Source: Blastopirellula sp. J2-11 (GTDB lineage: Bacteria > Planctomycetota > Planctomycetia > Pirellulales > Pirellulaceae). From it: 64,000 nt of DNA. Shown here in pieces: positions 1-64,000 of the stretch. The notes beneath the pieces are model-generated. The model was not told the origin of the DNA, searched no databases, and worked only from the letters and a program-made list of their open reading frames with translations. The stretch covers positions 806,001 to 870,000 of the forward strand of contig NZ_CP097384.1 in assembly GCF_024584705.1 (NCBI RefSeq), in the 5' to 3' direction. How positions within the stretch are numbered: the first letter of the stretch is position 1; each line of letters starts with the position of its first letter. The position numbers were made by a program, and so were the translations under genes.

Positions 1-879
1 GAAGACAAGCAGTCCGAGGAACGCGCCGGAGACGATCAAGGCCGGCGGCCGTGACAACAACTGCTGGACGAACTCAAGCGGCAAGTTGGTCTTTTGGCTA
101 CTACGCGTGACCAGCAAACCAGCCGCCAGCGAAATCAAAAACGCAGGCACTTGGCTGACCAGTCCGTCGCCGATCGTCAGCTTCGTATAAACTTCGGCCG
201 CTTCGGCCAGGCTCATGCCGGCTTGGAGGCCGATGATGAATCCGCCGACGATATTGATTAACGTAATGATGATGCCGGCGATCGCGTCGCCGCGCACAAA
301 CTTACTGGCGCCGTCCATCGCCCCAAAAAAGTCGGCCTGCTGCGTGATCTCGCTGCGGCGTGCTTGGGCTTCGTGTTCGTCAATGATCCCGGCGTTCAAG
401 TCGGCGTCGATCGCCATCTGGCGACCAGGCATGCCGTCCAAGGCGAACCGGGCGGCGACTTCACTGATACGCGTAGCGCCTTTGGTAATCACCATGAACT
501 GAATCACGATGATGATAATAAAGATAATGATGCCGACTGCTATTTTATCGCCCGCGACAAATTCGCCGAAGCTTTCGATCACGCCGCCGGCCGCGTCCAT
601 CCCATCTTCGGCCGCTTTGGTCAAAATCAAACGGGTCGTCGCGACGTTCAACACCAAGCGGGCGAGCGTCGTCGCTAACAGCAGCGATGGAAAGACGTTG
701 AACTCCAGCGGCGTCTGCACATAGATCGTCGTCAGCAGAATGATCACGCCGGCCGTGATATTGGCCGTTAGCAACAAGTTCATGAGCCAATTCGGCAGCG
801 GCACCAAAATCACCAGCACGCTGGCGATAATGCCGACCGGCAAAATCAGATCTCGAATTCGTTCCAAAGCTGGCAGCAC
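1..879 (-). CDS. flhA: Flagellar export gate protein FlhA (N-terminal part, cut by window edge)
   Basis: FlhA is the export-gate component of the flagellar type III secretion apparatus in the inner membrane. The 293 visible codons cover the N-terminal membrane domain. They show a first hydrophobic helix, then a second helix with the family's Leu-Leu-Thr-Ala-Asn-Ile-like motif, and the highly conserved segment around TRLILTKAAEDGMDAAG. Further on come GRQMAIDADLNAG and the FFGAMDGASKFVRGDAIAG motif, which is diagnostic of FlhA. No in-frame ATG lies ahead of the first conserved helix. The GTG at 877-879 gives the expected N-terminus (VLPALERIRDLI), with an in-frame stop just upstream at 889-891. 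No good Shine-Dalgarno is visible. The cytoplasmic C-terminal domain lies outside the window. Confidence 0.93.
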   Translation of the reverse strand, partial: MLPALERIRDLILPVGIIASVLVILVPLPNWLMNLLLTANITAGVIILLTTIYVQTPLEFNVFPSLLLATTLARLVLNVATTRLILTKAAEDGMDAAGGVIESFGEFVAGDKIAVGIIIFIIIIVIQFMVITKGATRISEVAARFALDGMPGRQMAIDADLNAGIIDEHEAQARRSEITQQADFFGAMDGASKFVRGDAIAGIIITLINIVGGFIIGLQAGMSLAEAAEVYTKLTIGDGLVSQVPAFLISLAAGLLVTRSSQKTNLPLEFVQQLLSRPPALIVSGAFLGLLVF

Positions 880-1146
880 GTCAATCAGTCAGTCAGTAAA
901 AGGACAAAGGGAGCGCCGCGGAGCGGGACTCCGCGTGAAGTGGGGCGAAAACTACTGAAATCGGAAGTTCGAGTCCAGGCCGATCAAGCGAGCAAAGTCG
1001 TTGACGCTGCTATGTTTATCGTGTCAATGGCGACTTGCTCGGGAAATTGCCCTGGTCGGTCAGAAATGCCCCCAGCGCGAAAGCAGAAATTTCGGCTAGG
1101 ATAGATGGTTTCCGACTCGCTTCCGCTTGCTGCTTAGGACTGACCG
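880..1146. other. Divergent intergenic region between flhA and the sulfotransferase gene
   Basis: This 267-bp gap separates two divergent genes and must hold both promoters. It contains a short CAGT tandem (886-897) directly upstream of flhA and an AGGA Shine-Dalgarno at 1136-1139 for the rightward gene. I see no convincing -35/-10 pair and no coding sequence. Confidence 0.4.
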
Positions 1147-2325
1147 TTGACCGATCCCGCCGCGAAACCGCCCCGCAAACAGAAGGCGAACGCCTATCCT
1201 TGGTATAGCCCGCGCATTTGGCATGGGATGCGATTTCGTCCCTGGATGCGGTTGCTAGCGAGACATCGTTTCGCATTGCATCCGCTGCGCATCGGCATGG
1301 CGGTGCTGGTGACGCCGTTCACCATGTTCAACAGTCTGGCCTACCGCGCGCAGCTAGCACTGTACGGCAAGAAAATCGCCGCAGCGACTCCCCATACGCC
1401 GATGGTCTTTATCGTCGGGCACTGGCGCAGCGGAACGACCTTCCTCCATGAGTTGATGTCGCTGGACGAAGCTTATACGTCGCCAACCACCATGCAGTGC
1501 TTTGGCCCCTGCGAGTTTCTGTTGATGGGAGACTTCGTCAGTCGCTGGTTCAATTTCATCATGCCCAGCACGCGACCGATGGACAACATGAAGGTCGGTT
1601 GGAGCAAGCCGCAGGAAGATGAGTTTGCGTTGCTCTCTCTGGGAGCGCCTTCTCCTTACTACCGCATGGCGTTTCCCGACCATCCCGCCGAAGGGACCGA
1701 GTTCTTAGATATGGAAGGAATCGACGAGGCCGATCTCGCCAAGTGGCGTGAAACGCTCGATCTGTTCGTCCGTATGATCACCGTCCAACGCGACAAGCCG
1801 ATCATCCTGAAATCGCCGACGCATACCGGCCGGATCGGTCTCTTGGCGGAGATGTATCCCGACGCCAAGTTCATTCATATTGCCCGCAATCCGCTGGAAG
1901 TCTTTGCCTCGACCGAGCGACTGTGGCAAACGATGGACGAAATTCAGGCGTTCCAACATCCGAAAAACCCCCAGTATCGCCAGTACATCTTTGATTGCTT
2001 CGATCGGATGTATGGAGGCTATTTTCGCGATGTCCACAAACTGGGCGCCGATCGCCTGGTTGAAACGCGGTACGAAGATATCGTGGCCGATCCGGTGGGC
2101 GAACTAGAAAAGATCTACGTCGCCCTCGGGCTGGGAGACTTCGAGCAGGTTCGCCCACAAATGGAAGCAGCGACCGCCGAGAGTCGCTCGTTCCAGCGCA
2201 ACAAGCACCAGATGGAAGACGATCTGGCCGCCGAAATCTATCGCCGTTGGAGTCAATACTTCGAGCGCTACGGCTATGCGGCGGATGGAACGTTGGGGGA
2301 AGAAAAGCCGAAAGCGGAAAGCTGA
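1147..2325 (+). CDS. Sulfotransferase family protein
   Basis: A 392-residue PAPS-dependent sulfotransferase-like protein that would transfer sulfate from PAPS to an unknown acceptor. The 5'-phosphosulfate loop is GHWRSGTT at residues 91-98. The 3'-phosphate region is seen in LKSPTHTGR (221-229) and IARNPLEVF (245-253). A hydrophobic stretch at about residues 50-65 may be a membrane-associated helix. The start is TTG at 1147, 7 nt after AGGA; the next in-frame ATG (about residue 28) has no clear ribosome site and still keeps the catalytic motifs. The gene stands alone between divergent flhA and a pair of hairpins. Its acceptor (polysaccharide, lipid or protein) cannot be told from sequence. 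Confidence 0.85.
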   Translation: MTDPAAKPPRKQKANAYPWYSPRIWHGMRFRPWMRLLARHRFALHPLRIGMAVLVTPFTMFNSLAYRAQLALYGKKIAAATPHTPMVFIVGHWRSGTTFLHELMSLDEAYTSPTTMQCFGPCEFLLMGDFVSRWFNFIMPSTRPMDNMKVGWSKPQEDEFALLSLGAPSPYYRMAFPDHPAEGTEFLDMEGIDEADLAKWRETLDLFVRMITVQRDKPIILKSPTHTGRIGLLAEMYPDAKFIHIARNPLEVFASTERLWQTMDEIQAFQHPKNPQYRQYIFDCFDRMYGGYFRDVHKLGADRLVETRYEDIVADPVGELEKIYVALGLGDFEQVRPQMEAATAESRSFQRNKHQMEDDLAAEIYRRWSQYFERYGYAADGTLGEEKPKAES

Positions 2326-2349
2326 AAGCGGAGGTGATAGGGTTAGCCG

Positions 2350-2383
2350 CGATAGCTCTGCTATCGGGGCCGACGAAGTCGGC
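2350..2383. repeat. Twin short palindromes after the sulfotransferase gene
   Basis: Two perfect hairpins lie back to back: CGATAGC-TCT-GCTATCG (2350-2366) and GCCGAC-GAA-GTCGGC (2369-2383). They begin 24 nt after the sulfotransferase stop codon. Neither is followed by a T run, so they are not a classical intrinsic terminator. They may protect the 3' end of the mRNA or belong to a dispersed intergenic repeat family. Confidence 0.45.
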
Positions 2384-2507
2384 AAGAAGCATCATGCCGA
2401 GGTCGGTCTTCAACCGGCGATCGTGCTATCGTTTGATGTAGTAGCGGCAACACGAACTGCTTGCCTGGCGCCAATGCTTCTTGCAGCTAACCTGGTGCAA
2501 GTGACGC

Positions 2508-2553
2508 CCAAGAAAAAACCGAAGCCGATGGACCGGAGAAATCCATCGGCTTC
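2508..2553 (-). terminator. Intrinsic terminator of the secreted Pro/Ser-rich protein gene
   Basis: A perfect 12-bp stem, GAAGCCGATGGA (2521-2532) with TCCATCGGCTTC (2542-2553), encloses a 9-nt loop. Read on the minus strand it is followed by GGTTTTTTCTTGG. It lies 30 nt after the stop codon of the gene ending at 2583. Confidence 0.85.
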
Positions 2554-2582
2554 GCCCTCCTGGGAATTGGGGAAATGTCGCG

Positions 2583-3302
2583 TTACGGCAGCATGTATCG
2601 GAAGAAATTGCGTACCGGCTGGTTGTCGACGTAAACCTTGGGCTGGCCGTACAAGCCTTGGCCGACGCTGAAATCGGCGGGGATGCCGGCAACCGGCAAG
2701 ATCGGACGGTAGGTCGTATTGAATCGAACCGGCGGCGGAGTCACGACGGTCGGACCGGTAATCACCGGCGACTGCGTCGTGATAATCGGTGCAGGCGCCG
2801 AGTAGCTCGCCGGTGCAACCGATGGAGCCGGCGAATAGCAAACGGCCGGGCGAACGCCGGGATTGGTCGGAACCGGCGCTGAATAGGTGGTTGTCGACGG
2901 CGCTGGTGCGGCGTAGCTGGTCGACGGAGCTTGCGTCACCACGCGCGGCGGCACGTAGTTGGGCGGAGCCTGTTGGTTTTGCGGAACCGGCGCCAGGGAA
3001 GGAGCATAGTCGGCCGCGTTGCCGTTACTGGAAGACGACTGCGACTCGCTGGCGTAGAACATCGTTCGCTGCACTTCGCTGGGGGCCGAGTTGGAGGTTT
3101 GCAGCGGTCCTTGCTCGTACCACGGAGCGGCGGTCGAACCGAGCGAAGTGCCGACCGGCTTGGCCGTCACAATATTCTGCGAGATCGGCTGTACGTATTG
3201 CGGAGAGACCTGATGAAAACGATCGGGCCGCGGCGATTGAGCGGCGGCGATCGCCGGGATCGTGATAGCGGCGGAAAGTGCAAGCAGTATCGAGCGTCGC
3301 AT
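2583..3302 (-). CDS. Secreted Pro/Ser/Thr-rich protein of unknown function
   Basis: A 239-residue protein with a clear Sec signal peptide: MRRS, a hydrophobic core, then AIAAAQ with likely cleavage after Ala-Ala-Ala near residue 20. The mature part is rich in Pro, Ser, Ala, Thr and Gln and has loosely repeated YSAP/SYAAPAP/TTYSAP units at about residues 130-180. This is typical of an extended, cell-surface or periplasmic low-complexity region. A short C-terminal segment (FSVGQGLYGQPKVYVDN, then a final RNFFRYMLP) looks more ordered. The ATG at 3302 is preceded by GGAG at proper spacing; upstream codons in frame are not signal-like. Function unknown; it stands alone and ends at a strong terminator. 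Confidence 0.75.
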   Translation of the reverse strand: MRRSILLALSAAITIPAIAAAQSPRPDRFHQVSPQYVQPISQNIVTAKPVGTSLGSTAAPWYEQGPLQTSNSAPSEVQRTMFYASESQSSSSNGNAADYAPSLAPVPQNQQAPPNYVPPRVVTQAPSTSYAAPAPSTTTYSAPVPTNPGVRPAVCYSPAPSVAPASYSAPAPIITTQSPVITGPTVVTPPPVRFNTTYRPILPVAGIPADFSVGQGLYGQPKVYVDNQPVRNFFRYMLP

Positions 3303-3550
3303 TTTGGTTCTCCGTGGCGAAGGCCTTTTCGTTTTTACACGTCGACAGTGACATAGTGCAACGTTCATGCCGACGGGCAAGCAATTCGTGTTGCTTTCTA
3401 CAGACGCGTACAAAATCATCAAATAGGGCAATCGCCGATAAAGGCAACGACCTCTTGATGTTGGCCTCGCTATCGCACCGAGCTAGCGATCCGCGAAAAA
3501 AAATTATCACGCATAAAGTTGGTCACTTGTAACGATGGTGACGCGCGTAA

Positions 3551-5167
3551 CTATTTCAATTCTGGTCGTCTGCCGAGGAAAAAAACGACCGCGATGAGCG
3601 CTGCGACGCCAACCGCATGGCAAACCCAAACCGACGCGCCCAGCGCAACCGGCAGAGTTCCACAAACGATGCTAGCTGTGCCGACGGTCAGCGCATAAGG
3701 CATTTGCGTATTCACGTGGGCGATATGATTGCACCCGCACGATTGCGACGACAAGATCGTCGTGTCAGATAGCGGCGAGCAGTGATCGCCAAAGATGGCG
3801 CCGGCGAGCACGGTGCCGACAACTGCTGAGAGCAGCGGTGAAGTTTCGAGGGTCAGTCCGTCGCCTGTCATCAGTCCGTAAGTTAACTCAATCGCCAGCG
3901 GCATGATGATCGCCATCGTTCCCCAACTTGTACCGGTCGAGAAGGCCATCGCTGCGGACAATGCAAACGTCACTGTCGGCAATAACCAGAGCGGGATCGA
4001 GCCGCGGGTGAGTTCCGCGAGATAGGCGCCTGTTCCCAGTCCAGGTACGTCCGGCTCGCTGCTGGTGGTTGTCGCCAATGCGCCGGAGAACCACAAGATC
4101 GCCAGCGCCGGCGTCATCGCCCAAGCGCCTTGGAGCATTCCCCACCCCAGAGATTGTAGCGGGATGATTCGCTGCGGGAGAATCATGATCAATGCGACAA
4201 GAATGCCGGACAATGCGCCGAACACGAGCGCGTCGTACGGCGACGCATTCCCGAAAATGTTGATCAGCGTCGGTTCCAAAGGAGGAGTCTCGGCGTTGAC
4301 CGCCTGCAAGCCGGAGGCGTAGAGCCAATAGGCGACGACGCCAACCGTGGTGATGATCGGCAGCGCGGCGTTGAGCCAATGGCTGGTGACGTCTGCATCA
4401 TTGGTGGGAGCGTCGAACAAGGGATCTCGTTCCGCTTTGTCATCCAGGCATTTGCGTTCGGCGGATAGCATCGGACCAAAGTCACGTTCCAAGCCTGCGA
4501 TCAAGAACACGAAGAAGAGCGCCCAGATCGGATAGAAGCGATAAGGCATGCTCGCCAGAAAGAGTTCAATCCCTTCCATTTGCACCGCTTGCGGTAGGCT
4601 ATCGACGCCGCTTGCGATGTATTGGATTTCAACCGCTACCCAGGTGGAAACGAGAGCCATGCCCGCGACCGGGGCCGCTGTCGAATCGATCAAATAAGCG
4701 AGCTTTTCGCGCGAGATCTTCAGACGATCGGCCAAGGGACGCGTTGTTCCGCCCAGCAGCAGCATGTTGGCGTAGTCGTCAAAAAAGATCGCCAAGCCGA
4801 GCAGAGAGATTAAGACTTGTCCGCGGCGTCGCGAACTCGCCCAAGGCAAAACGCGTTCGACAAGTCCTCGCATCCCGCCAGAAACGGTGATCAAGCCGAC
4901 CATCGCCCCCATCGCCAGCGTAAAGCAAAACGCTTTTAGTTTGTCGAAGTTTTTGTGGACGAATTCCGGCGTTTTAAAGTCATAGAGATTGGCCAGCAGG
5001 TAATCCACAAAAAACGTTTGCAGTGCGGCCAGCGGTTGGCCGTGATTGTAGATCAATGCTCCGAAAGCGACGCCAATCAGCAGCGATAAGAGAATACGCC
5101 GCGTTGTCAGCGCCAGCACAATGGCCGTCAAAGGGGGAAGTAAGCTGAGCCAACCGTATTGTTCCAT
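3551..5167 (-). CDS. NhaC-family Na+/H+ antiporter
   Basis: A 538-residue inner-membrane protein with about 11-13 hydrophobic helices. Family signatures are GMALVSTWVAVEIQYI, the STGTSWGT motif, and the GDHCSPLSDTTILSS motif that marks NhaC-type transporters. It probably exchanges Na+ (or a related cation or organic substrate) for protons. The start ATG (5167-5165) overlaps the TGA of the upstream kinase gene in a TGATG junction, so the two are translationally coupled. This suggests, by context only, that the kinase and the transporter act in the same response. The substrate is not certain, since NhaC-like proteins include malate/lactate antiporters. Confidence 0.88.
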   Translation of the reverse strand: MEQYGWLSLLPPLTAIVLALTTRRILLSLLIGVAFGALIYNHGQPLAALQTFFVDYLLANLYDFKTPEFVHKNFDKLKAFCFTLAMGAMVGLITVSGGMRGLVERVLPWASSRRRGQVLISLLGLAIFFDDYANMLLLGGTTRPLADRLKISREKLAYLIDSTAAPVAGMALVSTWVAVEIQYIASGVDSLPQAVQMEGIELFLASMPYRFYPIWALFFVFLIAGLERDFGPMLSAERKCLDDKAERDPLFDAPTNDADVTSHWLNAALPIITTVGVVAYWLYASGLQAVNAETPPLEPTLINIFGNASPYDALVFGALSGILVALIMILPQRIIPLQSLGWGMLQGAWAMTPALAILWFSGALATTTSSEPDVPGLGTGAYLAELTRGSIPLWLLPTVTFALSAAMAFSTGTSWGTMAIIMPLAIELTYGLMTGDGLTLETSPLLSAVVGTVLAGAIFGDHCSPLSDTTILSSQSCGCNHIAHVNTQMPYALTVGTASIVCGTLPVALGASVWVCHAVGVAALIAVVFFLGRRPELK

Positions 5168-6006
5168 CAATCCGCTTTCGCATGGCTTTCGGCCGACAGA
5201 TTCCAGGGGATTTGCAGGCAGAGCTGCGCCCCATGTTTGTCGTAATTTTGGAAGGTAACCGTGCCATGATGGGATTGGGCGATCGTCCAGCATTTGGTCA
5301 GGCCAAAGCCAAGACCGCGGCCTGCTTCACGTCCCGAATAAAAGGGATCAAACGCCTGACTACGAACTTCGGCTGGGGCGCCGGGTCCGGTGTCCGCAAT
5401 CGAGATTGCGCAATGATCTTGTTGGGCCGTGACGCTGACGATGATTTCGCCGTCGGCGCCGACCGCTTCCAGACTGTTCTGAATCGCCGCCGCGACCGCC
5501 GCCGAAATCTGCACGCGATCGGCGATCAGCGTGAGCGACGCCGGGCCGTGAAAGCAAAGGGAAGTCGACTGCAACTGGGCGACGTCGGCCAGCGAATTCA
5601 CCACTTCGTTGACCGCCGTGATCACGTCAAACGGGGCGCGCTGCGGAGCCGCAGGTCGTGCAAAGAGCATGAGATCGGCGATCATCGCGTGCCCGCGCAT
5701 CGCTTGAGCGTAGATCGTCGCTAGCTGTCGACGTCGCTCGGGGTCGGCTTCGTGCAGCAGTAGCGATTGGGCCCGGCTGGCGATGTTGGCCAGCGGGTTG
5801 TTGATTTCGTGACTAGCGCCGTAAGCAAGCTGTTTGACGGCGGTCAATTTGGCGTCGCGAAACAGCGTCGACAAGGCGGGCGTTAGTGTGGCGCTGTTTT
5901 GCAGTTGCTGCGTCACTTGTTCGCGCAGCTGCGGCGATAGCTCCGCTAAGACGGCGTCGAGCAAACGGCCGACCAACGGATCGTCATCGCAGGCGGATTG
6001 CAGCAT
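5167..6006 (-). CDS. Soluble sensor histidine kinase
   Basis: A 279-residue kinase with no membrane segment and no recognisable sensor domain. HisKA dimerisation helices carry the H-box HEINNPLANI with phospho-acceptor His66. The HATPase_c domain has the N-box QNSLEA (Asn177), DTGPG (205-209) and GRGLGFGL (229-236). The roughly 60 residues before the H-box are helical and could be an input or adaptor region. The start ATG has no obvious Shine-Dalgarno. It lies 31 nt downstream of a strong terminator that ends the response-regulator unit, so expression may depend on read-through or on a promoter close to the hairpin. It is coupled to the NhaC gene by a 1-nt stop/start overlap. Its cognate regulator may be the HTH-REC protein just upstream. 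Confidence 0.87.
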   Translation of the reverse strand: MLQSACDDDPLVGRLLDAVLAELSPQLREQVTQQLQNSATLTPALSTLFRDAKLTAVKQLAYGASHEINNPLANIASRAQSLLLHEADPERRRQLATIYAQAMRGHAMIADLMLFARPAAPQRAPFDVITAVNEVVNSLADVAQLQSTSLCFHGPASLTLIADRVQISAAVAAAIQNSLEAVGADGEIIVSVTAQQDHCAISIADTGPGAPAEVRSQAFDPFYSGREAGRGLGFGLTKCWTIAQSHHGTVTFQNYDKHGAQLCLQIPWNLSAESHAKAD

Positions 6007-6027
6007 CGTGCGGCCAACATCGTCGTA

Positions 6028-6069
6028 TTAGCAAAAACGCGTATGCCGAGTCAGACTCGGCATACGCGT
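6028..6069 (-). terminator. Intrinsic terminator between response regulator and kinase genes
   Basis: A perfect 16-bp inverted repeat with a one-base centre occupies 6037-6069 (arms begin ACGCGTATGCCGAGTC). On the minus strand the stem runs directly into a short T run (TTTTTGC). It lies 51 nt after the response-regulator stop and 31 nt before the kinase start. Confidence 0.85.
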
Positions 6070-6119
6070 GAAGAATTTGGTGATCGGCCCGTGCAAAGCG
6101 TTCGCTTGGCACTGCGGCG

Positions 6120-6701
6120 CTACATCGAAGTCACCGATTCCAGATCCAGCATGCCGCATGCGCGGTCGAGCAAAGCTTCGACCGAGAACGGCTTTTGGAT
6201 GAAATCATTGGCGCCGGCTTCTTTGAGGTCCGCGACCTTGTCTTGTTCGACCATCCCGCTGATACAGAGGATTTTGACATCCTCCATCGTGCGGTCTCCC
6301 CGAACTCGCTGGCAAACTTCTTTGCCGTTGATATCGGGAAGCATAATGTCGAGAACGACAATGTCAGGATGGAACTCTTTGACCAGCATTCCGGCGTCAA
6401 ACCCGTTGTTGGCGGTTTTGATGTCGAAACGACCGTCCCGTTCAAAAGCGTCAACCATCAATTCGACCAGATCTTGGTCGTCATCGACGATCAGTACTTT
6501 CCGTTTACCGCTTTCCAACGCATCGGTTGGAATGCCATTTTCTCGCATAAAACTGAAAAGTTGATCTCGCGGGATACGGCGAAAACGACTGCCGGGAACG
6601 CGGAATCCTTTCAATTGGCCCGAATCAAAGCATCGAATGATGGTTTGTTGGCTGACTTTGCAAATTTTGGCTGCTTCGCCAGTCGTAAAAACAGTCTTCA
6701 T
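6120..6701 (-). CDS. Response regulator with N-terminal helix-turn-helix and C-terminal receiver
   Basis: A 193-residue protein with the reverse of the usual order. Residues 1-58 form an excisionase/MerR-like DNA-binding module (TTGEAAKICKVSQQTI, then RVPGSRFRRIPRDQL). Residues 68-185 form a receiver domain with acidic pocket DDD (73-75), phospho-acceptor Asp118 in VVLDIMLPD, Ser148 and Lys170 in IQKPF. The ATG at 6701 is chosen because the conserved HTH starts right there and a GGGAGAGGG ribosome site precedes it. A longer reading to 6887 adds non-conserved sequence. It is followed by a strong terminator, then the kinase and NhaC genes on the same strand. It probably binds DNA, with phosphorylation tuning the activity; targets unknown. 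Confidence 0.85.
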   Translation of the reverse strand: MKTVFTTGEAAKICKVSQQTIIRCFDSGQLKGFRVPGSRFRRIPRDQLFSFMRENGIPTDALESGKRKVLIVDDDQDLVELMVDAFERDGRFDIKTANNGFDAGMLVKEFHPDIVVLDIMLPDINGKEVCQRVRGDRTMEDVKILCISGMVEQDKVADLKEAGANDFIQKPFSVEALLDRACGMLDLESVTSM

Positions 6702-7324
6702 CAGATAACACCCTCTCCCTAGCCACAGCCGGTACGGGACCGAAGAGACTTCCCGCCCAGTGTGTATGAGCTTGTGATGCAGCTCCTTCGTCCGTGTAAA
6801 TCGAGCTGAAAGCTCGCTGATCGCTTTGTTTTTTGAAAGATGTGTAATTGCCACACCCTTCAGGTTTCGTTTATTTCCGCTGACCATCCGGTTGTACCGA
6901 AATTACCGAATTTGCCAACTGACGGAATTATATCGTTCAAAAGGGGCGCGTCAAGATTGATCTTTGAATCGCAAGCTGTTGTCTTTTAAGGACTTGCGAA
7001 ACGAGTTCAGAATACGTCGCAAAGAAACTTCGCCCCGCTGCTCGTCCGACGACCAGCAATGACAGCGCTAGCACGTATCCGTCTAGAGTACCGTTTTGAA
7101 GTCATAAATCCTGTCGTCCGCGTAGGTTTCGTCGATCAGGCGGTTCGGGCGAGAGACAGCCGATGACGCGGGAAAAGCAGGCATGGCAAGCACCGCAACT
7201 CGCACGGCGATACAAAATCAAAAGCGAGCAAAGAATCTCGATATTCACGCAAAGCGAAGCAGATTTGATTGACCTTCAAATGGCATATATTGACAATAAA
7301 TGTTGGCAAGACGAGAGAGGTTTC
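6702..7324. other. Long intergenic region upstream of the regulator and the toxin-antitoxin locus
   Basis: Over 600 bp separate the divergent response-regulator and antitoxin genes. The part from 6900 to 7160 shows no coding potential in either strand. A perfect TTGACA hexamer occurs at 7290-7295, but no good -10 box follows at 16-18 bp, so I do not call a promoter. Reading the antitoxin frame upstream to 7163 gives sequence without family similarity. Confidence 0.4.
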
Positions 7325-7591
7325 ATGATGGCAAACACTCTAAATCTATCTTTGACCGATGAACTGCGAGCGTTCATCGATGAAAACTGTGGCGACGGCA
7401 CGCTCTATGCCACTCCGAGCGAATTTGTTCGCGATTTGTTGCGAGAGCGGAAGTCGCAAATGGACGCGGCGAGAGTCCGCGATGCGATTCAAGCTGGGCT
7501 GAGCGACGCGAAAGCGGGACGAGTCAAGCCTGCTCGTAAAGCGATCAAGAAGTTGGCGAAGAAATACGGTATTTCCGACACGGAGCCATAG
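7325..7591 (+). CDS. ParD-like antitoxin of a type II toxin-antitoxin pair
   Basis: An 88-residue protein starting at a double ATG (7325 or 7328) behind a GAGAGAGG ribosome site. The N-terminus MANTLNLSLTDELRAFID, followed by TPSEFVRDLLRERK, is the ribbon-helix-helix DNA-binding fold of ParD/CopG antitoxins. The C-terminal half is Lys/Arg-rich and helical (SDAKAGRVKPARKAIKKLAKK), as expected for the toxin-wrapping tail. It would bind its own operator and neutralise the toxin encoded next. The toxin reading frame starts 1 nt after its stop, at GTG 7593. The antitoxin looks intact while the toxin gene is frameshifted. Confidence 0.82.
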   Translation: MMANTLNLSLTDELRAFIDENCGDGTLYATPSEFVRDLLRERKSQMDAARVRDAIQAGLSDAKAGRVKPARKAIKKLAKKYGISDTEP

Positions 7592-7592
7592 T

Positions 7593-7912
7593 GTGGCGGA
7601 GTTCCGGATTCTTCTAACCGACAAGGCGGAAGCCGACATCGATACCGTCTTGAGTTGGTTTCAGGATCAACAGGCAATAGTCGCTGGCTTCATCAATTAC
7701 AGGGCAAGCTTGGTACGTTAGAAGCATATCCGGATCGATGCGTGTTGGCCGAGGAAACAATCGATTGGAACGTTGAAATCCGTGAACTGCTGTTCGGCGT
7801 TCGCCGCAACAAATACCGAATTTTCTTCCAGATTGAACACGAACAGGTTACGATCTTGCGAATTTGGCACAGTTCTCGGGATATGCCGAGTCGTGACGAA
7901 CTCCTTGAGTGA
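7593..7912 (+). pseudogene. Frameshifted ParE/RelE-family toxin gene
   Basis: The N-terminal part is read from GTG 7593 (VAEFRILLTDKAEADIDTVL, then SWFQDQQA) and stops at TAG 7719-7721. The rest of the toxin continues in a different frame from about 7677 to TGA at 7910-7912: RWLHQLQGKLGTLEAYPDRC, EIRELLFGVRRNKYRIFFQI, then VTILRIWHSSRD. Joined, the two parts give a normal length of about 105 residues for a ParE/RelE ribosome- or gyrase-directed toxin. The shift equals loss of one base near 7672-7682. No slippery heptamer or stimulatory structure is visible there, so programmed frameshifting is unlikely. A TTG-initiated product from 7655 would lack the first helix and strand. Sequencing error remains possible. 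Confidence 0.72.
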
Positions 7913-7952
7913 GCAAGTAGCCAAGGATTCAATGGGGATCTCCCAATAAGCT

Positions 7953-9785
7953 CTACGCCGCCGGCATCCGCCCTTCCAGATAAACCAGCAGCAGCGCAAT
8001 GTCGGCCGGCGTGATGCCGCTGATTCTCTCGGCTTGGGCCAACGTGCCGGGGCGATGCTTGGCCAATTTCTCGCGTGCTTCGGCCCGCATCTGAGAGAGA
8101 CCCTTATAGTCAAACGTATCGGGGATCCGCTTGTCGGCCAGCCGCTTTTGTCGCGCGACCTCGGTCTGCTGACGGACGACATACCCGGCGTATTTGATGT
8201 CGTAGGTGACTTGCTCGGCGACCGCGGAGTTGAACTGGGCGAGCTGGGGTTCGGCGGCGACCATCATCTCCCAAGTCGCCTCGGGACGCTTCAGGTACTT
8301 CTCGAGCGACGCTCCCTCGATGCGCCCTTTGTCGAGCAGCTTGCGCGCGGCCGTGATCGCGGTTTCCTTCTGCTCCAGTCGACTCCAGCGCTCGCTGTCG
8401 ATCATCCCGCACGCGTGAGCCAGCGGCGTGAGTCGGCGATCGGCGTTGTCTTGCCGCAGCATCAAGCGGAACTCGGCGCGGCTGGTGAACATGCGATACG
8501 GCTCGTCGACGCCGCAGGTCACCAGGTCGTCAATCAGCACGCCGATATAGGCTTGATCGCGTGAGAGGATCAGCGGCGGCTTGTCAGCGGCGGCCAGGGC
8601 GGCGTTCGCTCCGGCGATCAAGCCTTGCGCGGCCGCTTCTTCGTATCCGGTCGTGCCGTTGATCTGCCCGGCGAAGTAAAGCCCGTCGACATCCTTCGTT
8701 TCCAGCGTCGGACGCAATTGATCGGGCGAGCAATAATCGTACTCGACCGCATAGCCGTAGCGCATGATCTCGGCCTTCTCCAGGCCGGGGATCAGCTTCA
8801 ACATCCCATCTTGGACGTCGCGCGGCAGACTGGTCGAGATGCCGTTGACGTAAACTTCACGCGTGCGGCGACCTTCTGGTTCAAGAAACAGTTGATGCTG
8901 CGTCTTGTCGCTGAATCGAACGACCTTGTCTTCAATCGAAGGGCAATAGCGGGGCCCGCTTCCTTGGATCTGGCCCGAGTACATCGGCGCTCGATGCAAG
9001 TTGGCGCGGATCAGCTCATGCACCGCTTCGTTGGTGTGCGTGATGTGACAGGGGACCTGTTCTAGCGTCAGGTTGTCTGTCAGATACGAGAACGGTTGCG
9101 GCTGGTCATCGCCCGGCTGCACTTCAACGGCGGCGTAGTCAATGGTGTTGGCGTTCAATCGAGCCGGCGTGCCGGTCTTGAAACGCTCGACGCGAAACTG
9201 AAGTCGCTTCAACGCCTGGCTGATGCCGGAAGAGGTTCCTTCACCGCCGCGACCGCCAGGCGTCTTCGCTTCGCCGGTATGCATGATCGCCGAGAGGAAC
9301 GTGCCGGTCGTCAGCACGACGCGCGGAGCGCGATAGATCACGCCGCCGTGAACCAGGACGCCGGTCACTTGCTGGCGACCATCGACTTCTGCGGTCAGCA
9401 GATCGGCGACGATCTCTTGCCGCAGCGAAAGGTTCGGCTGGTCTTCGACCAGCAGCTTGACCAGGTTCTGGTACGCTTTCTTATCGGCTTGGGCGCGCGG
9501 ACCATGCATCGCCGGGCCTTTGCGGCGATTGAGCAGACGAAACTGGATGCCGGTCTCGTCAATCGCGCGACCCATGGCGCCCCCCAACGCGTCGACTTCG
9601 CGGACAATCTGCCCTTTGGCGACGCCGCCGATCGCCGGGTTACAGCTCATTTGGGCGACGGTGTCGAGATTGGTCGTCAGCAGCGCCGTTTTGGCGCCTA
9701 GCCGCGCAGCGGCCAGCGCCGCTTCGGTTCCGGCATGGCCGGCGCCGATGATCAAGACGTCGTAGTGATAGATGATTTCGGTCAT
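7953..9785 (-). CDS. mnmG: tRNA uridine-5-carboxymethylaminomethylation enzyme MnmG (GidA)
   Basis: A 610-residue FAD protein that, with MnmE, installs the cmnm5 group on U34 of certain tRNAs in the cytosol. The FAD-binding motif GAGHAG is at residues 14-19. Strongly conserved blocks include [31 protein letters not shown] and [20 protein letters not shown]. The length matches the family. The C-terminal MnmE/tRNA-interacting domain ends [16 protein letters not shown]. The gene is alone on its strand and shares a 133-bp divergent promoter region with the phosphorylase gene; mnmE is not in this window. Confidence 0.97.
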
Positions 9786-9918
9786 CGTTGCCCAGTTTAC
9801 GATAGGTCGCAGCCGCGAAACGGGTTATTTTAGCTGGAGAGGGCATGTCGCAACAGGTTCGCCCTGCCGCGGTTTGTCCGCTTCCCCCCAATTCCTATTT
9901 CGAGCGAACGAGAATTTC

Positions 9919-10764
9919 ATGCTGTTGCGGTGGCTGGTCGGCAATTGGGTTCAAAACCAGGGACGCGGCCTGATTCAAGAGAAACTGAAGGCCCATGTCG
10001 CCGGAGAAGGGGAGCCGATCCACGCGCCGGAGACGCTCGAAGTCGCTTGTTTCTTCGCGCTGGGGATCGAATCAGGCGGGCTATACGACTTGCTGGAAAC
10101 CCCCGAAACGATCCAGCATCCCGACTTTGTCGAACATCTCGGCCTGTTGGACGGTCGGTTGATTGCGCTGGTCGAAACCGGAGTCGGGGGCAAAAAAGCA
10201 CGACAAACGACGCAGCAATACATCGCGCTGCGGAAACCGCAGTGGATCGTCTCGTGCGGCTTTGCCGGCGGATTGGCCGAGCCGGTGAAAAAAGGGCAAG
10301 TGGTGATGGCCAACGCGGTGGTCCGAGCCGAGCGGGAAGAGTTGGTGATTCCGTTCTCAATGACCGCCGAGCAAGCGGCCAGCCAACCAGGGCTGCACGT
10401 CGGGCGTTTGTTGACGGTCGACAAGATCATTCGTACGCCTGACCAGAAGCGACAATTGGGAGAAGCCCATGCGGCGCTCGCGGTCGATATGGAGACCTAT
10501 GCGACGGCGGACGCGTGTGCGGAGCAGAAGACCCGTTTCCTGTCAGTCCGCGTGATTACGGACGCCGTCGATGACGAGTTGCCCAAGAACCTGGAGCGGC
10601 TTGTCGAGCAGACCAGCACGGCCAAAATGATTGGCGCTGCGGCCGCCGCGATCATCAATCGACCTGCGAGCGTGCAGGATATGTGGCGACTGCGCGAAAC
10701 CGCAATGAAGGCCAGCGATCGTCTCGCGAGGTTCCTTCAGGGGGTTGTTCCGCAGCTGAAGTAA
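9919..10764 (+). CDS. Nucleoside phosphorylase superfamily protein (MTA/SAH nucleosidase-like)
   Basis: A 281-residue PNP_UDP_1-fold protein. Characteristic blocks are ETGVGGKKAR (86-95), the phosphate/ribose strand CGFAGGL (113-119) and VDMETYA (189-195), where Glu192 is the nucleoside-binding glutamate. The catalytic Asp (Asp or Asn in this family) would be Asp207-210 in VITDAVDDEL. It probably cleaves or phosphorolyses the N-glycosidic bond of a purine nucleoside such as SAH, MTA or an aminofutalosine-like compound; the substrate is not resolvable. The ATG at 9919 is preferred: the in-frame reading upstream to 9772 lies inside the mnmG promoter region and is not conserved. Confidence 0.78.
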   Translation: MLLRWLVGNWVQNQGRGLIQEKLKAHVAGEGEPIHAPETLEVACFFALGIESGGLYDLLETPETIQHPDFVEHLGLLDGRLIALVETGVGGKKARQTTQQYIALRKPQWIVSCGFAGGLAEPVKKGQVVMANAVVRAEREELVIPFSMTAEQAASQPGLHVGRLLTVDKIIRTPDQKRQLGEAHAALAVDMETYATADACAEQKTRFLSVRVITDAVDDELPKNLERLVEQTSTAKMIGAAAAAIINRPASVQDMWRLRETAMKASDRLARFLQGVVPQLK

Positions 10765-10849
10765 GGGATTCTGCTTAACGATTGCTGCACCATCCTTATC
10801 CTGCTATCTTTGAGTCGTTATTTTTCATTGCGCGTGGGTAAGGCGATCT

Positions 10850-11833
10850 ATGGATGCTCAGCAAGCGGTTGATGCGGGCCTTGCCCTTTTGGACCAAGGG
10901 AAGCGGGATGAAGCTCTGGAGCATCTGGAGCATGCACTTGGCTTGGAACCGAAGCATGGTCAGGCATGGTTCGCCAAAGGCTGCGTGATGAGCGAATCGG
11001 GGCGCGTCCGCGACGCCGCCCACTGTTATCTGCAGGCGCTGCAATATGCCCCCGCCTACGCTGCGTTGATCTTGTTCGATCTGGGCAACTGTTTTCGCGA
11101 CATGGGTGAAGGAGAACGCGCCCTGGAGTGTTTTCAGTCGGTGACCGAACTGGAGCCAGACAATGCCGATGGTTGGATCAACCAAGGGGTCGTGCTAGAT
11201 AATCTTGGCCGAGCCGAAGAAGCGATACCATGCTATGACGCGGCGATCCGATTGGCGCCGAATGATGTGGACGCGTGGGCGAACCGGGGAAATTGTCTCC
11301 GAGCATTGCGCGAATTCGCCGAAGCGATCGAGTGCTATGAAAAAGCGCTCGAGTTGAACCCGCAAAGCCGAGCCGCATTGGCCGGTCGAGGAATCTGCGT
11401 CGCGGAACTGGGAGAGCCGGAACGCGGCTTGAGCTTGCTTGACCAGTGCCAGAGCGATCCTCCTTTTCCGCCGCTGTTGATTGAACGAGCGACGATTCTC
11501 ACGCAACTGGAGCGGTTTGAGGAAGCGATCGCCGACATCGATCAGGCGGTGCGACTCGGCGCCAATTTTCCCGAAGCGTGGAGCAATCGCGGCGAGTGCC
11601 TGATGCGACTGGGGCAATTTCCGGAAGCGGTCATTTCGTTTGAGACGGCGCTTACGCGCAGTTCGACGTTTGTGCCGGCGCTCTACGGCAAGGCCCGAGC
11701 GCTATGTCTCTGTCAGCAGATGGACGCTGCCCGCGAAACCTTGGAGTTGTACTTCACCGTCGCCGACGAAGAGGATCGGCGTTGGGAAGCGGCGCAGCAG
11801 CTGCGTGAGTTTTGTGAAGAGGAAGAGGAGTAA
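10850..11833 (+). CDS. Tetratricopeptide-repeat protein
   Basis: A 327-residue protein made almost entirely of about eight TPR units, such as AWFAKGCVMSESGRVRDAAH, GWINQGVVLDNLGRAEEAI and AWANRGNCLRALREFAEAI. No signal peptide or membrane helix is present, so it is cytosolic and likely a protein-protein interaction scaffold. The C-terminus is acidic (EFCEEEEE). It is transcribed in the same direction as the phosphorylase 85 bp upstream and may share its transcript. No enzymatic domain; partner unknown. Confidence 0.85.
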   Translation: MDAQQAVDAGLALLDQGKRDEALEHLEHALGLEPKHGQAWFAKGCVMSESGRVRDAAHCYLQALQYAPAYAALILFDLGNCFRDMGEGERALECFQSVTELEPDNADGWINQGVVLDNLGRAEEAIPCYDAAIRLAPNDVDAWANRGNCLRALREFAEAIECYEKALELNPQSRAALAGRGICVAELGEPERGLSLLDQCQSDPPFPPLLIERATILTQLERFEEAIADIDQAVRLGANFPEAWSNRGECLMRLGQFPEAVISFETALTRSSTFVPALYGKARALCLCQQMDAARETLELYFTVADEEDRRWEAAQQLREFCEEEEE

Positions 11834-11869
11834 TCGCTTGCGAAGTGCGCTTTGTTTTCTTCTGGCTCG

Positions 11870-12283
11870 TTACGGCGAAGTCAAATCAAAGTCGATCTGA
11901 TTACTGCCGGATGTAACCTTTTCAAGCAAATTCGTTTTCTCATCGGAGCTAACTTCGGCCGGCAATCGCAGGTTTTTTCTGGTCGCCGCTTCCGTGTCTT
12001 CGCCAGGACGGATCGTCACTTTGTAGGCGCCTATTCTGACGCCTTGCTGGCTGCGGCCTTGACGTAACACGTAGCTCCCGTCTGCTTGCGTGTAACCGAC
12101 CGCAGTTCCCAGCGTGCCGTCCTCTGAGGAAAACATCACTTCCAAGCCTGCCACCGACTCACCGTTAACGGTGACGACGCCGCTTACTTCGCCGGTTCCA
12201 CCTGCGAAGCAGCCAAGAGTGGAAGCAGTCAGAGTGACAAGGATCCCGCGTAAGCAGCGAGTAAAAATGGTTTTCTCAATCAT
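11870..12283 (-). CDS. Small lipoprotein with carboxypeptidase-regulatory-like fold
   Basis: A 137-residue lipoprotein. A hydrophobic signal ends in the lipobox STLGC (Cys25). The mature part is a single beta-sandwich: GVVTVNGESVAGLEVMFSSE, then ADGSYVLRQG and GAYKVTIRPG. This pattern is typical of planctomycete proteins encoded next to DUF1559 genes. It lies 190 bp downstream of the DUF1559 gene on the same strand. It is one of three such lipoprotein genes in this array; its role is unknown but likely cell-envelope. Confidence 0.78.
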   Translation of the reverse strand: MIEKTIFTRCLRGILVTLTASTLGCFAGGTGEVSGVVTVNGESVAGLEVMFSSEDGTLGTAVGYTQADGSYVLRQGRSQQGVRIGAYKVTIRPGEDTEAATRKNLRLPAEVSSDEKTNLLEKVTSGSNQIDFDLTSP

Positions 12284-12473
12284 TACTCATCTCATTCGAC
12301 ATTTAGATGGGTAGAAGCGAGAGCCAAGTCCCATGGCGACGTTCGTCGTCACACGCCTTCGCCTCGAATTGTGAAATCATTAAAGTGGGTAGAAGTGACT
12401 CGAAAGCGTGCTCATCACTAGGGACGAACACGCTTTAGGAGCCGCTCTGAGAACGATTCACGAACAACCAGCA

Positions 12474-13409
12474 TTAGGGAAGTTCAAATACAGTTCCGTC
12501 GGCACGTTTCCCCAGCGGAATGACCACGTTGGTGCGATCGGCAGTTTCCGTCAGAAAACGAGCCGAGGCGTCGCAGAGAAGGATGTTGATACCGCCGGGG
12601 TGTAAGCTAGACATCCCTTTTCCGCGGTTGACGCTATCTCCGTAATCATGGTTGATAATAAATCCAACCCGAGCTCCGGTTCGGCTGACGCCGTTTTCTG
12701 AACCGCTGCCGCTTCGGCCGACGCCGGCCCAGACCGCTGCGCCAAAGGGATAGTCAGGGTCGGAATACGAAGGACCGCCGTCACGCTCACCGACCAGCAG
12801 CGTATTGCTGGTGCCGTCGAGAACGTCGCGAAGACCTAAGTAACTACTGCCGTAAAACATGCCGTCGCCAGCCGTGGAGTTGGTTACCGCGTCGTAGCCC
12901 AGATTGCAGACGTAGTTGGACGTGGCGATGTCAAAATGATCGTTCACGCCAAAATCGACGCGATCGTTGAGATCGCCGGTCACATCACTCGGGCAGCGAT
13001 ATCCCTTAATCACTGTTTGCAGCAGCGCTTTATCGGTATCGGTCGCCGAAGAAGTATATCGCTCTCTCAGGCGAATTTCGCCGGGAGAGAGTTGATCATA
13101 GAGCGCTCCTTGCTCGATTTGCGGCAAGAGATTCGTCCCCCAGCCGTATTGCGGATCATTCGTGTCGCCGCGTCGCAGCCAGCCCGGCGGCAGGCTGTTG
13201 TACGTGTCATGATAGTTGTGCATCGCCAACCCGATCTGTTTCAGATTGTTGATGCATTGCATGCGACGAGCCGCTTCGCGCGCTTGTTGCACGGCCGGTA
13301 AGAGCAACGCGATCAGAACGCCGATGATAGCGATCACCACCAGTAGTTCGACCAACGTAAAGCCTCGCCGCGGCTTTGTCGGCGGAGTGATCAGATTGAT
13401 ATGTCGCAT
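12474..13409 (-). CDS. DUF1559 protein with prepilin-type N-terminus (array member 1)
   Basis: A 311-residue pseudopilin-like protein. The type IV prepilin cleavage/methylation motif is [10 protein letters not shown] (Gly16-Phe17 junction), followed by a long hydrophobic helix and the [12 protein letters not shown] motif. The C-terminal SBP_bac_10 (DUF1559) domain ends in the SSLHPGGINILLCDASARF signature, family wording HPGG...DGSV. The helix anchors it in the inner membrane or a pseudopilus. A GAGG ribosome site precedes the ATG. A small lipoprotein gene follows on the same strand. DUF1559 proteins are hugely expanded in Planctomycetes; function unknown. Confidence 0.9.
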   Translation of the reverse strand: MRHINLITPPTKPRRGFTLVELLVVIAIIGVLIALLLPAVQQAREAARRMQCINNLKQIGLAMHNYHDTYNSLPPGWLRRGDTNDPQYGWGTNLLPQIEQGALYDQLSPGEIRLRERYTSSATDTDKALLQTVIKGYRCPSDVTGDLNDRVDFGVNDHFDIATSNYVCNLGYDAVTNSTAGDGMFYGSSYLGLRDVLDGTSNTLLVGERDGGPSYSDPDYPFGAAVWAGVGRSGSGSENGVSRTGARVGFIINHDYGDSVNRGKGMSSLHPGGINILLCDASARFLTETADRTNVVIPLGKRADGTVFELP

Positions 13410-13825
13410 GATTTACCTCTGAATGGTAATAGAAGGGAGAATAAGATATGGGAGATTCATGATCTAGGAAGTTTGCTCGATACCAAGGCCAATGCTTGGC
13501 GCCAAGATTTCTCCTCTCTGCGGGACCATCCAATATGTTGGTAGATTGCCCGCTGTGTAGCACGGAGAGTTTGATTTTATAAAAGCAGGGTATCAGGAAA
13601 AACGGCAAAAAACAACATATTATTGCGATTTTTGATCGAAGTTGCCCCCGTTTTTTTTCGTTGGCGAGACACGTTGGGGAATATGCGCATCTAGACGCAT
13701 CACCCTGTATTGATGCTTTGGTGTTATGTTATTTGCATGGTTGGCTCCGCTAGCAGAGCAATCCGGACCAATCGGATGTGGTTTGGCTAAATAACGCAAC
13801 TTCAAAACATCTAACTTGACTGTGA
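13410..13825 (-). other. Long leader upstream of DUF1559 array member 1
   Basis: This 416-bp AT-richer stretch between the PhoD-like gene and the DUF1559 gene shows no coding sequence on either strand. It contains several A/T runs (for example T8 near 13651-13658) and probably carries the promoter and a 5' leader. No classical terminator for the PhoD-like gene was found in it. Confidence 0.35.
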
Positions 13826-15190
13826 TCATGTTTCCTCGGTTAGGAATTTCGCTTCGTGAACGACCTCTCCATCGACGTCATGATGGCGAAAGGTGATCCG
13901 CGGCGCGTTCGTTTCCAGTCGGCTCGTCTCGACGCTCAGGAAACCGCCTTGAACGCGGAGGAACTGATGCTCGGGCAAGACGTTGTTGGGGTCCCAGCCG
14001 CCGGCGTGCTGGTCGGTGCTGGGGCCACAGCCAAACTCGCGTACCTTGGTTTCTGAATCGATGGAGAAGAACTGCCAATGCCGATCGCCGCAGATCACGA
14101 ACATGTTTTTTCGATCCCCGATAAACTGCCGCACGCGGTCCCCTTCGTTTCGCCAGGCGGCGTTGGAATGGTTGTCACGTTTCCCTTTCGGACGGTCTGG
14201 TCCCACGATCGGCGTGGGGCTGATGAGCACGTGAAACGTCGCGTCCGACGCGTCGACCGTCTCTTGCAGCCAGTTCCACTGCTCGTCGCCCCAGATCGAC
14301 TTGTCGGGCCCGTCCTGTTTGCGGTTGGGATCGCGAAAATCGCGTCCCTCCATCAGCCAAATCTGCAGATCCTTGCCCCAGCGAACCGTGCGATACGGCA
14401 GTTCGCCGTGCGGGGTCTGCTCAAGCATGATCGCTTGACCTTCCTCGAAGGTTAGATCGTGGTACTTCTGTCCTGGCCAGGCGTCATCTTTCAAAACATC
14501 GTGGTCGTCTTTGATGAAATAACTGGCGATGTTGCGATGAAACTGACGGTGCAGCGGCAGATTGGCCATCCGGTGCCAGTGGAGTCGCGCGAGACCGGCG
14601 TTGGTCGCCAGCGGCGGCACGTCTCGATCGTAGTAGACGTTGTCGCCGGTATGGACAAAAAACTGCGGCTCCAGACGCAGCATCGACGGGTAGATCTTCA
14701 CGCCGCGGCCCGGCACGTCCATCGTTTCATAGGCGTGACAAGTCGTGACGACGAAACGAATCGGTTCGGTCGACCCCGACTCTGGCGCCGTCTGAAACGT
14801 GCCGTCGGTCGCGTTGGTTCGGCCATCCGCTTCGGCTTCCACCACATAGGCGTACTTCGTACCGGGCGACAAGTTGGTCAACGCACATTGAACCGTGTAG
14901 TCGTGTTTGGCGAGCGCCGGTTTCCAAGCGGTCGCTTGCGTTTTTTCAGGCTGATCGGCCGGGGCGTATTTGACGCGCACCTTTCCTGCGACGCCCGGCA
15001 ATTGAAACGCCTTGTCGCCCTGGTCGACCGAACAAAGCCGCGTCCACAAGACCGCGCTGTCGGAGGTCGCTTCGCCGACTTTGACGCCGCAGCCGAAGAA
15101 GGGACCGCCTGGAGCGCCGGCAAAGCTGGTCGAAGCGACCGTCAGCGGTAGTCCAAAAGCGATCAATTTGAGTGACGAACGGCGTTTCAT
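13826..15190 (-). CDS. PhoD-like alkaline phosphatase / metallophosphoesterase, secreted
   Basis: A 454-residue exported phosphoesterase. The N-terminus MKRRSSLKLIAF followed by a hydrophobic stretch and ASTSFAGA looks like a Sec (possibly Tat-like) signal. Residues 30-140 form the N-terminal fibronectin-like PhoD_N domain (GVKVGEATSDSAVLWTRL). Catalytic-domain metal motifs follow: HTGDN (180-184), YFIKDDHD (near 224-231) and CGDRHW (near residue 370). It likely hydrolyses phosphodi- or monoesters in the periplasm. It is embedded in the DUF1559/lipoprotein array, between lipoprotein gene 15348-15776 and DUF1559 member 1, so its presence there may be coincidental. Confidence 0.87.
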   Translation of the reverse strand: MKRRSSLKLIAFGLPLTVASTSFAGAPGGPFFGCGVKVGEATSDSAVLWTRLCSVDQGDKAFQLPGVAGKVRVKYAPADQPEKTQATAWKPALAKHDYTVQCALTNLSPGTKYAYVVEAEADGRTNATDGTFQTAPESGSTEPIRFVVTTCHAYETMDVPGRGVKIYPSMLRLEPQFFVHTGDNVYYDRDVPPLATNAGLARLHWHRMANLPLHRQFHRNIASYFIKDDHDVLKDDAWPGQKYHDLTFEEGQAIMLEQTPHGELPYRTVRWGKDLQIWLMEGRDFRDPNRKQDGPDKSIWGDEQWNWLQETVDASDATFHVLISPTPIVGPDRPKGKRDNHSNAAWRNEGDRVRQFIGDRKNMFVICGDRHWQFFSIDSETKVREFGCGPSTDQHAGGWDPNNVLPEHQFLRVQGGFLSVETSRLETNAPRITFRHHDVDGEVVHEAKFLTEET

Positions 15191-15347
15191 GACAAACGAA
15201 GCTTTCTATTCCGAGTCAGGGAGGCGTTATCGCCGGGAGAGATTTTCAGGTGGGATGATTTGGCGTTTGAGTTCGTCTATTGCCGGCCTGGCGACGGGGA
15301 AATGCTTCGCCGTACGCCGGCAGAGGACGACTCAGCGATCGCCGAAA

Positions 15348-15776
15348 TCACTTGCTCTGCAAGTCAAAATCGATCACGTTCGGCTCGCTTTTGACTTCGA
15401 CGAGGAGTTCGGTTTTCTCGTTGTACTCGGCAGGAACGAGTTCCTTGATGTGGCGACTTTCGTCCGCCGATAACCCGCCGGTCGTGATTTCGACGCGGTA
15501 GGTTCCTGGCGGTGCGCCGTAGCTATCTACCGTGTAACGCAATTCATAGCGTCCTTCTTGATCGGTGATCGCGGACGCAGGGCGGCCTGCAACCTGAGGA
15601 AGGAACCGGACGCACGCCGCTGGCAGGGGCTTTCCGTCTAACATGGCCTGGCCGGTTACCGGGGCGACGTCGTAAGAGGCGCCGCCGCAGCCAGTCCAAA
15701 CCATCAGCCCCAAAAAGACGCTGACCCACAGCCGATGCGACGGCGTCGAATGGTTGAAATAGGAGAACATATTCAT
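15348..15776 (-). CDS. Small lipoprotein paired with DUF1559 array member 2
   Basis: A 142-residue lipoprotein with lipobox VWTGC (Cys30). The mature part is a carboxypeptidase-regulatory-like sandwich (PVTGQAMLDGKPLPAACVRF, DQEGRYELRYTVDSYGAPPG, TYRVEITTGG). Its ATG lies one nucleotide after the TAA of the DUF1559 gene upstream, so the two are translationally coupled. This is the tightest evidence in the window that the lipoprotein and the pseudopilin work together. It ends NVIDFDLQSK, similar to the IDFDL ending of the lipoprotein at 11870-12283. Confidence 0.8.
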   Translation of the reverse strand: MNMFSYFNHSTPSHRLWVSVFLGLMVWTGCGGASYDVAPVTGQAMLDGKPLPAACVRFLPQVAGRPASAITDQEGRYELRYTVDSYGAPPGTYRVEITTGGLSADESRHIKELVPAEYNEKTELLVEVKSEPNVIDFDLQSK

Positions 15777-15777
15777 G

Positions 15778-16695
15778 TTAATAGGATCCTATCGGCACGC
15801 CGTCGTTGCGGCATCCTAGGCGTTGGTAGGTGCTGATCGTCTGCGTACCAGAAGAGTTCGTATAGTCGTAGGCGGCGTCGATCGTTTCGGGAATGAATTG
15901 GACCGACCCGTCGCAGAAGGTAAACAGCGCCCCGCCGGGGTGCAGGCTGCTAAAACACTTTACGTTGGTTGGGTCGTTCAAGGCGCCGTCGCTGGTTCTC
16001 ACAGAGGCCAGCGTCATTTTTTTGTCAGAGCTGCCTGTGCTGGAATGGGTCACGCCAACCCATAGGGAGCCCTTGTTGACGAAGTAGTTTCGCTCGCCCA
16101 AGAGAAACGTATTGCTCGTCCCGTCAAGGATATCGCGCATTTTGATGTAGCTTAGCGCCCAGAAAATACCATTCCCCGGCGAGTCGGTCACCGCCGCGTT
16201 GTCAGGTCCCATGCTGCCGACATAGTTGGCCAACGCGACCTCTGGCCGCGAGTCGTCGCTCCCTTTGGGCGTCAGGTAGTCATTCAGATCGGGCGCAGAG
16301 TCGGAAGGGCAGCGGAAATCGGTGATTTTCGTTTGTGCGCCCGACAGAATGTTGCTGTCGCTAAAGTCCATGCGTGAAGTCGTGACGCTGAGCTGATCGT
16401 ACATCGCATTCTGCTCGACGTATGGCAGTAGGAACGTGCACCAGCTCCAGCCGTTGCGGTTATGAAATCCCGCGGGGAAGGATCGGTTGACATCGTGATA
16501 GTTGTGCAACGCTAAGCCGAGTTGTTTTTGGTTGTTCGTGCATTGCATCCGACGCGCCGCTTCCCGCGCTTGTTGCACGGCCGGAAGCAATAATGCGATC
16601 AGGACGCCGATGATGGCGATCACCACCAGCAATTCAACCAGTGTAAAGCCAAGTCGTCGATTTCGTGGTGATGGTGAATTGAAAATGTAGAGCAT
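15778..16695 (-). CDS. DUF1559 protein with prepilin-type N-terminus (array member 2)
   Basis: A 305-residue pseudopilin-like protein with the GFTLVELL motif, transmembrane helix and [12 protein letters not shown]. It has the DUF1559 C-terminal signature SSLHPGGALFTFCDGSVQFI. The ATG at 16695 (MLYIFNSPSP) is chosen over an upstream ATG at 16737 because array member 3 begins with almost the same residues and both have an A/GGGTGCA element just upstream. The stop is followed after one base by the lipoprotein start. It is preceded, on the same strand, by member 3, 91 bp away. Confidence 0.9.
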   Translation of the reverse strand: MLYIFNSPSPRNRRLGFTLVELLVVIAIIGVLIALLLPAVQQAREAARRMQCTNNQKQLGLALHNYHDVNRSFPAGFHNRNGWSWCTFLLPYVEQNAMYDQLSVTTSRMDFSDSNILSGAQTKITDFRCPSDSAPDLNDYLTPKGSDDSRPEVALANYVGSMGPDNAAVTDSPGNGIFWALSYIKMRDILDGTSNTFLLGERNYFVNKGSLWVGVTHSSTGSSDKKMTLASVRTSDGALNDPTNVKCFSSLHPGGALFTFCDGSVQFIPETIDAAYDYTNSSGTQTISTYQRLGCRNDGVPIGSY

Positions 16696-16786
16696 AATGC
16701 ACCTATGAAATGAGGAAATCAAAATTAATGGCGCCATGAAAGGGAGCTCGAGCGGCTAAGGTTGAGAAGTGCGCTAGGCTCCGCAA

Positions 16787-17761
16787 TTAAGGCAAGCCGC
16801 CCACCGGCAGCGCATCGTTTCGAATGCCAAGTTGGCGATAGATGTTGATTTCGATCGTTTCGGGCACAAACTGCACGGAGGCGTCTCCCAGCAGAAAGAG
16901 GGCTCCGCCTGGGTGGACGCTTCCAAAGGTTCCTGTCGAATCGGCCCAGAGATCGACCTCGGTTTCATGTAAGACATCAGGGCCCGAGTTGATGCCTCGG
17001 ACGGTTGCGCATCCGCTAGGAGCGCTCTTACCGCCGACCCATCCAGATGCCCAGCTAAACGTTTCGTCGTCGCTGTTGGGGCCTTTGAAGTAAATCGATT
17101 CGCCCACCATAAAGCTATTGGTCGTTCCGTCGATGATATCGCGGAATCCGGTTTTGCTGTCGCTATAGAGAATGCCGTTATTGTAAATCAGCGATCCGCC
17201 GAAACCGCTGCTCGAGCATGCTTTGTACTCGGACGCTTCGGTACCGCCTCCCATCACGCCCAAATAATCTAAGACAGGCGTGGAGTTGTCGGATAAGGGA
17301 TTCGAGGGGCAGTGATATGCGGTGATAACCTGAATCGCCGGACCTTGATTGACCGCCCCCTGATCGGGATCAGGGGTCTCGTAGGCGTCGTCCCAGCCCC
17401 ACGGAAATTTTTCCGTCAGGTCGAACTGTTCGTACAGACTGTTTTGTTCCATATACGGCAAGATCCGAACCGTCCATGGAGCGCGAGCTCTTGATTTTGA
17501 ACCGCTGCATGCGTCATCGCCGTCGATTTCGCCCCCCGAAGGAAATTGCCCGTGGGTGTCATGAAAGTTATGCAGCGCCAAGCCGATCTGTTTCTGGTTG
17601 TTGGTACATTCCATTCGGCGAGCCGCTTCGCGCGCTTGTTGCACGGCCGGCAGCAATAACGCGATTAAGACGCCGATGATCGCAATCACCACCAATAATT
17701 CGACCAGCGTGAAGCCTCGTCGCCAATATTGTGGTGAGGGTGAATTGAAGTAAAAAAGCAT
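16787..17761 (-). CDS. DUF1559 protein with prepilin-type N-terminus (array member 3)
   Basis: A 324-residue pseudopilin-like protein. Starting at ATG 17761 it reads MLFYFNSPSP, then GFTLVELL and the usual helix. The DUF1559 domain includes [40 protein letters not shown] and the final SVHPGGALFLLGDASVQF. It is strikingly similar to member 4 (18403-19389) across its whole length, far more than to members 1, 2 or 5, so the pair arose by recent tandem duplication. The ATG at 17773 would add four residues and is the alternative start. Confidence 0.88.
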   Translation of the reverse strand: MLFYFNSPSPQYWRRGFTLVELLVVIAIIGVLIALLLPAVQQAREAARRMECTNNQKQIGLALHNFHDTHGQFPSGGEIDGDDACSGSKSRARAPWTVRILPYMEQNSLYEQFDLTEKFPWGWDDAYETPDPDQGAVNQGPAIQVITAYHCPSNPLSDNSTPVLDYLGVMGGGTEASEYKACSSSGFGGSLIYNNGILYSDSKTGFRDIIDGTTNSFMVGESIYFKGPNSDDETFSWASGWVGGKSAPSGCATVRGINSGPDVLHETEVDLWADSTGTFGSVHPGGALFLLGDASVQFVPETIEINIYRQLGIRNDALPVGGLP

Positions 17762-17899
17762 TGCTGCACCCATGAGGTAATGGAGAAGAAATGAAAGGAT
17801 GTTTTTACTCGAAACGGCTCTTCACCGAACGCGCCGCTGCCTGATGAGATTCTCAATTTATTAGGCCGGCGGCGAGCTGCCAGTCGAGGAAAGTCGCTC

Positions 17900-18361
17900 T
17901 TACGGTTTCACTAATTCGATGTCTATGATGTTGGTTTTTCCTGCCACCACGATGACGTTCTTTGACTGAGGGACCAAGCCTCTGAGTTGGCGCCATTCTT
18001 GGATGGTTTCGGCGGTAGGGGCATACTCTTTGCCGTCGCGGTATTCGCCTGCTGGTTCGCCACCCGGTTCAAATTCAACAAGGTGGGGGCCGACGAGGGC
18101 TCCGTCGTCCGCCTTGTATGTTTTCAGCGAGTAAGTGCCATCTGTCGCTACTTTGCTGTAAGCCGGCTTGCCTGGATGGGCGGGATCCGTCTCCGAGATG
18201 GGAGCGAACATTAAGCGGCCAAGCGATACCGGTTTGCCCTCATAGGTAACGACGCCTTGTACGGGGGCAAGAGGGGGTTGCGAACTGCAACCGGTAAGCA
18301 GCAATCCGCTGGCCGTAACGAGAACGCCCCATGCCGCCGTTTGTCGTATTCGAGAAATCAT
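17900..18361 (-). CDS. Small lipoprotein between DUF1559 array members 3 and 4
   Basis: A 153-residue lipoprotein with lipobox LLTGC (Cys25). The beta-sandwich begins PVQGVVTYEGKPVSLGRLMF and includes DGTYSLKTYKADDGALVG. It ends in NVIVVAGKTNIIDIELVKP, which has the I-D-(I/F)-(D/E)-L ending seen in the two other lipoproteins of the array. It lies 41 bp downstream of DUF1559 member 4 on the same strand and is probably co-transcribed with it. Function unknown. Confidence 0.8.
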   Translation of the reverse strand: MISRIRQTAAWGVLVTASGLLLTGCSSQPPLAPVQGVVTYEGKPVSLGRLMFAPISETDPAHPGKPAYSKVATDGTYSLKTYKADDGALVGPHLVEFEPGGEPAGEYRDGKEYAPTAETIQEWRQLRGLVPQSKNVIVVAGKTNIIDIELVKP

Positions 18362-18402
18362 GAGAAAACTCCAGAGTTCAAAAGGGACGAGAAACGATGA
18401 AA

Positions 18403-19389
18403 TTAAGGCAGCCCGCTTATCGGCAAGCTGTCGCTACGTTGTCCCAATTGACGATAGAGATTGATCGCGATCGTTTCTGTCACGAATTGCGCCGAGGCGT
18501 CACCCATCAGGAAAATTGCGCCGCCGGGATGATTGCTGCCGAAGGTTCCGGTGGAATCAGCCCATAGGTCGACTTCTGTCTCTTGCAGCACATCGGGGCC
18601 AGAGTTGATCGCTCTTACCGTGGCGCAGCCGCTGGGAGCGCTCTTGCCGCCGCACCATCCCGAGGCCCAAGTGAAGGTTTCGTCATCGCTATTGGGCCCT
18701 TTAAAGTAGATCGATTCGCCCACCATAAAGCAGTTGGTTGTTCCATCGGTAATGTCGCGAAAGCCAGTTTTGCTGTCGCAAAAGAGGATTCCATTGTCAT
18801 AAATAAGCGAACCTCCAAAGCCGTTGAACGAGCATGCTTTGTCCGCGGACGATTCCGTCCCCCCGCCCATGACGCCCAGGTAATCCAGCACCGGCTTAGA
18901 GCTATCAGATAAGGGATTCGAGGGGCATTGGTAAGCCGTGAGAACTTGACGAGAAGCATTCTGGTTTAAAGCGCCTTGGTCAGGGTCGCCGATCGTATAG
19001 GTGTCATCCCAGCCCCAAGGAAATTGGGCGGTGATATCAAATTGACTGTAGAGATTGTCTTGCTCAAGATACGGCAAAATGCGAACGGTCCACGGCACTC
19101 GCGCGCTCGATTTAGCGCTGCCTACGCTACTAATGCAGGCTTCGTCGCCGTTGATTTCTCCGCCTGCAGGAAATTGACCATAGGTGTCATGAAAGTTGTG
19201 CAACGCCAAACCAAGTTGCTTCATGTTGTTGGTGCATTGCATGCGACGAGCCGCTTCGCGCGCTTGTTGCACCGCTGGTAAGAGCAACGCGATCAGGACG
19301 CCGATGATGGCGATCACCACCAGCAATTCAACCAGCGTAAAGCCAGGATGGCGAAGTCTTGTCGGGAGACTGCGGACGGGAGCAGACAT
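18403..19389 (-). CDS. DUF1559 protein with prepilin-type N-terminus (array member 4)
   Basis: A 328-residue pseudopilin-like protein with GFTLVELL, the membrane helix and the [12 protein letters not shown] motif. The DUF1559 domain shares long near-identical stretches with member 3, for example [33 protein letters not shown] and [16 protein letters not shown]. The ATG at 19389 has an AAGGTG ribosome site. It is the first gene of the leftward array, behind a 564-bp non-coding region, so that region should carry the promoter for members 4, its lipoprotein and possibly member 3. Confidence 0.9.
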
Positions 19390-19953
19390 GGTTCACCTTA
19401 AAATAACGGAATAGAAATATTGCATAAAACATTCAGGGGGATATTCTATTTAGCGTTCGGTGTAATTGGGTGGTTTAGGGATAGGACATTTCTATTGATG
19501 ATCTAAATGAATGGTTTTTTCGTTCCAGTACATCTGGTTTGTATAGCGTATCTGTCGAGGGGGGATAAATCAACAAAATGTTGTAGCCTATTTATTTATT
19601 CTTGAATTTTTTTGGGAGTGTTGGATCGAGTGCATTGAAGATGTGCGATCCCAGAATGGAGGAGACGTCTAAATAAGGATCAGGAGTTATGCACATGGAT
19701 GCGCGGTAGAAATGTGGAAGATGCTTTTTTAGTAGGTGAATAGTGAGTGTTTTGTTGGTCCTGATGCCCAGAAATGGAACGCGGCCGAAAGCAGAGTTTG
19801 CGTCGGAGATAAGGATAGGCTTCCGATTCCTGGAAGGGATATCAGCTAGCCCCCGCCATCGTCGATGGCCAAGGGCCATCGACGAAATTCGTGTAACATC
19901 GTGATTCGCTCGTTCAATCGCCGGAGAAGCATCGCGATTGAAGCGGCGTACTC
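19390..19953. other. AT-rich non-coding region ahead of the DUF1559 array
   Basis: This stretch is clearly more AT-rich than the flanking genes. It should contain the promoter of the leftward array. A 95-codon reading on the minus strand (19592-19879) has no recognisable domain and no ribosome site, so I do not call it. A perfect 11-bp hairpin (19860-19884) lies 70 nt downstream of the FG-GAP gene and may end its transcript. Confidence 0.4.
19860..19884 (-). terminator. Possible hairpin terminator after the FG-GAP gene
   Basis: A perfect stem CGTCGATGGCC / GGCCATCGACG with a 3-nt loop. There is no T run on the minus strand, so it is at best a non-canonical terminator or an mRNA-stabilising structure. 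Confidence 0.35.
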
Positions 19954-21105
19954 TTAAGGTTTGCGTTGTTGCTCGAAGTAGAAAACGCCTTGCTTGTTGG
20001 CGGTGATCACATCCAGCAGACCGTCATCGTTCATGTCAATCACTTCAAACTGGGTGCCGACGCCGCTGTTGCTGTCGATAATGTGGGGCGTCCACACCGG
20101 TTTCCCTTCTTTTCTCGTTAGTTCATACCAGACGACGACGGCCGGCTCGTTGCCGGATGGATCGTGACCGCCATGTGCCCAGAAGCGTTTGCCGGTAACG
20201 AAGTCGGGCAAGCCGTCGCCATTGATATCGATGAATCGCGCAGCGTGCGTTTGCGAAAATGTTTTGTCGATAACATGCCGCTGGAAGCCTTCCGGAGTAT
20301 TTTCATACCACCAGACGCCATGTTTATGGGCGCTGGCGCTGATGACGTCGTTATCTCCATCGTCGTCAAAGTCGTAGACGTACATGTGCGAGCAAGCTTC
20401 GCCAAAGTTGGCGGGGTGAAATTCCCAAGCCGCTTGGCTGCGATCTTCCGGCGCTTCCCACCAGCCTTCATTCACCAGGATGTCGTCGCGACCGTCGTTG
20501 TTGATATCGCCCAGGCCAATGCCATGAGAAAATCGCTGCGTGCCGGGTGCGTCTTTTTGGGAGACGGCGGTTAGCTTCCATGGTGCGCCGGGGTCGTCGC
20601 CTGGTTGCGCGTAGCCGATCTTGTTGCCCGGTTCGAAGCCGAGAATCAACTCGCGTTTACCATCGCCGTCGACGTCCACGTAATCGGGGCTTTCGTTGTT
20701 GGTGACATGCACCGCTTCATGACGCGGCCAAGGGCCTCCGTTTTTGCCCGGATTTTCAAACCACCAGGTCTGCTTGCCAGGAAAATCAACCACGATCAAA
20801 TCGACCCAGCCATCGTGATTGACGTCTTCGGCGAAGTTGCAAAACGAGACGCTGTATTTTTGGGGATCGAACTCGATCGCTTTGGGGATGATCGAATGCA
20901 TCTTCCAGTCGGGGGCTTCGTACCAAGCTCCGCCGGCGGCGATATCAAGCTTGCCGTCGCGATTAAAATCGCCTGCCGCGACGCCTTCGCTGCGGAACTT
21001 TGAGTCGAGCTGTTGTTTCTGGAAGCTGATTTTGTCTTCGGCGCGCAGCATCAACGGCAGGGCGAAGAGTAGCAAGAAGCAAGCAAAAAGGGGGCGATGG
21101 GGCAT
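19954..21105 (-). CDS. Secreted FG-GAP / VCBS repeat protein
   Basis: A 383-residue exported beta-propeller protein. The signal peptide is MPHRPLFACFLLLFALPL with cleavage near LRAED. The mature part carries repeated calcium-binding FG-GAP motifs: GDFNRDGKLDIAAGG, DVNHDGWVDLIVV, DVDGDGKRELILG, DINNDGRDDILVN, DFDDDGDNDVISA, DINGDGLPDFVTG and DMNDDGLLDVITA. These D-x-(D/N)-x-D-G loops predict a seven-bladed integrin-like propeller. The ATG at 21105 is chosen because it starts a proper signal peptide with AAAGG upstream. Planctomycete relatives are often heme-binding or polysaccharide-associated; no catalytic domain is visible here. Confidence 0.87.
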   Translation of the reverse strand: MPHRPLFACFLLLFALPLMLRAEDKISFQKQQLDSKFRSEGVAAGDFNRDGKLDIAAGGAWYEAPDWKMHSIIPKAIEFDPQKYSVSFCNFAEDVNHDGWVDLIVVDFPGKQTWWFENPGKNGGPWPRHEAVHVTNNESPDYVDVDGDGKRELILGFEPGNKIGYAQPGDDPGAPWKLTAVSQKDAPGTQRFSHGIGLGDINNDGRDDILVNEGWWEAPEDRSQAAWEFHPANFGEACSHMYVYDFDDDGDNDVISASAHKHGVWWYENTPEGFQRHVIDKTFSQTHAARFIDINGDGLPDFVTGKRFWAHGGHDPSGNEPAVVVWYELTRKEGKPVWTPHIIDSNSGVGTQFEVIDMNDDGLLDVITANKQGVFYFEQQRKP

Positions 21106-21604
21106 TGCTGGGCCTTTGATGGGAAGTAGAAGAAGGGAGCGATTCGATTGCAGATAGTCGACGCTGCGCAGCGTCGGATCGGCGTGTGAATTCCGGCTTT
21201 GAGTCCATGCAAAATGGCGTTCTCTTTTTCCTCCGGCGGGATAATTGCGGGTTTGGTTGAGTTTGTTTATCCACCCTAGCAAGGGGCGTAAGGGGGAGTC
21301 CATGAGCTTTTGCGAACGTAATTGTTGAAATTTCACAGCCCCATCAGGGGGCGAAGCGGCCTGCTTTTACGATCGAAGCAAAGCGATTTAGACCTTCGTT
21401 GTTCCCCCTGGGATGGTCTTCAGAAATCGATTGATTCGCTTCGAGAGAGGGAGAAGGCCGAGTTATCGACAGGCAACCGGTAGAAGACATCGCCAGGGCG
21501 ATTATTGCCGGAGAAGAGAAGGGGGGGGCGTTCGGCGCAGCAAGCGACGGAGTTGCGCCGAACGCGCCTCGTATCGTGAGGCGCGTTAACGTCTGTGGGC
21601 TTTA
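21106..21604. other. Non-coding region with two overlapping hairpins
   Basis: About 500 bp between the methyltransferase and FG-GAP genes, both leftward. No protein is supported. Near the methyltransferase stop two perfect 10-bp palindromes overlap: GTTCGGCGCA (21530-21539) with TGCGCCGAAC (21554-21563), and AACGCGCCTC (21561-21570) with GAGGCGCGTT (21578-21587). They share bases 21561-21563, so they largely stack or compete. They probably end the methyltransferase transcript. Confidence 0.4.
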
Positions 21605-22264
21605 CTAGACCAGGCCCGGGATCATCTTCCAGCGGACGCGTGTTGCGTATTCGCGATAGCTTTCGTCCTGCGTTAGCAGTCGTTCTTCGGCCATGATTCG
21701 CAGCATCCATAGCAACACGGCGCCGCAGTAGACGGCGGCGTTCCAGTAGCTGAATTGATTGATCAGGTAGCCGCCGAAAGCGACGACATAGCTTAGGTAG
21801 AGCGGATGCCGAACCCAGCGATACATGCCGCCGGTTTTGATCCCGCGATTGGCCGCGACCACGCCGATGCTGCGATTGAGCGACGCCATGGCGAAGATCT
21901 GCAAGCCGAGGCCGACGCATTGCACGATCTGCCCAAACAGCGTGTCATGGCTAGCGCCGGCCGGCATGAACAGGATCACCGCATAGGTTCCCATGATCGC
22001 GACGGTCCAGTCGTACAGCGACATCGACACTTTCTCTGGCGGTTTGCGGATCAAGTAGAAGAAGACGTCGCTCGAGACTTTCACCAACAGCAGCAAGGTG
22101 CTCAAGCGGTACCAGGTGAAGAACGCTTCTCCCTGGATCCAGGCGAAGCGAAAGAAAAATGCGGCCAACACGACGTTGGTGCACATCTCCCAAACGAGAC
22201 GCTTGAATCGGGGCAGATCGGCTTCCAGCGGTGAAAATGAGGTTGTTGTAGCGTTGGTGTTCAC
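21605..22264 (-). CDS. Integral membrane methyltransferase, isoprenylcysteine/phospholipid methyltransferase-like
   Basis: A 219-residue multi-helix membrane protein. The C-terminal half carries the ICMT/PEMT signature: GGMYRWVRHPLYLSYV, then AEERLL and the final YREYATRVRWKMIPGLV, which bind SAM at the membrane surface. The N-terminal half has three hydrophobic segments. The GTG start (22264-22262) overlaps the TGA of the upstream membrane-protein gene by four bases (GTGA), so the two are translationally coupled. It probably methylates a lipid or lipid-linked substrate; the true substrate is unknown. Confidence 0.8.
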   Translation of the reverse strand: MNTNATTTSFSPLEADLPRFKRLVWEMCTNVVLAAFFFRFAWIQGEAFFTWYRLSTLLLLVKVSSDVFFYLIRKPPEKVSMSLYDWTVAIMGTYAVILFMPAGASHDTLFGQIVQCVGLGLQIFAMASLNRSIGVVAANRGIKTGGMYRWVRHPLYLSYVVAFGGYLINQFSYWNAAVYCGAVLLWMLRIMAEERLLTQDESYREYATRVRWKMIPGLV

Positions 22265-23328
22265 TGGGCAATCTCCATCGTTTCCTGAACCTTCTTCTTG
22301 CGAGCTTTCCAGATCAGGCCGTCGACAACGTAATGGTGAAAATTAATGGTTTGGTAAATTACCATCGCGACTACCGGGATCGCAGCGATGATGCTTAAGT
22401 TGGTCAGCATGTAGATCACGCCGTACACCAAGCTCGTCAGTCCCAAGCAGACGACGAAATAACAGACGACGTTAAACGGATGCGTCTGGCTAATCGCCGA
22501 GAGCAGCATGTTTTTGGGGTCGGTTCCTTGCTTGAAGCGATTCGCGTTGAACATCCAGACAATCAGGATGTACTGGGCGTTGTGCCAGACGTTCAGCACC
22601 AGCCAGCCGTGATCGATGTCTCGCACCAGCACATAGCCCACGGTAAAAATCGTCAGGTGCGTAAACATATAGAGCACCAAGCCCAGCGAGGTCTTCCCTT
22701 CACGCCAGGCGATCGCTTGGCGAACCAGCCAGACCGCGGTCACGCCCAGCGCGACGACGCCCGACGCGACGACCAGCCAGTAAGGGGTGGGCAGGTACAT
22801 CACTTCAGAGCCGAGAAATCGCGGTGAAGCTTGATACGAGCGATAAAGGATTCCCCACAGCGGAACCAGATAGAGAGACCACGTAGTCAGTCGCTCGTCG
22901 ATCGGCAACTGACCGCCGGCTTTCCGGCTATAAAATCGGGAGATTCCATAGCTCTGGCGCGTGTAGTGAAACCATTGCCAATAGAGATAGATGGTCGCCA
23001 GCGCCCAGATGCCAAAGGTCAGTCCGATCACGGCGGTCGCCGCCAAGACGACCCAAGGCAAAACGGTGAGTAGTCGACGATGCTCGCGAGCACTATCGGC
23101 GTCGAAAGCGAGACGCGTGAACGTCGCGACAACATGGTGATAGCCGAGCAGCCACAGGTCAAGAATGAGAATGATCGGAAACCATTCAGGACGAACGGTC
23201 ACGATCGCGCCGGTGGCCAAAGCTAAGATCGCGACGCCGAAAATCAGCGTCATATCAAACTTGGCGTTACGAAGCCAACCGTATCGTACGTCCGCTACGG
23301 CGCTGTCGGTTAGGGCGGCAGTGCTCAT
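22261..23328 (-). CDS. Polytopic membrane protein of unknown function
   Basis: A 355-residue protein with about nine or ten predicted membrane helices. Histidines recur at helix ends: LGYHHVVATFTR, WFHYTRQSYGISRFYSR, LNVWHNAQYI and NFHHYVVDGLIWK. Such His-rich sites in a membrane bundle recall membrane di-iron or heme proteins, but I cannot assign a family. It is translationally coupled to the ICMT-like methyltransferase downstream, and the unit may modify a membrane lipid. The ATG at 23328 is followed by a soluble N-terminus of about 25 residues. Confidence 0.75.
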   Translation of the reverse strand: MSTAALTDSAVADVRYGWLRNAKFDMTLIFGVAILALATGAIVTVRPEWFPIILILDLWLLGYHHVVATFTRLAFDADSAREHRRLLTVLPWVVLAATAVIGLTFGIWALATIYLYWQWFHYTRQSYGISRFYSRKAGGQLPIDERLTTWSLYLVPLWGILYRSYQASPRFLGSEVMYLPTPYWLVVASGVVALGVTAVWLVRQAIAWREGKTSLGLVLYMFTHLTIFTVGYVLVRDIDHGWLVLNVWHNAQYILIVWMFNANRFKQGTDPKNMLLSAISQTHPFNVVCYFVVCLGLTSLVYGVIYMLTNLSIIAAIPVVAMVIYQTINFHHYVVDGLIWKARKKKVQETMEIAQ

Positions 23329-23488
23329 TTTTACTCATTCCAACGGGGACCTGCAGTACGAGAAAACGTAGGTTGCCGTTGCCGAGAGGGAAGGCGAAAA
23401 GACGCGGATGTCGCTTTAATTCACCTTCGGTTCTTAGGGGTGAAAACGATGGTGAGGATTATCCGGATTGTTATTCTGCGGAGAAGAT

Positions 23489-23572
23489 GTAGGGTCCGCT
23501 GTGCGGACCAGGGAAGCGCGAAAAACTTGCAAGAAATCTGGCGGGACGGATGGTCCGCACGGCGGACCCCAC
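23489..23572. repeat. REPIN-like palindromic element, copy 1
   Basis: An 84-bp element beginning GTAGGGTCCGCTGTGCGGAC and ending in its near-perfect reverse complement (TGGTCCGCACGGCGGACC). Each end is itself a hairpin, GGTCCGC-TGT-GCGGACC. It is nearly identical to copy 2 at 24161-24245 and sits 5 bp beyond the stop codon of the RAYT gene. Two inverted REP units joined by a short spacer define a REPIN. Confidence 0.8.
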
Positions 23573-23577
23573 GCCGA

Positions 23578-24138
23578 TCATTCGCCGGTGGTTGCAATAT
23601 TGGCGAACGTTGGCGGAGCATGCAGTCCGCATCCCCAGTTCAAAGGATAAACGCCGGCTTCGACCCAGCGATGGAAGGTGGAAAACTTCCAATATTTCGG
23701 GCACTTCACGTAGCCATGCTTCACTGGATTCCAATGAAGGTAGTCGAAATGGGCGTCATAGTCCGCTTCGCTCTCGATCGTATGTTCCCAAAATCGCCGC
23801 TGCCAAACTCCGCGTCGTCTGTTTCGATGGCGTGAATCGGAGACGGGCCGTTCCTTGCCTCCGGCAGCTAGGTACCGAATGGTAAATTCTTTCTTAATCC
23901 ATGCCCATCGCGTGGAGTAATCGGCGTCACCGGAGGGGAGTGACCAGATTGCATGCAAGTGGTCAGGCAGCAAGACAGCCGCATTGGTCTCGAAGGGGCG
24001 GAGTCGTTTGGCTTCGCGAAAGATCTCGCCTAGTAATTTGGCGGCCCATTCCTTTTGGAAAATTGGGGCATTGCGTTCCGTCTTCAAGGTAAAGAAGTAG
24101 AGACCTCCAGGCACATAGGCGCGACGGTAGTTCGGCAT
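23578..24138 (-). CDS. REP-associated tyrosine transposase (RAYT), IS200/Y1 family
   Basis: A 186-residue Y1-type HUH nuclease. The N-terminus MPNYRRAYVPGGLYFFTLKT is typical of RAYTs. The HUH motif is in LLPDHLHAIW, and the likely catalytic Tyr is in FDYLHWNPVKHGYV, where the family has Y..xNP.K. The basic segment RHRNRRRGVWQRRFWEH precedes it. RAYTs cut and join single-stranded REP hairpins and are usually single-copy, domesticated genes. The gene is bracketed by two REPIN-like palindromes (23489-23572 and 24161-24245), the expected substrates. It interrupts an otherwise conserved-looking stretch between the membrane protein unit and glnB. Confidence 0.9.
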   Translation of the reverse strand: MPNYRRAYVPGGLYFFTLKTERNAPIFQKEWAAKLLGEIFREAKRLRPFETNAAVLLPDHLHAIWSLPSGDADYSTRWAWIKKEFTIRYLAAGGKERPVSDSRHRNRRRGVWQRRFWEHTIESEADYDAHFDYLHWNPVKHGYVKCPKYWKFSTFHRWVEAGVYPLNWGCGLHAPPTFANIATTGE

Positions 24139-24160
24139 GGCGGCCTTACTCGCATCAGGC

Positions 24161-24245
24161 GTAGGGTCCGCTGTGCGGACCAGGGAAGCGCTCTAAAACT
24201 TGCAAGCAATTTGGCGGGGCGGATGGTCCGCACAGCGGACCCTAC
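24161..24245. repeat. REPIN-like palindromic element, copy 2
   Basis: An 85-bp element whose outer 22 bp at each end form a perfect inverted repeat (GTAGGGTCCGCT... with ...AGCGGACCCTAC). The ends contain internal GGTCCGC/GCGGACC hairpins, and the spacer contains CTTGCAAGCAATTTGGCGGG. It lies 22 bp upstream of the RAYT start and 26 bp downstream of the glnB stop codon. It is in the same orientation as copy 1. Confidence 0.82.
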
Positions 24246-24271
24246 TTTGACTAAGACTGCGTGTCGTCCAG

Positions 24272-24610
24272 TCAAACGGCGTCTTCCCCCATTTCGCCGG
24301 TACGAATGCGGATCGCCTGTTTGACGTCGTAGATAAACAGCTTTCCGTCACCGATCTGGCCGGTTTGCGCCGACTTCAAAATCGTGTCGATGACCAGCTG
24401 CAGATTTCCGTCGCTGCAGATAATCTCGATTTTGTGCTTGGGCACAAAGTCGACCGAATACTCGGCGCCGCGGTAGTTCTCGGTGTGCCCTTTTTGGCGG
24501 CCGTAACCTTGCACTTCACTGACGGTCATGCCGTGAACGCCCATGTCATTGAGCGCCGTTTTGACATCTTCCATCTTGTGGTGCCGAATAATCGCTTCCA
24601 CTTTTTTCAT
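24272..24610 (-). CDS. glnB: Nitrogen regulatory protein PII
   Basis: A 112-residue PII signalling protein that senses ATP/ADP and 2-oxoglutarate and controls ammonium uptake and assimilation. The T-loop is intact: GYGRQKGHTENYRGAEY with Tyr51, the uridylylation site, followed by SVDFVPK. The B-loop region TGQIGDGKLFIYDV is also conserved. It lies 78 nt downstream of amtB on the same strand, the classic amtB-glnK pairing, so a GlnK-like role (direct AmtB blocking) is likely. Whether to call it glnB or glnK is a matter of context. Confidence 0.95.
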   Translation of the reverse strand: MKKVEAIIRHHKMEDVKTALNDMGVHGMTVSEVQGYGRQKGHTENYRGAEYSVDFVPKHKIEIICSDGNLQLVIDTILKSAQTGQIGDGKLFIYDVKQAIRIRTGEMGEDAV

Positions 24611-24634
24611 ATCGATCCCATCTCCTGCAAGCGG

Positions 24635-24660
24635 GCGCCCGGCGTAACTTGGCCGGGCGC
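24635..24660 (-). other. Hairpin in the amtB-glnB intercistronic gap
   Basis: A perfect 9-bp GC-only stem, GCGCCCGGC (24635-24643) and GCCGGGCGC (24652-24660), lies between the amtB stop and the glnB start. It has no T run, so it may lower glnB read-through or act as an mRNA processing or stability element rather than a full terminator. Confidence 0.45.
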
Positions 24661-24688
24661 GTCTCTCTCTCTAGTCTAAAAAGAGGGG

Positions 24689-26134
24689 CTAATTGAAGAT
24701 ATAGCCCTCTTCCCCATGTTCGGCCAAGTCGAGCCCGCGAATCTCGTTTTCTTGCGGTACGCGCAGACCAATCGTGAAGTCGATCAGCTTCAGCAGCAGG
24801 AAGGTCACGACAACCGAAAAGAGGATGGTGATCCCTACGGCCGTGATTTGGCCGATCAGAAGCGAAATTCCGCCCCCTTCGTACAAACCAATCGGCTGGC
24901 CTTCAGCTCCGCCGAAAACATTTCGCGTGGCGAAAACGCCGGTCAAAATAGCGCCCAAAGTTCCGCCAACTCCGTGCACGCCAAACGCGTCTAGCGAGTC
25001 GTCATAGTGCAGCTTGTGCTTCAGGTGGATGACGGCGTAGTAGCAAATGATCCCAGCCAGCGCGCCCATCGCAAGTGCTGGCATCGGCAGCACAAATCCG
25101 GCGGCCGGCGTGATGCAAACCAGTCCGGCGACGGCGCCTGACGCGCAGCCGAGCACGCTCGCCTTGCCGTGGTTGATCCATTCCATCGCCGCCCAGGCGA
25201 CCGCTCCGGCGGCAGCCGAGAAGTGGGTTACCGCAAAAGCGTTGGCGGCCAGGCTATTGGCCGACAAGGCGCTGCCGGCGTTGAAGCCGAACCAGCCAAA
25301 CCAGAGCAGTCCGGCGCCCAGCGTCGTGTAGGTCAAGTTATGCGGACGCATGTCGTCATTACCAAAACCGAGCCGATTGCCGATCAATAACGCACACATC
25401 AGCGCCGAAACTCCCGAGCTAATATGCACGACTGTGCCGCCGGCAAAGTCGAGTGCGCCCCCGGCGATGGCCGACTCGCCGCCGTAGAACAATATTCCTT
25501 CGTCCCAGACCCAGTGACACAGCGGGCAATAGACGAAAGTTCCCCACAGCACCGAGAAGAGGGCCATGCTGCTGAACTTCATCCGCTCGGCGAAGGCGCC
25601 GCAGATCAAAGCCGGCGTGATGATAAAGAACATCCCTTGAAACAGCATGTGCGTATAGCGCGGGATGGTGCCTTCCATCGGGGTGACGATCTGGCTCGCG
25701 CCGACGTCGTAGTGCGATTGCACGTTGTTCATAAATAAGTAGTCGGCGTTGCCGAAATAGGGATCGGATCCGCCGAACGACAGCGAATAGCCCCAGAGCG
25801 CCCAGACGACCGTCATCAGCCCCATCAGAAACATGCACTGCATCATCACGCTCAGCACATTTTTGCGCCGAACCAAGCCGCTGTAGAACATCGCCAGGCC
25901 GGGCGCCGTCATCAACAGCACCAGCGCACTGCTCATCAACATCCAGGCATTGTCGCCGGTATCGAGACCTTCTCCGGCAGCGGCGTCTTGCTCAATCATC
26001 TCCGCCACATCGGGCGAGCCGACCGGCAGGTCATCGGGAACCGGCGAACCCTCTTGGGCGAAAACCGCGACCGCGGATGTCAGAATCAACAGAAGCGCGC
26101 ATAGGCTTAGCGCGCTGCGAACATGCGTGCGCAT
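24689..26134 (-). CDS. amtB: Ammonium transporter AmtB
   Basis: A 481-residue Amt/MEP/Rh channel for ammonium in the inner membrane. A signal peptide (MRTHVRSALSLCALLLI through VFAQ) precedes the 11-helix core. Diagnostic sites are the Phe-gate region QGMFFIITPALICGAFAER, the first twin His in DFAGGTVVHISSG and the second in DAFGVHGVGGTLG. The conserved CHWVWDEGILF motif is present. The C-terminal tail (DLAEHGEEGYIFN) resembles the part that contacts GlnK. It is co-directional with the PII gene, so PII probably regulates it directly. I saw no sigma-54 site upstream. Confidence 0.96.
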   Translation of the reverse strand: MRTHVRSALSLCALLLILTSAVAVFAQEGSPVPDDLPVGSPDVAEMIEQDAAAGEGLDTGDNAWMLMSSALVLLMTAPGLAMFYSGLVRRKNVLSVMMQCMFLMGLMTVVWALWGYSLSFGGSDPYFGNADYLFMNNVQSHYDVGASQIVTPMEGTIPRYTHMLFQGMFFIITPALICGAFAERMKFSSMALFSVLWGTFVYCPLCHWVWDEGILFYGGESAIAGGALDFAGGTVVHISSGVSALMCALLIGNRLGFGNDDMRPHNLTYTTLGAGLLWFGWFGFNAGSALSANSLAANAFAVTHFSAAAGAVAWAAMEWINHGKASVLGCASGAVAGLVCITPAAGFVLPMPALAMGALAGIICYYAVIHLKHKLHYDDSLDAFGVHGVGGTLGAILTGVFATRNVFGGAEGQPIGLYEGGGISLLIGQITAVGITILFSVVVTFLLLKLIDFTIGLRVPQENEIRGLDLAEHGEEGYIFN

Positions 26135-26366
26135 CGAAGTACCTCGTAAATGAGTGCCTGGGCCATGATTGGGAAAAATGGTGCGCCGCCTAACGTCCGC
26201 CAGGATCGTAGATCACACCGTTTTCCATCAGGAAGTCGAAATCGTCGCCGGTGCGCCGTGAAGCGCAGCCGTGCCTATGCGGCTTTTCCAACTTGAAGCT
26301 ACCCAAGCTATTTCTCCCCTCACGCCGTGTAAAGGGTGGAATAAGTACAAGCGAGAAAAATTCTGC

Positions 26367-26921
26367 TCACGTACCAGCGGGATGCCACTCGGTTTCGTGA
26401 TGTCCGGATAGTTGGTTTGACCACCGAGCCAGTACGAACAGCAAGTCCGCCAGGCGATTGACGTAGCGCAGGGCTACTTGTGCCGATGCGTCGTATTTCC
26501 CATCGAAGAGCGTCACCAGATGGCGTTCGGATCGGCGACAAACGGCTCTGGCTTGATGCAGATGGGCGCCGAGGGTCGAACCGCCTGGCAGAATAAAGGC
26601 CGTTAGCGGGGTCAGATGCGACTGGGCCAGATCGATCGTTTGTTCAAGCCGCGTAATGCTGTCATCGTTGAGCAGCGTCGTACCGGCAGCCGCCGGGTCT
26701 GGCGACGCGATCTGCGCTCCCAATGCGAACAAATCGTTTTGGATGAAACTGATCGGCTCGGCGATTTCGGGCGAAGCGGCCAGGGAGAGCACGAGCCCCA
26801 GCAGCGCGTTCAGCTCGTCAATATCGCCGATCGCGACGATTCGGCGGTCATCTTTGCGAACGCGACCGCCCCGATAGAGCCCGGTTTCGCCGTTATCGCC
26901 GGTTTTCGTATAAATCTTCAT
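26367..26921 (-). CDS. Cob(I)alamin adenosyltransferase, PduO type
   Basis: A 184-residue ATP:corrinoid adenosyltransferase that converts cob(I)alamin to adenosylcobalamin. The N-terminal ATP-binding motif is TKTGDNGETGLYRGGRVRKDD. The conserved RRSERHL and RYVNRLADLLFVLAR blocks that bind ATP and cobalamin are intact, as is GDIDELNALLG. The length matches the family trimer subunit. The ATG at 26921 overlaps by two bases with the divergent reading toward the propeller gene, whose real start is 27013. It indicates B12-dependent metabolism in the cell; no B12 enzymes are in the window. Confidence 0.93.
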   Translation of the reverse strand: MKIYTKTGDNGETGLYRGGRVRKDDRRIVAIGDIDELNALLGLVLSLAASPEIAEPISFIQNDLFALGAQIASPDPAAAGTTLLNDDSITRLEQTIDLAQSHLTPLTAFILPGGSTLGAHLHQARAVCRRSERHLVTLFDGKYDASAQVALRYVNRLADLLFVLARWSNQLSGHHETEWHPAGT

Positions 26922-27012
26922 GGCATCGAATCCAGGCCTGCCAGGCTACTATAATGAAAGAACAAAGTTATCGACCCACGGCACGCAACTTGACCCCTGC
27001 GAGGTTAGCCTT

Positions 27013-28065
27013 ATGCGTTGGATCAGCGGATGTTTGGTATTGGCCCTGACGGCGACGACCTTCTGTTTGGCGGAAGAGCCGGCTTCGATCGAAAGTAATT
27101 TTCTCTCGAATGTTCGTCAGGTGACCAGCGGCATGGTCAAAGCAGGCGAAGGCTATTTTTCGCCGGACGGCGAGACGATTGTCTATCAAGCCGTTCCACC
27201 GCAGTACCCATTCTACCAAATTTACACGCAGCCTCTGGCCGGCGGCGAGCCGACGTTGATCAGCACCGGACGAGGGCGGACCACTTGCGCCTACTTTTCG
27301 CCCGACGCGAAGCAGATCATGTTCGCGAGCAGCCATCTTGATCCAATGATGACTGAAACCGAAAAAGCGGAAATCGCCCAACAAGAAGCGGATCGCAAGT
27401 CGGGGACGCGTCGGCGCTACTCTTGGGATTTTGATCCGTATACCGACATCTTCGCCAAAGACTTGAAGTCGGGCGAACTAACGCCGTTGACGACCGAAAA
27501 AGGGTACGACGCCGAAGGCGCCTACAACCAAGACGGAACCAAGATCGCCTTCTGCAGCGATCGCGACGGCGATCCTGACATCTACATCATGGATGCCGAC
27601 GGGTCGAATCAGAAACAGCTGACCGACGCCAAAGGATACGACGGGGGACCGTTCATTTCTCCCAACGGCAAGTGGATCGTCTTTCGTAGCGATCGCAAAG
27701 AAGAAGGCTTTTTGCAGATCTACGTGATCGGCGTCGATGGCCAGCACGAGACGGCGCTGACCGATAATGTCGGCGTGAACTGGGCGCCCTATTGGCACCC
27801 GACCGAGCCGTACATCATTTGGGCCGGCGCCGATCATTCGCAGCCGGGGCGTCCGAACTATGACTTATGGCTGATGAAGTACGAAGAAACGGCTGATGCG
27901 ATCAAGCCGGGGAAGATCTGGCGCATTACCGATTCCGCCGCGGCCGACGTGTTGCCGGTCTTCTCACCCGATGGAAAACAGTTGATGTGGACCAGCACGC
28001 GAACCGATGATCACAGCAGTCAACTGTTCATCGCCGATTTCAAATTTCCGCAGGAAGAGCAATAG
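27013..28065 (+). CDS. TolB-like PD40 beta-propeller protein, secreted
   Basis: A 350-residue exported protein. The ATG at 27013 starts a signal peptide (MRWISGCLVLALTATTFCLA, cleavage before EEP). The mature part has WD40-like PD40 repeats: GYFSPDGETIVYQA, AYFSPDAKQIMFAS, AYNQDGTKIAFCSDRDGDPDIYIMDADGS-type, FISPNGKWIVFRSDR and VFSPDGKQLMWTS. This is the TolB propeller fold. No TolB N-terminal domain or hydrolase domain is present. An NUDIX gene starts 2 nt after its stop, so the pair forms an operon. Role unknown, periplasmic or lipid-free envelope location likely. Confidence 0.85.
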   Translation: MRWISGCLVLALTATTFCLAEEPASIESNFLSNVRQVTSGMVKAGEGYFSPDGETIVYQAVPPQYPFYQIYTQPLAGGEPTLISTGRGRTTCAYFSPDAKQIMFASSHLDPMMTETEKAEIAQQEADRKSGTRRRYSWDFDPYTDIFAKDLKSGELTPLTTEKGYDAEGAYNQDGTKIAFCSDRDGDPDIYIMDADGSNQKQLTDAKGYDGGPFISPNGKWIVFRSDRKEEGFLQIYVIGVDGQHETALTDNVGVNWAPYWHPTEPYIIWAGADHSQPGRPNYDLWLMKYEETADAIKPGKIWRITDSAAADVLPVFSPDGKQLMWTSTRTDDHSSQLFIADFKFPQEEQ

Positions 28066-28067
28066 AG

Positions 28068-28511
28068 ATGCAGGATGAAAACGCCGACTTGCCAGAGACG
28101 AAGGCATGCGGCTTTTTGATCGTCAAAGGGAATCCCATTAAGTCGTTCCTGCTGATGCGGCACAAGGATCGCTGGGACTTGCCCAAAGGGCATGTCGATC
28201 CCGGCGAAGAGGAAATGACCTGCGCCTTGCGTGAGTTGGAAGAAGAGACCGGGATCACGTCGCAAGATATTCAGGTCGATCCCAACTTTCGCTTCTCGTT
28301 GCAGTATGTGGTGAACTACAAAAAACGACTCGGCGGCGTGACGGCGTTAAAAACCACCGTCTACTTTTTGGCGACCTTGACCAACGATGTCCCACTGAAG
28401 CTGACCGAGCATCAGGGATCAGAGTGGTTCGCTTGGAATCCTCCGCACGTGATCCAACAGCAGACGATTGATCCGCTGTTGGCTGCGGTCGCACAACACG
28501 TTAGTTCGTAA
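28068..28511 (+). CDS. NUDIX hydrolase
   Basis: A 147-residue cytosolic Nudix protein. The full Nudix box runs from GHVDPGEEEM to RELEEETGI (about residues 41-63) with all the consensus Gly, Glu, Arg-Glu and Glu-Glu positions. The preceding DRWDLPKG and the lack of other domains suggest a diadenosine polyphosphate or mRNA-cap-like dinucleoside hydrolase (Ap4A class: LPKGHVDPGE), but the substrate is not proven. It starts 2 nt after the propeller gene stop and its last 11 bp overlap the convergent RING-like gene. Confidence 0.9.
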   Translation: MQDENADLPETKACGFLIVKGNPIKSFLLMRHKDRWDLPKGHVDPGEEEMTCALRELEEETGITSQDIQVDPNFRFSLQYVVNYKKRLGGVTALKTTVYFLATLTNDVPLKLTEHQGSEWFAWNPPHVIQQQTIDPLLAAVAQHVSS

Positions 28512-29316
28512 GCGACGCTTCGGTCGCCTTCGTGCCTTCGCACGAGTAAAGCACGCAACCAACTTTCGGATCCCAACAGCGGCGATGATAGATCGCGCCG
28601 CAATCGGTGCAGGAGACGCCATCTTCTTTCACGACGTCGCCGCACGCGTTGCAGATGGTTCGCATCGTATCCGGAACCTTGGTCTCGTTCGCAGCCGACT
28701 GCGCTTGTTCATCGTTGGGCGTGATCGTCGTTGAGGGGATGCGAATCTCGCAGCACCAGGCGACCAGGACTTCCAGCTGCTCGGCATAGCCGAAGGTCTT
28801 CTCTAGCGTGACGAAGAGAAAACCGTCATGGATTTCGACGTAGGCCGCGCCAGGGCGAGTCAGATGATTCAGCTCGTCGAGGGCGGAAAAAAGTTGAGCC
28901 GCGATCAGGTTGCGAGCAGTCTCGGGCTGTTCGGCGTACAACCGATACTTCGCGTCAAAGTCAACGTCGCCCGACTCAATCGTCGGCGACTCGTCATAGA
29001 AGAAGTCAGGCCGCAACGTTTTGCGCGGCTGAATCTGCAGACGTAGTCGCGGCTCAGGCCAGGTGGTGCGAAACTCGGTCAGATAGCGGCCTGCGTAACC
29101 AACCGGCGGTTTGATGCGCAACATCGCCGGTTGCCCGTGCAGATCAAACGAGACGGCCGTTTGTTCGGGGTTCTTGGTCTGCGTGAACTTGCCGTCATAC
29201 ATTTGGGCGATGGCGTGCATCGCTTGAATGGGATCTGAGCGAAATCGGACGCCAACGGCCCATAACACTCCGATCGTCAGCAAAGTCGTGACGGTAATGA
29301 GTAGGAAGATCGTCAT
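28501..29316 (-). CDS. Membrane-anchored protein with C-terminal RING-like zinc finger
   Basis: A 271-residue protein. Residues 1-22 form one membrane helix (MTIFLLITVTTLLTIGVLWA). The middle 190 residues have no recognised fold but look like a beta-rich domain. The C-terminal 50 residues hold a Cys/His cluster, CNAC - x10 - CTDC - x4 - H - x2 - C - x6 - C - x4 - C, matching prokaryotic RING-finger (Prok-RING) modules described in planctomycetes and other bacteria. The topology would place the finger in the cytosol or periplasm depending on the helix. Its end overlaps the NUDIX gene end by 11 bp. A ubiquitin-like system is not visible nearby. Confidence 0.72.
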   Translation of the reverse strand: MTIFLLITVTTLLTIGVLWAVGVRFRSDPIQAMHAIAQMYDGKFTQTKNPEQTAVSFDLHGQPAMLRIKPPVGYAGRYLTEFRTTWPEPRLRLQIQPRKTLRPDFFYDESPTIESGDVDFDAKYRLYAEQPETARNLIAAQLFSALDELNHLTRPGAAYVEIHDGFLFVTLEKTFGYAEQLEVLVAWCCEIRIPSTTITPNDEQAQSAANETKVPDTMRTICNACGDVVKEDGVSCTDCGAIYHRRCWDPKVGCVLYSCEGTKATEASLTN

Positions 29317-29409
29317 TGGATTCCGCTCCTGGGTGGTGCAAGGAAAGAACGATCGTCGCCGTTAATAGCAATTCGTGCGAGGAAACATCCTCTTGTCGAA
29401 AATCGGTCG

Positions 29410-31017
29410 CTATTCCATGCTGAGCGGCTTAATCTCAATGTTCCCAATGACTTGCGTCACCGGCAAAAATGCGGCGAGTGCGCCTCCCCCAGCCAGGTCA
29501 GAATCGGCGATTTTGAGATGCCCAACTCCGATCCCTCCGCGGCCCAAGGTGGCGTCGATCGGGATCCAGCGACCATCGATCCAGGCTTCGGTCCACATGT
29601 GATAGGCGAAGCCTTTGCCCGACTTACCGTTGTAGTAAACCAGGCCGACCGCCGCACGGGCCGGAATCTTGTGGGCGCGTAGCAGAGCGATTAGCAAGAC
29701 CGCATGTTCAGTGCAGTCGCCGGTTTTGGATTTGGCGACTTCGGCGGCCGAAGCGAATGCCTGCGAAAAGTCTTTTTGCTGGATCGCCTGATGAACTTGC
29801 TGTTCCAGTTCGACCGCAAGTTTCCAAGGCTCGCTGCTGGGCGTCTTGGCCTGCGCGGCCATTTTTTGCACCAAGGGATCATCGACTTGCACTAGGCTGC
29901 TCGCCGCCAGATCAGCGTCGGTCGGCGGAGTTTGCTCGGCGAGTTGCTGCGGTAATTTTGTCTCAGGACGCAGTGCGATCAGATGGAGATGGAGCGATTT
30001 TTCGGTCAGGTCGCTGGTCCATTGACTACCGCTAGTCGGAAAGAGGGTGGGCGAGATCTTGTTTTTCAGCGTGATCAAATACTCGGCCGATTTGTTGGCC
30101 GTATGAACGCCGGTCAGCGGTTGGGCGATCGGCACGATCGTTTCTGCGGCAAGATCAAACTCGACCGCTTCAATCGGCGATTCGGCGAAAGCTTGCGTGC
30201 AGCGATAGATCACCATGCCAGGCCCCGGAGGCGCCATCTTGACCGTGTGCCCTTCGAGATCGACCCACATCGGAATCTCCATCAGCAACTTCCCTTTCTG
30301 GGAGATTACGTTCGTGACGCTGAGCAGTTCGACCTCGCTGCCGTCGAGCAACTTCACCGGCTCTAGCTTGCCGGCGACATACTTGATCTGGCAAGCCTGA
30401 TTGATCATGGGGGCCAGCGCCGTCGTCTCGCGCGTTTGGCCCGGCTTGATCGGCGGGTTCTCTAGCAGCTGAGACGCGGCATAGACGCCGCCCCACTCTG
30501 GTTTCCAAGGGATCTGCTCGGAAAAGCTGCGTCCGGCGGCGGTGGTTGTGATTTTCAGCTGAGTGCCATCGGGGGAAACCTGGCCGGCGAACGACGAACT
30601 GCTTCCTCCCTGATTGATCTTGGTTTCGTACGCAACAAGTTGCCCCGAGGGGGTTTCGAGGAAGCGATTAACGACGTTCGTCTCAATCGTCTGTGCTTGG
30701 CGCCGCATGGCGATCTTTTCGATCGAGGTCGATTCGATCAACTCGCGATCTTGTTTTTGAATGCGGCGGACCACTTCGTGCGTATTGCCGGTCTTGCGGC
30801 CTTGCTGAATGATGGCCGACCAGAGTTCTTCCAACGTCTCTATCGCCTGTTCGTCGGCAGGCGCAACAGGCTGCTTTTCTTGAGGTTGCTGGTCTTGGTT
30901 CGGCTCGACCAGCGGAGCTGGATCCGTTTGTGCGACTTCCCTTGTGCAGCCGGTCGTTAACACCGTTACCAGCAGGACAATCATTAGGATTTGCACGGGG
31001 CGTAGGATCGTATTCAA
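29410..31017 (-). CDS. Transglutaminase-like lipoprotein
   Basis: A 535-residue lipoprotein with lipobox LTTGC (Cys24). The first 380 residues are a planctomycete-type region of unknown fold (DSNVRLNRL-like, not assigned). The C-terminal domain is a transglutaminase/protease fold with the catalytic triad: Cys in KTGDCTEHAVLL, His in AYHMWTEAW and Asp in WIPIDATLG. Such proteins may act as cysteine proteases or cross-linking enzymes on envelope proteins. It is alone between the RING-like gene and a 448-bp non-coding region. Confidence 0.83.
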   Translation of the reverse strand: MNTILRPVQILMIVLLVTVLTTGCTREVAQTDPAPLVEPNQDQQPQEKQPVAPADEQAIETLEELWSAIIQQGRKTGNTHEVVRRIQKQDRELIESTSIEKIAMRRQAQTIETNVVNRFLETPSGQLVAYETKINQGGSSSSFAGQVSPDGTQLKITTTAAGRSFSEQIPWKPEWGGVYAASQLLENPPIKPGQTRETTALAPMINQACQIKYVAGKLEPVKLLDGSEVELLSVTNVISQKGKLLMEIPMWVDLEGHTVKMAPPGPGMVIYRCTQAFAESPIEAVEFDLAAETIVPIAQPLTGVHTANKSAEYLITLKNKISPTLFPTSGSQWTSDLTEKSLHLHLIALRPETKLPQQLAEQTPPTDADLAASSLVQVDDPLVQKMAAQAKTPSSEPWKLAVELEQQVHQAIQQKDFSQAFASAAEVAKSKTGDCTEHAVLLIALLRAHKIPARAAVGLVYYNGKSGKGFAYHMWTEAWIDGRWIPIDATLGRGGIGVGHLKIADSDLAGGGALAAFLPVTQVIGNIEIKPLSME

Positions 31018-31465
31018 CGGCTCGGCTCCTTCGTTACAGTCGGGACATACGGCAGTATATCAAACTACGCGTTGCGGCTCTTCAACACCCTTGTTGCAGG
31101 AAAACTCCGCCGCATCGCTGGAGTCAGCCAATTGCGGGCGATCTTTTTCAAATTGTTCGCAACATGGCTCAAGTAGGTTCAATTCGCGGTGCTATGATCT
31201 CTACAGATACGACATCGGAAACGTTCCAAATTGCAGCTGGCGACTAGTCGATTTTTCCGCCAATTGCCTGGGCCAGCCCGTTGTCGAATAGAGCGATCGC
31301 TCGGATTGTTGGGTGCGGTTATCACTGCCTCGACGTTGAGTTCATTGATTTAGTGGGCAAGTTATCAATGATCGCTCTAGGGTATTCCTATCAACCAGAT
31401 TTTAAAGTGTTGAAGCAACGGCGTTTCCTCACTTGTGATCACCGGAAGAGGCGGTAGAGGTCAAC
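31018..31465. other. Divergent non-coding region
   Basis: A 448-bp stretch between the divergent transglutaminase gene and the 230-residue unknown gene. It probably holds both promoters. I see no coding sequence, RNA gene or strong palindrome. Confidence 0.35.
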
Positions 31466-32158
31466 ATGGGCTTCTTAAAACGATTTTTCAAAAACGTCTT
31501 TCACGACGGCGCGACAGCTCCGACCGGCAATAGCTTTGAGCATTTGTCAGAAGAGCAGATCGAGGCCCATCTGGGCGTTAACCGCTATAACAGTTTTGAA
31601 CTGACGGACGCGGTGCGCCCTTCGTACGATCTGAAGGTCGTGCCGAGCCAGGGTTACCGGCGCGACGTCTATCATGACGAAGAGACCCGAGCCAGCGTGC
31701 CGGTGCTGATGGCGGCCGCTACCAAGTCGGTTTTGTTCGACGTCTTTATGGACTTGCTCGAACCGCTTGGTTGCGAAGTGGATGTCGTGCTCGAAACGAG
31801 TCATACCCGCGACGGCGCTGGCCATGTCGACTTGTATCGCGAACATATTGATATGCCGGTGCTGAAAAGCATTTTGTGGGAATATGAAGACTTGCTGTTG
31901 AATGACGGCTGCACGGGAATCGCCGTGCTCAATCCAAATATTCCACTGGAAGTTCAGTTTGACGAACACAAGCTGCTGATTGTGTATGGAAACGAACTGA
32001 CGTCGTTTGCCGAGATCCTGGACGATCGCTGCGTCCGCAACAGCGACGAAATTCGCTTCATCACCGAAGCGGAGCACGTTCACTCGTCGAGCGAAAAGTA
32101 TCAACAACAGTTTGAAGAGTTGAAAATGCGACTCGGCATGGACGGACACTACTGCTAG
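31466..32158 (+). CDS. Conserved protein of unknown function
   Basis: A 230-residue soluble protein I do not recognise. It starts MGFLKRFFKNVFHDG, with a basic amphipathic N-terminus that could touch a membrane. Residues 45-190 look like a mixed alpha/beta domain (SVLFDVFMDLLEPLGCEVDVV, then LLNDGCTGIAVLNPNIPLEV and HKLLIVYGNELTSF). The C-terminus is helical and charged. It is a single gene with its own strong terminator 37 nt after the stop, so it is probably expressed on its own at a significant level. Confidence 0.75.
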   Translation: MGFLKRFFKNVFHDGATAPTGNSFEHLSEEQIEAHLGVNRYNSFELTDAVRPSYDLKVVPSQGYRRDVYHDEETRASVPVLMAAATKSVLFDVFMDLLEPLGCEVDVVLETSHTRDGAGHVDLYREHIDMPVLKSILWEYEDLLLNDGCTGIAVLNPNIPLEVQFDEHKLLIVYGNELTSFAEILDDRCVRNSDEIRFITEAEHVHSSSEKYQQQFEELKMRLGMDGHYC

Positions 32159-32195
32159 TTACGCAGCTCGCAGACCCACAGTCGATCAGATGACC

Positions 32196-32227
32196 AAAGC
32201 TTTCGGCCGCCGCCGAAAGCTTTTTTT
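32196..32227 (+). terminator. Intrinsic terminator after the 230-residue unknown gene
   Basis: A 12-bp perfect stem AAAGCTTTCGGC / GCCGAAAGCTTT with a CGCC loop, running into seven T residues (32221-32227). It is one of the strongest terminators in the window. Confidence 0.93.
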
Positions 32228-32348
32228 GTGCTAGCACCTTTCGGAAAAGCTGCTCTTGTCGCCGGCGTCTCTTTTCGCGACACTTCTCCGCCCCCTGGTC
32301 GGGGACGGCTGCCTAGACAGGTGAACTTCGTGAAAAGGCGCTTTCGGC

Positions 32349-33002
32349 GTGGTGCGACTGGTAATCTTATTTCTGATTCTCTCGATCGCCGTGGGGTGCC
32401 ATGCGCTGCGACTTCCGTCTTGGGTTGGCGCCGGCAGACCTCCCGCAGTCATCGTAGAGAATCCGGCGTTTGTGCAGTTTGGCGACTACGAAGTCTTGTG
32501 GGAGCAAATTGTCGACTCCATTGACGATAATTTTAAGATCAAAGATGAGCAGCGCGTGCGGGTGATCGCTGGACAATTGACCGAAGGGCGATTGGAGACC
32601 TACCCGACGATCGGCTCGACCCTGCTTGAACCATGGAGGACCGACTCGACCCGCGGCTACGAAAAACTAGAAAGCACCTTGCAGACGATTCGCCGTACGG
32701 TGGTCGTCCGGGTCATGCCGGAGCAAGGGGGCTATTTGATTGAAGTCGAAGTTCGCAAAGAGCTGGAAGACCTGCGGGGGCGACGAACCGACGTCGCCGA
32801 TCTGGACCGGTTGCGACATGAAGGGACGCTGCGAACGGAAGATGACGGAACGATTCAAGACACGATGACGCTCGGTTGGATCCCGCTGGGACGAGATCTG
32901 GAACTGGAGCAGCGACTGATCCAGGATATTCGCGCTCGACTTGCCGCATGCGGCGCTCCGCCGCAAGAGCGGATGCCGTTGCGGCTACCGCCAACTCAGT
33001 AG
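32349..33002 (+). CDS. Lipoprotein of unknown function
   Basis: A 217-residue protein with a GTG start (a tandem GTG GTG). A hydrophobic signal ends in lipobox IAVGC (Cys17), so it is anchored to a membrane by lipid. The mature part has predicted alpha/beta content with VLWEQIVDSIDDNFKIK, an extended strand VVVRVMPEQGGYLIEVEVRK and the C-terminal helix LELEQRLIQDIRARL. I do not recognise a domain. Shine-Dalgarno AAGGCG lies somewhat far upstream. It is convergent with the 173-residue gene. Confidence 0.72.
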   Translation: MVRLVILFLILSIAVGCHALRLPSWVGAGRPPAVIVENPAFVQFGDYEVLWEQIVDSIDDNFKIKDEQRVRVIAGQLTEGRLETYPTIGSTLLEPWRTDSTRGYEKLESTLQTIRRTVVVRVMPEQGGYLIEVEVRKELEDLRGRRTDVADLDRLRHEGTLRTEDDGTIQDTMTLGWIPLGRDLELEQRLIQDIRARLAACGAPPQERMPLRLPPTQ

Positions 33003-33016
33003 GCGAACGCGCCGTA

Positions 33017-33538
33017 TCAACCGGTGGGCGATCCATGGATGGCGCGACCCTGCATTTGCTTGTCCTGTCGGACCCCGTTTTGCAGCATCTCTCGCAACTC
33101 TTCCGAATTCTGACAGATCGCCCGAGGCTGCATCGTTTCGGGAGCGTCTTCAAAGTTCGATGCGCGTAAACTGATCGCGGTACCATCGCGCAGGGAGGTT
33201 ATGATCAGGTTGCCGGCATCCAGTAAGCTGATGATAAAACCGGTCAGGTTAGGAGTCAGGTCACGTTCGACGTGCAGCGTGAACTCTTCCACGTAGCCCG
33301 ACTGTTGTCCACCGCAGGCGACTTGGAAATCGCCGCCGTCGCTCAGGTGAACGACACCTTTGGCTTGTTCAATCGGCTGGCCAGCCGCTTCATCTAACAG
33401 CGCTTTGACCGCCGTTTGTTCGGCAGGGGTCATCGGCAGATGAGGACGCTCTAACACGGGAAGACCCGTCGTGGCGTCGACTCGCTCCATCGGTTCGCAG
33501 CTCCAATGTCGCGATGATAATCGCAATTCGAGACTCAT
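33017..33538 (-). CDS. Conserved hypothetical protein
   Basis: A 173-residue soluble protein that I do not recognise. The N-terminus (MSLELRLSSRHWSCEPMERV) and an acidic middle (TGFIISLLDAGNLIITSLRDG) suggest a small beta-rich fold. A GGAGCG ribosome site precedes the ATG. It lies 70 nt upstream of the aminotransferase stop on the same strand, so the two could be read from one transcript running 34.7 to 33.0 kb. No other context. Confidence 0.62.
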   Translation of the reverse strand: MSLELRLSSRHWSCEPMERVDATTGLPVLERPHLPMTPAEQTAVKALLDEAAGQPIEQAKGVVHLSDGGDFQVACGGQQSGYVEEFTLHVERDLTPNLTGFIISLLDAGNLIITSLRDGTAISLRASNFEDAPETMQPRAICQNSEELREMLQNGVRQDKQMQGRAIHGSPTG

Positions 33539-33609
33539 GCGGATCGCTCCGTCGAGGAAAAAGTACCTCCCTCTAGTGTAGCGATTAAGCGTCGGTTGGG
33601 CGAATCGAA

Positions 33610-34716
33610 TTATCCTTGGGCTAACTTGCGCAAAGTATCGACCCCTCGCTTGAGCGTTTCGTCAGACGCCGCATAGGAGATGCGGAAGTGGGTGTCTTGT
33701 TTACTGAAAATATTGCCGGGGATGATTAGCAGGTTGTTTTCGATCGCTTTGGCGACAAATTCAGTGCCTGTTCCCCATGGCGCTTTGGGGAAAATATAGA
33801 AGGCGCCGTCGGGCTGGGAAACTTCGTAAAGATCGCCAATTCCTTCCAGCATCAAATCTCGCTTGCGCGCGTAAGTCGCGACATGCTCGCTCATGTCGAC
33901 ATCGAGCGCCGCGGCGCTGGCCCATTGCGCCGGCTGCGGAGCGCAGACAAAGGTGTATTGCTGCAGCTTGACCATCGTTTCAATCACGGCGGATGGGCCA
34001 TGTACGTAGCCGACGCGCCAACCGGTCATGCCGTAGCTTTTTGAGAAGCCGTCGATCACGATCGTTTGATCGTTGTATTTGGCGGGAGATACGAAGTCGC
34101 CATAAGTGAACGTGCGATAGATCTCGTCGGAGATCAGCGCGATATTCTTCGCCCCCGCCAACTTGGCCAACCCAGCGACTTCGGCTTCGGTCGCGACAAC
34201 GCCGGTTGGGTTGGCGGGGCTGTTGAGCAGGATCAGCTTGGTTCGCGGGGTAATCGCCGCTTCCACTTTCTCCAGATCAATGCGGAAGTCTGGATAGGTG
34301 TTGATGATGACCGGCACGCCGCCGACCAACTTCACCAGCGATTCGTACATCACAAAGTAAGGGTCGAAAATGATCACTTCGTCGCCGGGATTGACCAGGG
34401 CCAACATCGACAGCACCAGGCCGCCGCTGGTGCCCGAACAGACGAAGGTCGTTCGATCGCGATGCCCCCATTCGGCGTCAATCGACGCTTGCAGCTTGTT
34501 TTGCAGGACCGGCATCCCTTGCGTCAACGCATAGCCGTTTTTGCCTTCACGGATCGCCGCAATCGCCGAGTCTTTCACTTCGTCCGGAACGTCAAAGTCC
34601 GGCTGCCCGATCGAGAGGTTGATCGGGTCGGTCATTTTCGCCGCGAGGTCAAAGACTTTACGAATGCCGCTGGAGTCAAAAGCGGCGGTACGATCGGCGA
34701 TCCAAGGGTGAGTCAT
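33610..34716 (-). CDS. PLP-dependent class I/II aminotransferase
   Basis: A 368-residue fold-type I aminotransferase, probably acting on aspartate or an aromatic/branched amino acid with 2-oxoglutarate. The catalytic lysine is in VIDGFSKSYGMTGWRVGY. Other family blocks are SIGQPDFDVPDEV, NSPANPTGVV (the PLP-ring contact) and ISDEIYR. The Arg-anchoring C-terminal motif is seen as FRISYAAS. The length is slightly short but complete. It starts MTHPWIADRTAAF; the ribosome site is weak. It lies 72 nt downstream of the degenerate phosphohexomutase gene. Confidence 0.92.
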   Translation of the reverse strand: MTHPWIADRTAAFDSSGIRKVFDLAAKMTDPINLSIGQPDFDVPDEVKDSAIAAIREGKNGYALTQGMPVLQNKLQASIDAEWGHRDRTTFVCSGTSGGLVLSMLALVNPGDEVIIFDPYFVMYESLVKLVGGVPVIINTYPDFRIDLEKVEAAITPRTKLILLNSPANPTGVVATEAEVAGLAKLAGAKNIALISDEIYRTFTYGDFVSPAKYNDQTIVIDGFSKSYGMTGWRVGYVHGPSAVIETMVKLQQYTFVCAPQPAQWASAAALDVDMSEHVATYARKRDLMLEGIGDLYEVSQPDGAFYIFPKAPWGTGTEFVAKAIENNLLIIPGNIFSKQDTHFRISYAASDETLKRGVDTLRKLAQG

Positions 34717-34788
34717 GCGTCATCAAGCAAAAAAAGAAGCCGCCCAGACGATGCGGCGAAGTGAACACAAAACGACTGGCAGTATGAC

Positions 34789-35994
34789 TCAGATCAACTG
34801 GCTCGACAAGCTGCGATCCATGCGGCTTTGGCGAGTTAAAAGGAGCGTCACGACCCCCAATGCATCAGCCGCCGGCAGTTGATTCCGCCACCAATAGCGA
34901 CCGCTTGGCTCGACCCCAAACTGGCAGTTGTGCAGGCGAATCGCGCTTGCCATTTCGCCCCGTCCGGCAGAGCAACGGATCAGAGTCGCTTCGCTCGGGA
35001 GATCGAGCGGCGTGGGAGAAGCGATTCGCAGCGGCTCTTGTTCCCAGATCGCGACTTCGTCGATCAGCAGCTTGGTCAACTGCGGCGGAAGGATGCGATA
35101 GCCTCGTTCTTCAAAAACCTCAATCGTCTCGCCGTTGCCGTCGATCCAGACGCCGAAATGGGCCTGATGCTGTTGGATCGCCGCCGCGAGACGAATGCTG
35201 GGATCGCCGCCGTTAGGAAGGACGATGAGTTCGCACACCGAAAGTGCGATTAACTGCCGCAGCAGGTTCACGGAACCGCGCGCTGGAGATTGCACGACCA
35301 GTCGCAAGGGACGCAGCGCACGATGCAGCGGGGCAAAACGTTGAAGATAGGGGGACGTCATATCGATTTCGGTGAGCGAACCTTGGCGCCGGGCCGGCGG
35401 CAACCGGTCGTGGGGATGAAGTCGCCGTTTGATCCTCTCCAGTTCATCACCGGCGATCGGCGCTCCGCCTGGTCCGAACAGCGAAAGTTCGATCTGACGA
35501 AGATCTCCCAGCGGCGAACTTAGCAAGATTCCGCCGGCCAGTTTGCGTTGGTCAATCGTCCAAGCGACCTGCGCGGCAGTTGCGTCGACCAGCAGTTCGA
35601 CGGCGATCCCCGCTCGTCGCCAAACGGCGATGATCGCTTCGGCCTGGTCGATCGCCGTCGAATGGGCCATTCCCAGCAGCAACGGCGCTGCGCTGGCCAG
35701 CTTTTGCCCCAAGCAAAAAGCGGCGGCCAACTGAGCCGCATCGTCTACCGAAAACTGGTCCGGCAAGTCGGCCGATAGTCCTTCGTGATGAAACCGCTGC
35801 TCGAGCGGCGGTTGGGGCGGGATCTTGCTCCAGGTCTGAATGATCCTCGCCGGCAGGCCGGCCTGATCCTCTCGCTGGGGACAATTGCGACAGCCTGGAT
35901 AGAACTGAGTCAGACGAGACAAGTGGGTCGCGCGATCAATCGGGGCGGCTTGGCCAGGGCACTGGAAGATCGGAATGTTGGGTTCGTCGTTCAT
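34789..35994 (-). CDS. Degenerate phosphohexomutase-like protein lacking catalytic residues and domain 4
   Basis: A 401-residue protein whose order of motifs follows the alpha-D-phosphohexomutase superfamily. GLSADLPDQFSVDDAAQLAAA (72-92) matches the domain 1 start. GILLSSPLGDLRQIELSLFGPGGAPI (155-180) aligns with the active-site serine loop but has no T-A-S-H-N-P. LRLVVQSPARGSVNLL (230-245) matches domain 2. GVWIDGNGETIEVF (281-294) sits where the metal loop DGDGDR should be. GVEPSGRYWWRN (near 368-380) resembles the domain 3 GEESGH motif. The phosphate-binding domain 4 is absent. N-terminal Cys12, Cys35 and Cys38 are extra. It may be a pseudoenzyme or a regulatory sugar-phosphate sensor; it shares a strand with the aminotransferase. 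Confidence 0.65.
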   Translation of the reverse strand: MNDEPNIPIFQCPGQAAPIDRATHLSRLTQFYPGCRNCPQREDQAGLPARIIQTWSKIPPQPPLEQRFHHEGLSADLPDQFSVDDAAQLAAAFCLGQKLASAAPLLLGMAHSTAIDQAEAIIAVWRRAGIAVELLVDATAAQVAWTIDQRKLAGGILLSSPLGDLRQIELSLFGPGGAPIAGDELERIKRRLHPHDRLPPARRQGSLTEIDMTSPYLQRFAPLHRALRPLRLVVQSPARGSVNLLRQLIALSVCELIVLPNGGDPSIRLAAAIQQHQAHFGVWIDGNGETIEVFEERGYRILPPQLTKLLIDEVAIWEQEPLRIASPTPLDLPSEATLIRCSAGRGEMASAIRLHNCQFGVEPSGRYWWRNQLPAADALGVVTLLLTRQSRMDRSLSSQLI

Positions 35995-36206
35995 CGTGCC
36001 GAAAACTCTACTCTCATCCGGCGCTTGAGGTCAACGGAAATGGTCTTGGAATTGTCGGTTGTGACGCGTTTGCCGGTTCTATAGATCCGATATTTGCGGG
36101 ATTCTACGAGCAAAAATTGGCGTTTCGGCGAATCGTCATCAGCCGCGACCTAGATTTGCGGGTCTGGCGCATGACTTGCGCGCTCGATTTTATAGTGAGA
36201 ATATCC

Positions 36207-36629
36207 ATGAACCAACGTCGCGGAGCCCGATACGTCGATCCCTCGGTACAAGGGGGAATCGTCCTACGGATGCTGTTTTACTGGACCGCATTTTTCCTCG
36301 TCGGTCTGTTAATCGCCATCTCGGTCCAGGTGCTGACAAATCCGCTTGAACCCTGGGGGACCCATTTTGCGAACGTTTGGCAAAATCAGGGCCCATTCAT
36401 CCTGGCGGCGCTCTGTTTGCTGCCGATCTTCGCCTACGACCTGATTCGATTTAGTCATCGATTTGTCGGACCGATCGTCCGGTTTCGCAGTGTTGTCAAC
36501 GAAGCGGTCGAGGGAGAGGTGCCGGAGCCGTTTCATCTGCGCGACAAAGACTATTGGAAAGATTTCGCTTCCGATTTGAATCGCCTGTTTGATCGTATGC
36601 GAAGCGGCCAGTCGCCGCGGGAGAGCTAA
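36207..36629 (+). CDS. HAMP-like membrane protein, first gene of the Tad-like cluster
   Basis: A 140-residue protein with two membrane helices (residues 17-42 and 63-80) followed by a HAMP-like cytosolic coil (FVGPIVRFRSVVNEAVEGEV through DLNRLFDRMRS). It has no kinase or chemoreceptor output, so it is a stand-alone HAMP-like module. The ATG at 36207 is chosen because it starts a plausible N-terminus at the first hydrophobic segment. The TadE-like gene begins 3 nt after its stop, so it is in the same operon. A role in sensing or localising the Tad-like proteins is possible. Confidence 0.65.
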   Translation: MNQRRGARYVDPSVQGGIVLRMLFYWTAFFLVGLLIAISVQVLTNPLEPWGTHFANVWQNQGPFILAALCLLPIFAYDLIRFSHRFVGPIVRFRSVVNEAVEGEVPEPFHLRDKDYWKDFASDLNRLFDRMRSGQSPRES

Positions 36630-36632
36630 GCG

Positions 36633-37031
36633 ATGCGACGAACAACTTGCAATCAAACGCGTCACGGCATGGCTGTCGCCGAGTTGGCGATCTGCCTGCC
36701 GGTGGTCGTGCTGATTTTGATGGCGGCGATTCAAGGCGCCGAAATGATGTTTTTGAAACAATCGGTCGCGATCGCGGCCTACGAAGGATGTCGCGCCGCG
36801 TTGCAACCGAACTCGACGACCGCCGCCGCCGTAAACGCCGCGTCCTCGGTCTTGGCGGATCGCAGCATTTCTGGTGCGACGATCGATCCGTCGAACTTTA
36901 CGAAAGCGAAAACGGGGGCGGACGTGACGATCTCGATCACCGTTCCCGTCGCGCGCAATTCGACGCTGCAAGGTTGGATGTTTTCACCGCCCACAATCAC
37001 CTCATCGGTCACGATGATGAAAGAGTATTGA
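36633..37031 (+). CDS. TadE-like pseudopilin (first copy)
   Basis: A 132-residue TadE-family protein. Residues 12-40 hold the TadE N-terminal motif HGMAVAELAICLPVVVLILM, followed by helix residues QGAEMMFLKQSVAIAAYEGCR. The C-terminal part is a small beta domain (ADVTISITVPVARNSTLQGW). TadE-like proteins are minor pseudopilins of Flp/Tad pili. It sits second in a tight four-gene operon, between the HAMP-like and second TadE-like genes. No tadA, tadB, tadC, rcpA or cpaB genes are in the window. Confidence 0.85.
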   Translation: MRRTTCNQTRHGMAVAELAICLPVVVLILMAAIQGAEMMFLKQSVAIAAYEGCRAALQPNSTTAAAVNAASSVLADRSISGATIDPSNFTKAKTGADVTISITVPVARNSTLQGWMFSPPTITSSVTMMKEY

Positions 37032-37039
37032 GGCGTCCC

Positions 37040-37579
37040 ATGTCATGCAAAAAAAATCAATTCGCCATTTGTCGCCTGGCCGAGCGTTGTCAGCAAGGTC
37101 TGCGTCGATGCTTGAGCGGTGAGCCGAAATGCCGCAAGTCGCAGCCGACGACAGGGCGAAAAATTCGACCCACCAAGCGTAGTCGCAACACGCAGCGTCA
37201 TGGCGCCGCAATCGTCGAGTTCGCTTTCGCCGCGCCGATTTTGTTCATGTTCATTCTCGCCTGCGTCGAGTTTGGACGTTTAACAATGATTCGACACACG
37301 GCTGATAACGCCGCCTACGAGGCGGCTCGCTATGCGATGGTGCCTGGCGCTACGTCATCCGAAGCGAAAGAGAAAGCGACGCAACTGTTGGCGACGGTCG
37401 GCGCTCGAAAAGTGGAAGTGGACGTCAATCCCGCCGTGCTGGAACCAGAGACCAAGTCAATCACGGTGACCGTCCGCGTGCCGGTCGCCGGCAATAGCTG
37501 GGTCGTGCCGAAATATTTTAGCAGCTATGCAATCGAAGCCAAATCGCACTTGGCTACCGAACGTTATAACCCTGAATAG
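37040..37579 (+). CDS. TadE-like pseudopilin (second copy)
   Basis: A 179-residue TadE-family protein with an unusually long basic N-terminal segment of about 55 residues (rich in Lys, Arg, Cys) before the HGAAIVEFAFAAPILFMFIL motif. The helix is followed by VEFGRLTMIRHTADNAAYEA. The beta domain includes VEVDVNPAVLEPETKSITVT. The ATG at 37040 follows GAGGCG at 5-6 nt spacing; a longer reading of the same frame from 36647 would overlap TadE copy 1 out of frame and is not real. The GTG of the next gene overlaps its stop codon by one base. Confidence 0.85.
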   Translation: MSCKKNQFAICRLAERCQQGLRRCLSGEPKCRKSQPTTGRKIRPTKRSRNTQRHGAAIVEFAFAAPILFMFILACVEFGRLTMIRHTADNAAYEAARYAMVPGATSSEAKEKATQLLATVGARKVEVDVNPAVLEPETKSITVTVRVPVAGNSWVVPKYFSSYAIEAKSHLATERYNPE

Positions 37580-38700
37580 TGATGGCGATGTCAAAACCGC
37601 TGAATCGAAAAATACGCCGCATCTCACGTCGCCGCGGCGCCGTGTTGATCCTGATCGCAGTTCTACTGCCGGTCATCTTGTGGATGGCGGCATTTTGCGT
37701 CGACGTTGCGTACATGCAGTTGACGCGAACCGAACTGCGAATTGCGACCGATTCTGCCGCACGTGCCGGCGCTCGAACTTTGAGCCTGGAGCAAGACGCG
37801 AGTCTGGCCCATCAATCGGCGATTGAATACGCCGCCAAGAACAATGTCGCCGGCAATACGCTGACTTTGGCGGATAGTGATGTGCAAATCGGCTTGTCCG
37901 TGCGGACCGACGATGTCGGACGCTTCACCTTTTCCAGCGGCGGCAAACTGTTGAACTCGGTGCATGTAACCGGACGCAGAACGCAGCAAGCGCCGGATGG
38001 GGCGGTTCGATTGTATTTGACCCCCATTTTTGGCCATGAGTTTTTTCAACCGGTCGCCGACGCGACGGCGTCGCAAATTGATCGCGATATCGCGTTGGTC
38101 GTCGATCGTTCCGGTTCGATGACGTTTCGAATTAATCGGTCCAATTACGAATCAGGTTGGCGCAGTAATGATCCCGTGCCGTCCAGGGCTCGCTGGTGGG
38201 CGTTGGTCGATTCGGTCGACGGATTTTTGACCGAACTGGGGACGACCCCGCAATTGGAGCTTGTTTCGCTCTCGACGTACAACAGCAGCGCCAGGATTGA
38301 TGAGCAGTTGACCGACAAATATTCGCGAATCGACGATGCGCTGGACGACTACTCCAAAAGATATCCCGACGGTTCGACCAATATTACCGCCGGTATGGAT
38401 AAGGGGATCTCGACGTTGCAGAACAAAAGGTACGCACGTCCTTACGCTTCAAAGACGATGGTCGTGATGACCGATGGAAATCACAACTACGGCAGCAGCC
38501 CGACCAATGCTGCTTACGATGCGGCGGACGACGATATCGTCGTCCATACGATTACCTACAGCAACGATGCAAATCAGTCGTTGATGAGAGAAGTCGCGAG
38601 GATCGGCGGCGGCCAACATTGGCACGCCCCCGGTGGCGATGAATTGGAAGAGATTTTTCGCGAGATCGCTCGAAATGCGCCAACGCTGTTGACGTACTAG
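37579..38700 (+). CDS. TadG-like protein with von Willebrand A domain
   Basis: A 373-residue protein with a TadG-type N-terminus: a basic start, RRGAVLILIAVLLPVILWMA (membrane helix, pilin-like), and the RTELRIATDSAARAGARTL motif. From about residue 165 a vWA domain follows, with MIDAS motif DRSGS (VVDRSGSMTF) and later TMVVMTDGNHNY. Such proteins are thought to take part in Flp pilus or adhesion assembly at the inner membrane. Start is GTG 37579 (overlapping the previous TAG), or ATG at 37582 or 37588. It is the last gene of the operon, 81 bp before the chemoreceptor. Confidence 0.85.
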   Translation: MMAMSKPLNRKIRRISRRRGAVLILIAVLLPVILWMAAFCVDVAYMQLTRTELRIATDSAARAGARTLSLEQDASLAHQSAIEYAAKNNVAGNTLTLADSDVQIGLSVRTDDVGRFTFSSGGKLLNSVHVTGRRTQQAPDGAVRLYLTPIFGHEFFQPVADATASQIDRDIALVVDRSGSMTFRINRSNYESGWRSNDPVPSRARWWALVDSVDGFLTELGTTPQLELVSLSTYNSSARIDEQLTDKYSRIDDALDDYSKRYPDGSTNITAGMDKGISTLQNKRYARPYASKTMVVMTDGNHNYGSSPTNAAYDAADDDIVVHTITYSNDANQSLMREVARIGGGQHWHAPGGDELEEIFREIARNAPTLLTY

Positions 38701-38781
38701 AGCCAACTCGCAAGCTGGCGAGAAGTTCGCCTACTGTAGTCACACCTTCAACATTATTATTTTCTGGTTAGGAGCGATCGG

Positions 38782-40740
38782 ATGGCCAGCGCAGCAATTT
38801 TGGAACAGCCCAAAACGACAAAGAAAACCAACGGCGTAGACTTGCTTCAGCAAGAGGTGAATGCGCTCAAAGCGGAACTCGCGGCGATCGACAAATCGCA
38901 AGCGGTGATCGAGTTTGAGTTAGACGGCACGATCATCACCGCAAACGACAATTTCTGCAGTGCGATCGGCTACTCGCTGGAAGAGATCCAAGGCCAACAT
39001 CATCGGATGTTCGTGACCTCGGAAGATGCTCGCAGTCGCGAATACCAGGAGTTCTGGAGCCGCCTCAACCGAGGTGAATTTGACGCCGGCGAGTACAAGC
39101 GGATCGGCAAAGGGGGCAAAGAGATCTGGATTCAAGCCTCGTACAACCCGATTTTCGACGACAGCGGTCGCCCGGTGAAGGTCATTAAGTACGCCTCTGA
39201 CGTTACCGAACGAAAGATGCGCGCCGCCGACTTCTCGGGTCAGATTGAAGCGATCGGCAAATCGCAGGCCGTGATCGAGTTCAACATGGACGGCACGATC
39301 ATCAGCGCGAACGACAACTTCCTGGGAGCCGTCGGCTACTCGCTGAGCGAAATCGAAGGCCAACACCATCGGATGTTCGTCGAGGACGAATATGCTCGCA
39401 GCCGCGAATACCAAGAGTTCTGGAATCGTTTAAACAAAGGGGAATACAGCTCCGGCGAATATAAGCGGTTCGGCAAGGGGGGCAAAGAGATCTGGATCCA
39501 GGCCTCGTACAACCCGATTTGCGACTTGAACGGCAAGCCGTTCAAAGTAGTCAAGTACGCGAGTGATATTACCAAACAGAAGCTGGAAAGCGCCAACTTC
39601 GCCGGGCAGATCGACGCAATTGGCAAATCGCAAGCGGTGATCGAGTTCAATATGGACGGCACGATCCTCGGCGCCAACGATAACTTCCTGGGGGCTGTCG
39701 GTTACTCGGCGAAAGAGATCGTCGGTCAGCACCATCGGATGTTCGTCGAAGAAGACTACGCTCGTAGTCGCGAATACCAGGAATTCTGGAATCGCTTGAA
39801 CCGAGGAGAATATGACGCCGCCGAATACAAACGAATCGGCAAGGGAGGGAAGGAAATCTGGATTCAGGCTTCTTACAACCCGATTCTCGACCTGAACGGC
39901 AAACCGTACAAAGTGGTCAAGTACGCGACCGACATCACGCGCCAGGTCAACTTGCGAAATGACATGGCGCAATTGATCACCGACGTGATTGAAAACGCGA
40001 ATCAGTTTTCTTCAAGCGCCGGTTCGGTCAGCGAAACGTCGCAAACGTTGGCGCACGGCGCCCAGACGCAAAGCGCCGCGGTCGAAGAAATTAGCGCTTC
40101 GACGCAGGAATTGATCACGTCGATCGGCGGGATCCGCGATCGATCGGCCGAAACGAATCGTCTCGCCGCCGAGACCAATCAAATCGCCGTCGAGGGGGGC
40201 TGTGCGGTCACCAAGTCGGGCGAAGCGATGGACTTGATCAAGGCTTCGTCGGAGCAGATCAGCGAGATCATTCAGGTGATTTCGGAGATCGCCAGCCAAA
40301 CGAATCTGCTCGCTCTGAATGCGGCCATCGAAGCGGCTCGCGCCGGCGAACATGGCTTGGGCTTTGCGGTCGTTGCGGACGAAGTTCGCAAATTGGCCGA
40401 ACGTTCGAGTGATGCGGCGAAAGAAATTTCGTCACTGATCAAAGAGTCGACGGCGCGTGTCAACAACGGCGTCGAGCTGAGCTCGCAAGCTGGTGGAGCG
40501 CTGCAGAAGATCGTGAATGCGGTCGAATCGACCTCCAGCAAGATCACCGAAATCGCGACTGCCGCAGACGAGCAGATGAACATGGCCAACGAGGTTTACG
40601 GCGCCATTCAACAAGTGGCCGACGTGACCGAACAAGCGACGGCTGCCAGTGAAGAACTGGCCGCCAGCAGCGAACAGTTGGGCGCCCAGGCGACCGGACT
40701 TCGCGATCTGGTCGAAAATTTCAACACCGCGAATAACTAA
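38782..40740 (+). CDS. Cytosolic chemoreceptor with three near-identical PAS domains
   Basis: A 652-residue methyl-accepting chemotaxis protein without membrane helices. Residues 36-157, 158-279 and 280-395 are three PAS domains that repeat with a fixed period of 122 residues (366 bp) and share segments such as [16 protein letters not shown] and [15 protein letters not shown]. The MA signalling domain follows, with hairpin tip [20 protein letters not shown] and [22 protein letters not shown]. An AGGAG site at 7 nt precedes the ATG. The near-identical repeats suggest recent internal duplication. The ligand is unknown; PAS may bind heme, FAD or small ligands. It ends at a strong terminator. Confidence 0.9.
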
Positions 40741-40773
40741 CGCGAAACTGAAATTAGGCGAAATATTGACAAG

Positions 40774-40804
40774 GGGGGCCTGTATTTATACAGGCCCCCT
40801 TTTT
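40774..40804 (+). terminator. Intrinsic terminator after the chemoreceptor gene
   Basis: A 12-bp perfect stem GGGGGCCTGTAT / ATACAGGCCCCC with a 2-nt loop, followed by five T residues (40800-40804). Confidence 0.93.
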
Positions 40805-40974
40805 CGTTTGGTATTTTCTAAGCGAAAATAGAGCGTTTTGTAATCGATCACCTCCTGCGCCGAGGAAGAAATTGATAAAGAAATGACTGGACTCGCTTTC
40901 CCGTTTCGTCGAAACTGGATTGAGTTGATCGACGGTCCCGCCATTCAATCCTTCCTCCCATCGCAGGGTTATCT

Positions 40975-43206
40975 ATGCTTCTGCGCTTCGCCGTCAAATT
41001 CTTATTGACGATTTTTGTAATTGGGTGCGCTGTCCATCTTCATGCCGAAGAGCAAGCGCCGCCGATCTCTCCCGAGCATGCGGCCGAGATGAAAGCAGGA
41101 CTCGATTTGTTCAAATCGAGCGTTGGTCAAACGCTGACGACGAGTTGCTTGAAGTGTCACGGCGGCGAAAGCGTCAAAGCCGATTTTGATCTGTCGACTC
41201 GCGAGAAGTTGCTCGCTTCGGGCTATGTCGAACAAGGGGACGCCGACAGCAGCTATTTGCTGGCGCTGCTGCGTCACGACGAAGAGCCGCACATGCCGCT
41301 GCGCGCCGAAAAGTTGTCGGACGAAACGATCGCCGCAATCGGCCAATGGATCGATCTGGGAGCGCCGTACGACAAGCCGCTGGTGGACGCCGCAAACCCA
41401 ACCGCAGTCGATCAAGACAAAGCGAGCGATTTTTGGTCGTTACAGCCTTTGGCGACGATCGCGCCCGCTGCGGTCACTTCCGACTGGGTGAAGTCCCCCA
41501 TCGATCGTTTTGTTTTAGAAAAATTGAACGAGCATGGCATCACGCCCAATCCAACGGCTGATCGTCGGACGTTGATTCGTCGCGCCTACTTCGATCTGCT
41601 GGGACTGCCGCCGACGCCGGAAGAAGTCGCCGCGTTTGTCGCCGACCAGGATCCTGACGCCTATGGCAAACTGATTGATCGCTTGCTCGCATCGCCGCAT
41701 TACGGTGAGCGATGGGCGCGGCATTGGATGGATGTTGCGCGGTTCGCCGAGTCATTTGGATACGAGCAAGACACCGATCGACCGCACGCCTATCACTATC
41801 GCGACTTTTTGATCCAAGCGCTGAACGACGATCTCCCCTACGACAAATTCGTCGCCTGGCAATTGGCTGGTGACGAGATCGCTCCGCAAAATCCGCTCGC
41901 CCAAATGGCGACAGGCTTCCTCGGCGCCGGCGCTTTTCCAACGCAATTGACTGAAGCCGAGTTTGAACAGGCCCGCTATGACGAACTGGACGATGTCGTC
42001 GCGACGACCGGCACCGCGTTTCTCGGTCTGACCATCGGCTGTGCTCGTTGTCACGATCACAAGTTTGATCCGATCACGTCGGCCGATTATTACCGCATGG
42101 CGTCGACCTTTACGACGACAACGCGCAGTCTGGCCGAGATTGACGTGCCGACCGACGCCGAAGCGAAGCCGGTGACCGTGCAAGTGAACACCGAAGGAGG
42201 CAAGAAGATTCCGCATCTGGCCGATAGTCGCGGCTTCCCTCACTTTTATACGACAACCCATTTTCTGACGCGCGGCGATGTCTCCCAAAAAGGAGAAGTC
42301 GCCCCCTTTGGGTTTCCGGCCGTGCTGCGGAACGGCCATCCACGCGATTATTGGGAAGCGGAAGAAATTCCCAGCGAGTCGGCTCTCAGCTATCGTCGCA
42401 CGGCGCTGGCCAACTGGATGACCGATACCGAGGCCGGCGCAGGCGGATTATTGGCCCGCGTGATCGTCAATCGGCTGTGGCATCATCATTTTGGTCGCGG
42501 CATCGTCGCCACGCCGAGCGACTTTGGCGTGCAGGGAGATCAGCCGAGCCATCCGGCGCTGCTGGAATGGTTGGCCGTGGATCTGATCCACAACGGCTGG
42601 CAATTGAAGCGAATGCACAAGCAGATCATGACCAGTCAAACCTACATGCAATCGGCCGCCGCCAACGGAGAGCAATTGGCCGCCGATCCGCAAAACGTTT
42701 TGCTGTGGCGACATGCTCCTCGTCGATTGGAAGCGGAAGGAGTTCGGGACGCGATGCTGTCGGTCTCGGGTCAGCTCGATCCGACGATGTTCGGACCCGG
42801 CACGCTGGACGAAGGGATGAAACGCCGCAGCGTCTACTTCTTTATCAAACGCAGCCGGTTGATCCCGACGATGATGCTGTTTGACTGGCCCGAGCATCTG
42901 GTCAGCATCGGCAGTCGCAGCGAAACGACCACCGCGCCGCAGGCCCTGTCGATCATGAACAGTCCGCATACGCGCAGCTACGCAGAAAGCTTTGCGGCGG
43001 CGTTGCCGTCCGGTTCTGTGGAAGAGCGGATCACCGCCGCCTATCAGAAAGCGGTGCAGCGCGATCCTACCGAACAAGAACTGAAAGCCGCCTCCGAATT
43101 TATCGCGGCGCAGGCACAGCGGGATGGGGAAAATGGTCAGCAAGCGGCGCTGGTCGACTTGTGTCAGGCGCTGTTCGGTTTGAACGAATTTATTTACATC
43201 GACTAA
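40975..43206 (+). CDS. DUF1549/DUF1553 protein with N-terminal cytochrome-c-like module
   Basis: A 743-residue exported protein in the planctomycete PSCyt1-PSCyt2-PSD1 family. A signal peptide (MLLRFAVKFLLTIFVIGCAVHLHA) is followed by a cytochrome-c-like segment with heme motif CLKCH (about residues 60-64). The DUF1549 region carries DRFVLEKLNEHGITPNPTAD and LIRRAYFDLLGLPPTPEEV, and the DUF1553 region GLLARVIVNRLWHHHFGRG and APQALSIMNSP. The protein is shorter than the roughly 900-1100 residues common in the family, since the usual central insert domain is absent. Its partner DUF1501 gene begins 11 nt downstream. The pair is probably secreted and co-functional; role unknown. Confidence 0.88.
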   Translation: MLLRFAVKFLLTIFVIGCAVHLHAEEQAPPISPEHAAEMKAGLDLFKSSVGQTLTTSCLKCHGGESVKADFDLSTREKLLASGYVEQGDADSSYLLALLRHDEEPHMPLRAEKLSDETIAAIGQWIDLGAPYDKPLVDAANPTAVDQDKASDFWSLQPLATIAPAAVTSDWVKSPIDRFVLEKLNEHGITPNPTADRRTLIRRAYFDLLGLPPTPEEVAAFVADQDPDAYGKLIDRLLASPHYGERWARHWMDVARFAESFGYEQDTDRPHAYHYRDFLIQALNDDLPYDKFVAWQLAGDEIAPQNPLAQMATGFLGAGAFPTQLTEAEFEQARYDELDDVVATTGTAFLGLTIGCARCHDHKFDPITSADYYRMASTFTTTTRSLAEIDVPTDAEAKPVTVQVNTEGGKKIPHLADSRGFPHFYTTTHFLTRGDVSQKGEVAPFGFPAVLRNGHPRDYWEAEEIPSESALSYRRTALANWMTDTEAGAGGLLARVIVNRLWHHHFGRGIVATPSDFGVQGDQPSHPALLEWLAVDLIHNGWQLKRMHKQIMTSQTYMQSAAANGEQLAADPQNVLLWRHAPRRLEAEGVRDAMLSVSGQLDPTMFGPGTLDEGMKRRSVYFFIKRSRLIPTMMLFDWPEHLVSIGSRSETTTAPQALSIMNSPHTRSYAESFAAALPSGSVEERITAAYQKAVQRDPTEQELKAASEFIAAQAQRDGENGQQAALVDLCQALFGLNEFIYID

Positions 43207-43217
43207 GAGCGATCCCT

Positions 43218-44675
43218 ATGTACGACTTCCAAACAATGCAAACTCGTCGTCAATGGCTCGCTCGCTGCGGCGGTGGAGCTGGTTTGTTAGGTTTGGCGAC
43301 GCTGTTGCAAGACGAAGGTCTGTTGGCGGCCGAGCAGGGCGCTGCGCTCAATCCTTTGGCGCCCAAGCAGTCGCACTTTCCGGCCAAAGCGAAGCGAGTG
43401 ATTTGGATCTTCGTCAACGGCGGACCTAGTCAGGTCGATACGTGGGACTACAAGCCGGGGCTCGACAAGTGGGCCGGCAAATCGTTGAAAGAGTTTGACG
43501 GCACGTTTGAGAACACGACCGGGTTTTTCCAGCACCAGGTCGGTAAGCTGATGCCGTCGCCGTTCAAGTTCACGCCGCGCGGCGAGTGCGGCAAGATGGT
43601 TTCGGAGATCTTTCCGAAACTGGGTGAGCATGTCGACAAGATGGCCTTTATCCACTCCGGCTTCACCGAGTCGAACAATCATAGCCCGGCGTTGTTTATG
43701 ATGAACACCGGCATGGCCCGCATGGGATTTCCCGGCGTCGGTTCGTGGGTCACCTACGGCTTGGGAAGCGAAAATCTCGACTTGCCTGGCTTCGTGGTGA
43801 TGAGCGATCCACTGGGCCGCGGACTGCCGAAAGGTAGCGCCGCCAACTGGGGCGCCGCTTTCTTGCCAGGCGTTTATCAAGGGACGCATCTTCGTCCCCA
43901 AGGCCCGCCGATTGACAATCTCTCGCGACCCAACGCGCTGTCAGACAGGGGGCAACGAGCGCAACTCGATCTCCTGAAGCAACTGAATCAGCAGCACTAC
44001 GCTCAGCGCCAGGCCGAAGGAGAACTCGCGGCGAGAATCGAGAGTTTTGAGCTCGCCTATCGCATGCAAACGACGGCGCCGGAAGCGATCGATATTTCGC
44101 AGGAACCAGAGCAGATCAGCAAGCTGTACGGTATCGACGAAAAGCAGTGCGGACACTTCGCCAAGCAGTGTCTGGTCGCGCGCCGCATGATCGAACGCGG
44201 CGTTCGCTTCGTGCAGATTTACTCGGGCGGGATGGAAAACCAGCGCAGTTGGGACGGCCATATCGATATCGAAGGAAATCATCGCCAGTTCGCCGGCGAA
44301 ACCGATCAGCCGATCGCCGCGCTGCTGACCGATCTGGCGCAGCGGGGACTATTGGACGAAACGTTGGTTATCTGGTGCGGCGAGTTTGGCCGTTTGCCGA
44401 TCGCCCAGACCGGAGAAAAGCCGGGCCGCGATCATAACCCGCATTGTTTTAGCGCCTGGATGGCCGGCGGCGGCGTCCAAGGGGGAGTCAGCTATGGCGA
44501 GTCGGACGAAGTCGGCTACAAAGCGGCGATCGACAAGGTGCACGTCAACGACTTGCACGCGACGATCTTGCACTTGTTAGGGCTCGATCACGAGAAGCTG
44601 ACCTACAAATACAACGGCCGCCGCTTCCGTCTGACCGACGTCGCAGGCGAAGTGCTGCACCCGATCTTGGCGTAG
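43218..44675 (+). CDS. DUF1501 protein with Tat-type signal
   Basis: A 485-residue alkaline-phosphatase-fold protein (DUF1501) partnered with the DUF1549/1553 protein. The twin-arginine motif is in QTRRQWLARCGGGAGLLGLA. The DUF1501 core includes KRVIWIFVNGGPSQVDTWD, FAKQCLVARRMIERGVRFVQ and a final CGEFGRLP plus GRDHNPHCFSAW. The ATG at 43218 directly precedes the Tat motif; a longer reading from 43161 overlaps the upstream gene and is not conserved. The gene converges on a foldback repeat cluster and, beyond it, the glycosyltransferase gene. Confidence 0.92.
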   Translation: MYDFQTMQTRRQWLARCGGGAGLLGLATLLQDEGLLAAEQGAALNPLAPKQSHFPAKAKRVIWIFVNGGPSQVDTWDYKPGLDKWAGKSLKEFDGTFENTTGFFQHQVGKLMPSPFKFTPRGECGKMVSEIFPKLGEHVDKMAFIHSGFTESNNHSPALFMMNTGMARMGFPGVGSWVTYGLGSENLDLPGFVVMSDPLGRGLPKGSAANWGAAFLPGVYQGTHLRPQGPPIDNLSRPNALSDRGQRAQLDLLKQLNQQHYAQRQAEGELAARIESFELAYRMQTTAPEAIDISQEPEQISKLYGIDEKQCGHFAKQCLVARRMIERGVRFVQIYSGGMENQRSWDGHIDIEGNHRQFAGETDQPIAALLTDLAQRGLLDETLVIWCGEFGRLPIAQTGEKPGRDHNPHCFSAWMAGGGVQGGVSYGESDEVGYKAAIDKVHVNDLHATILHLLGLDHEKLTYKYNGRRFRLTDVAGEVLHPILA

Positions 44676-44679
44676 CTCA

Positions 44680-45235
44680 CTTTCTCTTCGTAGCCCGACG
44701 CGCGCGTTTTGAGGTTGCGCTATTTCGAATCCATCGAACACTAGCCCGCCAGCGCCAGCGAGGGAATACGGTTCGCCACTTCAATCCGTGTTCGGATCGC
44801 CAACTCTATTCCCTCGCTGGCGCGTCGGGCTAGTGTGACGATTTTCGACAGATTCGGACCCTGTTCGATCGTGCTTCACCCATGTTCAACACTTCCTGAA
44901 TTGCCAAATAGCGCAACCTCAAAATGCGCGAGCGAGGGAAATGCGTTTTCTATTCGTCATTTTCCAGCGACCGCATTTTCCTCGCTGGCGCGTTTTGAAG
45001 TTGCGCTATTTCGAATCCATCGAACACTAGCCCGCAGCGCCAGCGAGGGAATACGGTTCGCACTTCAATCCGTGTTCGGATCGCCAACTCTATTCCCTCG
45101 CTGGCGCGTCGGGCTAGTGTGACGATTTTCGACAGATTCGGACCCTGTTTGATCGTGCTTCACCCATGTTCAACACTTCCTGAATTGCCAAATAGCGCAA
45201 CCTCAATACTGGCGCGTCGAGCTACGAAGAGAAAG
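44680..45235. repeat. Tandem foldback repeat cluster in a convergent gap
   Basis: Two direct repeats of 221 bp (44702-44922) and 219 bp (44988-45206) are about 98% identical and differ by two single-base gaps and a few substitutions. Each repeat folds on itself: GAGGTTGCGCTATTT near the left end pairs with AAATAGCGCAACCTC at the right end, and CACTAGCCCG (44739-44748) pairs with CGGGCTAGTG (44826-44835), around GCGAGGGAATA / TATTCCCTCGC. A third palindrome (GCGAGGGAAATGCG... CGCATTTTCCTCGC) fills the 65-bp gap between them. The cluster is bounded by an outer pair, CTTTCTCTTCGTAGC at 44680 and GCTACGAAGAGAAAG ending at 45235. No protein fits. Confidence 0.85.
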
Positions 45236-45255
45236 CGACGCCGTCGATAAATATT

Positions 45256-46347
45256 TTACGCCGGCAGATGTCGTTGAATCGCGGCTAGCGCTGAGGGATT
45301 GCCGTTGATCCGACCGCGGAAGGTCGCCAGGTTTTCGCGGAACATCGTCAAGCGTTCCAGGAAGCTGGCGAAATGCTTTTTCGAGAAGCTCTCGATCGTC
45401 GACCAATCGCCGACCCCCATCTGCCGTAGGAAATGAGAGTTAATCATCTGCTCGTGATGTGATTCTTCCGGCAGCGCTAAGACCGGCTTGCCCAGATAGA
45501 TCGCTTCGCCGAGCGACTGATTTCCGGCGGCGCCAACCATGGCGTCGCATCCAGCCAGATCGCGAACAAAGCCATCTTCGCTGATGTCGAAGAAACGGAG
45601 GTTACCTTGGTCAGGCTGCTTGCCCAAGCCGTAAACGCGCACTTCGCGATCGCAAGACTTGAGCAACTCGATCGCCTCTGGAGGCATCGAGCGGCGAACG
45701 TATGAAAGGATATAGCCTCCTTCGCTCGTTTTCGCTTGCTCCAGTTCTTTGCGGAGCAGCGGACCTACCTGGGTGACGCTTTCCCAGCCGGGACGCAGCG
45801 GCGAAGTGAAGAACGAGGAGACAACCGTTTCGGCATGGTCGACATGGTGCGCACGGACGACAAATCCCATCATCCAGGCGTACCATTGCAATCCGCGCGG
45901 CAGCGTTGAGAGGTCGTACGCAAGGAGAAAGTCTTGGTGATTTAAGCTGACGACCGGCACGCCGACTTTGCTGGCCGCTTTCGGCAGGATCGGCTCAAAG
46001 TCAGTAACGACCAGGTCGGGCTCTTCCTGACGGAGCGTATTGGCCATCTCGCGAGCGAACCCGTTCAGTTTCGCCATGAAGCCGAGACCGCGGTAGATCG
46101 ACTTGGTCAGATCGAGCCGACCGCGGGTGTAGTAAAAGCGAAGCCCCGGAATGCGCCGCACTTCGACGTTGGGCGTTGCGGCGTTGTTGTTGTAGATCGG
46201 CGCCAAAAAATCATACGCCTGATCTGGCGCCATCAGCACCAAGTCATGCTCTGGTCGAAGCCGTTCGACCATCGTGCGAACGCGAGCCGCGTGACCGCGC
46301 CCCTCGCCCGACATGCTGTAGATGATCTTCGCCACGGTTTGTTCCAT
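45256..46347 (-). CDS. Glycosyltransferase of the GT28 / MurG-like fold
   Basis: A 363-residue cytosolic or membrane-associated glycosyltransferase. The N-terminus IIYSMSGEGRGHAARVRTMV has the glycine-rich loop of the MurG/GT28 group (GRGHAAR). Other motifs are VVTDFEPILPKAA and, in the C-terminal half, CDAMVGAAGNQSLGEAIYLG and KPVLALPEESHHEQMINSHF, the nucleotide-sugar site. Its downstream gene on the same strand codes for no transporter but the upstream neighbour (46452-47309) is an LpxH-like phosphoesterase, which suggests a role in lipopolysaccharide or lipid-linked glycan synthesis. Confidence 0.85.
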   Translation of the reverse strand: MEQTVAKIIYSMSGEGRGHAARVRTMVERLRPEHDLVLMAPDQAYDFLAPIYNNNAATPNVEVRRIPGLRFYYTRGRLDLTKSIYRGLGFMAKLNGFAREMANTLRQEEPDLVVTDFEPILPKAASKVGVPVVSLNHQDFLLAYDLSTLPRGLQWYAWMMGFVVRAHHVDHAETVVSSFFTSPLRPGWESVTQVGPLLRKELEQAKTSEGGYILSYVRRSMPPEAIELLKSCDREVRVYGLGKQPDQGNLRFFDISEDGFVRDLAGCDAMVGAAGNQSLGEAIYLGKPVLALPEESHHEQMINSHFLRQMGVGDWSTIESFSKKHFASFLERLTMFRENLATFRGRINGNPSALAAIQRHLPA

Positions 46348-46451
46348 CCCTTGAAAGAATAAATACGTCTCGATAATTCTATCGATCTAGACGCTCAGGC
46401 GTCGAGACGAACTGGCCGTAAACAATCGCGTACTGGCTTCCGATGGGGCAA

Positions 46452-47309
46452 TCAGACGCCGGTGGTCGCAGGTTGTCCTGATCCGACCAGCATGTTACGC
46501 AAGATTTCTCCTTGCTCCAGCACGAACTCGGACGAATCCTCGATCGACACCGGGGTAACTTCGTGCTGCATGTCGATGATCTCCAGGCGGCCATCTTCAT
46601 ACTCTATCAAAGCGGTTGCATTTTCGATCCAATCGCCGGTGTTGCAGTACATTACATCGCCGCGTTGATCCATCGCCGGCGTATGAATGTGGCCGCAAAC
46701 CACGCCGTGGCAATTCAGATTGCGGGCATGATTGACCAAATTGGTTTCAAAGTCACTGACAAAGGTAACCGCCGCTTTGACTCGCTTTTTCACCATCGCG
46801 GCCAGCGGCAGACCGCGCATTTTAAAATAGCGGAGCCAATGGTTGATGTGCTGATTGAACCAGCAAAGTGAGTCGTATGCGAACGATCCGATGACCGAAA
46901 GCCATTTCGCCTTCGTTTCGACCTGATCAAACTTGTCCCCGTGCGTCACTAGAAAGCGGCGCCCTTGCGGAGAGTTGTGAATGAATTCGTCGGCAATCTC
47001 GACAAAGCCGAAATTGAAGTGGAAGTCGCGTAAGAAGTCGTCGTGATTGCCGGGAGCGTAGCAGATCTTCGATCCGGCTTCTGACATTTCAAACAAACGA
47101 CTCAAAATCGCGTTGTAGATCGGCTCCCAATGCCAACGCTTCCGTAAACGCCAACCGTCGATAAAATCGCCGACGATATAGACGTATTGGGGATTGTGCC
47201 GATTGAGCAAATCGAGCAACGGCTCGACGCGTGCATAGCGGCAACCCAAGTGAACGTCGCTGATGAATAACGTGCGGACGCGGTTCGTCTTCATGGCTTC
47301 GCGAATCAC
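46452..47309 (-). CDS. LpxH-like metallophosphoesterase
   Basis: A 285-residue calcineurin-type phosphoesterase. Metal motifs are in order: FISDVHLG, VGDFIDGW, GNHDDFLRDF, THGDKFD and GHIHTPA. The arrangement matches UDP-2,3-diacylglucosamine diphosphatases and the related planctomycete/Bacteroidetes family. GTG 47309 is chosen because GGGAGG lies 8-9 nt upstream; ATG at 47294 is an in-frame alternative. The gene precedes the glycosyltransferase by 104 bp on the same strand. Lipid A precursor hydrolysis is the best guess, not proven. Confidence 0.84.
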   Translation of the reverse strand: MIREAMKTNRVRTLFISDVHLGCRYARVEPLLDLLNRHNPQYVYIVGDFIDGWRLRKRWHWEPIYNAILSRLFEMSEAGSKICYAPGNHDDFLRDFHFNFGFVEIADEFIHNSPQGRRFLVTHGDKFDQVETKAKWLSVIGSFAYDSLCWFNQHINHWLRYFKMRGLPLAAMVKKRVKAAVTFVSDFETNLVNHARNLNCHGVVCGHIHTPAMDQRGDVMYCNTGDWIENATALIEYEDGRLEIIDMQHEVTPVSIEDSSEFVLEQGEILRNMLVGSGQPATTGV

Positions 47310-47700
47310 GGCGGGTTCCCTCCCAGCCTTTTTTATTTTCAGGACAGGTTAGTTTTAGCAGCACACCGTGGATGGTGTCTTTCCCAACCTCCATGGAATT
47401 GTCCTCGCGGACCGCGTGCACGACGTGAACGTGGGGTGAATCTCTGGTAAAGGGTTTTTGTAGACTTCTTCAAGAAGTCGTTCTCCTCTCGCCGCTTTCA
47501 GAGAGCAGGATTGTGGTAACCGCATACTAGACAGTGGTTTGCGATTGTTCGTAGGCGAGGTGTTCGGTGGATAACTTTGCGCATAAAAGAAGAGGCTGGA
47601 TCGCCGTCCAGCCTCTTTTGGCGTGATCGCAGAAGTTTCGACTTTCTGACAGGCCGTCGATTCCTGCCGAAAGAAAAGCGTCGCCGGGGCGAAGTCTGCA
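47310..47700. other. Non-coding region containing one bidirectional terminator
   Basis: A 391-bp stretch upstream of the LpxH-like gene and downstream of the YhaM-like gene. It probably holds the phosphoesterase promoter. Besides the terminator at 47585-47620, a T run at 47329-47334 and a GC-rich segment at 47400-47440, I see nothing coding. Confidence 0.35.
47585..47620 (-). terminator. Intrinsic terminator after the YhaM-like gene
   Basis: An 11-bp stem AAGAGGCTGGA / TCCAGCCTCTT with a 6-nt loop. It is flanked by AAAA on one side and TTTT on the other, so it can act on both strands; the minus-strand gene ends about 85 nt before it. Confidence 0.85.
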
Positions 47701-48675
47701 CTAAGAACGGGGCGGTTCTCCTTTGTACAGCTTGCGGCCGATCGGCGCGTGGAAGATCGTCCAGGCGCTATCCGTATTGATGTCTTCTTCGATCAGCTTG
47801 CCATAACTAATCACGTGTGCATCGAGCGTATCGAGGTAGTTGAGCGCGAGAGCTTCTAGCGTCATCGGCACTTTCGGGCTGCCAAATTCGAGCTTGCCAT
47901 GATGGCTGACCACCATGTGCTTCACACGCAGCACTAGTTCGTAAGGCATCGGTTCGCCTCCGAGCTTTTCCGCTTCGTGCGCTTTCTCGTCGATTAGCGC
48001 CACGCCCATCACCAGGTGCCCAATCAACTGACCCTCATCGCTGTAAGCGAATCCTTTGTCGTAGGTCAGCTCTTCAATTTTTCCCAGATCATGCGTAAAC
48101 GCGCCGATCAGCAGCAGGTCGGCGTCGATCTGTGGATAGAACGGAACGATCGCCTGGCTTACCTTCATCAGGTTGACGACATGTTCCAGCAGTCCGCCGT
48201 GGTAAGCGTGATGGTTCTTCACGCCAGCCGGAGCGCGGCAAAACCGCTGCATGAATTCTTCATCAATCAGGAAGCACTCGGCCAGATTCCGCAGGTGAGG
48301 GTTCTTCATGCCGCGGAGCATTTCGGCCAGTTGACCACGGAGGCCGTCGATTTCGGCGCCTCCCAGATGCACGAAATAGGACTCGTCAACTTCTTTGACG
48401 TCGACCCGTTCGATGCCGCTGACGATGATTTGCATCGCGCCGTTGTAGAACTGCGACGTCCCCTGAATCCGCACGTAGTCGCCGTCGTCGAACTTGCGAT
48501 AGACGTGGTCATTCGCGTTCCACATCATGCCGTTGACCTGGCCAGACTTGTCGCCGATCTGCATTTGCAGATAGAGATTGCCTTGGCGATTGGGTCGAAG
48601 CTGTTTATTGGAAACGAGGTAGACCTCGTCGATAGTTTCATTTTCGCCCAAATTGGCGATTTCACGTCGCGCCAT
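47701..48675 (-). CDS. YhaM-like 3'-5' exoribonuclease (OB fold plus HD domain)
   Basis: A 324-residue protein with the YhaM architecture. Residues 15-95 form an OB fold (QGNLYLQMQIGDKSGQVNG, DDGDYVRIQG). Residues 150-300 form an HD hydrolase domain: HHAYHGGLLEHVVNLMKV, THDLGKIEEL and HMVVSHHG. The likely activity is 3'-to-5' RNA degradation. A ribosome site (GGAGAG-like) lies upstream of the ATG. It is divergent from proS with a 266-bp shared promoter region, and is followed by a bidirectional terminator. Confidence 0.88.
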   Translation of the reverse strand: MARREIANLGENETIDEVYLVSNKQLRPNRQGNLYLQMQIGDKSGQVNGMMWNANDHVYRKFDDGDYVRIQGTSQFYNGAMQIIVSGIERVDVKEVDESYFVHLGGAEIDGLRGQLAEMLRGMKNPHLRNLAECFLIDEEFMQRFCRAPAGVKNHHAYHGGLLEHVVNLMKVSQAIVPFYPQIDADLLLIGAFTHDLGKIEELTYDKGFAYSDEGQLIGHLVMGVALIDEKAHEAEKLGGEPMPYELVLRVKHMVVSHHGKLEFGSPKVPMTLEALALNYLDTLDAHVISYGKLIEEDINTDSAWTIFHAPIGRKLYKGEPPRS

Positions 48676-48941
48676 TTAGCACTCTCCTTGGGGCCTGTTC
48701 GGCCATCTCTTCTATCATTGCGTCGTCATGTTGGCGTACAACGCTCGGGAAAACCGCAGGATTCTAGGGGGGGGCTCGTATTCCTTCAAGGACGTAACCC
48801 TGCCCAGGAGTGGCATTTAAGCGGAAAAGCGCATAATCGCAGGGGGAACCGCAAACGAAGCCGCGTTGTCATCGTGAACTTATATCCCCTAGAATGCGAC
48901 CTTTACCAATCAGAGAAAATTGCAAGGTTAGAAGCAGATAC
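48676..48941. promoter_or_regulatory. Divergent promoter region between the YhaM-like gene and proS
   Basis: This 266-bp gap must hold both divergent promoters. A G-rich patch (48769-48776) and a GC-rich stretch follow, but no -35/-10 pair is clear. The possible proS ribosome site AAGG (48924-48927) is about 14 nt from the start, further than usual. Confidence 0.35.
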
Positions 48942-50462
48942 ATGGCGAAGGCTCCTCAAAACGCGATCTCCCCGACGCGAGCCGATGACTATCCGGAATG
49001 GTATCAACAGGTGATCAAAGCGGCCGATCTGGCCGAAGTTTCACCCGTTCGCGGCTGCATGGTCATCAAGCCGTGGGGATGGTCCATTTGGGAAAACATG
49101 CAGGCAGTCCTCGACGGCATGTTCAAAGAGACCGGGCACGAAAATGCCTATTTCCCCCTCTTTATACCGATGAGCTTTCTGGAAAAAGAAGCCGAGCATG
49201 TAGAAGGTTTCGCCAAAGAATGCGCCGTCGTCACGCATCATCGGTTGGAACCGGGCCCCAACGGCGGTCTGACGCCGGCCGGCAAGTTGGACGAACCGCT
49301 GATTGTTCGTCCGACCAGCGAAACGATTATCGGCGCGATGTACGCCAAATGGGTTCAGTCGTATCGCGATTTGCCGATCCTGATCAATCAATGGGCCAAT
49401 GTGGTCCGCTGGGAACTGCGGACACGCATGTTTTTGCGGACGACCGAGTTCCTGTGGCAAGAAGGTCACACGGCGCATGCGACCGCCGAAGAGGCGATCG
49501 CTGAAACAAGGCAAATGCTGGAGGTTTACGCCGACTTCGCCGAAAACTACATGGCGATGCCGGTCATTAAAGGCGAGAAGACTTCGTGGGAGCGTTTTCC
49601 TGGCGCTTCGATGACCCTGAGCATCGAATCGATGATGCAGGATCGCAAAGCGCTGCAGGCCGGGACTTCTCACTTTTTGGGACAAAACTTCTCGAAGGCG
49701 CAGGAGATCAAGTTCCAAACGCAGGAAGGGACCGAGGAGTTCGCCTGGACCACTTCGTGGGGCGTTTCGACTCGCCTGGTCGGCGGCTTGATCATGACGC
49801 ACAGCGACGACGACGGCCTGATCGTGCCGCCGCGTCTAGCGCCCAAACATATCGTGCTGCTGCCGATTTATCGCAATGACGAAGAGCGTGCCGCCGTGCT
49901 GGCCTACGTTGATCAACTCAACTCGGCCCTAAAGGGGGTTCAGTACCACGGAGCGCCGGTTCGCGTGTTGATTGACGATCGCGATATCCGCGGCGGCGAG
50001 AAGACCTGGCAGCACATTAAAAAAGGGGTGCCGCTGCGTGCTGAGATCGGCCCGCGCGATGTCGCTAGCGACAGCGTCTTTTTGGCCCGCCGCGACCAAT
50101 CCCCCAAGGACAAAAAAGGGACGCCCAAGGCCGAACTTATCGCGACGATTACGACGCTGCTGGACGAGATCCAAAGCAATCTGTTCGAGCGGGCGAAGAA
50201 GTTGCGCGACGACAACAGTCGCACGATCGACAAGCTGGAAGAGTTGGTCGCCTACTTTACGCCGAAGAACGAAGATCGCCCTGAGATCCACGGCGGTTTC
50301 GCTTATTGCCACTGCGCTGATGACAAAGCGGTCGAAGAAGCGCTGAAGAAGCTAAAGCTGACGGTTCGCTGCATTCCGATCGAAGGAGAAGACGAACCGG
50401 GCGAATGCATCTTCACCGGCAAGCCGGCCCAGCGTCGTGCGGTGATCGCCAAAGCGTATTGA
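48942..50462 (+). CDS. proS: Proline--tRNA ligase
   Basis: A 506-residue class II synthetase of the eukaryote/archaeon-like (ProS type 3) subgroup, which many planctomycetes use, with no INS editing domain. Class II motifs are RPTSETIIGAMY, RWELRTRMFLRTTEFLWQEG (motif 2) and TSWGVSTRLVGGLIMTHSDD (motif 3), with EEAIAETR between. The anticodon domain has PIYRNDEERAAVL. The C-terminal zinc-binding-like end is the Cys-poor type (FTGKPAQRRAVIAKAY). ATG 48942 is chosen by conservation; a reading from 48894 adds 16 non-conserved residues. It ends at a strong bidirectional terminator. Confidence 0.97.
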   Translation: MAKAPQNAISPTRADDYPEWYQQVIKAADLAEVSPVRGCMVIKPWGWSIWENMQAVLDGMFKETGHENAYFPLFIPMSFLEKEAEHVEGFAKECAVVTHHRLEPGPNGGLTPAGKLDEPLIVRPTSETIIGAMYAKWVQSYRDLPILINQWANVVRWELRTRMFLRTTEFLWQEGHTAHATAEEAIAETRQMLEVYADFAENYMAMPVIKGEKTSWERFPGASMTLSIESMMQDRKALQAGTSHFLGQNFSKAQEIKFQTQEGTEEFAWTTSWGVSTRLVGGLIMTHSDDDGLIVPPRLAPKHIVLLPIYRNDEERAAVLAYVDQLNSALKGVQYHGAPVRVLIDDRDIRGGEKTWQHIKKGVPLRAEIGPRDVASDSVFLARRDQSPKDKKGTPKAELIATITTLLDEIQSNLFERAKKLRDDNSRTIDKLEELVAYFTPKNEDRPEIHGGFAYCHCADDKAVEEALKKLKLTVRCIPIEGEDEPGECIFTGKPAQRRAVIAKAY

Positions 50463-50500
50463 TGTGTGAAATCGCTGGCGATGTTTTTAGAAATAAAATA

Positions 50501-50532
50501 AGAGGCCGCGACAATTGTCGCGGCCTCTTTTT
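50501..50532. terminator. Bidirectional terminator between proS and DUF1559 gene 5
   Basis: A perfect palindrome AGAGGCCGCGACAA / TTGTCGCGGCCTCT (50501-50528) is followed by TTTTTG on the plus strand and, on the minus strand, by a T-rich stretch (complement of AAATAAAATA). It separates two convergent genes. Confidence 0.9.
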
Positions 50533-50561
50533 GTTTCTTGAGAGCGGGTTGCTGTATTTGG

Positions 50562-51587
50562 TTACGGTTTTTCAAAGACCGATGCGTCCGCCATGCAATT
50601 CAATTGAACCCAGACGACCCCATCGACCGTCAGCGGTACGGTTTGCACCGATCCATCGCCTAAGACCGAGATCAAAACATTGTGCGGCGTCGAGGCTCCA
50701 TTACCATTTGCGTTGATCGCATATTGCGCCTGATAGGTAGGGGTAATTAATTTGGCGCTTGAGCCCGAAGGAAGCGCTGGACTTGCTGGAACATACCCGT
50801 CGTAGGATCCTGATGCGACATAGTCGTCCCAGCCGAGAGCTTCGCTACCGCTCGTCGATTCGTAGGCGCCAATGAACGCCGTACGCGAATAGGAGTCATC
50901 GAGGAATCGTGATTCGCCGGCGTCATACCCGGCCACCGTCGTTTCGGCGGCCATAATTGTATTGGAAGCGCCGTCTTTGATCTTCGCGAATCTTGTCGCA
51001 CGGCCCGGTCGAAAAATGCCGTTCAAGTCCATTCGTCCGCCGGTGTCGATATTCGTGCCGCTCAAAGCCGTAGGAAGCGAATTGCCGGTGCTGCCGCCAA
51101 AGAGGTTCGCCCCATTGTCTGAGTAAAGCCCCTCAGCGCCGGAATAATTCGACGACATGACGTTCCCTAGCTCTTCCCCGGGATCGCCGTTGGGATCCGA
51201 CGGACAAACCAGGAATTCCACCTTCGTCGTCAGGTACCCAGCATTGTCGCTGTGGCCTGCCGGCAACGTCCAGTCAAGCCGGTCATAGAGGGCCGTTTGT
51301 TCCATCTGCGGAAGTATCTGTGAAATCCAACTGAAGTGATGAGGTCCCGATGCGTCCGAAATCGTGGAGGCCATCGGCAGCGTCTTGTGCGTCGAATCGT
51401 AATTGATTAGCGCCAAGCCGATCTGTTTCAGATTATTCGTGCATTGGGCGCGACGGGCCGCTTCGCGAGCTTGCTGCACCGCGGGAAGCGTTAAGCCGAC
51501 CAGGATGCCGATGATCGCGATCACGACCAGGAGTTCAACGAGGGTAAAACCGGCGCGCAGGCGGTTACCTGGGGCGTGGCGCTTCAT
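50562..51587 (-). CDS. DUF1559 protein with prepilin-type N-terminus (solitary copy)
   Basis: A 341-residue pseudopilin-like protein with [11 protein letters not shown], the membrane helix and [12 protein letters not shown]. The DUF1559 domain is more divergent than the array members: the end has VLISVLGDGSVQTVPLTV in place of the usual HPGG...DGSV block. ATG 51587 has a GGAAGG site 9 nt upstream; a longer reading to 51689 is not conserved. It stands alone, convergent with proS, and is not next to a small lipoprotein gene. Confidence 0.88.
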   Translation of the reverse strand: MKRHAPGNRLRAGFTLVELLVVIAIIGILVGLTLPAVQQAREAARRAQCTNNLKQIGLALINYDSTHKTLPMASTISDASGPHHFSWISQILPQMEQTALYDRLDWTLPAGHSDNAGYLTTKVEFLVCPSDPNGDPGEELGNVMSSNYSGAEGLYSDNGANLFGGSTGNSLPTALSGTNIDTGGRMDLNGIFRPGRATRFAKIKDGASNTIMAAETTVAGYDAGESRFLDDSYSRTAFIGAYESTSGSEALGWDDYVASGSYDGYVPASPALPSGSSAKLITPTYQAQYAINANGNGASTPHNVLISVLGDGSVQTVPLTVDGVVWVQLNCMADASVFEKP

Positions 51588-52091
51588 AAATAGGAGCCTT
51601 CCGAGAAATCTAGTGAACATCGGATGAGGAGTGGAAGAGGAGCTGGTCCCTGTACTTTTCATTGTGCCCCAATTATTCGCACGCCACAAGAGAATTGCCA
51701 GTGAGCGTTTTCCGCATGGTGAGATATCCCCCCCCTAATACATGAAACCCGCCCTGTTGCTGATTCCTCTCCCCTGTAGTGGTGGATTTAAGTCCGTTTA
51801 TGACAGTTTTGCGTGGAATATGCGTGACTGGGAAAGATGCGGCGAGTCTTTGGGTTAGGCGGAGGAGTTCTAGCGCCAACTACTTCCTTAGATTCTGTGG
51901 CGGTTGATCTCGATAAACCCATTAAACCTGCATCAGGTGCGAATGGCTGCGCTCGAGGCGGAATGCCAACGGCGGCGTTACCGAAGCGGAGAATCGGTGA
52001 CGTGGCGTTCAAGCTGAAGCAGCCTCAATGGTTTCGCGGAGGCGATTCCCTGCGTCGAATAAGTAAATCCTGGGATTTGGAGGGAGTTCAG
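51588..52091. other. Long divergent non-coding region ahead of the porin gene
   Basis: A 504-bp stretch between the DUF1559 gene and the porin. It must carry a strong rightward promoter and a long leader. An in-frame reading of the porin back to 51837 adds 85 non-conserved residues and is rejected. A G-rich motif (GGAGGGAG, 52078-52085) is the porin ribosome site. No small protein is supported; a C7-8 run occurs at 51728-51735. Confidence 0.4.
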
Positions 52092-53453
52092 ATGAAAACG
52101 GATTGGAAGACGGCGATGCTCGCCGTCGGCATGCTGGTCGGATCGACCACGTTTGCCGTTGCTCAACAACCTGGCTATTACAATGCCGGCAAAGTGAGCT
52201 ACGTCGGCGAACAGGTCACCGTCAGCGATTGCGGTTGTGCCACGGATACGGCCTGCGATTCATGCGGTGGATGTGACTCTTGCAACTCATGTGGTTGTCA
52301 GAGCAGCTGCTGTGGTATCGATTGGTTCCCGTGCTGCGGCCATGGTGACCAATGGTCGCTGTTTGGCGAAAATGATTGTGGCGTGACGATTGGTGGATGG
52401 GTTTCCGGCGGCTTTTACGCCAATGCCGGCGGCGTGCGGTCGAACACCGGTAATGACCCGGTCGCCTTCCGCGGCATCTCCAACACGCCGACGGTCGATC
52501 AGGTTTGGATTTACGCGGAGAAACTCGCGGACGCCGAAACCTACTGCTTTGACCTTGGTTACCGTGCTGACTTCGTCTGGGGCGCCGATGGCCCGGACAC
52601 CCAATCGTTCGGTCACGGCGAACGTGATGCTTGGGACAATGGTTGGGACACGGCGAAGGATCTCGGCAGCGGAACGGATCTGTACGGCTCGGCCATTCCG
52701 CAGTTGTACGGAACCGCTGCTTGGGGCGATTGGGAAGTCAAAGTCGGTCACTTCTACACCACGATTGGTTACGAAGTCGTTACCGCTCCTGACAACTTCT
52801 TCTATTCGCACGCTTACACGATGAACTATGGCGAACCGTTTACTCACACCGGCGCCATGGCCACCTACAGCGGTATTGAGAACTTGACGCTGAACGGCGG
52901 TTGGGTTGCGGCTTGGGACACCGGTTTCGACTTCTATGAAGCTGGATCGATGTTCCTGGGCGGAGCCAGCGCCACGCTGAGCGACAAGGCGACTTTGACT
53001 TGGCAGTGCGTTGGCGGTTCGTTCGGTAAGAACGGCGGCGACTCGTACATGAACAGCTTTGTGTTTGACTACGATCTGGGTTGCGGCTGGAACTATGTGT
53101 TCCAACACGACTTGGGCGTTCAGTACAACCTGTTCGACGATGCCGGCGCTCCTGCCGACAACGCCTACTGGTACGGTATCAACCAATACTTGTTCAAAGA
53201 AATCAACGAGTGCTGGAAGGTCGGTACCCGTGTTGAATGGTTCGACGATGAAGACGGATCCCGCGTTGGTAACGGAGCCGGTAGCTACTACGCTTTCAGC
53301 GTGGGCGCCAACTGGACCCCGAACGCGAACCTGATCGTTCGTCCGGAACTGCGTTGGGACAAGTTTGACAACAACACCGGCGCCACCCCGTTCTACGACG
53401 GCGCCAAAGACAACGGTTTCTTCGGCGGCATGGACGTGATCCTGCTGTACTAA
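52092..53453 (+). CDS. BBP2-type outer-membrane porin with Cys-rich N-terminus
   Basis: A 453-residue beta-barrel protein. A signal peptide (MKTDWKTAMLAVGMLVGSTT, cleavage at VAQQ) precedes residues 25-85, which contain 12 Cys residues within positions 47-82 (patterns C-x-C, C-x2-C and CC). The barrel starts near residue 95 and has the alternating strands and aromatic girdles of the OmpL-like beta-barrel porin 2 family (GGWVSGGFYANAGGVRSN, ELRWDKFDNN, and a final GGMDVILLY). Ribosome site GGAGGG and a strong terminator indicate high expression. Codon use is biased to GGT, AAC and GAC relative to neighbours. Solitary gene, probably a major outer-membrane channel with a disulfide-bonded or metal-binding periplasmic head. 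Confidence 0.87.
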   Translation: MKTDWKTAMLAVGMLVGSTTFAVAQQPGYYNAGKVSYVGEQVTVSDCGCATDTACDSCGGCDSCNSCGCQSSCCGIDWFPCCGHGDQWSLFGENDCGVTIGGWVSGGFYANAGGVRSNTGNDPVAFRGISNTPTVDQVWIYAEKLADAETYCFDLGYRADFVWGADGPDTQSFGHGERDAWDNGWDTAKDLGSGTDLYGSAIPQLYGTAAWGDWEVKVGHFYTTIGYEVVTAPDNFFYSHAYTMNYGEPFTHTGAMATYSGIENLTLNGGWVAAWDTGFDFYEAGSMFLGGASATLSDKATLTWQCVGGSFGKNGGDSYMNSFVFDYDLGCGWNYVFQHDLGVQYNLFDDAGAPADNAYWYGINQYLFKEINECWKVGTRVEWFDDEDGSRVGNGAGSYYAFSVGANWTPNANLIVRPELRWDKFDNNTGATPFYDGAKDNGFFGGMDVILLY

Positions 53454-53491
53454 GCGACGGTTGCTTGCTTGTCATACGACAAATCGAAAAG

Positions 53492-53522
53492 CCGCCAGGG
53501 CCGTCCCCCTGGCGGTTTTTTT
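53492..53522 (+). terminator. Intrinsic terminator after the porin gene
   Basis: A 9-bp stem CCGCCAGGG / CCCTGGCGG with a 6-nt loop, followed by seven T residues. Confidence 0.93.
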
Positions 53523-53587
53523 CGTTCTTGGCGTAGACTAAGAACCTGCCGAGACAATTTCACTTTTCAACCTACCGCTGGAGAGAC

Positions 53588-54133
53588 ATGGGCGATCTCA
53601 AACCTCCACGCTTCGTACTGCGGATCGTCGCCGCATTTAGTCGCTACGGCGAAGCGCTTGAGTGGGGCAAATCTCAGTTGATCTCCCAATGGGGACCGCT
53701 CGCGCTGGAGAGCCCTTACTTCGACCTGGTCGAAACCGACTACTACGACGACGAAATGGGACCAGGGCTGAAAAAGTGCTTCTGGGCTTTCGAGGATTTG
53801 GCCGACAGTTCGACGCTCGCCGATTGGAAGCATGCGTCCAACGCGCTCGAGGTCGAGTGCCAACAGTTGGCTCGTTGGCCCGAAAGCCGACCGCTCAATC
53901 TAGATCCCGGCTATATCACCGAAGCGAAACTCGTGTTGGCGACCACCAAAGATCGGAGCCACCGAATTTATCTGCGTGACGGCATCTTCGCCGAGATCAC
54001 GCTCCAGTACTATCAAAAACGGTGGACCGGGGCCGCATGGACCTATCCCGACTACCAGCGGGCCGATTTTCAGGCCTTTTTTGACGAATGTCGCGGTTAT
54101 TTGCGAAAACAATTGCGTCAAAACCCTGCGTAA
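53588..54133 (+). CDS. DUF4416 family protein
   Basis: A 181-residue soluble protein of the DUF4416 family. The family hallmarks are the start (PPRFVLRIVAAFSRYGEALEWG), ESPYFDLVETDYYDDEMG, the block LNLDPGYITEAKLVLATTKD and HRIYLRDGIFAEITLQYY. Function unknown. Genes of this family are common in planctomycetes and deltaproteobacteria. It is followed 83 bp later by the WecA-like gene, so it might be co-transcribed, but nothing further links them. Confidence 0.85.
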   Translation: MGDLKPPRFVLRIVAAFSRYGEALEWGKSQLISQWGPLALESPYFDLVETDYYDDEMGPGLKKCFWAFEDLADSSTLADWKHASNALEVECQQLARWPESRPLNLDPGYITEAKLVLATTKDRSHRIYLRDGIFAEITLQYYQKRWTGAAWTYPDYQRADFQAFFDECRGYLRKQLRQNPA

Positions 54134-54216
54134 GCCGGGGGAGGTATAAGCGCAGTGCGATGCCAACTAAAATGCAAACGAACTTATCTCACTTCTCTTA
54201 CTGATCGGTTTCACGC

Positions 54217-55380
54217 GTGACCTGGAGCCCGCTCGTCGCCTTTTCGCTGATCGCAGCCGCGGCTATTCCCAGTTTTCTCATTTCTCTGGTGGCGACGGCC
54301 ATTGTCAGAGCGAATGCGCAAAAGTGGGGATTGCTCGACCAGCCGAACGACCGCAAAGTGCATGTCACTCCAACTCCACTCGGTGGCGGAATCGGCATCT
54401 GGGTCGGATTGGTAGGCACGCTGGCGCTGGCGCAACTGGTCGTCGGTTTGATTGGGAACATGCCGATCTCCGAAGGAGCATGGCCGCCGGTGATTGCGTC
54501 GTTGGTCGAGATGGCGCATCAACACTTTGACGGCTTCGTCCAGCAATCGCTTAAACTGTGGGCGTTAGTCGCGGGCGCATCGATCTTGATGATCATCGGA
54601 CTGATCGACGATCGGATCGGTTTATCCTGGAAGATTCGCCTGGCCGTACAAATGGCGATCGCCGCTCTCTTTGTGATCGGATTTGACTGGAAGCTCAGCT
54701 TTTATCTCGATCTTCCTTGGTTGCAATACATCGTCTCGATTCTCTGGATCGTCGCGATGATCAACTCGTTCAATATGCTCGACAATATGGATGGCCTCTC
54801 GGCCGGAGTAGCGACAATCGCTGCGTCGATTATGGCGGCAGTGCTGTTGATCGCTCCCGATCCAGGCTCGGCCGGACCGCAATTGTTTACGGCCGGTTTT
54901 TTACTGGTTCTCTCTGGCTCCATGCTCGGATTTTTGTGGCACAATCAACCGCCGGCAAAAATTTTTATGGGAGACGCTGGCAGCTATTTGATTGGATTTT
55001 GCATCGCGATCATGTCGATCATCGCCACCTTCTCCGGTTATGGCGAAGGGGCGCGACATGCAGTGCTGGCTCCGCTATGCATCTTGGCGGTGCCGCTGTT
55101 TGATCTGGTCACTGTGTTGGCGATTCGTATCCGCGAAGGAAGAAGTCCGTTTCAGCCTGACAAGAGTCACGTCTCGCATCGACTTGTCGAACTTGGTTTC
55201 ACCAAAACTCAGGCGGTGCTGACGATCTATCTGATGACGGCGACCTGCGGATTGGGAGCGGTGTTATTGCATCGCGTCGATTGGGTCGGCGCTGTGATCG
55301 TGCTCTTGATGGAATTTTGCGTGTTGGCGCTGATCGGCGTCATTGAATCGACCGCTAGACGCTCTCGAAGAGATTCATGA
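54217..55380 (+). CDS. WecA/MraY-like undecaprenyl-phosphate glycosyl-1-phosphate transferase
   Basis: A 387-residue polyprenyl-phosphate sugar-1-phosphate transferase with about 11 membrane helices. Catalytic motifs are DQPNDRKVH, GLIDDRIGLSWKIRL (Asp-Asp Mg2+ site), NSFNMLDNMDGLSAG, FMGDAGSYLIGF and the cytosolic loop FDLVTVLAIRIREGRSPFQP followed by DKSHVSHRLVELGF. It starts the lipid-linked chain for O-antigen, exopolysaccharide or teichoic-like polymers. Start is GTG at 54217. The next gene, an O-antigen ligase, overlaps its stop by four bases (ATGA), so the two are coupled. Confidence 0.9.
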   Translation: MTWSPLVAFSLIAAAAIPSFLISLVATAIVRANAQKWGLLDQPNDRKVHVTPTPLGGGIGIWVGLVGTLALAQLVVGLIGNMPISEGAWPPVIASLVEMAHQHFDGFVQQSLKLWALVAGASILMIIGLIDDRIGLSWKIRLAVQMAIAALFVIGFDWKLSFYLDLPWLQYIVSILWIVAMINSFNMLDNMDGLSAGVATIAASIMAAVLLIAPDPGSAGPQLFTAGFLLVLSGSMLGFLWHNQPPAKIFMGDAGSYLIGFCIAIMSIIATFSGYGEGARHAVLAPLCILAVPLFDLVTVLAIRIREGRSPFQPDKSHVSHRLVELGFTKTQAVLTIYLMTATCGLGAVLLHRVDWVGAVIVLLMEFCVLALIGVIESTARRSRRDS

Positions 55381-57629
55381 AACGCCGCAAGTCGACATCC
55401 TTTCCACCGAGTGCATCTTCGCCGGCGGTAAGTGCACAGACGCCGCCTGCGACTCCCAGTTTCGAGTGGTTTTCGCTCCTCCTTTGCGGCTATGTCGCTT
55501 GCTTGACGGTGCTGACCCCGCTGATCGGCAGCGAAGGTCCGGTCGGCCGCGGAGTCGAGCTTCCGTGGGTGCTGATGTGGATCTGGGCGTTGGCCTTATG
55601 GGCGATCGGCGGCGTGCTGAGCGGCCAGTTGAGCATCGTCTGGTCGAAGTGGGAATCGCTGCTGTTGGCGCTGCTCGCCTGGATGGCGATCGGCGTTCCG
55701 ATGGTCGCCGGCAGCGGCGAAGTTCGCCCGGCGATCAATCAGTTTTGGACCTATGCCGGGCTAATCATCGCTTATTTTTTGTATCGGCAATTGTTTCGTT
55801 CCGCGGCTTACAAGCGTGCGTTGATCGCGATCGTGATCGCGACGGTGGCGTTGTGCGCGACCTACGCGATCTATCAGTACCGGGTCGAAATTCCCCAGAT
55901 GCAGGCCGATTATCTGGCGGACAAAGTACAAGGTCGGCGTGACGCGGGAATCATGGGGAGCGATGATGATCCTCAGGTGAAGAACTTTGAGTCGCGCCTC
56001 ATGAGCACCGAACCGGCGTCGACCTTCACGCTGACCAACTCCTTGGCTGGATTTTTAGCGGTTGGTTTGATCCTTACCGCGGGCGTCGCCATCCAGCAGA
56101 TTCGAGAGCGATCGTATCTTCAGGCCGCCGTATTAGCCGTCATCCTATGTCTGCTTTGCGGCACACTGATTTTGACGAAAAGCCGTACCGCCGTCTTGGC
56201 GGTTGTCGCCGGTATTGGCTTGTGGGGGCTATTGGCCAGCAGTTTGCGGCGGCATCTCCCTTGGAAATATCTGGTCGGCGGCGTGTTGCTGTTGGCGATC
56301 GCGGTGGGGGGCGGATTCGCCAGCGGATTGCTGGATCGCGAAGTTTTTACCGAAGCGCCCAAGTCGGTCCTGTATCGTTTGCAATACTGGCAAGGGGCGC
56401 TCGACGTCACAGCCGAGCGCCCGTTGTTTGGGTGCGGTCTTGGCAACTTCCAGTCGTTCTACCCTCGCTATATGCCGGCTTCGGCGAGTGAGACGATCGC
56501 CGATCCACACAACTTTTTGCTAGAGATCGCGGCATCGGCCGGCGTTCCGGCGGTTCTCCTGTTGCTCGGCTTCATCGCGGTTTGGCTGCTCCGTTTTCCG
56601 ACCGGAAATCAAGCAGAGCCGACAAGCGACACGTCGCCGGAGGTGAAGTCCGAGGAGTCCCCGGATGCGAGCATCGTGCCGATCTTTGGGGGCGCATTGG
56701 CTGCTTGTCTGCTTGCGCCGCCGATTCGCGCCGTGATGCAAGGCGAGGCTCCGATCTGGATGATGTGGATCGGGCTTCCCTTTGCGCTGGCGGTCGCTTG
56801 GGCGACTTACGGTTGGTCGCGGCAGGGAACCCTCGACCTACTGACGCTGCGCATCGCGGCGATCGTCTTGATGATCAATCTGTTGGCTGCCGGCGGCGTC
56901 AGCTTTCCTGCGGTCGCGCTGTGGCTATGGTTGATCTGGGGTTTGACGCTGGGGGATGATAAAGATCAAACGCTGCAGCTCGAAGCATTTTCGCCTCGTG
57001 CCGGCGTCGCTTTGGCTGCTGTGGTGCTGCTGTATGGGATGGTGACGGTGGGGTTGTTTCCCGTCATGTCGTCGTTCAATGATCTCTATGGCTTAGTCAA
57101 TCAAAGCTTTTCGGATCAGGTGCGTTTGGCCAATGCCGCATCGGCGGCCGATCCGTATAGCGTGGATGGTCCGCAGTTTTTAGCGAACGCCTATTTTCAA
57201 GCGTGGAAGTCGCGCCCCGATCCTCCCTATGTCAACGGAGCGCAACAGGCAGTCGCCGAGACGTTGCGGCGCAGTCCGCGCAACGTCAGTCTGCAGAGTT
57301 GGATTGCGAACAATTACTGGGAGCTCTACCAAAAGTACAAGGACCCCGCGATTTTAAAGTTGGCGATCGAACGCCAGGAAAACGTCTGTCGCGACTTCCC
57401 CACTCGGGGGTACCATCATGTGGAGCTTGCCCAAATGTACGCCGCCGCCGGTCGAAATCAGGAGGCCGCTCAGCAGGCGACCGAAGCGCTTCGCCTGGAC
57501 GCGATGCATGACCATAGCGAGCTAAAACTCGAAAATCGCCGATTTGACGACGACCGCTCGGTTCTGACGGTCATGCAAGAACTGGCCCAATCGGCGGGTG
57601 AAGAGAAAAATCGAAAGCCGAAGTCCTAA
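55377..57629 (+). CDS. O-antigen ligase/polymerase-like protein with C-terminal TPR
   Basis: A 750-residue inner-membrane protein. Residues 30-510 have about ten to twelve hydrophobic helices and the Wzy_C/O-antigen ligase region; the hallmark is LFGCGLGNFQSFYPRYM with the periplasmic loop Arg and His. The C-terminal 200 residues are soluble TPR-like helices (LRRSPRNVSLQSWIANNYWE, HVELAQMYAAAGRNQEAAQQ), probably periplasmic. Its ATG overlaps the WecA-like stop in an ATGA junction. The two genes together would start and finish a surface polysaccharide chain. The TPR extension may recruit partners. Confidence 0.86.
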   Translation: MKRRKSTSFPPSASSPAVSAQTPPATPSFEWFSLLLCGYVACLTVLTPLIGSEGPVGRGVELPWVLMWIWALALWAIGGVLSGQLSIVWSKWESLLLALLAWMAIGVPMVAGSGEVRPAINQFWTYAGLIIAYFLYRQLFRSAAYKRALIAIVIATVALCATYAIYQYRVEIPQMQADYLADKVQGRRDAGIMGSDDDPQVKNFESRLMSTEPASTFTLTNSLAGFLAVGLILTAGVAIQQIRERSYLQAAVLAVILCLLCGTLILTKSRTAVLAVVAGIGLWGLLASSLRRHLPWKYLVGGVLLLAIAVGGGFASGLLDREVFTEAPKSVLYRLQYWQGALDVTAERPLFGCGLGNFQSFYPRYMPASASETIADPHNFLLEIAASAGVPAVLLLLGFIAVWLLRFPTGNQAEPTSDTSPEVKSEESPDASIVPIFGGALAACLLAPPIRAVMQGEAPIWMMWIGLPFALAVAWATYGWSRQGTLDLLTLRIAAIVLMINLLAAGGVSFPAVALWLWLIWGLTLGDDKDQTLQLEAFSPRAGVALAAVVLLYGMVTVGLFPVMSSFNDLYGLVNQSFSDQVRLANAASAADPYSVDGPQFLANAYFQAWKSRPDPPYVNGAQQAVAETLRRSPRNVSLQSWIANNYWELYQKYKDPAILKLAIERQENVCRDFPTRGYHHVELAQMYAAAGRNQEAAQQATEALRLDAMHDHSELKLENRRFDDDRSVLTVMQELAQSAGEEKNRKPKS

Positions 57630-57713
57630 TCACCCGGGCGCTCGGTTATCCTAGAAGGATTCCCCTTTTCCCCGATTCATTCCGAACACCTCCCGCTGCA
57701 GGAGATGAGTCCG

Positions 57714-58877
57714 ATGCGACCTTTGCTTGTTCTGGTTGTTAGTCTGTTTATCGGCGTCGCGATTGGCGCCGCTTCCACGCTTCCTCAGTGGACTGCGTCC
57801 AATGATTTTGGATCGGTCACGCAACCGCAGGTCGAGCGCGTGCAATCGTCCAATGATCCGATGCCCAACGCGGTCATCGTGGGCGACGCGGTCTTTGAGT
57901 TTGGCAAAATGAATGTCGACGCGACCGAAAAGCACACGTTCATGATTCGCAACGACGGCGACGCGCCGCTGCAACTGGAAGAAGCCGGCACCACTTGCAA
58001 GTGCACGCTCAGCACGTTGGCCAAGAAGATGATACCTCCCGGCGAAACGGTGGAGGTAGAACTGGAGTGGCACCCGATCTCCTACGCCGAATCCTTCATG
58101 CAAACGGCGACCTTGCGAACCAACGACCCGCGCAAACCAGAGTTGGAACTACGGATTCACGGCGCAGTCGTGCGAGCGATCTACATGAACCCCAACGAGG
58201 TGAATTTTGGTCACGTTACCGCCGGTGATGACCTCTCGGCCTCCGTTGACGTCGTCTCGGTCGTGAGCGACGATTTCCAGCTGACCGACGTCAAGCTGGT
58301 CGGCGATGAATCGGGAAAAGCGACGGCGAAGATTCTTCCGCTCAGCCCTGAAGAATTAAAAGCGACCGACGGAGGCCTTAGCGGCGGCAAAGTAGAAATC
58401 TTTCTTCCCCAAGGTTTGCCGATTGGCGCTACCAAGTTTCGTGCCGAGATTTCGACCAACGATCCCGAAGCCAAAATGCTGACGTTGCCGATCTCGGTTC
58501 AAGTGGGCGGCGACATCAATTTCATCTCGGCGGTCAAGATTAACCAAGATAAGAATGTCATGATGCTGGGGACCATCTCTGGCGAAAAAGGGAAAAAAGT
58601 CTTGGTCAACGTGTTGGTCAAAGGGCCCCATCGTGACGAGACCGAATTGAGCGTTACGAAAGTGTTTCCCGATTTCATGCAGGCGAAATTGGGCGAAAAA
58701 AAGAAGCTGAACAAAACGGCCATCGTCTATCCGCTCACTCTTTCGATCCCCCCCGATACGGCCTCTGCCTCCTTTTTGGGAGGGGAAACCGGCAAATTAG
58801 GTGAGATTCGTCTGGGAGTGAAGGGAAATCCACAAACCGAAGAAGTCAGCTTACGGCTCTATTTCGCAGTGGAGTAA
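57714..58877 (+). CDS. DUF1573 protein
   Basis: A 387-residue exported protein. ATG 57714 is preferred since GGAG (57701-57704) is 9 nt upstream; ATG 57705 lies right on the ribosome site. A signal anchor (MRPLLVLVVSLFIGVAIGAA) is followed by two to three immunoglobulin-like DUF1573 domains. The first has the typical EFGKMNVDATEKHTFMIRND, PLQLEEAGTTCKCT and ELEWHP motifs; the Cys pair TCKC is usual in the family. Planctomycete DUF1573 proteins are often encoded near cytochrome genes. The tetraheme lipoprotein gene follows after 104 bp. Confidence 0.87.
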   Translation: MRPLLVLVVSLFIGVAIGAASTLPQWTASNDFGSVTQPQVERVQSSNDPMPNAVIVGDAVFEFGKMNVDATEKHTFMIRNDGDAPLQLEEAGTTCKCTLSTLAKKMIPPGETVEVELEWHPISYAESFMQTATLRTNDPRKPELELRIHGAVVRAIYMNPNEVNFGHVTAGDDLSASVDVVSVVSDDFQLTDVKLVGDESGKATAKILPLSPEELKATDGGLSGGKVEIFLPQGLPIGATKFRAEISTNDPEAKMLTLPISVQVGGDINFISAVKINQDKNVMMLGTISGEKGKKVLVNVLVKGPHRDETELSVTKVFPDFMQAKLGEKKKLNKTAIVYPLTLSIPPDTASASFLGGETGKLGEIRLGVKGNPQTEEVSLRLYFAVE

Positions 58878-58981
58878 AACAGGCAAATCCGGTAGAAGAA
58901 AGGGATTGTTGACCCCGTCAGCGCCAGGGCGAGAGGAGGGTCTGCACCAATCGCGCACCTTTCGGCAAACAGGGCCATTTC

Positions 58982-60634
58982 ATGTTGACGATCCCAGTCC
59001 GCACTCTTCCAGCGACTCTGGTTCTCCTTGCACTCACTTTTGCGTTGGTTATTGGCTGCCAAAAGACAGAGACCGGAGGGCCTGAAGCGCCGCCGACCAG
59101 CGTCGCTTCGCCGGTTGATGTTGCTGCGCCTAAGGCGCCTGACAAGTCACCGCAGGCGATGAAGGAGGAAACGCCGCAGACTCCGAGCCTGGAAAAGCCT
59201 GCGGCGACCGATTCTCCTGCGGCGAGTAACGATCCGCCGCCGCTGCCGGCTCGTGAGCTCTTCGCCGGTTGGACCAAGCCGCGGCTTGCTCTCTTTTTGA
59301 CCGGTGAGCAACATGGCTATATCGAGCCCTGCGGCTGCACCGGGCTCACCAATCAAAAAGGGGGACTCAACCGCCGCTTTACTTTTTTGAAGCAATTGCG
59401 GGAAGAACGGGGCTGGGACGTTGTCGCGCTCGACGCCGGCAATCAAGTCCGTCGCTTTGGTCGTCAGGCCGAGATCAAGTTTCAAACGACCGCCAATGCG
59501 ATCAAGCAGATGAACTACGACGCGATCACGTTTGGACCCGATGACCTGCGGCTTTCGGTGGACGAAGTCTTTGTCGCCGTCGCCGACGTAAATCCCGATA
59601 AGATGCGTTATTTCGCCGCCAACGCCAGCTTGCTTGGCGCCACTCCCCGCTATCGCATTCTCGAAAAAGATGGCTTGAAGATCGGCGTCACCGGCGTCTT
59701 TGGCGATAGCCGCCGTGGTCAGGTCGCCAATGATGAAGTCGAATTCCAGCCTGCGCTGGAAGGATTGGCGATGGTTTGGCCCGAGTTGGAAGCGGCCAAG
59801 TGCGATTTGTACGTGCTGTTAGCGAGCGCTTCGCTCGAGGAGAGCCGCGAGTATGCGCGCAAGTTTCCTGGTTTTCGCCTGATCGTTTCGGCCGGCGGCG
59901 CCGGCGAACCGACCTTGGAAATGGAAAAGATTGAAGGGACTGACTCGCAAATGGTGCAGGTCGGCGTCAAAGGAATGTTCGCCGGCGTCGTCGGCATTTA
60001 CGGCGACCATGCCGAAGAGCTGAAATACGAACGCGTGCCGCTCGACGCTCGTTTTCCCGATTCCGACGAGATGATGACCCTGCTGGCCAACTACCAACAG
60101 CAACTCGAAGCGCTCGGTTGGGGAGGTCTGGGGATCAAGCCGATTGAGCATCCGACCGGTCGTCAATTTGTCGGCAGCCAAGTCTGCGGCGAGTGTCATA
60201 CGACGGCGATGGAGATCTGGGAAAAGACGCCGCATGCGCATGCGACCGAAACGTTGGTCCATCCGCCAGAGCGTTTTGAAGTGGCGCGCAACTTTGATCC
60301 CGAGTGTATCGCGTGTCACGCCGTCGGTTGGAATCAGTCGCAGTACGTGCCGTACAAGTCCGGCTATCTCTCGCTCGAAGAAACGCCGCTGATGACCGGC
60401 GTCGGCTGCGAAAACTGTCACGGTCCCGGCGCTGAACATGTCGCCGCCGAACAAGGCGAGTTAATGCTCTCCGACGAGCAGATCGCCGAGCTTCGCCAGT
60501 CGATGCAACTGCCGCTCGAAACGGCGCGTCAGACCTGCATCAAGTGTCATGACATCGACAACAGCCCTGACTTCCATCCAGCCGATACGTTTGACTCGTA
60601 TTGGGAACAGATCGAGCACTATGGGGTCGATTAG
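58982..60634 (+). CDS. Tetraheme lipoprotein with N-terminal nucleotidase-like domain
   Basis: A 550-residue lipoprotein (lipobox LVIGC, Cys26). After a Pro/Ala/Ser-rich linker, residues 100-370 follow the 5'-nucleotidase/UshA metallophosphatase order. The metal ligands are missing: TGEQHGYIEPCGC replaces the family's T-N-D-x-H-G, LDAGNQVRRF replaces D-A-G-D, and ITFGPDDLRLS replaces G-N-H-E-F. From about residue 400 four CxxCH heme motifs follow: CGECH, CIACH, CENCH and CIKCH, spread over 120 residues like cytochrome c554. It probably transfers electrons in the periplasm. Its partner is likely the DUF1573 protein just upstream. Confidence 0.85.
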   Translation: MLTIPVRTLPATLVLLALTFALVIGCQKTETGGPEAPPTSVASPVDVAAPKAPDKSPQAMKEETPQTPSLEKPAATDSPAASNDPPPLPARELFAGWTKPRLALFLTGEQHGYIEPCGCTGLTNQKGGLNRRFTFLKQLREERGWDVVALDAGNQVRRFGRQAEIKFQTTANAIKQMNYDAITFGPDDLRLSVDEVFVAVADVNPDKMRYFAANASLLGATPRYRILEKDGLKIGVTGVFGDSRRGQVANDEVEFQPALEGLAMVWPELEAAKCDLYVLLASASLEESREYARKFPGFRLIVSAGGAGEPTLEMEKIEGTDSQMVQVGVKGMFAGVVGIYGDHAEELKYERVPLDARFPDSDEMMTLLANYQQQLEALGWGGLGIKPIEHPTGRQFVGSQVCGECHTTAMEIWEKTPHAHATETLVHPPERFEVARNFDPECIACHAVGWNQSQYVPYKSGYLSLEETPLMTGVGCENCHGPGAEHVAAEQGELMLSDEQIAELRQSMQLPLETARQTCIKCHDIDNSPDFHPADTFDSYWEQIEHYGVD

Positions 60635-60655
60635 TCGGGAAGGCTGGGCTCGCCA

Positions 60656-61246
60656 GTGAGCATGATGCAAGCACCAAGCGTTATTGTGATCGCCGGACCC
60701 AATGGCGCTGGCAAATCGACGCTTGCTCCTTACTTGCTGCGTGATCATCTCCGCGTTCGAGAGTTCGTGAACGCCGACGTGATCGCCCAAGGTCTCTCGG
60801 CATACGCACCGGAAGGCGCCGCGTTTGAAGCGGGACGAATCATGCTGGCCCGTCTGCACGAGTTGGCCGCGATGCGAAAATCATTTGCTTTAGAAACAAC
60901 GCTGGCGAGCCGAAGCTATGCTCGATGGCTGAAAGAGTTGAAGACAAGCGGCTTCGAGTCGCATTTAGTCTTCGTTTGGCTTCCCGACGAGGAGACCGCG
61001 ATTGAACGAGTTGCCGCGAGAGTCGCTCGCGGTGGACATAATATTCCCGAGGGGACAATCCGTCGACGATATCAATCCGGTCTCAAGAATCTTTTTAATT
61101 TATACATGCCTATTGTGGATGGCTGGGACATAATTAACGGATTGAGTGCGTCCAGCGACTCAATCGCTAGCGGGAATCAATTCGGCAAAATCAACATTCA
61201 AGCAGAAGAGATATGGCGGACAATTCAACATCAAGCGACGATCTAG
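60656..61246 (+). CDS. Zeta-toxin-like P-loop kinase
   Basis: A 196-residue AAA/zeta-family protein. The Walker A motif GPNGAGKST is at residues 14-22. A zeta-type Asp in FVNADVIAQGL and the motif SFALETTLASRSYARWL match zeta-toxin kinases, which phosphorylate UDP-GlcNAc to block peptidoglycan synthesis. Start is GTG 60656, with ATGs at 60662 and 60665 as alternatives. Length is near that of stand-alone zeta toxins. A 71-residue gene overlaps its 3' end by 34 bp. Whether it is a toxin or a metabolic kinase is not settled by sequence. Confidence 0.75.
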   Translation: MSMMQAPSVIVIAGPNGAGKSTLAPYLLRDHLRVREFVNADVIAQGLSAYAPEGAAFEAGRIMLARLHELAAMRKSFALETTLASRSYARWLKELKTSGFESHLVFVWLPDEETAIERVAARVARGGHNIPEGTIRRRYQSGLKNLFNLYMPIVDGWDIINGLSASSDSIASGNQFGKINIQAEEIWRTIQHQATI

Positions 61247-61428
61247 ATGCCCGCAGCGAAATCGCTCGTAAATTGGCCGATCGTCCTACCTGGATGCGAT
61301 TGGTCCGCAAAGCGCAGATCGAAGCGATGAAAGCTCACATCCGCGAAGGCGTACCCTATGTCACTTGGCGAGATGGTAAAGTGGTTCACGAAATGACCCT
61401 CCCGCCAGACGCCGCCGAGTTTGAGTAA
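61213..61428 (+). CDS. Small protein overlapping the zeta-like gene, possible partner
   Basis: A 71-residue protein, no recognised family. A charged start (MADNSTSSDDLDARSEIARK) leads to a helical middle (MRLVRKAQIEAMKAHIREG) and ends PYVTWRDGKVVHEMTLPPDA. It starts 34 bp inside the zeta-like gene in another frame with AGAAGAG just ahead. Size, acidity of the N-terminus and overlap are consistent with an antitoxin, but in the classic epsilon-zeta pair the antitoxin comes first. A VTWRDGKVVHE-like tail resembles small proteins found next to toxin-like genes in planctomycetes (my recollection, unverified). Confidence 0.6.
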   Translation: MADNSTSSDDLDARSEIARKLADRPTWMRLVRKAQIEAMKAHIREGVPYVTWRDGKVVHEMTLPPDAAEFE

Positions 61429-61499
61429 CGTCGCTGTCGCTTGGTCTCATCCGAGCCTACGACAATTCCACTTTCCACTCTCGGCTTTCCCCTTTTCTT

Positions 61500-64000
61500 C
61501 TACGCTTCCGCCAATTGCAATGCGTTGACCGCGTCGCAGCCGCGGATGCAATGCTTGTCGGTGGCAAGTTCGGCGTCGAGGACCGTTTCTGGCGGCAATT
61601 CTAGGTAGACGCCGTCCGCTTCGATCTTCACCGGGAAGGTTTTCACGGCGTACTCTTCGCCGGTCAGGCATTCGCCCGATTCCAGCGAGAAGGTCTTCTT
61701 GTGCAACGGACAGGCAACCTTCGGCGTTTCTCCGACGGTGCCGATCATGCCGCGTGACAAGACGAAAGCATTCTTGTGAGGGCACATGTTTTGACACGCG
61801 TACCAATTGCCCTGGCTGGCGAAGTTGAAGACGGCGATTTGCGTTTGGCCATATTTGATCGCCGCGCCGCCATCGAGAGGAAAATCGGCGACTGCCCCTA
61901 CACGAACCCAACTGCGCAGATTGGCCTGGCCGTTGTGATCGATCGTTTCGCCGTTTAATCCCTTCAATTCAACCAATGCGACATTTTCTTTCGGCCAGTC
62001 CGCAGGCCGCGCTTGATCGCGCTGCTCGATCAGCTCGATATCCAGTTGATGCTCATCCGTGTTGGCGAACTGCCGGAACCATTTTCGCTTCTCCGGATTG
62101 TTCACCACTTCTTTCCATTCGCATTTGTAAGTGTCGACCAGATACTGCATCTGCTTTTCCAGCTCTTCAGCGACCCCCAGTTTGTCGTCGATGACGACGG
62201 CTTTCAGATGTTCGAGACCACCTTCCAGTTTCTCCATCCAAGTGGCGGTACGCATTAATTTGTCGGCCGTCCGGATGTAGTAAATCAAAAAGCGATCGAT
62301 GTAGGTGATCGCGGTCGCTTCGTCGATGTCGGCGATCAAGAGGTCGGCATGTCTCGGCTTGGCGCCGCCGTTGCCGCAGACGTAAAGGTTGTAGCCGTTC
62401 TCGGTTGCGATCAGGCCGACATCTTTGCACTGTGCTTCGGCGCATTCACGGACACACCCAGAAACGGCGAACTTCAACTTGTGGGGCGAGCGGAGCCCGC
62501 GATATCGTTCTTCGATCGCAATTGCAAAGCCGACCGAGTCGCCGATACCATAGCGGCACCAGGTCGAACCGACGCAACTTTTCACCGTACGCACCGACTT
62601 CCCGTAGGCGTGACCGCTTTCAAAACCGGCGTTGACCAGTTCTTCCCAAATCTCCGGCAACTCGTGCACTTGGGCGCCGAACAGGTCCACGCGTTGTCCG
62701 CCGGTGATCTTGGTGTAGAGCTTGTATTTTTTGGCGACTTCACCCAGCACGATCAGTTTCTCCGGCGTAATTTCGCCACCAGGGACGCGCGGAACGACGG
62801 AGTACGACCCGCCGCGTTGGATGTTCGCCAGGAAGCGATCATTCGAGTCTTGCAACGTTTGATGCTCTGGCTCCAAGATCTGATCGTTCCACAGGGAGGC
62901 CAGGATCGATGCGACCGCCGGCTTGCACGTTTCGCAGCCATGTCCACGGCCATGTTGGGCAATCAATTCGGGGAACGATTTGATCTCTTTCAGCTGTACG
63001 ATCTCGTACAACTCTTGTCGCGTGTGAGAGAAGTGTTCGCACAGGTCGGTGTTGGCGGTCTTGCCGGCCGCTTTTAATTCAGCAGTCAGCAGATCGGTGA
63101 CCAGCGGCATGCAGCCGCCGCAACCGGAGCCGGCCTTGGTGCACATTTTTAATTCGCCGACGGTGTCGATTCCTTCATCTCGAATCGCTTCGCAAATGCG
63201 GCCTTTGGTGACGTTATTACAGGAACAAATCTGGGCGCTGTCGGGCATGTCGGCTACGCCGCCAATCGCGCTTTTGTCGCCGCTGCCGCCGGCGCCGATC
63301 AATGTCGCCGGATCGCACGGCAGCGGAGCGTCGCTCTTGCTCAAAATCAACAGCGTACCGTAGTCGGAAGCGTCGCCGACCAGCATGCCGCCGAGCAAAC
63401 GCGAGCCGTCGGGCGTAAACAGCAGCTTTTTGTAGATCCCTTTGAACGGGTCTTCCCAGACCAGCGGTCGGGCTTCTTCGGACGGCAAGTTGTATTGACC
63501 AAAGCTGGCGACGTCGCAGCCCATCAGTTTGAGTTTGGTCGACATGTCGGCGCCGTTAAACGTACGCTCTTGTCCGCAGAAGTTGGCGGCGGCGATCTCG
63601 GCCATGTCATATCCAGGAGCGACCAGGCCATAGATCATTCCGGCGTGCGCCGCGATTTCGCCGATGGCGTAGATGTTCGGATCGGAAGATTGCAGGCGAT
63701 CGTTCACCACAACGCCTCCGCGCTTGCCCAATTCCAATTGGGAATCTTTCGCGAGTTCGTCACGCGGACGAATACCGGCCGAGATGATAATCATGTCGAC
63801 GTCCAGCGTCGTTCCATCGGTAAAGAGGATCTGTTGCACATGACCATCGCCGCGGATCTCTTTGGTCCCTTTGTTCAATAGAACTTTCAGGCCGAGCGCC
63901 GAGATCTTTTCGATCAACATTTTCGAGCCGGCTTCGTCCAACTGCCGCGGCATGACTCGGCCGTTGTATTCAATGACGTACGTTTCTAGATCGAGATCAT
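61500..64000 (-). CDS. nirB: NirB-NirD fusion: NADH-dependent assimilatory nitrite reductase (partial)
   Basis: At least 833 visible residues, running off the right edge; the N-terminal FAD/NAD(P) domain is only partly in view (GRVMPRQLDEAGSKMLIEKI, AIGEIAAHAG). Next come the BFD-like [2Fe-2S] domain (CSCNNVTKGRI, GSGCGGCMPLV), a second Cys-rich stretch (CETCKPA), and the siroheme/[4Fe-4S] motifs CVGSTWCRYGIGDS and SGCVRECAEAQCKD. The C-terminal 110 residues form a NirD-type Rieske domain with CPHKNAF and CPLHKKTF. Fusion of the large and small subunits in one chain is the notable point. Product: nitrite to ammonium in the cytosol. Confidence 0.93.
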   Translation of the reverse strand, partial: DLDLETYVIEYNGRVMPRQLDEAGSKMLIEKISALGLKVLLNKGTKEIRGDGHVQQILFTDGTTLDVDMIIISAGIRPRDELAKDSQLELGKRGGVVVNDRLQSSDPNIYAIGEIAAHAGMIYGLVAPGYDMAEIAAANFCGQERTFNGADMSTKLKLMGCDVASFGQYNLPSEEARPLVWEDPFKGIYKKLLFTPDGSRLLGGMLVGDASDYGTLLILSKSDAPLPCDPATLIGAGGSGDKSAIGGVADMPDSAQICSCNNVTKGRICEAIRDEGIDTVGELKMCTKAGSGCGGCMPLVTDLLTAELKAAGKTANTDLCEHFSHTRQELYEIVQLKEIKSFPELIAQHGRGHGCETCKPAVASILASLWNDQILEPEHQTLQDSNDRFLANIQRGGSYSVVPRVPGGEITPEKLIVLGEVAKKYKLYTKITGGQRVDLFGAQVHELPEIWEELVNAGFESGHAYGKSVRTVKSCVGSTWCRYGIGDSVGFAIAIEERYRGLRSPHKLKFAVSGCVRECAEAQCKDVGLIATENGYNLYVCGNGGAKPRHADLLIADIDEATAITYIDRFLIYYIRTADKLMRTATWMEKLEGGLEHLKAVVIDDKLGVAEELEKQMQYLVDTYKCEWKEVVNNPEKRKWFRQFANTDEHQLDIELIEQRDQARPADWPKENVALVELKGLNGETIDHNGQANLRSWVRVGAVADFPLDGGAAIKYGQTQIAVFNFASQGNWYACQNMCPHKNAFVLSRGMIGTVGETPKVACPLHKKTFSLESGECLTGEEYAVKTFPVKIEADGVYLELPPETVLDAELATDKHCIRGCDAVNALQLAEA

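Follow-up and report, generated by a model that had tools for sequence, protein, structure and literature searches.

A probable REPtron in Blastopirellula sp. J2-11: a RAYT gene flanked by two REPINs of a cognate GTAG-tagged REP type

In this study, we have analysed a window of 64,000 nucleotides, the whole stretch of DNA considered here, from the chromosome of Blastopirellula sp. J2-11, in which a RAYT (TnpA-REP) gene lies between two REPINs. G000 denotes this genome and G001, G002 and G003 denote three congeneric genomes; the remaining G and L numbers are genomes and loci that were compared. The features of the locus, in window positions, are as follows.

22261..23328, minus strand: open reading frame of 355 aa, the neighbour on the other side of the locus from glnB; no NCBIfam match
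23489..23572, no strand: REPIN copy 1, 84 bp, 5 bp past the RAYT stop codon (repeat search, alignment, folding)
23489..23509, plus strand: REP 1a, GTAG tag, 7-bp stem and TGT loop (REP pattern search, folding)
23552..23572, minus strand: REP 1b, tag GTGG, loop CGT, 2 mismatches (REP pattern search)
23489..24160, no strand: 672-bp repeat period, comprising one REPIN and the RAYT gene; the excess of this locus over the single-REPIN locus of G002
23578..24138, minus strand: RAYT/TnpA-REP gene, 186 aa (NF047646, PDB 4er8, residue map)
24161..24245, no strand: REPIN copy 2, 85 bp, 22 bp before the RAYT start, with perfect 22-bp inverted ends
24161..24181, plus strand: REP 2a, consensus (REP pattern search)
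24225..24245, minus strand: REP 2b, consensus (REP pattern search)
24272..24610, minus strand: glnB (P-II regulator); P-II models are the best matches, at scores below their own cut-offs

The gene product belongs to the REP-associated family of HUH-Y1 proteins. It matches NF047646 (REP_Tyr_transpos) with 180 bits against a cut-off of 80 (E = 3.2e-53), and E. coli TnpArep (PDB 4er8; 1.8e-40) is its sole sequence relative among solved structures at 0.001; a Pfam search at the same threshold returned no family. The residue map places the HUH motif at His60 and His62 (DHLH, with His60 taken from the sequence), the catalytic tyrosine at Tyr133 in YLHWNP and a WQ motif at residues 112-113, and both the open reading frame and the catalytic residues are intact. 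The available part of PMC6006769 lists E. coli W94, Q95, E100, H101 and R104 with GTAG recognition. In the residue alignment, the first four of these are kept in the window RAYT, as are Tyr115 and N119; R104 is replaced by Glu, and 72 of 94 relatives have Arg at this position. The GC content of the gene is 0.54, against 0.56 for the window, and its GC3 is 0.59, against 0.64 to 0.78 in seven neighbouring open reading frames; both values are slightly low, which is not decisive as a sign of recent foreign origin.

The REP is a 21-nt sequence, GTAG-GGTCCGC-TGT-GCGGACC. Both REPINs, which are 91% identical to each other, consist of two inverted GGTCCGC-NNN-GCGGACC hairpins with their tags pointing outward, so that the RAYT gene is flanked by inverted REPs; the tag is GTAG in three of the four and GTGG in the REP of copy 1 that faces the RAYT gene. 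When folded as single-stranded DNA, copy 1 had a z value of -5.2 and copy 2 (plus strand) one of -7.9, and none of 200 shuffles equalled either. The first-pass annotation had described this architecture correctly: two near-identical elements of 84 and 85 bp bracket a RAYT gene with an HLH motif and a tyrosine in YLHWNP, the hairpin pairs are borne out by reading, repeat search and folding, the outer 22 bp of copy 2 were recovered by the repeat search as a perfect inverted repeat, the spacings of 5 bp past the stop codon and 22 bp before the ATG are exact, and the island does separate glnB from its neighbour.

The same REP is dispersed over the chromosome. At up to 3 mismatches, the 21-nt sequence had 44 matches, against 0 for the reversed control, and the REP core with 1 mismatch had 41, against 5 for its control; the 85-bp element gave 36 matches, some of which are one place counted on both strands. 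Chance palindromes were considered as an explanation and were ruled out because of the 44 genomic matches against a control of 0 and the folding relative to shuffles. Within 20 regions of the genome, with up to 4 mismatches allowed per REP, 14 REP pairs less than 200 bp apart were listed, all of them head to head; these pairs, together with the folding, identify the REPIN, two inverted REPs with a spacer, as a unit. According to gene calls based on open reading frames, 22 of 32 REP sites are intergenic (11 convergent, 10 codirectional and 1 divergent), 6 overlap a gene end and 4 lie within a gene. The REPs are thus mainly extragenic and downstream of genes, a placement near gene ends of the kind described in the accessible text of PMC3733652. 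The expectation that tens of intergenic copies would be found therefore held for their number and for most, not all, of their positions. One 20-kb stretch (G000:C1:3670720-3691432; L229, L230) holds ten REPs with 3 mismatches or fewer; each of its seven sites has a REP at the G002 counterpart, and the stretch also aligns to G003.

Eight RAYT-like matches were found in the genome, two of which are pieces of one degenerate gene. Two further strong RAYT-type genes lie at G000:C1:1173160-1173606 (L231) and 5768768-5769216 (L244), the latter degenerate, and each is flanked on either side by one REP of its own type, the two in inverted orientation: GTAGGGTGCGTC-GA-GACGCACC at the former and GTAGGTCAGGCC-TT-GGCCTGAC at the latter. 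There is accordingly one RAYT per REP type in this genome; near four other RAYT-like loci, no tagged hairpin was found.

Outside the genus, the pairing extends to other genera and families. The nearest RAYT in a sample of 396 genomes of the order is 69% identical and comes from another family (G144). The closest RAYT records are in keeping with a planctomycete host. An identical 21-nt REP stands beside the RAYTs of G144 (69%), L137 (66%), G098 (62%) and G135 (62%, one REP only), all from other genera, and REPINs flank the RAYT on both sides elsewhere too, for example in G144. A lack of the palindromes beside RAYT orthologues would have counted against the island; the closest orthologues outside the genus instead have the identical REP. 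On the RAYT tree, the window gene groups with these four and with a pseudogene that has no REP (L404), with support of 99/93. Other stems are found beside the RAYTs of G121 (62 to 63% identity) and G001 (60%), and below 60%, most RAYTs with a tagged hairpin have other REP types, L145 and L146 (55%) excepted. RAYT identity therefore predicts the REP only roughly, since G121 differs at 62 to 63% and L145 and L146 agree at 55%. The latter two are Planctomycetota RAYTs that lie off the window group on the tree and have the same 21-nt REP. In an AU test, a single clade for the seven TCCGC-type RAYTs had a p value of 0.208 with L404 included and 0.017 with L404 shut out; a single origin of the window REP type that takes in L145 and L146 is thus not rejected (p-AU 0.208).

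Across the wider set, REP type tracks the RAYT tree, with 35 changes compared to 56.0 after shuffling (0 of 200 shuffles were as low); the first tree had 32 changes compared to 49.1. The first tree comprised 94 of 120 loci, two duplicates and rows shorter than 150 aa or below 40% identity having been left out, and the second tree and the AU tests used 68 of those 94 (at least 47% identity, six duplicates or repeats removed) plus 29 of 30 added loci, the one removed being the window itself. The scan for GTAG hairpins found none at 42 of 94 RAYTs on the first tree and 39 of 97 on the second. Dispersed REPs likewise match the local RAYT in four of five further genomes, namely G060 (29), G061 (26), G062 (22, control 1) and G064, where 34 of 35 matches are a compensated TACGC form that flanks its RAYT. 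The fifth, G063, has a CAGGC-type RAYT and, in a count of the window REP, 0 copies. The trees, the REPs beside relatives and the genome counts together tie REP sequence to RAYT lineage. At G064:C45:43030-44007 (Methylovulum psychrotolerans, the genome of L141), two REPINs lie 877 bp apart as a direct repeat, as in the window.

REPs and RAYT do not always occur together. At up to 2 mismatches, the window REP is present in 7 of 60 genomes, own included (in G054 the five copies are another stem type; G017 has 13), and the congeneric genomes G001, G002 and G003 hold 79, 52 and 46 copies, respectively, without a window-type RAYT, contrary to the prediction that REPs would be absent where the RAYT is lacking. 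These three genomes have 18, 10 and 8 RAYT-like matches (36 in total). No intact hairpin of the window REP type was found within about 800 bp of the 25 that were scanned, with isolated 7-nt half motifs only, at 9 of them, and none of the other 11, whose positions were checked by eye against those of the REPs, lies within 10 kb of one. Since three congeners hold REPs without it, the window-type RAYT is not needed for keeping REPs, and in these species the REP population has outlived, or never needed, this gene.

At the glnB site, the neighbouring genes are unchanged in G002, and between them lies a single 84-bp REPIN, which aligns to both own copies and is closer to copy 2 than to copy 1, and the RAYT is absent; G001 and G003 have neither REPIN nor RAYT at this site. 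The own locus equals that of G002 plus the 672-bp period. For these four genomes, a gain of one REPIN with the RAYT and a loss through recombination of two REPINs explain the site equally well.

Elsewhere, at 18 of the 32 own sites the G002 counterpart also carries a REP, with up to 4 mismatches allowed; at 5 the aligned G002 gap has none, and for 9 the G002 sequence compared gave no match on both sides. The G002 stretches were chosen partly around G002 REPs, which biases the comparison towards shared sites, and two pairs of own sites among the 18 each map to a single G002 REP or REPIN. Because these 18 sites are common to both genomes, the REP population is mostly inherited, with some turnover. 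Two of the 5 are good cases of presence against absence, which gain in G000 or loss in G002 would explain alike: at 1714219, G000 has a 64-bp REPIN just past a gene end and G002 has none (six G002 stretches compared), and at 1942631, 84 bp in G000 stand against 8 bp in G002 between shared flanks. At 886273 and 6043135, one flank of the G002 gap gives a poor alignment. At 4700997, the last of the 5, G002 carries a copy of an ATPase gene between REPINs. By eye, a tandem array of an 18-bp unit (CCAGTCCAGTCCAAGGTT) adjoins a REP at L237:5330-5600, at a site occupied in G002 by an ATPase copy.

The ATPase gene (RepA-like, AAA_25; for example, L231:6573-8354, G000:C1:1166572-1168350) is a multicopy family in all four genomes, and two own copies are 97.6% identical over 2042 bp. 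After short pieces were removed by eye (53 of 69 matches kept), 11, 16, 13 and 13 full or near-full copies remained in G000, G001, G002 and G003, and for 2, 12, 6 and 4 of these (24 of 53) a REP lies no more than 500 bp from the 3' end. An ATPase copy is present at a distance of 800 bp or less from 36 of 79 REPs in G001 (0.55 expected by length), 12 of 52 in G002 (0.30), 8 of 46 in G003 (0.23) and 5 of 40 in G000 (0.22), and in two own copies the reading frame continues into a REPIN, which encodes the last part of the protein. REP numbers can therefore rise without the RAYT. At C1:682-684 kb, G002 has a REPIN-ATPase-REPIN arrangement where G000 has one REP; the G000 counterpart retains stretches similar to the two termini of the ATPase unit, which points to loss in G000 rather than insertion in G002. 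Both termini vary from one ATPase copy to the next, and no clean boundary, fixed ends or target duplication was found.

Based on the identity of the REP beside the grouped RAYTs and the match of dispersed REPs to the local RAYT in four of five further genomes, we consider that the locus is a REPtron, that is, a TnpA-REP-type RAYT with a REPIN of its own GTAG-tagged REP type on either side, which the RAYT probably moves; we put the probability of this reading at about 0.85. The REPIN-RAYT island of the first-pass annotation is upheld by copy number, family match, structural relative and the matching REPs elsewhere. By analogy with the characterised TnpA-REPs (PMC8266576), the RAYT would most likely bind the folded single-stranded REP through its GTAG tag and hairpin, cleave near the single-stranded GTAGGGTCCGCTGTGCGGACC REP by means of the catalytic tyrosine and join strands by strand transfer. 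In this way, REPINs would occasionally gain new positions by copying or movement, frequently just past gene ends. The RAYT would be gained and lost at REPIN sites while the REPs are largely inherited, and in species without the RAYT the REPs may partly be carried along by another multicopy gene.

A competitor to the REPtron reading, which we regard as rather unlikely, is that the RAYT is an incidental visitor that arrived in or beside one REPIN and does little, the REPs being old and kept by inheritance, by use to the host as hairpins at gene ends and by hitchhiking with the proliferating ATPase gene. The REPs of the congeners that have no window-type RAYT, their excess near ATPase copies beyond the expectation from length (most marked in G001), the 18 sites shared with G002 and the lack of a closer RAYT within the genus would all agree with such a visitor; however, it would leave the exact REP identity beside RAYTs of other genera and families, with matching dispersed copies, the intact reading frame and catalytic residues, and two REPINs found in G000 and absent from G002 without a ready place. 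An ordinary insertion sequence of the IS200/IS605 group is barely credible. Its transposases are of the HUH-Y1 superfamily, as is the RAYT, but the RAYT type is present in one copy and scores with the RAYT family, it has the WQ motif, and its flanking repeats are dispersed without the gene; a multicopy gene with fixed ends was not what we found. In addition, the tyrosine is followed by NP (YLHWNP), compared to the Y[IV]ENQ of the IS200 transposases listed in PMC6006769. Family score, copy number and motifs led us to reject this candidate.

Two further proposals concern how the locus arose. The solo REPIN of G002 could be the remnant of a REPIN-RAYT-REPIN ancestor, shared with G000, from which recombination between the REPINs deleted the RAYT. 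The common flanks, the alignment of the G002 REPIN to both own copies and the REPINs on both sides of the RAYT in other genomes speak for this history, yet later gain of the RAYT with one REPIN in G000 fits too, and G001 and G003 have neither element; either path allows the G002 REPIN to be nearer copy 2, and we hold deletion to be only a little short of an even chance. It concerns the past of the site and not its function, and is compatible with the REPtron reading. A bolder and improbable idea is that REPINs are the ends of gene-carrying units, such that the 672-bp REPIN plus RAYT inserted at the GTAG of a resident glnB REPIN and the same REPINs bracket or tail the ATPase copies, as in the G002 arrangement at C1:682-684 kb; if so, RAYTs would be able to move genes and not REPs alone. 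The remnants in G000 that point to loss at that site, and the lack of fixed ends in the ATPase copies, speak against this idea.

The complete REPtron comes from a lineage in which few have been described, and the glnB site offers a natural comparison of three states: nothing, a REPIN and REPIN-RAYT-REPIN. Sister species that hold REPs without the enzyme make it testable whether REPIN populations need a RAYT, and RAYTs across the order with different REP stems can be used to find the residues that read the stem. The REPtron type itself is already known; it is the comparative detail, sister species with REPs and without the gene, that is useful.

Rhodopirellula baltica is a planctomycete, and in Pseudomonas, REPINs are dispersed REP doublets linked to RAYTs. 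The window genome shares such doublets with Pseudomonas, differing in REP sequence and having about 40 REPs. A planctomycete version had been thought undescribed, which does not stand, because the accessible sections of PMC3733652 (2013) already report GTAG REPs in Planctomycetes, among 24 REP families; we also found RAYTs above the NCBIfam cut-off in 31 of 60 genomes, own included. The same sections attribute to R. baltica several families of REPs, along with a great number of tyrosine transposase genes that are flanked by repeats, and describe dimers mostly 20 to 100 bp apart, with head-to-head as the commonest arrangement in most families. By this description, the GTAG REPs of R. baltica and other PVC bacteria share with the window the tag, short stems and loops, dimers and a REP-flanked RAYT. 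RAYT-REP coevolution was proposed in PMC2817692, as far as its available text goes.

The E. coli TnpA-REP REPtron (group 2, subclass 2.2) shares with the window locus the protein family, the HUH-Tyr core, most of the GTAG-recognition residues and the flanking inverted REPs; the window RAYT has Glu at the position of E. coli R104, and its subclass is judged from motifs. According to the excerpts of PMC8266576, the E. coli, Stenotrophomonas and Marinomonas enzymes cleave single-stranded REPs at a dinucleotide near the hairpin, and the E. coli REP requires a stem bulge, whereas the window REP has a perfect 7-bp stem with a 3-nt loop. The TACGC-type REPtrons of Methylovulum and other Methylococcaceae (L141 to L144) likewise have a GTAG tag, a 7-bp stem and a 3-nt loop, with RAYTs 52 to 58% identical to that of the window; they differ in one stem pair, which is changed on both sides, and their RAYTs form a separate, well-supported group.
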